Below, in pieces: positions 1-32,166 of a stretch of DNA of 32,166 nt. The notes under the pieces were generated by a model. That model was given only the letters and a program-made list of their open reading frames with translations, was not told the origin of the DNA and ran no database searches. The first letter of the stretch is position 1; each line of letters starts with the position of its first letter. This DNA is from a bacterium (GTDB lineage Bacteria > Bacillota_I > Bacilli_A > RF39 > UBA660): NCBI GenBank assembly GCA_029007415.1, contig JAQXHT010000051.1, forward strand, positions 1-32,166, in the 5' to 3' direction. The translations under genes were made by a program, and so were the position numbers.

Positions 1-33
1 CCATTATTTGATATGGAGAAATTGGAGTATTAA
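1..33 (+). CDS. C-terminal end of an unidentified plus-strand gene (partial)
   Basis: Frame 1 is open from the window edge and ends in TAA at 31-33, giving the tail PLFDMEKLEY. A plus-strand hairpin with a T-tract follows three bases later, which is the usual layout of a gene end. Only ten codons are visible, so the product cannot be named. The alternative is chance open frame next to a terminator. Confidence 0.35.
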   Translation, partial: PLFDMEKLEY

Positions 34-36
34 AAT

Positions 37-62
37 AAGAGGCTTGTAATAGCCTCTTTTAT
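37..62. terminator. Intrinsic terminator, probably bidirectional
   Basis: An 8-bp perfect stem (AAGAGGCT with AGCCTCTT) closes a 6-base loop and is followed by TTTTAT on the plus strand. The minus side also runs into a T-rich stretch, so it could end both the plus-strand gene before it and the minus-strand remnants at 79-931. Confidence 0.65.
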
Positions 63-78
63 CGTTTTATCAGATATA

Positions 79-246
79 TTATTTTTCCTTAATTATATTT
101 TTACTGCAAATATAAGTTACTAAGAAGTATCCTCCATAAATCGCAACAATAAATATTGCAATACCAATTATTGATGATACTAAATTAGCGGCTCCAAAGG
201 CACTTAACAAAAAATTACAAAATTTAATTCCAAATACAGAATGGAT
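79..246 (-). pseudogene. Membrane-protein C-terminal remnant
   Basis: This minus-strand frame is open for about 55 codons and ends in TAA at 79-81, but has no start codon or ribosome-binding site. It encodes a Gly/Ile/Val-rich hydrophobic helix (core GIAIFIVAIYGGYFLVTYI) followed by a basic tail ending NIIKEK. This looks like the last transmembrane segment of a permease-like protein that lost its 5' part. It lies directly after the truncated HD gene, so a deletion probably joined the two. The family is not identifiable; an ABC permease tail is one guess. Confidence 0.45.
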
Positions 247-251
247 TTATG

Positions 252-623
252 TCAAGTTTTTAGATAAGCAAGTAATTCTGAATCTTTTTTAATTATATCA
301 ACTATACTTTTTTCAGAACTTTCTTGATTTATATAATCCCCAAACACATAATCTATACAATGCGCAAAACAAGGCGTTCCGGTATCATGGAGTAAAGCAG
401 CAATAGTTTCTTTTTTCTGATGAGTAAAGTGCCAAGTCATGTGAGTAACAACTAATGAATGGTCAAATCTCGGATATAAAAATTTTGGAGAATATAGTTT
501 AGTATAATCACAACCACAAAACTGAGTTATATTTTTAAGTCGATTTAGAGTTTTTGTATTTAAATACTTATCTATAAATGTTGGATATTCTTTATCAATG
601 AAAATGTTTAAGTATTCATCCAT
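252..623 (-). pseudogene. Truncated HD-domain phosphohydrolase
   Basis: The 123 residues carry an HD-superfamily core: RFDHSLVVTHMTWH supplies the first His, and AALLHDTGTPCFAH supplies the His-Asp pair and a following His. HD proteins of this dGTPase-like type normally continue for another 60 or more residues with the distal metal ligand. Here the frame stops at TGA just after LLAYLKT, where similarity to a membrane-protein tail begins. I read it as a 5' gene fragment cut by a deletion. The ribosome-binding site is weak. A short functional HD protein is possible but less likely given the decayed neighbours on both sides. Confidence 0.6.
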
Positions 624-641
624 TTTATATTCAACTCTTTA

Positions 642-931
642 TTAAATAACTAAATCTCTTTGATAATCTGTTATTTCACTACCAAGTTTTAATAATAATT
701 CTTTAACAGTTAATTGCTTCTTTTGAAGAGCCTTCAACTCACTATCAGTAACTCTAATAAATTCTATAAAATTTACTTTTCCATTTGGAGTATCAATGCT
801 GTCAATTTAGATTTTCTATTATAATCGATTCCTTTATAAGATCTAAGCTTATAATTTATTTCTTTATAAGTAATTTCTTTTATTGGCAACTTAAATAAAG
901 TTGTTAATTCTTCTTTTATTTCTTCAAACAC
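642..931 (-). pseudogene. Frameshifted gene, possibly SUFU-like
   Basis: A GTG start at 929-931 follows a good GGGAGG site and opens a frame beginning VFEEIKEELTTLFKLPIKEI. After about 50 codons it hits TAA, but the next frame continues sensibly from DTPNGKVNFIEFIRVTDSEL to a TAA at 642-644. The span is not a multiple of three, which fits one indel near 795-815. The second half resembles the tail of suppressor-of-fused-like domains (a VTDSEL segment, then a helix, then ITDYQRDLV); that family call is tentative. It stops 18 bases before the HD fragment and belongs to the same decaying cluster. Confidence 0.5.
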
Positions 932-1008
932 TTTAAACCTCCCGTTTTGATTGATATAATATCATGTTTTATAGGAAATTGCAAAATATAATCTTACAGT
1001 AACAAGTA

Positions 1009-1440
1009 TTAATTAGTATGTATCATATAATATCTTGTTTGTGTTTCTTCTACTACTTCGAATCCTAATTTTTTATATAAAGAAATAGCTTTTACATTTT
1101 CTTTATAAACCCACAAATACACTATATTATGTTCTTTTAAGATAGCATTTATTATGTTAGTGCCAATCCCTTTGTCTCTATAAGACTCCTCAATAAAGAT
1201 TTCATCAATTAAAATATCATTATCTTTTTTTGTTACGAGATAGCAACCTATTATCTTATCATTAGACATAATTATTTTATAATTCTTTACTTCTAATAAA
1301 ATTTGTCTATCAATATAGCTATTTATTTTGTCTTTTTCAAAACTTGTTAAATTAGTGGCATAGCTAAAAATAGTGTTAGCTTTTACTTCTTTTAAATAAT
1401 TAATATCAGAATCAGCTGCAGTTCTTATATCATATTTCAT
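1009..1440 (-). CDS. GNAT family N-acetyltransferase
   Basis: This 143-residue protein has the single-domain GNAT layout: an N-terminal strand (YDIRTAADSDINYL), a central beta region, the acetyl-CoA loop motif RDKGIG within EESYRDKGIGTNII, and the C-terminal NVKAISLYKKLGFEVVEE segment that is typical of these acetyltransferases. It would move an acetyl group from acetyl-CoA to an amine on an unknown substrate in the cytoplasm. An AAGGAG site lies 7 bases before the ATG. It stands alone between the decayed cluster and proS. The substrate cannot be read from sequence. Confidence 0.88.
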   Translation of the reverse strand: MKYDIRTAADSDINYLKEVKANTIFSYATNLTSFEKDKINSYIDRQILLEVKNYKIIMSNDKIIGCYLVTKKDNDILIDEIFIEESYRDKGIGTNIINAILKEHNIVYLWVYKENVKAISLYKKLGFEVVEETQTRYYMIHTN

Positions 1441-1467
1441 CTAATAACTCCTTCTTATTTTATATTA

Positions 1468-1504
1468 AAAACTTATTTCCATTAATATTTTGGAAATAAG
1501 TTTT
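1468..1504 (-). terminator. Terminator after proS
   Basis: A perfect 14-bp inverted repeat (AAAACTTATTTCCA with its complement) with a 9-base loop lies 9 bp past the proS stop on the minus strand. The stem ends in a run of T, and AT-rich sequence follows. Confidence 0.75.
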
Positions 1505-1513
1505 ATTATAATA

Positions 1514-2938
1514 TTAATACTGAATTCCCCAAACGACTAGGTGTTTAGCTTCTTTACCACACACTACGCACTTATCATCTATCTTTTCAGCATCTTCTAA
1601 TATACAACGTGATTTAGTTCCCTTAATTTCTTTCATCTTAAGTTCACATTCTTCATCTCCACACCACATTGCTTTTATAAAACCTGGTTGAGTTTCCATT
1701 ATATTCTTTACATCAGCTAGGTTATGGGCTTCAAATGTTAGTTTTTCTCTACGTTCTAGTGCTCTTTCATACATATCATTTTGAATAGTATCTAAAAGGT
1801 TTGCCACTGTTGAAGCAACATCACTATCGGCTTCTGTAGTAATTTTTTCTCTAGTATCGCGTCTAGCTAGAACAATTTTATTTTCTTTTAGGTCTCTTTC
1901 ACCGACTTCAATACGAACAGGAATTCCTTTAACTTCTGCTTCGGCAAATTTAAATCCTGGACTTCTATCAGAGTCATCAACCACATAAGAAATACCTTTA
2001 GCAGTTAGAGTTTCTTCTAAGTCTGCAATTTTCTTATTAACTAGGTCGCTATCTCCTATTTTAATAATCGTAGCCTTTACTGGTGCTATCTTTGGCGGTA
2101 ATACCAAACCAAAATCATCACTATGCACCATTATTAAAGCTCCAATCATTCTAGTAGTAGTACCCCAAGATGTTTGATAACAATAACTATCTTGGTTATT
2201 TCTATCTTTAAATTTTATATCATAAGCTCTAGCAAACTTATCACCAAAGTAATGACTTGTTCCAGATTGAAGCGCTACTCCATTGTACATTAAGGCTTCT
2301 ACTGTTAGAGTGTATTCAGCTCCAGCAAACTTTTCTTTTTCAGTTTTCTTTCCGGTAATAACAGGAATAGCCAAATATTCTTTAAATAGTTTTTCATAAA
2401 TACCAAGCATTCTCTTTGTTTCTTCTTCTGCTTCACGACTAGTCTCATGAACAGTATGTCCTTCCTGCCATAGAAATTCACGACTTCTTAAGAAAGGACG
2501 AGTTTCTTTCTCCCAGCGGAACACACTACACCACTGATTATATTTAAGAGGAAGGTCACGATAACTTTTAACAACGTCGTGATAGTAATCACTAAATAAT
2601 GTTTCACTGGTTGGTCTAACACATAGTGGTTCTTCTAGTTCTTTCTCGCCACCCTTAGTAACCCAAGCTACTTCAGGAGCAAAACCTTCTACTAATTCTC
2701 CTTCTTTTTCTAGTAAAGTTTTAGGAATTAATAAAGGCATATAAACATTTTTATGACCAGTCTCTTTAAACATTTTATCTAGTGTTTTTTGAATTTCTTC
2801 CCATAAAGCATAACCATTTGGTTCAAAGATGATACAACCTTTAACACTGGAATAAGTAGCAAGATGAGCAGCTTTTACAACATCAGTATACCACTTAGCA
2901 AAATCAACATTTCGTTCTGTTATTTTCTCATTCTTCAT
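1514..2938 (-). CDS. proS: Proline--tRNA ligase, archaeal/eukaryotic type
   Basis: ProRS charges tRNA-Pro with proline in the cytoplasm. The 474-residue length, the absence of the large editing insertion between motifs 2 and 3, and the C-terminal zinc domain identify the ProS type 3 subfamily. Visible landmarks are RPTSE near 108, motif 2 (RPFLRSREFLWQEGHT) near 146-161, motif 3 within GALIMVHSDDFGLVLPP, and zinc-binding cysteines at about 426, 431, 457 and 460, with one more at 445. AGGAGG precedes the ATG. It follows the rhomboid gene by 9 bases and shares its promoter, with a strong terminator after it. No T-box leader is seen. Many Firmicutes have the longer bacterial ProRS, so this type is a lineage clue. 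Confidence 0.97.
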   Translation of the reverse strand: MKNEKITERNVDFAKWYTDVVKAAHLATYSSVKGCIIFEPNGYALWEEIQKTLDKMFKETGHKNVYMPLLIPKTLLEKEGELVEGFAPEVAWVTKGGEKELEEPLCVRPTSETLFSDYYHDVVKSYRDLPLKYNQWCSVFRWEKETRPFLRSREFLWQEGHTVHETSREAEEETKRMLGIYEKLFKEYLAIPVITGKKTEKEKFAGAEYTLTVEALMYNGVALQSGTSHYFGDKFARAYDIKFKDRNNQDSYCYQTSWGTTTRMIGALIMVHSDDFGLVLPPKIAPVKATIIKIGDSDLVNKKIADLEETLTAKGISYVVDDSDRSPGFKFAEAEVKGIPVRIEVGERDLKENKIVLARRDTREKITTEADSDVASTVANLLDTIQNDMYERALERREKLTFEAHNLADVKNIMETQPGFIKAMWCGDEECELKMKEIKGTKSRCILEDAEKIDDKCVVCGKEAKHLVVWGIQY

Positions 2939-2947
2939 ATTTTCCTC

Positions 2948-4102
2948 CTAATGAACATAAAATATTCCCATATAGATTAAAAAGGCTAAGTAAAGAAGAC
3001 AAGTAATCGCTCCATTTACTCTTTCAAAAGTGCTACTTTTATATTGAACACCAACAGCAGTTGTCATAAAGACACCACCGATTAAACCACCAATATGTGC
3101 AGCATTATCAATTCCTGGTACAAGAAAACCTAAGATAAGGTTTAAAGCTATTAAAGGAATTATCTGACTTTTAATGACTGTTCCTAAGTAAACACGGTAG
3201 TGATAACCAAAGTAAACCATTGAACCAAGAAGTCCAAAGATAGCTCCACTTGCTCCAACACTAACACTAGTGCTAGAAACAATAATGGATAGTAGTGAAG
3301 CAGTTACGGCACTAAATAAGTAAACAAGTAAATATTTCCATCTACCAAGAAAACTTTCTAATTGAACACCAATAATCCATAAAGCATACATATTGAAAGC
3401 TAAATGAGCAATATTAGCATGAACAAAGGTACCTGTTAATAAACGGTAATATTCCCCTTGTTTAATATAAGGACCAAATACTGCTAACTCTCTAAAGACA
3501 TCATCACTTTTCCCAAGTAATAAAGGAACAAAGAAAAGAGCAACATTTAAAAATACTAAGATAGCAGTAATAATTGCTTTCTTTGGCATAAATATTTTAT
3601 CCGTTTTCGTATGGTCTTGATAGTTATGTTCATTTATTTCATCAGTTATCTTAATAAATAAATCCGCACCTGTTTCTTTATTTTTGCTAATATTTTTATA
3701 TAAATCTGGATAAGCTTCTAATAATAATTTATTATTCTTAACATCTTTTTCATCAGTTATATGAACAGCTCTTCCTCTTTTTGGTAACTCTTTAGTAAGG
3801 TCTACACTACTTCCTAGATTTAAAAAGATACTTAAGACATTTAGTCTAAAAGAAAATGTTTTAGCTTTAATTTTCTTTATTATACGATTAGTTTTAAAAA
3901 CATCAAACTTATATTGTTCTTCATTATGGATATGACCGATTACTATTCTTATTATTTCACAATCTTCATCTAAATTTTCTAACCAAATCTCATCATCTAC
4001 ACCATTTAATACTATTGGTGTATAATTCTTTTCAGTTATAAAATAATGAAGAAGTTTCATAGCAATCATATTAGTGTCATCTATTTCAAGCACATTATTC
4101 AT
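2948..4102 (-). CDS. Rhomboid family intramembrane serine protease
   Basis: Residues 1 to about 165 form a soluble N-terminal domain. From about 170 come six or more transmembrane segments. The rhomboid landmarks are present: the HANIAHLAFNMYALW helix, the nucleophile motif GASGAIFG (Ser near 285), and AAHIGGLIGG carrying the catalytic His near 336. Rhomboids cleave transmembrane substrates inside the bilayer; the substrate here is unknown. The layout, a long cytosolic N-domain before the rhomboid core, is like the GluP/YqgP group of Bacilli. GAAGGGTG precedes the ATG, and a TTGAGA/TATAAT promoter lies just upstream. It is the first gene of a rhomboid-proS pair. Confidence 0.93.
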   Translation of the reverse strand: MNNVLEIDDTNMIAMKLLHYFITEKNYTPIVLNGVDDEIWLENLDEDCEIIRIVIGHIHNEEQYKFDVFKTNRIIKKIKAKTFSFRLNVLSIFLNLGSSVDLTKELPKRGRAVHITDEKDVKNNKLLLEAYPDLYKNISKNKETGADLFIKITDEINEHNYQDHTKTDKIFMPKKAIITAILVFLNVALFFVPLLLGKSDDVFRELAVFGPYIKQGEYYRLLTGTFVHANIAHLAFNMYALWIIGVQLESFLGRWKYLLVYLFSAVTASLLSIIVSSTSVSVGASGAIFGLLGSMVYFGYHYRVYLGTVIKSQIIPLIALNLILGFLVPGIDNAAHIGGLIGGVFMTTAVGVQYKSSTFERVNGAITCLLYLAFLIYMGIFYVH

Positions 4103-4129
4103 TAATTCATCACCCTTCTTCTTTCAAGT

Positions 4130-4158
4130 ATTATACACGAATTTACGTTAATTCTCAA
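4130..4158 (-). promoter_or_regulatory. Promoter of the rhomboid-proS pair
   Basis: TTGAGA and a perfect TATAAT are 17 bases apart on the minus strand. The -35 box overlaps the last codons of rluD, so the pair can be transcribed independently of the dnaE-lspA-rluD operon. Confidence 0.75.
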
Positions 4159-5023
4159 GAGAAGCAAGTTCATCTTGAAATTCTTTTGGTGGTTCTTTCG
4201 TAAACTCTAAATGTTCTTTAGTTAATGGTTCTACTAGTTCTATCTTGTAGCTATGAAGCATTTGACCAAAACTAGTTGTTTTTTTACTATGACCATAGAC
4301 TGGATCGTTTACAACCGGATGATTGATATAAGCTAAATGAACTCTAATCTGATGCGTTCTTCCCGTATCAAGCTGACACTCTATCAAAGTTTTATTTTGA
4401 TATCTTTTAAGAACTTTAAAGTGAGTAACTGCTTCTTTTCCTCCTGCTATTACTTTCATCTTAAGTCTATCTTTAGGATCTCTTCCAATCGGTGCATCAA
4501 TAGTTCCTCTAGCTGGTTTAATAACTCCTTCAACCAAAGCAAGATAAGTTCTTTTTACTTCTTTTTTCTTTAACATTAGACTTAAAGCTTCTTTCGTTTC
4601 TTCATTTTTTGCTACTAACATTAAACCACTAGTATCTTTATCTAAACGATGAACAATACCAGGTCTTAATAAATCATCTGTTAAAGGATAATCTACTAGT
4701 AAGGCATTTACTAACGTATCATTCATATGACCAGGAGCAGGATGAACAACTAAACCGCTTTGTTTATTGATAATTAACAAATTTTCATCTTCAAAAACAA
4801 TATCAAGTGGTATTTCCTTCTTTTCTAAATTACTAGTTACTTCTTCTTTTAAGACTTCGATAATGTCACCTTTAGCAACTTGGTAATTACAACTAATCTC
4901 TTTATTATTAACTAAGACTTTACCATCTTTTATCTTACGTTGTATTTTACTTCTAGATTCTTCTAACATATTACTTAAAACAACATCTATTCTTCCAGTT
5001 TCATCATTTATTTCTAACTTCAT
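4148..5023 (-). CDS. rluD: RluD-family pseudouridine synthase
   Basis: The protein isomerises uridines in rRNA, probably 23S, to pseudouridine. An N-terminal S4 RNA-binding domain (residues about 8-65) precedes the synthase domain. HRLDKDTSG at about 125-133 contains the catalytic Asp, and RTHQIRVHLA lies further on. I start at the internal ATG encoding MKLEINDETGRID because GGAAGGGTG lies 7 bases before it. A longer frame up to 5068 would extend deep into lspA and has no site. The gene overlaps lspA by 20 bases, and lspA-rluD adjacency is common in Firmicutes. B. subtilis calls the equivalent ylyB. Confidence 0.93.
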   Translation of the reverse strand: MKLEINDETGRIDVVLSNMLEESRSKIQRKIKDGKVLVNNKEISCNYQVAKGDIIEVLKEEVTSNLEKKEIPLDIVFEDENLLIINKQSGLVVHPAPGHMNDTLVNALLVDYPLTDDLLRPGIVHRLDKDTSGLMLVAKNEETKEALSLMLKKKEVKRTYLALVEGVIKPARGTIDAPIGRDPKDRLKMKVIAGGKEAVTHFKVLKRYQNKTLIECQLDTGRTHQIRVHLAYINHPVVNDPVYGHSKKTTSFGQMLHSYKIELVEPLTKEHLEFTKEPPKEFQDELASLEN

Positions 5024-5471
5024 TTTTTTCACCCTTCCATAGTTCATAGATAAGTAGTAAAACTCCAATCACAATTAGCATATCAGCAAAATTAAAAATT
5101 GGAAAGTGATAATTAAATATTATAACACTAATATAATCAATTACATAATTAAGTACTAAACGGTCATAGAAATTACCAAGTATTCCTCCTAGAATCATTA
5201 TATAAGAGATATTTAGTAATGTTTTATTTTTCTTACTTATTAGTTCTTTATAAATTACTAAAAATGCTAGTAAGGAAAGAATAGCAAGAAGAGTGGTTTT
5301 TCCTTCCATAAGAGAAAAAGCCGCTCCAATATTTTTTACATAGACTAAAGATACGAAGTTTGGTATTAGAGTAACAGTGCCTTTTAGGTAATTAACTACT
5401 AATACTTTAAATAATCTATCTATTAAAAATAAAATAATTATTACTACCGTATATTTTAGCTTATCTTTCAT
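5004..5471 (-). CDS. lspA: Lipoprotein signal peptidase II
   Basis: LspA is an aspartyl protease of the membrane that removes lipoprotein signal peptides after diacylglyceryl transfer. Four hydrophobic segments are visible. The family motifs are VKNIGAAFS, GGILGNFYDR (first catalytic Asp) and FNFADMLIVIG (second catalytic Asp). At 155 residues the length is normal. I choose the ATG at 5471 because AGGTG lies 7 bases upstream; an in-frame GTG three codons earlier overlaps that site. The gene overlaps dnaE by 11 bases and rluD by 20, so translation of the three is probably coupled. Confidence 0.95.
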   Translation of the reverse strand: MKDKLKYTVVIIILFLIDRLFKVLVVNYLKGTVTLIPNFVSLVYVKNIGAAFSLMEGKTTLLAILSLLAFLVIYKELISKKNKTLLNISYIMILGGILGNFYDRLVLNYVIDYISVIIFNYHFPIFNFADMLIVIGVLLLIYELWKGEKNEVRNK

Positions 5472-8367
5472 CAGTAACACCTATTTCTTCTATCTGACTA
5501 ACAATCATTTGAATTTGGTCGTATCGCTTTTCTACTCTTCCCACTATTTTATAAAGATGACCTTTCTTTAATTCTATATTATTCCAAATTTTCGGAAAGA
5601 AGGTATAATCGACACTTCCTGTTTCGTCACTACAACTAGCAAAAGCCATTTTATCACCTTTTTTAGTAGTTATTTCTTTAATACTTTCTACTAATACAAC
5701 TGTTGTTACTAATTTATCAAAGTATTTATTTAGTTGTTCTAAAGAAATACAGTTAGTAACTGTTCCTTTATAACTAGTCGCAGGATGATTACTTATATAA
5801 AGACCAAATAAGTCTTTTTCTTGTTCTAGCAATAAATAGTTATCATATTCATCTACTACTTCAATATCTGGTATTAAGACTAAACTAGGGTCTAAATCTT
5901 TAACTAGTTCGCCATAATTATATAAAGAGTCTAGGTTCATTATTAAAGTTCGTTTGTTATATTTAAAGTTTCTAAAACAATCAGCTAGTATTAGAGTTTC
6001 GAGTTGCTTTTTGGTTATTCCTTCTCCTACTAGTTCTCTAATCGCTTCAAAGATATCAGTAAATTTTTCTTTTCTTGCTTTAATAACTGTTCTTGAAACA
6101 CTAACTCCAATTCCTTTAATGGTAGAAAAGGGAAATACTATTTTACCAGCAATAACTTTAAAGACATCTTCACTCTCATTAATATCTGGTTTTACCACCT
6201 CGATTTTAACACTTCTAACTTCTCTTATATATTCGTTTAGTTTACTTTCTACACCGATAACATTTGTTAATAAGTTGGTATAAAAATAAAGTGAGTAATG
6301 AACTTTTAAATAAGCCATTTTATAAGCAACCATTGAGTAGGCTACCGCATGACTTCTATTAAAACCATAACCAGCAAATTTTAGAATTTGAGCAAATAAT
6401 TCTTTCGAAATAGTTTCATTCTTTCCTAGTTCTTTAGCTTTACGTAAAAATCTTTCTTCTTCTTTTTCTAAGACATCTTTTTTCTTTTTGCTTATCGCCC
6501 TTCTTAATATATCTGCTTCTCCTAAAGAGTAACCAGCATAAGAACTAACTGTTTGCATTACTTGTTCCTGATAAATCATAATACCATACGTTTTCTTTAG
6601 AATGGGCTCTAGACAGTTATCTAAGTAGGTTACTGTCTCCTTGCCTTCTTTTCTTTTAATATAAGTGTCTATATTAGCAGCAGGTCCTGGTCTAAATAAT
6701 GCTATAGCAGCAACAATATCTTCAAAATTAGCGGGTTTTAAATCTCTTAAGAATTTACGCATTCCACTAGATTCAAACTGAAAGATACCTGTTGTGAAGG
6801 CTTTACTAAATAATTGATAACAAGCTGAATCATTAAGAGTAATATCATAGAATGGAATCTTTATTCCTTGAAACTTTTCAATATCTTTTAAGATATTCAT
6901 AATTAAAGTAAGATTTTTAATTCCTAGAAAATCCATCTTTAAAAGTCCTAGTTCTTCTAGATAATTCATTGAATAACTAGTTAAGTACATACCGTCACTC
7001 ATAGTAAGAGGTAATACTTCATCGAGTTCTTTCTGACACATTACTATTCCAGCAGCATGCGTTCCAATCTGTCTTGGAAAGCCTTCTAATCTACTTGCTA
7101 TTAAATAGACACTTCTAAGTCCTTCATCACTATCTATTTCACTTTTGAATAACTTATCATTTTGATAATAATAGTTAAGTGTTTCTTTACTCATCGGCGG
7201 AATAAAAGAGTTTAAATGATCTATTTTATAGTTCGGTATTTTTAAAACTCTTGCTACATCTCTTAAGACTTGTTTAGCAGAAAGGGTTGAGAAAGTAACT
7301 ATTCCAGCAACTTTCTTTTCGCCATACTTTTCTTTGACATAATTAATAACATCTTCACGATACATATCAGGTAAATCCGTATCAATATCAGGCATACTAA
7401 CTCGTTCTGGATTTAAGAATCGTTCAAATAGTAAATCATATTTTAAAGGATCTATTTCAGTTATTCCTAAAGAGTAAGCTACTAAGCTACCAGCAGCACT
7501 TCCCCTACCTGGTCCTACTAAGATATTATTTTTCTTAGCATATAATATGAAGTCATATACTACTAAAAAGTAGTTAGAAAAGCCCATTTTTTTAATAATA
7601 GATAATTCATAGATTAATCTATCGAAATAATTTTTTAAGACATTACCTTTTAGTCGTTTAGTTAAACCTTTAATAGCTAATTCTTTTAAATAAGTGTCAG
7701 CATCTAAGTTATTAGGGCAGTTATAAATAGGTAGTAACAATTCTGCCTTAGGAAAAGTAATATTACATTTATTAATTATTTCTAAGCAAGTTTTATCACT
7801 AACAAATTCTTTATCAGTTAAGTCATAGTGCATTTCATCATAGATACTTTTACCATCACGTATTAAATATAAATATTTTAAATAGTCAGCTTCTTGTTTT
7901 TCCTTATATAAGCATTCTCTTAAGAATACAACTTTTTCTGTTAATTCTAAGGCTTTAGTTCTTTCTTCTTCCGTTTTATATCCTAGGTATATTGAAGGCG
8001 TAGTTATTTCTTTTAATAATTCTCTACTCTCATAGGGAAGACAGATAATAAGTTCTTCTTGATAATTATTTAAATCAGCAAGTTCTACTCTACTAGTATT
8101 AGCAAGAGTTGATAATTTAATCAAATGCAAATAACCAGTATAACTCTTAGCATAACAAAGAACTATTCTATCTGCTATCTTTAATTCTAGACCAATAACA
8201 GGTTTTATTCCCTTTAAATTACATTTCTTAATAAACTCCATTGTTCCATACATAGTATTATCAGTAATAACAGCATAGTCATTGCCTCTAGCAGCATTTA
8301 ATTCAATAATATCATCTACTGATAAAAGGCTAGATAACAAGGAATAATAACTTTTAACATATAACAT
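5461..8367 (-). CDS. dnaE: DNA polymerase III alpha subunit
   Basis: This 968-residue replicative polymerase has the C-family palm: GPGRGSAAGS at 285-294 and PDIDTD at 326-331 (two catalytic Asp), with the third Asp expected further on. The fingers region has YQEQVMQ and FNRSHAVAYS, and a C-terminal OB fold starts near VTTVVLVESIKE. The N-terminal PHP domain is present but its metal ligands look lost: SYYSLL stands where HSEYS-like motifs occur, and VITDNTMYG where TDHGNMYG-like motifs occur. Proofreading is therefore not expected from this chain. It is about 150 residues shorter than E. coli DnaE. It leads an overlapping dnaE-lspA-rluD operon. Confidence 0.95.
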   Translation of the reverse strand: MLYVKSYYSLLSSLLSVDDIIELNAARGNDYAVITDNTMYGTMEFIKKCNLKGIKPVIGLELKIADRIVLCYAKSYTGYLHLIKLSTLANTSRVELADLNNYQEELIICLPYESRELLKEITTPSIYLGYKTEEERTKALELTEKVVFLRECLYKEKQEADYLKYLYLIRDGKSIYDEMHYDLTDKEFVSDKTCLEIINKCNITFPKAELLLPIYNCPNNLDADTYLKELAIKGLTKRLKGNVLKNYFDRLIYELSIIKKMGFSNYFLVVYDFILYAKKNNILVGPGRGSAAGSLVAYSLGITEIDPLKYDLLFERFLNPERVSMPDIDTDLPDMYREDVINYVKEKYGEKKVAGIVTFSTLSAKQVLRDVARVLKIPNYKIDHLNSFIPPMSKETLNYYYQNDKLFKSEIDSDEGLRSVYLIASRLEGFPRQIGTHAAGIVMCQKELDEVLPLTMSDGMYLTSYSMNYLEELGLLKMDFLGIKNLTLIMNILKDIEKFQGIKIPFYDITLNDSACYQLFSKAFTTGIFQFESSGMRKFLRDLKPANFEDIVAAIALFRPGPAANIDTYIKRKEGKETVTYLDNCLEPILKKTYGIMIYQEQVMQTVSSYAGYSLGEADILRRAISKKKKDVLEKEEERFLRKAKELGKNETISKELFAQILKFAGYGFNRSHAVAYSMVAYKMAYLKVHYSLYFYTNLLTNVIGVESKLNEYIREVRSVKIEVVKPDINESEDVFKVIAGKIVFPFSTIKGIGVSVSRTVIKARKEKFTDIFEAIRELVGEGITKKQLETLILADCFRNFKYNKRTLIMNLDSLYNYGELVKDLDPSLVLIPDIEVVDEYDNYLLLEQEKDLFGLYISNHPATSYKGTVTNCISLEQLNKYFDKLVTTVVLVESIKEITTKKGDKMAFASCSDETGSVDYTFFPKIWNNIELKKGHLYKIVGRVEKRYDQIQMIVSQIEEIGVTDER

Positions 8368-8392
8368 AAAAAACTACTCCTTTCTGAATATC

Positions 8393-8421
8393 ACTATATC
8401 ATATTTTTGTTCGAAAAACTA
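8393..8421 (-). promoter_or_regulatory. Candidate promoter of dnaE operon
   Basis: An extended -10 (TGATATAGT) lies about 26 bases before the dnaE ATG. The -35 at 17-base spacing (TAGTTT) is poor, so the extended TG element would carry it. It is divergent from the rpmB promoter 30 bases away. Confidence 0.45.
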
Positions 8422-8451
8422 CTAATTTTTCACATTTTTCCCAATAATAAT

Positions 8452-8480
8452 TTGACTTTATCACCTATCTATGGTAAAGT
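8452..8480 (+). promoter_or_regulatory. Promoter of rpmB
   Basis: TTGACT and TAAAGT are separated by exactly 17 bases on the plus strand, 36 bases before the rpmB start. Confidence 0.7.
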
Positions 8481-8515
8481 TAATAAGCAGAACGAGAAAT
8501 AAAGGAGGAGAAATT

Positions 8516-8710
8516 ATGGCAATTAAAGTTACTAATAAGAAACCTTTAACAGGAAATAAAAGATCACACGCTTTAAACGCTACTAAAAAGCAACAAAAGC
8601 CTAACTTACAAGTAGTAACATTAGATGATGGTACTAAAGTTAGAATGAGTACTCGTGAAATTAGAAATATGCGTAAACAACAAGCAGTTGTTACTGAAGA
8701 AGCAGCTTAA
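8516..8710 (+). CDS. rpmB: 50S ribosomal protein L28
   Basis: The 64-residue basic protein begins MAIKVTNKKPLTGNKRSHAL and ends with the MSTREIRNMRK-type helix. The KPLTGNKRSHALNATKK block is the L28 signature, and the length is normal. I start at 8516 because AAAGGAGGAG lies directly upstream; the frame can be extended 15 codons further but that reading has no site and runs into the -10 box. It is monocistronic, with its own promoter and a strong terminator. It has no CxxC zinc motif, so it is the zinc-free form. Confidence 0.93.
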   Translation: MAIKVTNKKPLTGNKRSHALNATKKQQKPNLQVVTLDDGTKVRMSTREIRNMRKQQAVVTEEAA

Positions 8711-8750
8711 AAAAGAGATAAATTTTCAAATTTTATCTCTTTTTATTTTT
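8711..8750. terminator. Bidirectional terminator between rpmB and trmL
   Basis: A 12-bp stem (AAAAGAGATAAA with its complement) is followed by TTTTATTTTTC on the plus strand; the minus strand has matching T-tracts. It serves two convergent genes and overlaps the last codons of trmL. Confidence 0.8.
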
Positions 8751-9249
8751 CTAAATAATCAGCACCTTTATGCGGTTCTTCAAATAATAAGTTGTTAAAG
8801 TTTTGCTGTCTCAAAGCTTCGTAAATAACAACTGCTACACTATTACTAACATTTAAAGCTCTAACATTATCACTCATTGGTATTCTAAGACAATGGTCTA
8901 GATCATCTTTTAATATTTCTTTGGGAATGCCAGTGGATTCTTTTCCAAAGATGAAATAATGATCAGTATTAGTATCACTATAATCAAAACTAGTATGTGG
9001 TTTTCTTCCGTATCTAGTTAGGTAATAGTAAATACCTTTATTTTTACTTTTAAACTCTTCAAAGTCGTTATATTCTTCATAATTCAACTTATCAATATAG
9101 TTAACACCACTTCTTTTTAAGTGATTGTCATCTAAGACAAAACCATAAGGTTTAATTAAATGAAGTTTCGTATTAGTAGCAACACATGTACGCATTATAT
9201 TACCTGTATTTTGGGGTATTTCTGGTTCAAATAAAACAATATGATTCAT
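8743..9249 (-). CDS. trmL: tRNA (cytidine(34)-2'-O)-methyltransferase
   Basis: TrmL uses S-adenosylmethionine to methylate the ribose of the wobble base in tRNA-Leu species. This 168-residue SPOUT protein shows the knot motifs in order: VLFEPEIPQNTGNIMRTC at the N-terminus, FGKESTGIP near 113-122, IPMSDNVRALNVSNSVAVV near 129-148, then YEALRQ. It follows the thioredoxin-like gene by one base, so both are probably on one transcript. Confidence 0.95.
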   Translation of the reverse strand: MNHIVLFEPEIPQNTGNIMRTCVATNTKLHLIKPYGFVLDDNHLKRSGVNYIDKLNYEEYNDFEEFKSKNKGIYYYLTRYGRKPHTSFDYSDTNTDHYFIFGKESTGIPKEILKDDLDHCLRIPMSDNVRALNVSNSVAVVIYEALRQQNFNNLLFEEPHKGADYLEK

Positions 9250-9250
9250 A

Positions 9251-9754
9251 TTAAATACCTACCCTATATTTTTTTATGAATTTGATAGTTTCTTCTACGG
9301 TTAACTTAGTAGCTTCTCCTTCACCTAGATAAGATACTATTTTCCCATTTTCAAAAGCTAAAAATAAGGGTGTATTATTAATATTAGAACTCATTCCATA
9401 GTTAGCAAAAATACTATTTATATAATTTTCTTTATTAGCAACGCCTTGCAAATCAATATAAGTTATAGAGTCTTGAAGACCATTTTTTAATAATTCTTTT
9501 TTCAAGTTAGTATCAAAACTACGACAAGCAGGATCAGTTGCAACACACATATAAACAACACCATCAGGATTTTCTAAAACGAAATGGTCAAGTTCTTCAG
9601 TATTAATTTCTGATACAATATTTCTCAATACAGGAATAGTTGTTTTATAGTTTTGATAAGTACTATACCAACTAGCAGCATATAAAACCACTACAATCAC
9701 TACTAAATAAATAATTGCTAAAGTTACATAATTTTTCTTCTTTTTCTTAAACAT
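9251..9754 (-). CDS. Membrane-anchored thioredoxin-fold-like protein
   Basis: The protein is 167 residues. A lysine-rich start (MFKKKKKNY) and one transmembrane helix (about 9-30) anchor it with the rest outside the membrane. A beta-alpha region around VVYMCVATDPACRSF, then ITYIDLQG and NTPLFLAFENGKIVSYLGE, gives the order of a thioredoxin fold. The cis-Pro-like TP of NTPLFL is present. The two cysteines are six residues apart rather than CxxC, so a classical oxidoreductase role is doubtful. I start at 9754 because AGGTGGAG precedes that ATG; an earlier in-frame start has no site. It sits directly before trmL. Confidence 0.65.
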   Translation of the reverse strand: MFKKKKKNYVTLAIIYLVVIVVVLYAASWYSTYQNYKTTIPVLRNIVSEINTEELDHFVLENPDGVVYMCVATDPACRSFDTNLKKELLKNGLQDSITYIDLQGVANKENYINSIFANYGMSSNINNTPLFLAFENGKIVSYLGEGEATKLTVEETIKFIKKYRVGI

Positions 9755-9972
9755 TTGCTCCACCTCTTTATATTTCAATTCTACCATAATTTTTGAACTT
9801 TGAAAATGATTAGTAAAAGAAAATATCTACTTTAATAAACAACTTATATGAGAAGATACATCTTCATCTTTTGTTTTAAATTTAATTTTTATATATTACA
9901 CTAACAAAACTAGACGAATTAAATCTATCTGTTAGAAACCTTTACATAAATTATAAAAGGAAGGTGAAGTTT

Positions 9973-10149
9973 ATGAATTATAGAATTAATAATAACGAAC
10001 GTGGATTAGTTCCTTTTGTTCTAGGTGGTGCTTTAGGTTATGGAATTGGTGCTTATGGTAGACCTAATTATCAATTTTATTCAATGTATTATCCACCTGT
10101 TTATTATCAGCCATATCCTATTTATAATTATCCATACTATAGACGATAA
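9973..10149 (+). CDS. Small Tyr/Pro-rich glycine-zipper protein
   Basis: This 58-residue protein has three zones: a polar start (MNYRINNNERG), a hydrophobic glycine-zipper segment (LVPFVLGGALGYGIGAYG) and a tail dominated by Tyr and Pro (YYPPVYYQPYPIYNYPYYRR). AGGAAGGTG lies 6 bases before the ATG, and a hairpin with a T-run follows the stop, so it is a self-contained unit. Similar Tyr-rich tails occur in small spore- or envelope-associated proteins, but I recognise no family. Its single short hydrophobic stretch could insert into a membrane. Confidence 0.6.
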   Translation: MNYRINNNERGLVPFVLGGALGYGIGAYGRPNYQFYSMYYPPVYYQPYPIYNYPYYRR

Positions 10150-10177
10150 AAAGCTGTCAATTGACAACTTTTTTCTT
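10150..10177. terminator. Terminator between convergent genes
   Basis: AAGCTGTCAA and TTGACAACTT form a 10-bp stem with one mismatch (a wobble on the minus strand). TTTTTTCTTTT follows on the plus strand. It ends the Tyr-rich micro-ORF and sits just past the aminopeptidase stop on the other strand. Confidence 0.65.
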
Positions 10178-11536
10178 TTAAGCTTCTTCTAAGAAAGCAA
10201 TATAACCTTTATATGATTCATATAAATCAAGCTTACTAGTTACTTCGTATGGGGCATGCATACTAAGAACTGGTAGGCCACAATCGATTACTTCAACATT
10301 GTAATTAGCTAAGATGTAGGCGATTGTTCCACCACCGCCTTGGTCAACTTTACCTAACTCACCAAATTGATAAGTGATATTGTTATTATCCATTATATTT
10401 CTAAGTGTTGCGACAAATTCAGCATTAGCATCACTGCTACCACCTTTTCCTCCTGAACCAGTATATTTACAAAATGCTAAACCTCCTCCTAGATAAGCTT
10501 CATTATTTTTATTGCTAGCACTCTTATATAGTGGATCATATCCCGCTGTTACATCACAAGATAGCATCTTTGAATTAGATAATACTTTGCGATAAACTCC
10601 TTCTTTTTCATCTAGTAATAAGCAAATATCTGCAACAGTATTAACAAAGAAATGTGAATCCATTCCTGTTGAACCCATACTGCCAATTTCTTCTTTATCA
10701 GTGAAGATAACACAAGTTGTTTTTCTTGGATTAGTTACTTTTAACATAGCTTCTAAACAAGCATAAGAACAAGACCTATCATCTTGACCATACCCCATCA
10801 CCATACTGCGGTCAAATCCTAAATCTCTTGCAGGAAAAGCTGGTACTACTTCTAATTCACTAGAAATGAAGTCTTCTTCTTCAATATCATATTTATCTTT
10901 TAATATTGCTAAGATATTTTTCTTAACCGCTTCTTTTTCTTCACCTTTTAAGCTCTTACTTCCTACTAAGACATCTAAGTCTTCACCAGTTACCACAAGA
11001 GAAGCGGTCTTTTTCATTTGGTCTTTTGCTAGATGAATTAATAAATCTGTGATACCTAATACGGGGTCAGTCAAATCTTCACCAATATTTATTTTAATCT
11101 TGGTACCATCTTTTTTAATAACAACACCATGAAGTGCTAAAGGAATAGTAACCCATTGATATTTTTTAATACCACCATAGTAATGGGTATCAAGATAAGC
11201 TAAATTTTCTTCTTCATATAAAGGATGAAGCTTTAAATCAAGTCTTGGCGAATCAATATGAGCTCCTAAGATATTCATACCATTCTTGATATTTTCTTCA
11301 CCAATTACAAATAAGGCTACTGATTTACCACGATTACATAGATAAACTTTATCTCCTTTTGTTAAAGAAGTAACATCATCTAAATTTTTAAACCCTGCCT
11401 CCTCTGCTCTTGCAGTGATGTAGCTAGCACATTCTCTTTCTGTTTTACAACTAGTAATAAACTCTTTATAAGTATTACCTAGTTCCATTAAATCATTAAG
11501 TTCTTTTTCATTATATTTATCCCAATTATTTTTCAT
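10178..11536 (-). CDS. M18 family aspartyl-type aminopeptidase
   Basis: This zinc exopeptidase removes N-terminal residues from peptides in the cytoplasm. The M18 ligands are visible: GAHIDSPRLDLK (first His and Asp), GYGQDDRSCSY (bridging Asp), FTDKEEIGSMGSTG (Glu pair) and SMHAPYEV near the C-terminus (last His). At 452 residues the length is normal for bacterial M18 enzymes. I start at 11536 because GGAGG lies 8 bases before that ATG; the frame extends to 11599 through a hydrophobic stretch that overlaps the promoter. It is monocistronic. Confidence 0.93.
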   Translation of the reverse strand: MKNNWDKYNEKELNDLMELGNTYKEFITSCKTERECASYITARAEEAGFKNLDDVTSLTKGDKVYLCNRGKSVALFVIGEENIKNGMNILGAHIDSPRLDLKLHPLYEEENLAYLDTHYYGGIKKYQWVTIPLALHGVVIKKDGTKIKINIGEDLTDPVLGITDLLIHLAKDQMKKTASLVVTGEDLDVLVGSKSLKGEEKEAVKKNILAILKDKYDIEEEDFISSELEVVPAFPARDLGFDRSMVMGYGQDDRSCSYACLEAMLKVTNPRKTTCVIFTDKEEIGSMGSTGMDSHFFVNTVADICLLLDEKEGVYRKVLSNSKMLSCDVTAGYDPLYKSASNKNNEAYLGGGLAFCKYTGSGGKGGSSDANAEFVATLRNIMDNNNITYQFGELGKVDQGGGGTIAYILANYNVEVIDCGLPVLSMHAPYEVTSKLDLYESYKGYIAFLEEA

Positions 11537-11555
11537 ATATCTATCCTCCACTATT

Positions 11556-11561
11556 AGTATA
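11556..11561 (-). promoter_or_regulatory. Extended -10 box of the M18 aminopeptidase gene
   Basis: TGTTATACT is an extended -10 about 20 bases before the ATG. No good -35 is seen at 16-18 bases. Confidence 0.4.
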
Positions 11562-11602
11562 ACAGAATAGTAAAAAAATAATAAAGAAGTTGTTAACATA
11601 TT

Positions 11603-11631
11603 TTGACATAATAAGTCTTAACTGGTATTAA
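11603..11631 (+). promoter_or_regulatory. Promoter of the D,D-carboxypeptidase gene
   Basis: A perfect TTGACA and TATTAA are 17 bases apart on the plus strand, about 40 bases before the TTG start. Confidence 0.72.
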
Positions 11632-11671
11632 TCTTTTTTGAAAGACATATTTTGTTTATAGGTGATACCTT

Positions 11672-12766
11672 TTGAAAAAGTTTTTATTAGTACTTAGTCT
11701 TTTAACTATTATTTTTCCTTTGTATACTAAAGCTAGTGATACTGCTAGAAGTTCTATTGTTATGGATATAGATAGTGGTAGAGTTTTATATGAGAAGAAT
11801 GCGAATGAGAAGAGATTAATTGCTTCTACTACGAAGATTATGACTGCTCTTCTTGCTCTTGAATCTGGTAAATTAAACGAGATGGTAGAATCAAAAGAAG
11901 AGATATTAAAGATGTATGGAACTAGTATTTATCTCAGTCTGCACGAAAAGATGAGATTAGAAGATTTAGTTTATGGACTGTTACTTAGAAGTGGTAATGA
12001 TGCAGCGGTAGTTATTGCTACTTACCTCTCAGGTAGTGAAGAAGCTTTTGTTAAAGAGATGAATAAGAAAGCAAAAGAAATTGGAATGCTTAATACTACT
12101 TTTCAAAATGCTCATGGTTTAGATGAAGAGACACAAAACTATTCTACAGCACATGATATGGCCCTTTTATCTAGCTATGTTTATAAGAATTTTAAAAAAT
12201 ATCGTACAATTACTAAGACTTATAAATATCAGGTGCAAACTAAAGAGAAGAGCTATCTTTGGTATAACCGAAATAAACTTTTAAAGTCTTATGAATATTG
12301 TACTGGTGGAAAAAATGGTTACACTCCTAGTGCTGGTAAAACTTTAGTAACTACTGCTAGTAAGGATAGATTAAATCTAACTGTTGTAACACTAAAAGAT
12401 GGTGATGAATATAACACGCATAAAGAATTATATGAGTTAATGTTTAATAAGTATAAGTCTTATAAGTTAATTGATAAAGATAATTTTAATATTTATGATA
12501 AGAAGTTAAAAGATAAAGTCTATATTAATAAGAGTTTCACTTATCCTCTTACTGAAGAAGAAAAAAATCATATTGAAATAAAAACTAAAGTAGATACTAA
12601 TATTAAAAAAGGAAAGATTGGTTATATTAGTATTAAACTTTACAATAAAGAAATTGGTAACATTAAAATCTATTTAAAAGAAAAAAAGAGCCAGAAGAAA
12701 AAGCTCTTTGGATTTCTAAATGTTAGCAATATAAATTTATATATTTCTAGAAATATCTGCAATTGA
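11672..12766 (+). CDS. D-alanyl-D-alanine carboxypeptidase (S11)
   Basis: This low-molecular-weight penicillin-binding protein trims the terminal D-Ala of peptidoglycan stem peptides outside the membrane. A signal peptide (MKKFLLVLSLLTIIFPLYTKA) precedes the catalytic domain. Motif 1 is STTK and motif 2 is SGN. The third motif, normally KTG, reads KNG within GGKNGYTPSAG. A C-terminal beta domain starts near residue 270. The start is a TTG with AGGTGAT upstream. The last 30 residues run through a minus-strand terminator hairpin and into the end of the HAD gene, so the C-terminus may be an extension after loss of the original stop or anchor; no C-terminal amphipathic helix is clear. Confidence 0.9.
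   Translation: MKKFLLVLSLLTIIFPLYTKASDTARSSIVMDIDSGRVLYEKNANEKRLIASTTKIMTALLALESGKLNEMVESKEEILKMYGTSIYLSLHEKMRLEDLVYGLLLRSGNDAAVVIATYLSGSEEAFVKEMNKKAKEIGMLNTTFQNAHGLDEETQNYSTAHDMALLSSYVYKNFKKYRTITKTYKYQVQTKEKSYLWYNRNKLLKSYEYCTGGKNGYTPSAGKTLVTTASKDRLNLTVVTLKDGDEYNTHKELYELMFNKYKSYKLIDKDNFNIYDKKLKDKVYINKSFTYPLTEEEKNHIEIKTKVDTNIKKGKIGYISIKLYNKEIGNIKIYLKEKKSQKKKLFGFLNVSNINLYISRNICN
12678..12709 (-). terminator. Terminator of the HAD gene, inside the carboxypeptidase gene
   Basis: AAAGAGC and GCTCTTT pair over an 11-base loop, and a run of seven T follows on the minus strand. It lies 27 bases past the HAD stop but within the coding end of the convergent carboxypeptidase gene. Confidence 0.75.
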
Positions 12767-13309
12767 TGTAAATTTAAAAGCCTTTAGTCCTATTTCATTA
12801 GCAGCAATAATATTTTTTTCTTTATCATCAAAAAATACAGTTTCTTCTTTATTTAAATTATATTTATCAAGTATTAGGTTATAAATGTCATAATCTGGTT
12901 TTAGTAAATGTTCTTGATAGGAATATACTCCTCCACTAAATATGTCATCTAAATTAATAACGCTATTTATATAATTGAAACTGTCTTCTGTTATATTTGT
13001 TAATAAAAACAATCTATAACCTTTCTTTTTTAGACTTTTTATGTATTCAAAATTATTTTTCATCAATGGATATGATTTACTTAAATTATCTTTTTCTAAA
13101 ATATATTTAATAATCGTAAATTCTTTATTATCTTTAAAACCATTTATATAATCCTGAACACTTATTTCTCCTAATAAACACTTTTTGAATGTTTTACCAT
13201 AAGTTATTTTATAGATATAGTCACAATTTTTACCTAATAACTTTTCAGTATTTTCTTTGCTATCATCAAAAAGTATACCGCCAATATCTAATATAATATT
13301 CTTAACCAT
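12737..13309 (-). CDS. HAD superfamily hydrolase
   Basis: This 190-residue protein has the HAD order: motif I as DIGGILFD at residues 8-15, an alpha-helical cap (about 20-85), motif II as FLLTNIT near 100-106, a Lys in HLLKPDYDIY, and motif IV as VFFDDKEKNI. It resembles HAD-IA phosphatases. Motif I has Gly at the position of the second Asp (D-I-G instead of D-x-D), which occurs in the YihX-like phosphatases. The substrate is unknown. GAGAGGAAG precedes the ATG. Its last 30 bases overlap the convergent carboxypeptidase gene. Confidence 0.85.
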   Translation of the reverse strand: MVKNIILDIGGILFDDSKENTEKLLGKNCDYIYKITYGKTFKKCLLGEISVQDYINGFKDNKEFTIIKYILEKDNLSKSYPLMKNNFEYIKSLKKKGYRLFLLTNITEDSFNYINSVINLDDIFSGGVYSYQEHLLKPDYDIYNLILDKYNLNKEETVFFDDKEKNIIAANEIGLKAFKFTSIADISRNI

Positions 13310-13346
13310 AAATTTCTTCCTCTCAATGTATAGGAGCCATCTTTTG

Positions 13347-13380
13347 AAAAGTTATTCCAGTACACTGGAATAACTTTTTT
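13347..13380. terminator. Terminator after the metallophosphoesterase gene
   Basis: A perfect 14-bp stem (AAAAGTTATTCCAG with its complement) with loop TACA sits 16 bases past the stop of the minus-strand phosphoesterase gene and 37 bases before the HAD start. The T-run is longer on the plus side, but each strand ends its stem in TTTT. Confidence 0.7.
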
Positions 13381-13395
13381 ACATAACAATAGAAA

Positions 13396-14301
13396 TTATG
13401 AATTAATTTGATTAAGTCTAGTTAGATTAATAGCTGGTCTATCACAAAATCTAAAGTCGTAAACATTAACTCCTACACCACTAGTAATATAAAATTTAGT
13501 ATTGTTAATTTCATAATAACCATCTTTATATTTCTCAGCTCCTTCTCTAGTTAACAAACTACCAATCAAAGGAAGTCTTACCTCTCCTAAATGAGAATGT
13601 CCAGCGAATGCTAAATCGATGTTACTGTATCTTGCTAAAACATCATCTAAAGAATCTGGCTTATGAGTCATTAAGATAGAATAAATATTATCAGTTTTTC
13701 CTTCACTACTATAATAAGCAAGTAAAGTATCTAAGTTTTCTTTATCACTATTAAGTCCCATCAGAAGAATAACATCATCTTTTCGATAGATTAAATCATA
13801 ACTATTATCCAAGATAGTAAACCCTACATCTTTTAAAATAAGACTTGCTTGTTCTGTATCATTTTCTCCTAAAACTGCATATTTTAAACTGCTAGATGAT
13901 AATTTCTTTAACTCTTTAATTAATTCTTCCCTTTTTTTAGAATCAATACTTTCACCATTTAATAAATCACCTGTAAAAAGTAATAAATCAGGTTTACTTC
14001 TATTTATTAGGTCAACTGTTTCTCTTACCATTTCGATAGAAGCATCATGCAAATCAGAGAATGTTACTATTTTATAACCGTGAAAAGAAGTAGTTATCTT
14101 ACTACTTTCTACTCTATCTTCTTTTACTAACATTTTAACTGTTCCAATTTTTGTGACATACAAAAAGAAAGAAAAAGAAGCAACTAATATAATAATAATT
14201 ATGAGAACAATTCTTTTAATAATCTTTATTTGATGTTCTTTTTCTTCATCTTTAATTATTTCTAATTGTTTCTCCTTATTTAGCTCGCTTCTTTTATCCA
14301 T
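13396..14301 (-). CDS. Membrane-anchored calcineurin-like metallophosphoesterase
   Basis: The protein has 301 residues: a charged N-terminus, one transmembrane helix (about 29-50), then a metallophosphatase domain outside the membrane or at its surface. The metal motifs appear in order: FSDLHD, LLLFTGDLLN, LGENDT (in place of GNHD), LMTHKP and AGHSHLGEVRLPLIG. The order and anchor match the YkuE/YaeI group. The exact substrate is unknown; YaeI-type members have been linked to lipid phosphoesters. AAAAGGGTATG lies before the ATG. Confidence 0.9.
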   Translation of the reverse strand: MDKRSELNKEKQLEIIKDEEKEHQIKIIKRIVLIIIIILVASFSFFLYVTKIGTVKMLVKEDRVESSKITTSFHGYKIVTFSDLHDASIEMVRETVDLINRSKPDLLLFTGDLLNGESIDSKKREELIKELKKLSSSSLKYAVLGENDTEQASLILKDVGFTILDNSYDLIYRKDDVILLMGLNSDKENLDTLLAYYSSEGKTDNIYSILMTHKPDSLDDVLARYSNIDLAFAGHSHLGEVRLPLIGSLLTREGAEKYKDGYYEINNTKFYITSGVGVNVYDFRFCDRPAINLTRLNQINS

Positions 14302-14321
14302 AATATCATACCCTTTTCTAA

Positions 14322-14327
14322 ATTATA
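14322..14327 (-). promoter_or_regulatory. Extended -10 box of the phosphoesterase gene
   Basis: TGATATAAT lies 20 bases before the ATG on the minus strand. No convincing -35 is present. Confidence 0.4.
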
Positions 14328-14371
14328 TCAAGAAAATCTCTTTTCGTACACTTAATTTTCCTATAATTCTT

Positions 14372-17320
14372 TTATATGATTTCTTCTTTATTTTCAATTG
14401 CTACTCTAACTAGTTTTGAAACTCCTGACTCTTGCATCGTAATTCCATATAGAGTATCAGCATATTCCATCGTTTTCTTTTTATGGGTGATAATTAAAAA
14501 CTGGGTTTTATTTTTATAATGTTCTAGATATTTACCAAACTGAGTAACATTTGCTTCATCTAAAGCAGCTTCTACCTCATCAAAAATACAGAATGGTACT
14601 TTTCTAATATTTAATATTGCAAATAACAAACTAATAGCAGTTAGAGTTTTTTCACCACCTGATAATAGTTGAATAGTTGATAGTTTTTTTCCTGGTGGTG
14701 AAGCGATTATCTCAATACCCGTTGTTAATAAATCATCTGGATTAGTTAGTTTTAAGTCAGCACTTCCACCATGAAACATCTTAGAGAAAACTATTTTAAA
14801 TTCTTCTTTAATTTCTTCAAAAGTCTTTAAGAATTCATCTTTCATTACTTGGTCTAGTTCTCCCATTATCTCTAATAAAGTTCCTTCTGCTTTTTCCAAG
14901 TCTTCTTTTTGATGTAGTAAAAATTCATATCTTGTCTTTACTCTATCATACTCTTCTATCGCTTGTAAGTTAACCATACCTAAATCTTTAATAATCATTT
15001 TATATTGATTAACTAGCTTTCTTGATTCTTCTACTTCTTCTGTTAATTGATAATCATTTCTAGCTTTTTCATAAGTCATTGTATATTCTTCTGATAAAGT
15101 TTGTAAATAACTATTAAGTTTAATATCAATTCTTGATAATTCTATTTCCAAGTTTTTCATTGTATCTTGTTTTTTCTTTAGAATTCTACCTTCATAAGTA
15201 TCTTCATCTTCAAAGCTAGCAATGTTACTTTTAAGAGTTTTTAATTTATTATCAAGAAAACTCTTCTTTTGTTCAAGTTTTTCCTTATAGGTACTCTTCT
15301 TATAGAAAGCTTCAATTAGTTCTTTTTCTTTTTCATCAAAACTATCAGTGGAAGCTTCTAATCTTTTAATTGATTCATTTTTTCTAGTAAGACTTTGTTT
15401 TAATTCACTATATCTTTTTTCCTTTTCAGTAATAGTATCTTTAATGCTTTCTAGCTCTTTAGCTAGATTATAGTAAATATCTTCAATTGTAGTAATTTTC
15501 TCTTCTGTTTCTTTAATATCTAATAATACTTTACTCCTTGATTTAGTTAGTGCTTGATAAGTTCTCCGTAAAGACTCTATTTCTTGTCTTATCATTACAG
15601 AACTTCTTCCTTTATAGAAAGTTCCACCCGTCATAGAACCACCTGAGTTGATAACATCACCATCAAGAGTTACTATTTTATAGCGATTAGCAGTGTATCT
15701 TGCTATTTGAATAGCACTATCCATATCTTTAGCTAAGACAACAAGACCAAATTGGTTATAAATTACATCTTTATATTTTTCTTCGGTTTTAATTTTATCT
15801 GCTAAGATACCACAATAACCATTAACTTTTTCTAACTGACTTTTTACTTCTACCGGAATATATCGTGGTTTAATGACTGTCAAAGGGAAGAAAGTTGCTC
15901 TTCCTTTCTTTTTATTTTTTAAGTTTGCAATTGCTTCTTTAGCACAAGTTTCATCTTTTACTAAGACAAAGTTTTTACTAGCTGCTATGGCTATATCTAA
16001 AGCTTTAGCATAAATATCATCAGTTGTAACAACATTACCAATCGTATCATAGATTCCTTTTAGCGATTCTTCTTTTAAAATATAGCGAATAACTTCTGGT
16101 AGATTAGAACCCTTCTCTTCTTCACTTACTAAAAAGTTAATCTTATTCTTATAGCTCAACTGGTCTTGATCTATTTTACTATATTCACTTAGGTAGTTTT
16201 TCTTAGCTATTTTAGTTGAATCTAATTCTTTCTTTTTAGTTGTTACTTCTTCTTCTTTTTCTTTTACTTCTTCTTTTAAGTTTGTAAGTTCTTCTTCTAA
16301 AAGTGCTAGTTCTTTTTTATCTTTCGATTGTTCTGTTAAAAGAAGACGTAACTCTTCTTCGCTTTCTCCTTTTTCTTTTTTACTACGTTCTAGTTTAAAT
16401 AGTTCTAAACTTCCTTCTTGTCTTACAACTTCCTCAGCAGTTTTTATTAATTCATTCTGAACAAAAGTTATTTCTTTTTGTAGTTCATCTTCTTCTTGTT
16501 TAAACTTTAAAAGCTTACTATCTCTGACATTTTCTTCTTTTAATGCTAAAGATATTTCTTCATCTAACCTATGTTTTTCTTCTTTTTTTAGTTTTTCTTC
16601 TTCTGTTAAATGATATATGTCATAAGCAAGTAATGCTATTTCTAAAGATTCTAACTTTTTCTTATATTCTAAATATTTTTTAGCTTCTTCGCTTTGTCTT
16701 TTCAAAGGAGTTACTTGTAGTTCTAACTCCGTTATAATATCTTGCACTCTATCTAAGGCTTCATGAGTACGGTCTAATTTTCTTAAAGCTTCTTCTTTTC
16801 GTTTCTTGTATTTTAAGATACTAGCAGCTTCTTCAAAGATAAGACGTCGTTCATCTTTACTTTCACTTAGTATCTTTTGTACTTCACCTTGACCAATGAT
16901 ATTGAAGGACTCTCTTCCAATACCACTATCTAAAAATAGATTTAAAATATCTTTCAAACGACATTTTTGATTATTCAAAAAGTATTCATTTTCACTACTT
17001 CTAAATACACGTCTTTTAATTGATACTTCTGTATAAGGTATTGGTAAATAATGATCATTATTATCAAAAACAAGTTCCACCGAAGCGACATTTTTCATTT
17101 TTCTTGAAGCACTTCCGACAAAGATGACGTCACTCATAGCGCCGTCACCTCTTAAAGTTTTAACTGATTGTTCTCCTAAAACCCATCGAACCGCATCAAC
17201 GATATTACTTTTTCCACTACCATTCGGTCCAACAATACAGGTCGTTTCATCATTTAATACTATATCTATTTTATCAGCAAATGATTTAAAACCATTCACT
17301 ACTATTTCTTTTAAATACAT
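14372..17320 (-). CDS. smc: Chromosome segregation SMC protein
   Basis: SMC is the ATPase of the SMC-ScpAB condensin that compacts and separates chromosomes. The N-terminal head has GPNGSGKSN near 32-40 and the Q-loop IIGQGEVQKIL near 150. Coiled coil follows (about 165-400), then the hinge (about 405-530, ending in GGSMTGGTF), then a second coiled coil. The C-terminal head has the signature LLSGGEKTLTA and Walker B CIFDEVEAALDE. At 982 residues it is about 200 shorter than B. subtilis SMC, and the loss is in the arms. It has its own promoter. Confidence 0.96.
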   Translation of the reverse strand: MYLKEIVVNGFKSFADKIDIVLNDETTCIVGPNGSGKSNIVDAVRWVLGEQSVKTLRGDGAMSDVIFVGSASRKMKNVASVELVFDNNDHYLPIPYTEVSIKRRVFRSSENEYFLNNQKCRLKDILNLFLDSGIGRESFNIIGQGEVQKILSESKDERRLIFEEAASILKYKKRKEEALRKLDRTHEALDRVQDIITELELQVTPLKRQSEEAKKYLEYKKKLESLEIALLAYDIYHLTEEEKLKKEEKHRLDEEISLALKEENVRDSKLLKFKQEEDELQKEITFVQNELIKTAEEVVRQEGSLELFKLERSKKEKGESEEELRLLLTEQSKDKKELALLEEELTNLKEEVKEKEEEVTTKKKELDSTKIAKKNYLSEYSKIDQDQLSYKNKINFLVSEEEKGSNLPEVIRYILKEESLKGIYDTIGNVVTTDDIYAKALDIAIAASKNFVLVKDETCAKEAIANLKNKKKGRATFFPLTVIKPRYIPVEVKSQLEKVNGYCGILADKIKTEEKYKDVIYNQFGLVVLAKDMDSAIQIARYTANRYKIVTLDGDVINSGGSMTGGTFYKGRSSVMIRQEIESLRRTYQALTKSRSKVLLDIKETEEKITTIEDIYYNLAKELESIKDTITEKEKRYSELKQSLTRKNESIKRLEASTDSFDEKEKELIEAFYKKSTYKEKLEQKKSFLDNKLKTLKSNIASFEDEDTYEGRILKKKQDTMKNLEIELSRIDIKLNSYLQTLSEEYTMTYEKARNDYQLTEEVEESRKLVNQYKMIIKDLGMVNLQAIEEYDRVKTRYEFLLHQKEDLEKAEGTLLEIMGELDQVMKDEFLKTFEEIKEEFKIVFSKMFHGGSADLKLTNPDDLLTTGIEIIASPPGKKLSTIQLLSGGEKTLTAISLLFAILNIRKVPFCIFDEVEAALDEANVTQFGKYLEHYKNKTQFLIITHKKKTMEYADTLYGITMQESGVSKLVRVAIENKEEII

Positions 17321-17346
17321 ATCTTACACCTACATTTTCTATATAG

Positions 17347-17375
17347 ATTTTACCAAATTATAAGGTATTTAACAA
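17347..17375 (-). promoter_or_regulatory. Promoter of smc
   Basis: TTGTTA and TAAAAT are 17 bases apart on the minus strand, about 27 bases before the ATG. Confidence 0.65.
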
Positions 17376-17432
17376 GGAGTTTAGACTATATAACGGTAAA
17401 TACTATATTTTTGAAAAGTTAATTTTTATTTG

Positions 17433-17530
17433 ATGTAAAGACTATTTCTTTTTGCTATTATTTAAAGTTACTTAGATTAATTTCTCTAATCATATTACTA
17501 TCCACTTTATTAGTACTATCAATAATAGAT
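17433..17530 (+). pseudogene. Decayed first copy of the small hydrophobic toxin
   Basis: The DNA aligns with the two intact peptide genes at 17826 and 18209. It still encodes LKLLRLISLI and LLSTLLVLS in one frame. The ATG-equivalent is followed at once by TAA, the start region has indels, no Shine-Dalgarno site precedes it, and a one-base deletion removes the normal stop. The conserved toxin promoter and 5' leader are absent upstream. Its antisense RNA segment and antisense promoter are intact. Confidence 0.65.
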
Positions 17531-17531
17531 A

Positions 17532-17642
17532 ATAAAAAGGCACTCTTCATCAAGATAGAGTGTCACCCAAAATCTTTTTGAAGGAGACATTCACTACCAA
17601 ATAAATGTTCCTATTTTTTTATGTTATGCAAGTTCTCTTGCT
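17532..17642 (-). ncRNA. Antisense RNA of module 1 (predicted)
   Basis: The promoter at 17649-17677 would start a minus-strand RNA near 17642. The RNA crosses the complement of the toxin mRNA 3' end and stops at a hairpin (17539-17546 with 17557-17564) followed by CTTTTTATTATC. The length is about 110 nt. Its target toxin is decayed here, so it might act only on the other copies. Confidence 0.5.
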
Positions 17643-17648
17643 ACATAC

Positions 17649-17677
17649 ATATTAGCACAACACTTATCATTTAACAA
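17649..17677 (-). promoter_or_regulatory. Antisense promoter, module 1
   Basis: TTGTTA, 17 bases, then TGC-TAATAT (extended -10) on the minus strand. The same arrangement recurs at 18032-18060 and 18414-18442 while the spacer differs, which supports function. Confidence 0.65.
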
Positions 17678-17728
17678 GGCATTTTGCTACGAGAAAAGTT
17701 CAAATATTAAAAAGTGTTATCTATTCAA

Positions 17729-17757
17729 TTGGTTAATTATCTTATCTATGTTATTAT
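17729..17757 (+). promoter_or_regulatory. Toxin promoter, module 2
   Basis: TTGGTT, 17 bases, then TGT-TATTAT (extended -10). The start point would be near 17764, placing GGAACATTTAT at the extreme 5' end of the mRNA. Confidence 0.68.
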
Positions 17758-17789
17758 CTTTAACAGGAACATTTATAGATGAGTGTCAT

Positions 17790-17816
17790 CCTTCTTATAT
17801 AAAACATATAAGGAGG
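17790..17816 (+). promoter_or_regulatory. Stem hiding the ribosome-binding site, toxin 2
   Basis: CCTTCTTATAT pairs with ATATAAGGAGG across loop AAAAC: 11 pairs with one G-U. The right arm is the Shine-Dalgarno sequence of toxin 2, so translation should be blocked in this fold. Module 3 has a different stem with the same effect. Confidence 0.65.
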
Positions 17817-17825
17817 TGGTGATTT

Positions 17826-17918
17826 ATGAAAACTAAGACTTTTATTCTAAAATTTCTTAGATTAATTTCATTAATCTTACTACTATCCACCTTATTGGTA
17901 CTAGCAGTAAAAAACTAA
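17826..17918 (+). CDS. Small hydrophobic peptide, putative type I toxin (copy 2)
   Basis: The gene encodes 30 residues with a basic start (MKTKTF), one hydrophobic helix (ILKFLRLISLILLLSTLLVL) and a short AVKN end. This is the shape of membrane-acting type I toxins such as those in Fst, Ibs/Ldr and TxpA-type systems, although I do not recognise its exact family. AAGGAGGTGG lies 6 bases before the ATG. Support for a regulated toxin comes from the surroundings: its own promoter, a Shine-Dalgarno-blocking stem, end-to-end mRNA complementarity and a convergent antisense RNA. A harmless membrane micropeptide is the alternative. Confidence 0.68.
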   Translation: MKTKTFILKFLRLISLILLLSTLLVLAVKN

Positions 17919-18024
17919 AACAAAGACACTCTTCATTAAAGTAGAGTGTCAACAACAAACTTTGAAGGAGACATTCACTACCAAATAAATGTTCCTCTTT
18001 TTTATTTTATGCAAATTTATTTGC
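17915..18024 (-). ncRNA. Antisense RNA of module 2 (predicted)
   Basis: It would start near 18024 from the promoter at 18032-18060 and end at hairpin 17925-17932/17943-17950 (8 bp perfect) followed by TTTGTTTTAGTTTTTT. It overlaps the last codons and whole 3' end of the toxin mRNA, the convergent layout of Fst- and TxpA/RatA-type modules. Confidence 0.58.
17966..18008 (+). terminator. Toxin mRNA terminator, module 2
   Basis: AGGAGACATT pairs with AATGTTCCT (one bulged G) and CTTTTTTATTTT follows. The same right arm is complementary to the 5' end of the toxin mRNA, so terminator hairpin and long-range pairing compete. Confidence 0.65.
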
Positions 18025-18031
18025 TACATAC

Positions 18032-18060
18032 ATATTAGCACAATACTAACTTATTAACAA
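18032..18060 (-). promoter_or_regulatory. Antisense promoter, module 2
   Basis: TTGTTA, 17 bases, then TGC-TAATAT on the minus strand, as in modules 1 and 3. Confidence 0.65.
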
Positions 18061-18111
18061 GTAATTTTACTACGGAAAAAGTTTAAATATTTAAAAGTAT
18101 TATCTATTTAA

Positions 18112-18140
18112 TTGGTTAATTACTATATCTATGTTATTAT
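18112..18140 (+). promoter_or_regulatory. Toxin promoter, module 3
   Basis: TTGGTT, 17 bases, then TGT-TATTAT. The spacer has diverged from module 2 while both boxes and the TG are kept. Confidence 0.68.
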
Positions 18141-18171
18141 CAATAACAGGAACATTTATAGCTGAGTGTCA

Positions 18172-18200
18172 ACCTCCTGTCACAAAAAATAGCAAGGAGG
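18172..18200 (+). promoter_or_regulatory. Stem hiding the ribosome-binding site, toxin 3
   Basis: ACCTCCT (18172-18178) is a perfect complement of AGGAGGT (18194-18200), the Shine-Dalgarno sequence of toxin 3. Primary sequence differs from the module 2 stem, so the fold is kept rather than the bases. Confidence 0.65.
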
Positions 18201-18208
18201 TAGATAGA

Positions 18209-18301
18209 ATGAAAACTAAAACTTTTATTTTAAAGTTACTTAGACTAATTTCACTAATCTTGTTACTATCTACTTTATTAGTATTATCAATAAATAGATA
18301 A
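18209..18301 (+). CDS. Small hydrophobic peptide, putative type I toxin (copy 3)
   Basis: The gene encodes 30 residues: MKTKTF, then ILKLLRLISLILLLSTLLVL, then SINR. It differs from copy 2 in one core residue (Leu for Phe at 10) and in the last four residues. AAGGAGGT lies before the ATG. All regulatory parts of the module are present: promoter, blocking stem, 5'/3' complementary segments (18149-18159 with 18367-18377) and the convergent antisense RNA. The stop is TAA at 18299-18301, inside the start of the antisense terminator region. Confidence 0.68.
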   Translation: MKTKTFILKLLRLISLILLLSTLLVLSINR

Positions 18302-18406
18302 TAAAAAGGCACTCTTCATTAAAGTAGAGTGTCAACAAAACATTATGAGGTGACATTCACTTCCAAATAAATGTTCCTCTTTTTTATTTTATGCAAATTC
18401 ATTTGC
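18300..18406 (-). ncRNA. Antisense RNA of module 3 (predicted)
   Basis: It would start near 18406 from the promoter at 18414-18442 and end at hairpin 18308-18315/18326-18333 followed by CTTTTTATTATC. Confidence 0.56.
18347..18390 (+). terminator. Toxin mRNA terminator, module 3
   Basis: AGG and ACATT pair with AATGTTCCT around a two-base bulge, and CTTTTTTATTTT follows, as in module 2. Confidence 0.6.
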
Positions 18407-18413
18407 TACATAC

Positions 18414-18442
18414 ATATTAGCATAATACTAACTTATTAACAA
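18414..18442 (-). promoter_or_regulatory. Antisense promoter, module 3
   Basis: TTGTTA, 17 bases, then TGC-TAATAT on the minus strand. Confidence 0.65.
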
Positions 18443-18559
18443 GTAATTTTACTACGAGAAATACTATAACTTTTTTCTTTATCATTTTAAAATATATTAC
18501 GAAAGAAAGTAATATCACATTTTTCCATTACGTTACTATTTCTAACATATTTTGTATAT
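18443..18559. other. AT-rich spacer between toxin modules and obgE terminator
   Basis: No gene is seen. A 7-bp hairpin (ATATTAC with GTAATAT, 18494-18515) is the only structure I notice. Confidence 0.4.
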
Positions 18560-18594
18560 AATTAAAAGACACTCTTCATAGAATAGAGAGTGCC
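18560..18594 (-). terminator. Terminator of obgE, same sequence type as the antisense terminators
   Basis: On the minus strand GGCACTCT pairs with AGAGTGTC (one G-U) and TTTTAATTATAT follows, 14 bases past the obgE stop. The arms match those ending the three antisense RNAs at 17539, 17925 and 18308. Confidence 0.7.
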
Positions 18595-18607
18595 AAATAA
18601 AATTTAA

Positions 18608-19876
18608 CTAGTTATTTTTAAATTCGAAATAGAAGTCTAGTATTCTGACCATATCACCATCTTGAGCGCCCATTTCTTCTAACTTTTCATCGATTCCCAT
18701 TCTTCTTAATTTCTTAGCAAAGCGTAACATTCCTTCTTCAGTACTAAATTTAGTCATTTTGAATAGTTTTTCTACTTCTTCACCTTTTATAACGAAACAG
18801 TCATCTTCTTTTTCAATGGTGAATGGTTCTTCCTCTTTAAATTTATATAAAACATAATCTTCATAATCATCATTTTCATATAAATCGACTTCTCTATTTT
18901 TAGATACTATCTCTTCTAAGTAATCAACCACTTCTTGAAGACCAGTTTTTTCAAAAGCTGATATTGCAAAGATTTTCTTATCTTTAATATTTTCTTTTAA
19001 GATATTTAGTTTTTCTTCACTTCCTGCTACATCCATTTTGTTTGCTACAACAACCATGTCTTTTGCCATTAACTTTTCGTTAAAAGCTTTTAATTCATTA
19101 TTGATTAATTTATAGTCATTAAGTGGATCTTCGCGAGACATATCTAAAACGTGAAGTAAAACTTTAGTTCTTTCGATATGTTTTAAAAATCTATCACCTA
19201 AGCCATCACCTTTACTAGCTCCTTCAATTAATCCTGGTAAATCTGCCATAACAAATGTATCACCATTAGTTGCTCTTACCACTCCCAAGTGGGGATGAAG
19301 GGTTGTAAATGGATAATCAGCTATTTTGGGTTTTGCTTTTGAAACACTAGAAATTATAGTACTCTTTCCAACACTAGGAAAACCAACTAAACCAACATCA
19401 GCTAAAAGCTTTAATTCTACTTTTATTTCACGTTCTTCACCTGGTTCACCATTTTCAGAAAAATTAGGAGCAGTATTAGTTTGCGTTTTAAAAGCAGTGT
19501 TACCACGTCCTCCACGTCCTCCATGTGCTACAACAAAAGATGAATCTTTTCCTTTTAAGTCTGCTAAAACAAGACCGGTATCCATATCGGTTATTACCGT
19601 ACCTTGTGGTACTTTAACAACAATTGGTTCCCTACTCTTCCCATGTTGATTTTTACCTTTACCGTTTTCTCCTTTTTCTCCTTTAATTAACTTTTGATAG
19701 CGTAAATCAAGTAAAGTGTGAAGTCCTTCATCTACTTTAAAGATGATATCAGCTCCGTGGCCTCCATTTCCACCATAAGGTCCACCATAAGCGATATATT
19801 TTTCTCTTCGAAAAGCAGTACAACCATCTCCACCATTTCCTGCTTTTACTTTTAATACTACTTCATCTACAAACAT
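18608..19876 (-). CDS. obgE: Obg family GTPase
   Basis: Obg is an essential GTPase tied to 50S assembly and stress control. Residues 1 to about 158 are the glycine-rich Obg fold (AGNGGDGCTAFRREKYIAYG and later Gly repeats). The GTPase domain follows: G1 GFPSVGKST near 165, switch region DYPFTTLHPHLG, G3 DLPGLIEG and G4 NKMD. A C-terminal OCT domain covers about 345-422 and includes MTKFSTEEGMLRFAKKLRRM. The length of 422 is normal for Firmicutes. AAAGGTGATTAG precedes the ATG. It is last in the rplU-prp-rpmA-obgE cluster. Confidence 0.97.
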   Translation of the reverse strand: MFVDEVVLKVKAGNGGDGCTAFRREKYIAYGGPYGGNGGHGADIIFKVDEGLHTLLDLRYQKLIKGEKGENGKGKNQHGKSREPIVVKVPQGTVITDMDTGLVLADLKGKDSSFVVAHGGRGGRGNTAFKTQTNTAPNFSENGEPGEEREIKVELKLLADVGLVGFPSVGKSTIISSVSKAKPKIADYPFTTLHPHLGVVRATNGDTFVMADLPGLIEGASKGDGLGDRFLKHIERTKVLLHVLDMSREDPLNDYKLINNELKAFNEKLMAKDMVVVANKMDVAGSEEKLNILKENIKDKKIFAISAFEKTGLQEVVDYLEEIVSKNREVDLYENDDYEDYVLYKFKEEEPFTIEKEDDCFVIKGEEVEKLFKMTKFSTEEGMLRFAKKLRRMGIDEKLEEMGAQDGDMVRILDFYFEFKNN

Positions 19877-19899
19877 AGCTAATCACCTTTCTTTCTCTA

Positions 19900-19934
19900 A
19901 AAGAAAAAAAGCAGCTGTATTACTCAGCAACTGG
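19900..19934 (-). terminator. Weak hairpin with T-tract between rpmA and obgE
   Basis: GCTG and CAGC with partial outer pairing precede TTTTTTTCTTTT on the minus strand. It could reduce transcription into obgE but the stem is poor. Confidence 0.3.
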
Positions 19935-20210
19935 GTAAACAGATACTTGCTTTTTATCTCTACCTACACGTTCAAACTTAACAATACCATCAACAGTAGT
20001 ATAGATAGTATCATCATTACCACGTCTAGCGTTAACTCCTGGATAAATTTTTGTTCCTCTTTGACGATATAGAATACTTCCTGCTGTTACGAATTCTCCA
20101 TCAGCAGCTTTTGCTCCTAAACGTCTTCCGATTGAGTCACGTCCATTTGAAGTTGAACTTTGTCCTTTTTTATGTGCAAAGAATTGAATGTTTAACTTTA
20201 ATAATTCCAC
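19920..20210 (-). CDS. rpmA: 50S ribosomal protein L27, with cleavable N-terminus
   Basis: The 96-residue protein starts [17 protein letters not shown]. In Firmicutes the extension up to the FF|A junction is removed by the Prp protease so that the mature tail reaches the peptidyl-transferase centre; [11 protein letters not shown] fits that cleavage site. The core [11 protein letters not shown] and [11 protein letters not shown] are L27 signatures. The start is GTG with GGAGG 8 bases upstream. The prp gene is directly before it. Confidence 0.96.
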
Positions 20211-20223
20211 GTTTGTCTCCTCC

Positions 20224-20526
20224 TTACTTTATCTCAATATTATCTTTATAATTTTCTTCTAATTCCTTTAGTAAAGAAATCATATTGCAAATTAAGGTTT
20301 CTGTTATTTTGTCTTGTTTACAAACATTTATTGTTAATCCTTTTTTAGTCACCTGATATGTCAAAGCTTCTTTATCTATTGATAAGATACCATTAATTGT
20401 AGTAGTAACAATTGAACTTGCTGCACTACAAACGATGTCTTTGCCATAATCATCATACATAGCGTGACCTAATATTGCAATTTTTTGGTAAAATCCATTT
20501 TCTTTTTCTGTTTTAACCTTAATCAT
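20224..20526 (-). CDS. prp: Ribosomal-processing cysteine protease Prp
   Basis: Prp cuts the N-terminal extension from L27. The 100-residue protein has [19 protein letters not shown], containing the catalytic His and Cys of the YsxB family. It lies between rplU and rpmA, the conserved location. It ends 14 bases before the rpmA start and begins 3 bases after the rplU stop. Confidence 0.95.
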
Positions 20527-20528
20527 AA

Positions 20529-20831
20529 TTAACCATTAATTTTAGTAATTTTGATTTTTGTATAAGGTTGACGATGTCCTTGAGTTTTACGATTACTTCT
20601 AGACTTGTTCTTATACTTAAAGATACGGATTTTCTTACTTTTTCCTTGTTTTAAAACAGTACCTTTAACAGTAGCACCATCAAGATAAGGAGTTCCAATT
20701 TTTCCATCGATCATTAATACTTCATCGAAAGTAACTTCTTTTCCATCTTCAACATTTAATTTTTCAACGAAGATTTCGTCTCCTTCACTAACACGATATT
20801 GTTTTCCACCGGTTTTAATAACTGCGTACAT
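20529..20831 (-). CDS. rplU: 50S ribosomal protein L21
   Basis: The 100-residue protein starts [18 protein letters not shown] and has the basic [20 protein letters not shown] tract and the [10 protein letters not shown] end typical of L21. AAAGGAGG precedes the ATG. It is the first gene of the cluster and follows a structured leader. Confidence 0.97.
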
Positions 20832-20940
20832 TTTTTATACCTCCTTTATTTAACTTAAGACTCGCTCTTAAGGTACAGAGAAAATTCTGTTTCTACCTTT
20901 TCAATGCGGTTTGAGAAAGAGGTTTCCTCTCGCTACAAAC
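20832..20940 (-). promoter_or_regulatory. L21 leader RNA (autoregulatory)
   Basis: The 109-base leader holds three hairpins in the RNA: AGAGG with CCTCT over AAA, a GGTA...TACC-closed stem with an inner CAGA/TCTG, and CTTAAGA with TCTTAAG just before the Shine-Dalgarno site. The position before rplU and this order match the known Firmicutes L21 leader, thought to bind L21. I judge it from layout, not from a covariance search. Confidence 0.7.
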
Positions 20941-20946
20941 AAGTTT

Positions 20947-20975
20947 ATTTTACCATACGTGTCTTTAATAGTCAA
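20947..20975 (-). promoter_or_regulatory. Promoter of rplU-prp-rpmA-obgE
   Basis: TTGACT and TAAAAT are exactly 17 bases apart on the minus strand, just before the leader. Confidence 0.75.
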
Positions 20976-21002
20976 ACAATTTTTGTGATAAATTGGTGTA
21001 TT

Positions 21003-24000
21003 TTATTCACCACTTGATAATAAGTCTCTAATATCATTTTCAGATAAAGCTGATAAACTCTCACTATCATTTTTACCTTCAATTAAATTTTCACTTAATA
21101 TCCTTTTCTTTTCTTGTAATTCTACAATTCTCTCTTCAATAGTTCCTTTAGTAATTAATTTTATAACAGAAACCGTTTTAGTTTGCCCTATTCGATGAGC
21201 TCTATCAGTTGCTTGATTTTCTACTTGAGGATTCCACCAAATATCTAAGTGAATAACTGCATCTGCTCCAGTCAAGTTAAGTCCTGTTCCTCCAGATTTT
21301 AAAGTTATCAAGAAACAATTAGTATCATCATTATTAAAGTTTTCTACCATTGCCATTCTATCTTTACTCTTTACAGAACCATCAATCATATAATTAGAAA
21401 TATTATTTTCGATAAATATCTCTCTTACATTATCTAATACTCTTTTAAAGCTACTAAAGATTAGAATTTTATGACCATTTTCGATATTTTCTTTAACTAC
21501 TCTTAATAATTCTTCAATCTTAACTCTATCACCAGTATAGTTTTCATACATTACTGTTGGGTCAATACAAATTTGTCTTAAACGCATAAGTAATTGTAAA
21601 ATCTTCATTCTTGATTTTTGGAAGCCACCAGTTCTAATCATTTCATCCATTTCTTCTCTAGTATCTTTTAAGACTTTCATATATAGCATTTTTTGTTTTT
21701 CTGGTAAATCTATATAGATATTATTTTCAATCTTTGCAGGAAGTGATTTTACGACATCACTTTTCTTTCTTCTTAAAATAAATGGCTTAATTTGATTACT
21801 TAAATTATTTAATACTCTTAAACCTTCCTCATCAACATCTTTAATATTATATTTTTCTCTAAATTTAACAACACTATTTAGATAACCTGGCATAATAAAA
21901 TCAAAGATACTCCATAATTCCGTAACGTTGTTTTCTACTGGTGTTCCAGTAAGAGCTATTTTACACTTAGCTTTTATCTTTTTAATTTCTCTAGTCATAG
22001 TAGCTTGATGATTTTTTATATTTTGTGCTTCATCAACAACACATAGTTCAAAGTTCATATCTTCATATTCATCTTTATCATTTCTAATTAAACCATAACT
22101 AGTAATGAAGATATTATATTCATCTTTTCTAGCAAAAACTTCTTTTCTTTTTGCAACTGTATCAGCTACTGTAACATATTTTAAGTTAGGAGCAAATTTT
22201 TGAAATTCTCTTTCCCAGTTATAAACAAGAGAAGTTGGTACTACTATTATAATCTTTGCATCTTGCTTTTCTTTCAAAATTTGTTTGATAAAGATAATAG
22301 TTTGTAAACTCTTACCTAACCCCATCTCATCTGCTAAGATACCACCAAGGTCACATTTATAAATAGTATTTAACCATCTAACTCCTTCTTTTTGATAATC
22401 TCTTAGTATTTTCTTATCCGCTTCTTCAAATTTTACTTCCAAGTCTTTATACTTTTTGAAGTTAGTAATAAATTCATCAAATAAATTATTAGTTTCAATA
22501 TTTTTATATCTACTATTCTTTAAACTATCAATATAAATAGCTCGATATTTAGGAATAGCTACTTCACCGTTTATGATATCATCTTTCGATAAGTCAAGGT
22601 CTGTTATTAAGTCGTTAAGTTGAGCTAATTCTTCATTATTTTCAAGAGAAACGACATTATTATTTTTTAATTTATAGTATCTTTTCTTTTGCTTAAGAGC
22701 TACAAATAAGTTATTTAAATCTTCTTGATTAATACCATCAGCACTAAACTTATAAGACATTATTCCTTCTTTTCCGATACTAAAGTTATTACTAGTAGAA
22801 ATTCCTTTAAGAATTTTGGTACTATCTATTTTCTTACTAGTAAATATTTGGTACTTTTCACTTAGTTTTGCTAGTTCTTCATCTAAAAAAGCATACATTT
22901 CATCTTGATCAGTCATAATAAAACTATTATCATCTTCAGTAAAATTATAACTTAAAATATCTGTTACCACTTCTTGTTCATAATCATTATCTCTTAAGAA
23001 ATCTGTTTTATCAAAATAGTTTATTTCTCTATCTTTATAAGCTAAAACTATATCACATTTTAACTTAGAATAGGAAATATCAAAGTAAAGTTTTACATCT
23101 GGTTTAGTTGGTAAAGCTACTTCTGTTACATCTTCACTTATAACAATATTATTTTTTACTCTATTGAATAAGCCATTACTAAACTGATTGATACTTGCTT
23201 TATTAAAAGTTAAGCCTTTTAATTTACTACTAGTTAGTTTTCTTATGTAATCACTTTCTTCTTTGGCTAGTATATATAAGTTATGATTATAGTAAACATA
23301 TTTAAACTCATTATCTAGAAAATCATAATTAGCAAAGTCTTCAATTTCTAAAGTAAAGTTATCTGCTTTTTTATTAAGAATGTAACTAGTAGGAAGACCT
23401 TTATAAACATTATATACTACTCCACTATCAGTGATAGTAAACTCTTTTCCTTTTAACATATCTAAAACATTAGCAAATTCTCTTTTAGTAAGAGCAAAAG
23501 CGTAACCACTTGCCGTATAGTAATTACCATTTTCACTTATTTCTGCTAGATAATCTAATAGTTCACTATCTTCTTTAGAAAAGTAATGCATATTAGCATT
23601 ATAAGTCAAAGCTTTTCCAAAATAATATTCATCCTTATTTTTATAAGCATAGATAAAGTTTCTAAACTTGGATGGTACTGATAATGTATATTTTTTCTTG
23701 TCACCTATTCGTAATTTAACATTAACATAGTGATAGACAAAAGCAAACTCTAACTCCACTTCCAGTTTTTGTTTAATATTAGCTTTATTATCAGATTGAT
23801 AATCAGCTAGTATTTTCTTTGATAATTCAAGTTCATCAATTATTTCAAAACTAGCTAAATCATCGCCATCATTCATCAAAACTGCAGCTACGTGTTTACA
23901 AGTTTTTGCTCGGTCAAATTGTGGACAATCACAAGAATAGCCAAGAACATCTTCGCCATTGTTTTTAATCTTAACATTGTAATGTCTTCTCGATGACTCT

Positions 24001-24137
24001 GACTTCACAGAATAAGTATGAATGAAACTACTAGCTAATTTAGTACAACCTATCTTTTCGATATAGCCAGGGTCAAACCATCTTCCCTTAATAAAAGAGT
24101 CACGCCCCACTAAACTTAATATACTAGTATAATCCAT
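21003..24137 (-). CDS. SWIM zinc-finger SNF2-family helicase
   Basis: The 1044-residue protein has a SWIM finger near residues 65-90 (CDCPQF, then CKHVAAVLM: Cys-x-Cys and Cys-x-His ligands). A long middle region of unknown fold follows, then a Snf2 ATPase from about 580. ATPase motifs are LADEMGLGKSLQTI (Walker A), DEAQ (motif II), LTGTPVENN (motif III), then the helicase C lobe with SGGTGLNLTGAD and DRAHRIGQ. Such proteins translocate on duplex DNA; the role in Bacilli is not settled. GGGAGGGG precedes the ATG. It is transcribed alone. Confidence 0.93.
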   Translation of the reverse strand: MDYTSILSLVGRDSFIKGRWFDPGYIEKIGCTKLASSFIHTYSVKSESSRRHYNVKIKNNGEDVLGYSCDCPQFDRAKTCKHVAAVLMNDGDDLASFEIIDELELSKKILADYQSDNKANIKQKLEVELEFAFVYHYVNVKLRIGDKKKYTLSVPSKFRNFIYAYKNKDEYYFGKALTYNANMHYFSKEDSELLDYLAEISENGNYYTASGYAFALTKREFANVLDMLKGKEFTITDSGVVYNVYKGLPTSYILNKKADNFTLEIEDFANYDFLDNEFKYVYYNHNLYILAKEESDYIRKLTSSKLKGLTFNKASINQFSNGLFNRVKNNIVISEDVTEVALPTKPDVKLYFDISYSKLKCDIVLAYKDREINYFDKTDFLRDNDYEQEVVTDILSYNFTEDDNSFIMTDQDEMYAFLDEELAKLSEKYQIFTSKKIDSTKILKGISTSNNFSIGKEGIMSYKFSADGINQEDLNNLFVALKQKKRYYKLKNNNVVSLENNEELAQLNDLITDLDLSKDDIINGEVAIPKYRAIYIDSLKNSRYKNIETNNLFDEFITNFKKYKDLEVKFEEADKKILRDYQKEGVRWLNTIYKCDLGGILADEMGLGKSLQTIIFIKQILKEKQDAKIIIVVPTSLVYNWEREFQKFAPNLKYVTVADTVAKRKEVFARKDEYNIFITSYGLIRNDKDEYEDMNFELCVVDEAQNIKNHQATMTREIKKIKAKCKIALTGTPVENNVTELWSIFDFIMPGYLNSVVKFREKYNIKDVDEEGLRVLNNLSNQIKPFILRRKKSDVVKSLPAKIENNIYIDLPEKQKMLYMKVLKDTREEMDEMIRTGGFQKSRMKILQLLMRLRQICIDPTVMYENYTGDRVKIEELLRVVKENIENGHKILIFSSFKRVLDNVREIFIENNISNYMIDGSVKSKDRMAMVENFNNDDTNCFLITLKSGGTGLNLTGADAVIHLDIWWNPQVENQATDRAHRIGQTKTVSVIKLITKGTIEERIVELQEKKRILSENLIEGKNDSESLSALSENDIRDLLSSGE

Positions 24138-24232
24138 AAGAAAACCCCTCCCTTACAAATAGTAGATATATGATAACATTTTTTAATTATTTAATAAAGA
24201 TATTTTTATACATATTTACTATCATTTACATC

Positions 24233-24835
24233 TTATTTCAAGTGATTTATCAAAAAGTTTAACACATCACTTTCATCTCTTTTAATTTCTTTCTTTTCAC
24301 TATCAGTAATATCAACAAAATATTTATTATTTCTCTTATCGATAGAAATACTATCAAGAGGATAATCTTTCTTTATTTTAGTAGTTTTCTCACTAACTAA
24401 GTAAAAATCATCTAAACTCCAAGAGTAAGTAGATTCTTTTCCATTATTAATAACAGCTATACCATAAACCCAACGACAATTTAGCTTTCCATCTTTTGAA
24501 TAAGTATTAACTAAATTAGTATAATAATCAAGCATCTCTGAATCATTTAATCTTTTGCCATTAATTCGTCTTACACAAGTACCTGGTTGTAATTCAGCTG
24601 GTATTCCTTCTATATATAGGTTATCATCCATAGCAAAAACAGGCATATCAACTGCTTCGGCATAACTTCTTGCTTTGATAAGGGCATTTTCGACACCATC
24701 CTTACCAGTTTCTTCTATTTCGATTTTTTTATCTATATCATTAAGAGTAAGTATTTCAATACCATTTTCTAAAAGTCCTTTTTGAAATCTCTTTCCCTTA
24801 CTCTCATTTCCAGTAGCAAATAACACTTTTTTCAT
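24233..24835 (-). CDS. Ham1/RdgB-like non-canonical purine NTP pyrophosphatase
   Basis: The protein has 200 residues. The N-terminal FATGNESKGKRF is the nucleotide-binding loop of the Ham1 family, and ENALIKARSYAEAV with VFAMDDNLYIEGI holds the conserved helix and the catalytic Asp pair. The family hydrolyses ITP/XTP-type nucleotides to monophosphates. The C-terminal third diverges, with no clear SHR motif, so substrate choice may differ. I start at the ATG at 24835, with AGGAGGAG upstream. A TTG one codon earlier is less likely. Confidence 0.75.
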   Translation of the reverse strand: MKKVLFATGNESKGKRFQKGLLENGIEILTLNDIDKKIEIEETGKDGVENALIKARSYAEAVDMPVFAMDDNLYIEGIPAELQPGTCVRRINGKRLNDSEMLDYYTNLVNTYSKDGKLNCRWVYGIAVINNGKESTYSWSLDDFYLVSEKTTKIKKDYPLDSISIDKRNNKYFVDITDSEKKEIKRDESDVLNFLINHLK

Positions 24836-24868
24836 CAATTACTCCTCCTTCATCAATTAACAATATCT

Positions 24869-24896
24869 ATTATATCATAGAATATTTGTTCGTCAA
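24869..24896 (-). promoter_or_regulatory. Promoter of the Ham1-like gene
   Basis: TTGACG, 16 bases, then an extended TGA-TATAAT on the minus strand. Confidence 0.72.
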
Positions 24897-24901
24897 TAAC
24901 A

Positions 24902-24931
24902 TTTTAAAAAAAGAAAACAATTAAGTTTTCT
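24902..24931 (-). terminator. Terminator of the BI-1 gene
   Basis: AGAAAAC and GTTTTCT pair over a 6-base loop, with a run of seven T on the minus strand, directly after the stop codon. Confidence 0.75.
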
Positions 24932-24933
24932 AG

Positions 24934-25575
24934 TTAATCTCTATCATTACCACCAATAAGTTGTAAAATATAGACAAAAATATTAATAAAATCTAAGTAT
25001 AATTGAAATGCTCCAAAAATGGCACCCTTATCTTCACCTAAACTATCAAGAAGAACTGGTAGTTTTTTAGTGTCATAGGCAACATAACCGATAAATGCAA
25101 TCATTCCAAGAATACAAAGAACTAAATCTGCTGTACTACTTCCAACAAAGATATTAATGATACTTGCAATAATTATTCCTATTAACATCATAAGTAAAAT
25201 ATTACCTAGCTTGTCCAAAGACATTTTAGTAACTGTTCCAAATAAAGCAAATAAGCCAAACACAATCGCTGTTACTAAAAAGACTAGTATTAAACTCTTA
25301 AGTTCAAATGCTATGAATAGTGTTGAAAATGTAATTCCTGTAATAAATGAATATAACAAGTAACAAAATATCGCCGTCTGTTTGCTCATTTTGTGAATTC
25401 TAGCTGAGAAAAAGAAAGCAACTCCTAATTCTATTAGGATAATAATTATATAACTTGCTCCACTCATTAGATTAATGATAGCATTTTCATAATTTGATAG
25501 TACCATACCAGTTGCAAAAGTAAGTAATAGACCAGCAAATAACCAACCATATACTTTTGAATACAACTTCTCCAT
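24934..25575 (-). CDS. Bax inhibitor-1/YccA family membrane protein
   Basis: This 213-residue integral membrane protein has seven predicted hydrophobic segments. The BI-1 C-terminal block is present: GYVAYDTKKLP followed by a final helix (AFQLYLDFINIFVYILQLIG). Bacterial members such as YetJ behave as pH-sensitive calcium leak channels; the role here is inferred from that family. It has its own promoter and terminator. Confidence 0.92.
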   Translation of the reverse strand: MEKLYSKVYGWLFAGLLLTFATGMVLSNYENAIINLMSGASYIIIILIELGVAFFFSARIHKMSKQTAIFCYLLYSFITGITFSTLFIAFELKSLILVFLVTAIVFGLFALFGTVTKMSLDKLGNILLMMLIGIIIASIINIFVGSSTADLVLCILGMIAFIGYVAYDTKKLPVLLDSLGEDKGAIFGAFQLYLDFINIFVYILQLIGGNDRD

Positions 25576-25594
25576 TTTATCCTCCTTCCCTTTT

Positions 25595-25624
25595 AGTATA
25601 GCATATTTGATTTATCTTTACCAA
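25595..25624 (-). promoter_or_regulatory. Promoter of the BI-1 gene
   Basis: TTGGTA, 18 bases, then an extended TGC-TATACT on the minus strand. Confidence 0.6.
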
Positions 25625-25629
25625 TATGC

Positions 25630-26169
25630 TTATTTTGTTTTATTAAGAATTAGAATAAACTTATCGCCATATTTTCTTTCTTTATATATGGTATAATATT
25701 CACCATAAACAAATTTGTCTTTACTACTACTTTCTAAAATAACTAAACCATCAGTATTTAACAAATCATTCTTTTCTATTAGAATAAGAGCTTCTTTAAT
25801 ATAATCTGTTTTATACGGTGGATCAATAAAGATTAAATCATATTTATTAGTTGTTTCCTTCAAGAATTTACGGAAATCAATTAAATAGACAGTGTCTAAC
25901 TTTTCCCCTAAATTAGTTAAATTATTCTTGATAGTTTTAATAGCTATTTTGTTTTCATCAATGAAGGTACAACTCTTTCCTCCTTCACTTAATGCTTCTA
26001 AACCTAGATTACCACTACCTGCAAAAAGGTCAAGACAATTACTATCTTTAATATAATTTTGAATCATGGCAAATAAAGATTCTTTCACCCTATCCATAGT
26101 AGGTCTTGTTCCTTCTATATCATAACCAATAATATTTCTTCCTTTATATTTACCACTAATTATTTTCAT
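25630..26169 (-). CDS. rsmD: 16S rRNA (guanine(966)-N2)-methyltransferase
   Basis: RsmD methylates G966 in 16S rRNA. The 179-residue protein starts MKIISGKYKGR and has GTRPTMDRVKESLF, the SAM-binding LDLFAGSGNLGLEALS and the catalytic DPPY within LIFIDPPYKTDYI. AGGAGAG lies 6 bases before the ATG, inside the end of the upstream gene, which overlaps by 14 bases. A ylbF-type gene followed by rsmD is also the order in B. subtilis (ylbF-ylbG-ylbH). Confidence 0.95.
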   Translation of the reverse strand: MKIISGKYKGRNIIGYDIEGTRPTMDRVKESLFAMIQNYIKDSNCLDLFAGSGNLGLEALSEGGKSCTFIDENKIAIKTIKNNLTNLGEKLDTVYLIDFRKFLKETTNKYDLIFIDPPYKTDYIKEALILIEKNDLLNTDGLVILESSSKDKFVYGEYYTIYKERKYGDKFILILNKTK

Positions 26170-26422
26170 CTTTAATCTCTCCTAAGTATTTATTACAAGA
26201 TAATATCAAAAAGTTAAGTCGATTTTCTAGCATTTTATATTTTTTGTATTTCTCATCATTATATATTTCTTTTCTAATCGTTTCATTATAAGTATTATGA
26301 TACTCATCTATCTTAGCAATTAGTTCTTTATCTTCATAAATACTAGCAAGACTTTTCTTAATTTCAAACTTTATCTCCGAATTATCAATCATATCAACTA
26401 GTTCATAATAAGTTCCAATCAT
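26156..26422 (-). CDS. YlbF-like helical protein
   Basis: The 88 residues are almost all helix-forming and charged, with the pattern of the YlbF/YmcA family: an N-terminal helix (YYELVDMIDNSEIKFEIKKS), a middle ELIAKIDEYHNTYNE helix and a C-terminal helix. In B. subtilis, YlbF acts with YmcA and YaaT on RNase Y. The call rests on length, pattern and the adjacent rsmD more than on motifs. It ends in the rsmD start (14-base overlap). Confidence 0.6.
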   Translation of the reverse strand: MIGTYYELVDMIDNSEIKFEIKKSLASIYEDKELIAKIDEYHNTYNETIRKEIYNDEKYKKYKMLENRLNFLILSCNKYLGEIKDENN

Positions 26423-26472
26423 CTGTTAACCACTTCCGTCATTATTATAACAAATACTTAATCAAGAGAAAA

Positions 26473-27600
26473 CTATCTTTTCATTTTTAAATCATTACGA
26501 TAGCAGAAACTACCGCTATCAGCACTTTTTAGAAAGCCATTATAACTTGCTAAGGTTTGTTCTAACTTTTCTGGTTCATGTTTTCTAACGTATTTTACTC
26601 GTTTTTTTATTTTTCGTTTAGTCTTGCCATTTATTAGCATTAATAGTCTTTTATTCTTTAAAACAAAGCGATACCCTAGAAAACAAAAGCCATGATGAAT
26701 TTCTACTATCTGTGTCTTTCTATTAAGTTTTAGTTTTACTTCATCTAATTTCTTTTCTATTTCTTTTAAACAGTATTTAAGATATTCTCTATCTTCATGA
26801 AATAAAATGAAATCATCCATATATCTAACGTAGCATTTTATTCTTAGCTTTTCTTTAATAAAATGATCTAAGTCATTTAAATAATAAACTGCTAATATTT
26901 GACTAGTCATATTACCTATTGGTAGTCCTTTTCCTTTTTGATAAAGTGGTATTGATTCAAGAGACTTAATATGACTTTCGCAATCTCTAATACCTAGTTT
27001 TTTAACTCTTTCAATTTCACTTTCTACTGATTTTTTAATTTCTTCATTAACATAATTATAATTAGTACTAATAATTATTTCTTTTACCATATTAAATATA
27101 CGTTCATCTTTAATAAGCTTAGTTAGCTTATCAAGAAGTATTTCTTGGTCTATTGAATAAAAGTATTTTGATATATCACATTTAAGTACATATATTTTAT
27201 CATGATTTTCCTTCATTTTATTAATGTACTTTTTCACATAATATATTCCTTTACTTGAACCCATAAGTGGTCTTGTAGCTACATTCATTGGTAGTAAAAG
27301 TGGATCAATTAAAGGAAAAAGAAAATAAGTACTAACTAAGTGATTAACTATTTTATCTGGCATTGTTTCACTCATAATCAAACGATATTTCGGCTCTTTA
27401 ATTATAAAGATATGATATTTTTGATGATGATAAGCTTCCTCTTTTAAGGTATTGTAAATTGACATAATATTGCAAGAAAAAAATAGTTCAAATATGAAAA
27501 TCTTATCCTTGTGTTTAGTATTTTTGCGAACGGTATTATAAACATTAGTAAGATTTTCTATCGTAACTACTTCTTCATAACTAAGTGCTTTGCTTTTCAC
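26473..27600 (-). CDS. DGR reverse transcriptase
   Basis: The 375-residue reverse transcriptase copies template-repeat RNA into adenine-mutated cDNA. RT blocks in order: RLIMSETMPDKIVNH near 73-87, NVATRPLMGSSKG near 106-118, the first catalytic Asp in KCDISKYFYSID (D142), IGNMTSQ at 228-234, the catalytic YMDD at 260-263, and GYRF at 309-312. The SQ-containing IGNMTSQ block is the DGR hallmark in place of the QGxxxSP of other RTs. It has no maturase or endonuclease domain. The start must be GTG, since a stop lies two codons earlier; GGGGTG precedes it by 7 bases. It overlaps avd by 20 bases. Confidence 0.95.
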   Translation of the reverse strand: MKSKALSYEEVVTIENLTNVYNTVRKNTKHKDKIFIFELFFSCNIMSIYNTLKEEAYHHQKYHIFIIKEPKYRLIMSETMPDKIVNHLVSTYFLFPLIDPLLLPMNVATRPLMGSSKGIYYVKKYINKMKENHDKIYVLKCDISKYFYSIDQEILLDKLTKLIKDERIFNMVKEIIISTNYNYVNEEIKKSVESEIERVKKLGIRDCESHIKSLESIPLYQKGKGLPIGNMTSQILAVYYLNDLDHFIKEKLRIKCYVRYMDDFILFHEDREYLKYCLKEIEKKLDEVKLKLNRKTQIVEIHHGFCFLGYRFVLKNKRLLMLINGKTKRKIKKRVKYVRKHEPEKLEQTLASYNGFLKSADSGSFCYRNDLKMKR

Positions 27601-27937
27601 TCCTAATCACCCCATAAGAAATTTTTCTGATTTCAATTAAAAAATTACTAACTGACTCGTACTTCTTATGGCTAATAATTTTTTTCTTATAACTAACATG
27701 CATATAATAATCGAGCATAGAAATTTGAATAACTAGTGCTTTTAGATATTTAAGTTTAATTCTATTAGTATCCTCGATTCGGTAAGAAAAAATATTTTCA
27801 ATTATCAAATACATAGTTTTTTCGATATTTTGTTTTAATATCACTTCATTTTTAGGATAGTTAATTAATTGTTTGTTAATATAATCAATCGTTTTTTCAC
27901 TATTAGATAAAAGTCTAAAACTATCATTGGAGTCCAT
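27581..27937 (-). CDS. avd: DGR accessory variability determinant (Avd-like)
   Basis: The 118-residue basic protein is all helix, with four heptad-like stretches: KTIDYINKQLINY, LKQNIEKTMYLIIENIFSY, RIKLKYLKALVIQISMLDYYM and YESVSNFLIEIRKISYGVI. Avd proteins form pentameric four-helix barrels that bind the RT and the template RNA. The call rests on size, helix pattern and position directly before the RT. AAGGAG lies 7 bases before the ATG inside the preceding gene. Overlaps on both sides imply coupled translation. Confidence 0.85.
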   Translation of the reverse strand: MDSNDSFRLLSNSEKTIDYINKQLINYPKNEVILKQNIEKTMYLIIENIFSYRIEDTNRIKLKYLKALVIQISMLDYYMHVSYKKKIISHKKYESVSNFLIEIRKISYGVIRSEKQST

Positions 27938-28331
27938 CGATAAACTCCTTAATTTTATTATAATTTTCAGAACTATTAGAAATTAACATTTCAATTCTTT
28001 TCATTAATAATTCATGGGAACATTTGCTGTAATAACTTTTCTGAGCAATAGCTGATATATCTTTATATAGATTATCATCACTCATATAACTAGTTATTTC
28101 TTCATTTTCTACGATGTAAAAAGAAATATTCTTATCACGTAAATTTTTTGTTACTTTAGTAAGTGCTGCTACTGGGAATCCTAATTTTTCATTATTAATT
28201 TGGTATGAAAAAAGATAATTCATAGTTATAGCATCAAATCCAAAAGTAACATAAAAACTGCCTACTTTTAAGAGAACTATTTCTTCTTGATGTTGTTTTT
28301 TCAACTCTTCATACTTTTCTTTTACTTTCAT
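27924..28331 (-). CDS. MutS domain I-like DGR accessory protein
   Basis: The 135-residue protein starts MKVKEKYEELKKQHQEEIVL and then LLKVGSFYVTFGFDA, which follows the mismatch-recognition domain of MutS (YxxLK, then GDFYELFxxDA). It continues with LGFPVAALTKVTKNLRD and FYIVENEEI, also in MutS-I order. The Phe of the mismatch wedge is kept but the Glu is Val. No MutS core or ATPase is present. I start at 28331 because TAGGAG precedes that ATG; the frame runs 29 codons further back into template unit 1. I recall a MutS-like class among reported DGR accessory genes, which cannot be verified here. It overlaps avd by 14 bases. Confidence 0.72.
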   Translation of the reverse strand: MKVKEKYEELKKQHQEEIVLLKVGSFYVTFGFDAITMNYLFSYQINNEKLGFPVAALTKVTKNLRDKNISFYIVENEEITSYMSDDNLYKDISAIAQKSYYSKCSHELLMKRIEMLISNSSENYNKIKEFIDGLQ

Positions 28332-28350
28332 TTTACTCCTATAATAGTTA

Positions 28351-28732
28351 TGCCAAAGATTAATCTTGTTTCCAATCTTTAGATTATGAGTTATATCATT
28401 ACTTCCTCTAGTTACCAACCTTAATCAATAACATACGGTTAGATTAGCAATAATTATACTAATTCGTAGTAGGAATCTGGACGGGCCCCGAAGGAATTCG
28501 TGACGTTGTTCCAATGATTCAGACTGCCTGAAGGATTCACGTTCCAAACGTTCGCATTAGAGTTGTTAGACTCAAAGTTAGACGGAGACAGCGAAGTTCT
28601 AAGCTCTGAATGCAACACAAACCTGAAAGGTCCGTTAGTAGATTAACCTCACTTACTATATTTTTTCAATGTATCAATATTTTCTCAAATAATAATATTA
28701 GCTAAGAAAAGTATACATTATTTTTTCTGGCA
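28351..28732 (-). repeat. DGR template unit 1 (TR1 at 28477-28592)
   Basis: This unit lies 19 bases before the accessory gene start. In the minus sense it opens with TGCCAGAAAAAATAATG and ends with AGATTAATCTTTGGCA. Its 116-bp TR encodes LSPSNFESNNSNANVWNV then NPSGSLNHWNNVTNS then FGARP, with 11 Asn codons available for adenine mutagenesis. Glu replaces Asn at one site compared with TR2 and TR3. The ATGAG/CTCAT hairpin in the 3' flank carries one mismatch here. Confidence 0.88.
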
Positions 28733-29365
28733 TATAGTTTTTAAAGTAGATTTTAGTTAAATTGCAAGAATTACTAATTTACCTATATATGATGTTAGTT
28801 TTATTTTATAGATAAACGGATACTTACATGTCATATGACAGATATTTTTAAGTAAAACTATGCATGACACAAATTATTTTTCACTACTAGCATATTAGTA
28901 AATATGCCTTACTAGCTCCTATGGTATTTAATTATCTTTAGTAGTTAAATTTAACTGTAATAAACAACTATATATATTATTATCAGTCTTTTTCATAATC
29001 CGTACGAGGTGTCATTACCCCTGTTTCTTTCCGTTAGTATCTATTAGTGTCAAATAATAGATATATTACTCCGCTATAAGTTTTGTATTTTGAGTTATTT
29101 TCTTAATTTATATTAGTATTAAAATAATACAAAAATAAATTTCTTTCTATATCTTTTAATAATAGTAAAAAGTATTTTAAAGATTATAGATAAAGTCATT
29201 ACTCAAAACAAAATTACCATATTTTACCATAGATTTCCCCTCATCATCCATAATAATGGTAACATATCGTTTGAGAATTTTCAATATTTATTCTCAAGTA
29301 TGAATATATTTATACAAGAAAAAAAGCAAAAACTTTTTTAATAATTTTTACTTTTGTTATTGTTA
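28733..29365. other. 633-bp AT-rich gap between template units 1 and 2
   Basis: All other unit linkers are 28-79 bp. I find no open frame of useful length here. Notable pieces are a hairpin at 28890-28907 (GCATATT with AATATGC on the minus strand), a GC-richer islet near 28999-29032, and imperfect inverted arms (TTTTGAGT near 29087 and ACTCAAAA near 29201). It may be a decayed insertion or a degenerate unit. Confidence 0.4.
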
Positions 29366-29740
29366 TGCCAAAGATTAATCTTGTTTCCAATCTTACAGAT
29401 TATGAGTTGGCTCATTACTTCCTCTAGTTATTAACCTTAATCAATAACATACGGTTAGATTAGCAATGATTATACTAATTTGTAGTAGGAATCTGGACGG
29501 GCCCCGAAGGAATTCGTGACGTTGTTTCCGTTATTCAAGCTGCCTGAAGGATTCACGTTCCAAACATTTGCATTAGAGTTGTTTGAATTGAAGTTAGACG
29601 GAGACAGCAAACTTCTAAAAACTAATACTAGAAGGAAAAAACCGTTATTAGACTAACCTTATTTATATTCTTTTAATGTACCAATATTTTCTTGAATAGT
29701 TAACACCAGTCAAAAAAAGTATACATCATATTTCTTGGCA
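29366..29740 (-). repeat. DGR template unit 2 (TR2 at 29493-29608)
   Basis: The TR of 116 bp encodes LSPSNFNSNNSNANVWNV then NPSGSLNNGNNVTNS then FGARP. Gly stands at the Trp position found in most other copies, so this template would write a different scaffold residue. The 5' hairpin is the longest of the set (TTTTTTTGA with TCAAGAAAA, one G-U). Confidence 0.88.
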
Positions 29741-29776
29741 TAGTATTTAAAAACTACTTTGTCTTAATTATGGTTA

Positions 29777-30154
29777 TGCCAAAGATTAATCTTGTTTCCA
29801 ATCTTACAGATTATGAGTTATCTCATTACTTCCTCTAGTTACCAACCTTAATCAATAACATACGGTTTAGATTAGCAATAATTGTACTAACTTGTAGTAG
29901 GAATCTGGACGGGCCCCGAAGGAATTCGTGACGTTATTCCAGTCAATCAGACCGCCCGAAGGAAGGACGTTCCAAACGTTCGCATTAGAGTTGTTTGAAT
30001 TGAAGTTAGACGGAGACAGCAAACTTCTAAAAACTAATGCTAGAAAAAGTCTAAAACCGTTATTAGATTAACCTTTATCATTTTCTTTTAATGTACCAAT
30101 ATTTTTTTAAATAATTAGTTTAGCTAAAAAACGTATACATTATTTTTTTTGGCA
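29777..30154 (-). repeat. DGR template unit 3 (TR3 at 29905-30020), donor of the VR
   Basis: The TR of 116 bp encodes LSPSNFNSNNSNANVWNV then LPSGGLIDWNNVTNS then FGARP. It is the only template with LPSGGL, which the target VR also has. Every non-adenine base of this TR (91 positions, coding sense) is identical in the VR, and 15 of its 25 adenines differ. This unit has lost the TAA that the other units carry a few codons after FGARP. Confidence 0.93.
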
Positions 30155-30233
30155 TAACATAGGAAAAATAATACTCCTTTATTTTTTTAAATGCAAGCGA
30201 TTTTATATTTTAAAAATAAACAATTATAGCTTG

Positions 30234-30590
30234 TGTCAAAGATTAATCTTGTTTCCAATCTTACAGATTATGAGTTAGCTCATTACTTCCTCTAGTTAGT
30301 AACCTTAATCAATAACATACGGTTTAGATTAGCAATGATTATACTAATTTGTAGTAGGAATCTGGACGGGCCCCGAAGGAATTTGTTACATCACGATTAT
30401 TCAGGCTGCCTGAAGAAAACACGCTCCAAATATCTATTATAGAATAATTAGAATTGAAATAAAACGGAGACAGCAATATCTTTAATGCTTAGAACCTCGC
30501 ATTAGATTAACCTTGTTATTATTGCAATGTACAAATATTTTCTTAGCAATAATTATTAACTGAGAAAAGTATACATTATTTTTTCTGACA
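30234..30590 (-). repeat. DGR template unit 4 (TR4 at 30362-30474), divergent
   Basis: The TR of 113 bp encodes LSPFYFNSNYSIIDIWSV then FSSGSLNNRDVTNS then FGARP. One codon is missing and several Asn codons are gone. Unit ends read TGTCA and TGACA instead of TGCCA and TGGCA, a matched change that keeps the closing stem. The TR-enclosing stem is weaker here. It may be a degenerating template or one made from a previously mutated VR. Confidence 0.83.
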
Positions 30591-30629
30591 CTTTTGATAG
30601 AAAAATTATATTTTTATTTAAAATTAATA

Positions 30630-31009
30630 TGCCAAAGATTAATCTTGTTTCCAATCTTTTAGATTATGAGTTAGCTCATTACTTCCTCTAGTTATTAACC
30701 TTAATCAATAACATACGGTTTAGATTAGCAATGATTATACTAATTTGTAGTAGGAATCTGGACGGGCCCCGAAGGAATTCTCGACACTACCCCAATGATT
30801 CAACATGCCTGAAGGATTCACGTTCCAAACATTCGCACTAGAGTTATTTGAATTGAAGTTAGACGGAGACAGCGAACTTCTAAAACTAATGCTAGAATGG
30901 ATCAAAACCGCTATTAGATTAACCTTATATTATTTTTTATTATCAATGCACCAATATTCTTACAAATAGTATTATTAGTTATAAGATGTATACATTATTT
31001 TTTCTGGCA
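30630..31009 (-). repeat. DGR template unit 5 (TR5 at 30758-30873)
   Basis: The TR of 116 bp encodes LSPSNFNSNNSSANVWNV then NPSGMLNHWGSVENS then FGARP. Met, Gly and Ser replace residues that are Ser, Asn and Asn in TR1. The 5' hairpin is TCTTATAA with TTGTAAGA in the RNA sense. Confidence 0.88.
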
Positions 31010-31037
31010 TAAAATAATTTTGATATTTATATAGTAG

Positions 31038-31398
31038 TGCCAAAGATTAATCTTGTTTCCAATCTTACAGATTATGAGTTAGCTCATTACTTCCTCTAGT
31101 TACCAACCTTAATCAATAACATACGGTTAGATTAGCAATGATTATACTAATTTGTAGTAGGAATCTGGACGGGCCCCGAAGGAATTATTGACGTTATTCC
31201 AGTCAAGACTGCCTGAAGGCTGCACCGTCCAAACGTTAGCGTGAGAATTACCTGAGTTGAATTTAGACGGAGACAGTGAAAAAGAAATCCAAGTGAGAGA
31301 ACCGTTTTTAGATTAACCTTTTCTTTATGTTCAATGTACCAATATTTTTTCTGAATAATTAATTTAATCAAAGAAAGTATACATTATTTTTTCTGGCA
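31038..31398 (-). repeat. DGR template unit 6 (TR6 at 31165-31277)
   Basis: The TR of 113 bp encodes LSPSKFNSGNSHANVWTV then QPSGSLDWNNVNNS then FGARP, one codon shorter than most, at the loop before DW. Lys, Gly, His, Thr and Gln occupy positions that are Asn in other copies, so fewer sites are open to adenine mutagenesis. Confidence 0.86.
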
Positions 31399-31443
31399 CG
31401 TTTTAAGTAATATAAATTTTTTCAAATATATTTTATAGATGTA

Positions 31444-31808
31444 TGCCAAAGATTAATCTTGTTTCCAATCTTTAGATTATGAGTTAACTCATTACTTCCT
31501 CTAGTTATCAACCTTAATCAATAACATACGGTTAGATTAGCAATGATTATACTAATTTGTAGTAGGAATCTGGACGGGCCCCGAAGGAATTTGCAACATA
31601 CGTCCAATCATTCAGACTGCCCGAAGGATTCACGTTCCAAACGTTCGACTGTGAGTTGTTTGAATCGAAGTTAGACGGAGACAGCGAAAGGACAAACAAA
31701 CAGAAAGAGTCCGTTAGTAGATTAACCTTATTTATATTTATTTAATGCATCAATATTCTTACAAATAATTATATTAGTTGCAAGATGTATACATTACCTT
31801 TTCTGGCA
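31444..31808 (-). repeat. DGR template unit 7 (TR7 at 31570-31685)
   Basis: The TR of 116 bp encodes LSPSNFDSNNSQSNVWNV then NPSGSLNDWTYVANS then FGARP. It is nearest the target gene, starting just after the target terminator, yet it did not template the present VR: TR7 has CAG where the VR has CTT, a change that includes a guanine. The 5' hairpin is TCTTGCAA with TTGTAAGA. Confidence 0.88.
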
Positions 31809-31809
31809 T

Positions 31810-31842
31810 AAATTAAAGGCAAAATGATGAGTCATTTTGCCT
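31810..31842 (-). terminator. Terminator of the DGR target gene
   Basis: AGGCAAAATGA and its perfect complement form an 11-bp stem with a 4-base loop, 5 bases past the TAG stop, with TTTAATTTA after it on the minus strand. It separates target transcription from the template array. Confidence 0.75.
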
Positions 31843-31847
31843 AGAAA

Positions 31848-32166
31848 CTAACTTATTGAAACAACATATGGATTTAAAGCAGTTCCATCTCCCTTGGTTA
31901 TCAGTGTATCAGCCTTTAGGTTGATAACTGGACGGGCCCCGAAGGAAGACGAGACGTAAATCCAGTCAAGCAGACCGCCCGAAGGAAGGACGTACCAAAC
32001 GTACGCAAGAGAGTAGTATGAAGAGAAGTAAGACGGAGACAGCGTCCAGAAATATTGGCCATTATATAGATAATAATTACTATTTGCTGTATTATATACT
32101 CCTCCAGCCATTGCTACTTCATCGGCTGTGATAAGTGAAACTGGATAGTCTAGTTTGGCACTTGCA
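31848..32166 (-). CDS. C-terminus of DGR target, C-type-lectin-like domain (partial)
   Basis: The gene enters from the window's right edge and ends in TAG at 31848-31850; about 105 residues are visible. The order DYPVSLITADEVAMAGG, then YWxLYNGQYFWTLSPS-like residues, then SFGARPVINLKAD matches the C-terminal half of FGE/C-type-lectin-type DGR targets, where the fold holds diversified residues on its surface. The variable segment runs from LSPSYFSSYYSLAYVWYV through LPSGGLLDWIYVSSS to FGARP. Tyr, Ser, Leu and Ile stand where TR3 has Asn or Thr. The N-terminus, and so localisation and binding role, lies outside the window. Confidence 0.85.
   Translation of the reverse strand, partial: ASAKLDYPVSLITADEVAMAGGVYNTANSNYYLYNGQYFWTLSPSYFSSYYSLAYVWYVLPSGGLLDWIYVSSSFGARPVINLKADTLITKGDGTALNPYVVSIS
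31897..31928 (-). other. Inverted repeat at the 3' edge of the VR
   Basis: GTTATCA and TGATAAC form a perfect 7-bp inverted repeat 18 bases apart, starting at the last base of the VR in coding sense. Hairpins just after the VR help target recognition in known DGRs; the loop here is longer than usual, so this is tentative. Confidence 0.35.
31928..32043 (-). repeat. DGR variable repeat (VR)
   Basis: The 116-bp VR starts at GCTGTCTCCGTCT and ends at the GC-rich GGGGCCCGTCCAG, which is identical in all seven templates and acts as the likely initiation (IMH-type) site. Against TR3 all 15 differences are at template adenines: 11 A to T and 4 A to C. Similarity to the templates stops right after the final CCAG. 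Confidence 0.93.

Follow-up and report, generated by a model that had tools for sequence, protein, structure and literature searches.

A tandem array of seven diversity-generating retroelement template RNA modules with a probable circularly permuted layout in an uncultured Bacilli genome

Most diversity-generating retroelements (DGRs) are viewed as having a single template that writes to one target or to several closely similar ones. The best solved relative of the reverse transcriptase described here belongs to PDB entries 8ub7–8ube, which we take to be the bRT–Avd–TR RNA complex of Bordetella phage BPP-1. The BPP-1 DGR is described as having one template repeat (TR) and, separating it from brt, a 3′ spacer (PMC12875486). 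Our locus resembles BPP-1 in its reverse transcriptase (2.6e-32), its accessory variability determinant (Avd), a TR/variable repeat (VR) pair with adenine-specific change, and a template RNA structured 3′ of the TR, the BPP-1 RNA fold being taken from a secondary citation. In contrast to BPP-1, it has, ahead of the protein genes, seven complete RNA modules; it also has an additional MutS domain I-like protein (MSL), and the elements P2b–P3 have moved to the 5′ side of the RNA. More than one TR per reverse transcriptase, with multiple targets, is a trait shared with DGRs in a survey (PMC6642488): Stenotrophomonas SKA14 has two TRs and six VRs, and P. costantinii has six unique TRs in a DGR called atypical there, with few A-to-N changes. 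The same survey reports one TR in about 80% of multi-VR DGRs, hence more than one in about 20%. Unlike our array, the multi-TR DGRs in the survey passages that we consulted are not described as having tandem whole TR-RNA modules or a permuted RNA, and in the literature that we searched, the key structural papers lying outside that search, neither a permuted DGR RNA nor complete TR-RNA modules in tandem arrays are described. Multi-TR DGRs of related uncultured Bacilli (genomes G102, G103 and G276; loci L111, L113 and L118) have the same RNA family, the same target C-terminal domain and arrays of about 3–7 TRs. They differ in being canonical, with P2–P3 on the 3′ side, except for unit A of L111, and in that some of their TRs lack the 3′ domain.

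The window, by which we mean the whole stretch of 32,166 nucleotides that was analysed, contains MSL, Avd and reverse transcriptase genes that form an operon adjoining the array (Table 1). The reverse transcriptase matched RVT_1 (1.5e-18), phrog_1423 (1.8e-83) and, as its best PDB match, 8ub7. Avd matched NF033474 (1.4e-9), phrog_3206 (2.9e-10) and bAvd (1.9e-7, under the curated cut-off of that model). MSL is a known DGR accessory protein (PMC10053308); its start is likely the ATG at 28331, directly after unit 1, and the listed TTG start at 28418 falls within that unit. The target gene carries its VR at the C-terminal end, and an IMH-like invariant G/C-rich 3′ end, TCCTTCGGGGCCCGTCCAG, is identical in the TRs and VRs. 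Several features of a DGR are present together: a DGR-type reverse transcriptase, an adenine-mismatch TR/VR pair, a C-terminal VR and an accessory protein. Shortly 3′ of the VR-bearing gene, an inverted repeat around AAAATGACTCWTCATTTT occurs both in the window and in relatives L037, L111, L114, L117, L254 and L270; it may be a terminator, or a target-site hairpin or cruciform as in BPP-1. A second DGR-type reverse transcriptase, 42% identical to the first, is encoded in this genome (G000; contig C67, locus L083), and a repeat pair at that locus (10802–10909 and 11200–11307) has 18 of its 19 mismatches on one base of one copy.

Table 1. Features of the DGR locus and of unit 4, in window coordinates.
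Feature	Position	Strand	Remarks
DGR reverse transcriptase	26473..27600	-	YMDD, LPIGNMTSQ motif
Avd (accessory variability determinant)	27581..27937	-	profile matches
MutS domain I-like DGR accessory protein (MSL)	27924..28331	-	PF01624 5.2e-8
Unit 1 TR-RNA module	28351..28732	-	UGCCA..UGGCA ends
Unit 2 TR-RNA module	29366..29740	-	
Unit 3 TR-RNA module	29777..30154	-	template of adjacent VR; best match of C25 and C88 VRs
TR3 core	29905..30020	-	template of adjacent VR (101/116 identical)
Unit 4 TR-RNA module	30234..30590	-	RNA 5′ end 30590 (UGUCA), 3′ end 30234 (UGACA)
Unit 4 P2a arm UGACA	30234..30238	-	RNA 3′ end; unit start in the earlier note
Unit 4 P1 3′ arm AGAUUAAUCU	30240..30249	-	
TR4 core	30362..30474	-	open frame LSPFYFNSNYSIIDIWSVFSSGSLNNRDVTNSFGARP retained
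Unit 4 P1 5′ arm AGGUUAAUCU	30504..30513	-	
Unit 4 P3 stem (AAUGUAUA../UGUACAUU and inner helix)	30525..30580, limits approximate	-	5′ here, 3′ of TR in relatives
Unit 4 P2b arm UGUCA	30586..30590	-	RNA 5′ end; unit end in the earlier note
Unit 5 TR-RNA module	30630..31009	-	
Unit 6 TR-RNA module	31038..31398	-	
Unit 7 TR-RNA module	31444..31808	-	
Inverted repeat AGGCAAAATGACTCATCATTTTGCCT after VR gene	31817..31842	-	loop region conserved in relatives
Target gene C-terminal end, cut by contig end	31848..32166	-	contains ..WTLSPSYFSSYYSLAYVWYVLPSGGLLDWIYVSSSFGARPVINLK..
Variable repeat (VR) of target gene	31928..32043	-	

Each of the seven units is a complete TR RNA of a DGR, and their RNA strand is the minus strand. 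An asparagine-rich open frame, for example LSPSNFNSNNSNANVWNVNPSGSLNNGNNVTNSFGARP, runs on this strand through all seven units without a stop in any of them (0 stops in 7/7) and shares homology with the final part of the target gene. Similarity between units is 80–88% and ends sharply at the unit ends, and the 28–79 nt spacers resemble one another at the level of shuffled sequence (the sixth spacer, of 633 nt, lies outside this comparison). An earlier note on this DNA had held that each unit is probably one folded RNA domain with defined boundaries. In substance this is supported, the exact ends and unrelated spacers marking the boundaries, although the note missed that the RNA is the minus strand and that the units are DGR template RNAs. 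Its description of the ends also holds: on the plus strand six units have TGCCA and TGGCA, and unit 4 has TGTCA and TGACA (30234–30238 and 30586–30590). A consensus scan for promoters and terminators of individual units yielded none that was convincing, with counts at chance except for the hairpin after the VR gene. A different repeat occupies positions 17461–18461 of the window, between the SMC and Obg genes, where a 383-bp unit is repeated in tandem about 2.6 times. The copies carry GACACTCTTCATTAAAGTAGAGTGTC hairpins, and the two complete ones contain a Shine-Dalgarno-like site and a hydrophobic peptide of about 30 residues, MKTKTFILKFLRLISLILLLSTLLVLAVKN (ATG near 17826, plus strand). By eye, they look like tandem type I toxin–antitoxin modules of the Fst/Ldr kind.

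All 15 mismatches between TR3 and the adjacent VR fall at TR adenines (p ~1e-10), which is the signature of a DGR. TR3 is the best match of each of the three full-length TR-like VRs in this genome, namely the adjacent one and those on contigs C25 and C88. The C88 VR differs from it mainly at adenines and the C25 VR does so at 13 of 18 differences. TR1, TR2 and TR4–7 differ from these TR3-matched VRs at several non-adenine sites and are thus not their templates. The assembly of this uncultured MAG, which is 77% complete, yielded no VR for these other TRs. Contigs C118 and C93 begin or end within probable VRs, so that their targets cannot be assigned to a TR. The ends of contigs C51, C25, C118 and C93 lie within or close to a VR, as though hypervariable or repeated sequence had broken the assembly.

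The relatives extend this picture. In genome G102 (locus L114, six TRs), TR3, TR4 and TR5 each have their best matches in different genes, located on other contigs; mismatches fall at A in 12 of 13 cases for the VR of TR4, in 12 of 13 and, for a second VR, 12 of 16 for those of TR3, and in 9 of 15 for that of TR5. The VR beside the G276 array matches the third array TR (5 of 6 mismatches at A), and the adjacent VRs of G100, G101 and G104 match the last TR with A-only mismatches. A VR-domain profile search detected 24 target-like domains in G102 and 29 in G103. The array is best read as a template library with different targets, and several target genes probably receive mutations from it; within this genome, it is the TR3 part of this reading that the sequence supports. 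Alternatively, TR3 alone may be active and the other six units may be decaying duplicates without targets. The shared preference of the three full-length VRs for TR3 fits this view, as does TR4, which is the most diverged TR and has lost several adenines. However, all seven units retain the RNA structure and an open VR frame, other TRs in relatives have their own targets, and probable VRs are cut by contig ends in an incomplete assembly. We regard this alternative as possible, though on the unlikely side, and it is compatible with the RNA model that follows.

In the relatives, the RNA follows the order P1–TR–P1–P2 hairpin–P3. P1 is a long-range stem found in nearly every complete relative unit, with arms about 220–265 nt apart, the 5′ arm preceding the TR and the 3′ arm directly following the word GGAAACA. 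Across 44 distinct sequences, a set that left out two misplaced arms (L080 and L116), P1 is 98.6% paired and 6 of its 11 pairs have changed on both sides. Its covariation is 0.476 versus 0.239 in shuffles that keep relatedness, none of 500 of which reached the observed value, and sliding the partner by one base lowers pairing to about 60%. In the unconstrained fold of window unit 6, P1 has a low probability. P3 shows double changes at 13 of 15 pairs. P2 forms a local hairpin on the 3′ side of the TR, and we refer to its first and second arms as P2a and P2b. These arms vary by lineage (GGAC/GTCC, TGGT/ACCA, GAGTA/TACTC, GAAATAA/TTATTTC) and are complementary in most units, as judged by hand comparison without a shuffle control; owing to its variable loop length, P2 had escaped a consensus fold of the 3′ domain. 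The earlier note had proposed a test for covariation of the unit ends in a larger alignment. In the relatives, P1 and P3 covary and the P2 arms change yet mostly stay complementary, but the strongly covarying long-range stem is P1 and not the unit-end stem that the note had in mind.

Rfam covariance models gave no match at gathering thresholds or at E<=0.1. The exact 3′-domain pattern had 75 matches in viral contigs; of the 11 that lie near a CCTACTA-like word, most fall in one phage protein-coding sequence and none resembles a TR module. Compact arrays occur at L113, L117, L118 and L122, where extra TRs have their own 5′ P1 arm but no 3′ domain; in the L113 and L118 arrays it is the last TR, one that has that domain, to which the VR corresponds. 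Genome G276 carries complete TR-RNA modules outside its reverse transcriptase-bearing stretch, on contigs C14 and C40 (L262 and L264), those on C14 among unrelated genes, and these are possibly stand-alone templates acting in trans.

In the window units, TTTGGCA follows P1 exactly at the P2a position of the relatives, and P2b (TGCCA) and then P3 stand at the opposite unit end, before P1. P1 consequently adjoins the 3′ end of the unit but sits about 80 nt inward of its 5′ end. This arrangement, P2b–P3 before the TR and P2a after it, is seen in all seven window units and in unit A of L111, and none of the seven has the canonical order of the clade. By its position, the end stem of the earlier note is the opened P2 hairpin of the relatives' RNA. 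With P2b and P3 at the 5′ end, P2 would close the unit, and the layout appears to be a circular permutation in which the P2 loop has been opened and the P2 stem closes the RNA. The permuted layout is represented by two loci, the window array and L111 unit A; a search with the window-like pattern in 385 more genomes of the order found no further permuted unit.

Six counted end pairs are kept in all eight units of permuted layout (seven in the window and L111 unit A). The third is U–A in unit 4 and C–G elsewhere, the sixth alternates between G–U and A–U, and in thermodynamic folding the end-stem core has a probability of about 0.9–1.0 in nearly all window units. The seven-pair stem with one G–U that the earlier note had drawn forms on the minus strand (UGCCAGA/UUUGGCA) but not on the plus strand, where the sixth pair would be A·C in most units, in keeping with the minus strand as the RNA strand. 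The same note had treated the double change in unit 4 as good evidence of end pairing. It is a single event, chosen after inspection, and is suggestive rather than strong; the chance that the only two substitutions among 70 end bases fall at partner positions of one unit and are complementary is roughly estimated at 1/69 × 1/3, about 0.5%. Pairing of the unit ends is itself very probable, given the pairs kept in 8/8 units, the folding result and the complementary P2 arms of the relatives.

The same arms could also belong to a canonical array read out of phase, with P2 formed locally by the 3′ end of a unit together with the 5′ end of the unit that follows. P2b–P3 directly follows P2a in canonical relatives, and local hairpins can be folded between most neighbouring units. 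The P2 loops would then measure 28–79 nt, with one of 633 nt, and the first P2b–P3 and the missing last P2b–P3 would be leftovers of deletions, which would have had to occur exactly at the P2 loop on both array edges. The spacers, however, are unrelated and variable, and pairing between neighbouring units would leave two orphan arms, whereas within-unit P2 pairing works in 7/7 window units. For unit 4, pairing with its neighbours was rejected: it would give a broken A·C with unit 3 and a G–U with unit 5, whereas pairing within unit 4 is perfect. In L111 unit A, moreover, the next P1 begins within a few bases of P2a and no P2b adjoins downstream, which leaves the arm at the unit's own 5′ end as the evident partner. 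The joint between P3 and P1 in the window units is only about 20 bases, too short for a terminator and promoter such as appear, by eye, to sit between P3 and P1 in L114. We consider the out-of-phase arrangement unlikely.

We favour, with good confidence, a chromosomal DGR template library in which each unit is one circularly permuted RNA closed by end-to-end P2. Each RNA would comprise P3, followed by P1 enclosing the TR and the conserved 3′ domain, P2b and P3 having moved to the 5′ end so that P2 becomes the terminal stem. The reverse transcriptase and Avd would copy the TR, misreading adenines, and the cDNA would take the place of the corresponding VR, which lies at the target gene's 3′ end, different TRs writing different targets. 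Terminal pairing in vivo, transcription of each unit, retrohoming activity and the roles of TR1, TR2 and TR4–7 are what we infer from the sequence. A further step, which we find doubtful, would be that natural permuted DGR RNAs multiplied as RNA-sized cassettes, possibly by reverse transcription and re-insertion of template RNA, to give a seven-member library by which several targets are diversified separately; re-insertion is suggested because homology between units extends precisely to the presumed RNA ends and no further. It is very improbable that TGCCA/TGGCA are instead terminal inverted repeats of a small mobile, MITE-like element carrying a TR, with pairing irrelevant: the units do behave as separate cassettes whose ends are exact inverted repeats and whose spacers are unrelated, but relatives have these arms as a local RNA hairpin beside P1 whose sequence changes while staying complementary, no unit copy was found elsewhere in this genome, and inspection of the open reading frame list revealed nothing transposase-like adjoining the array.

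If the favoured reading is true, a single reverse transcriptase could draw on a tandem library of complete template RNAs to evolve several surface proteins separately from one another. From a natural circular permutation one would learn which parts of the RNA need joining and which ends are free, and the permuted RNA would offer an immediate design test for mutagenesis tools built on DGRs. The covarying P1–P2–P3 model would provide an evolutionary structure of DGR RNA beyond the phage prototype.
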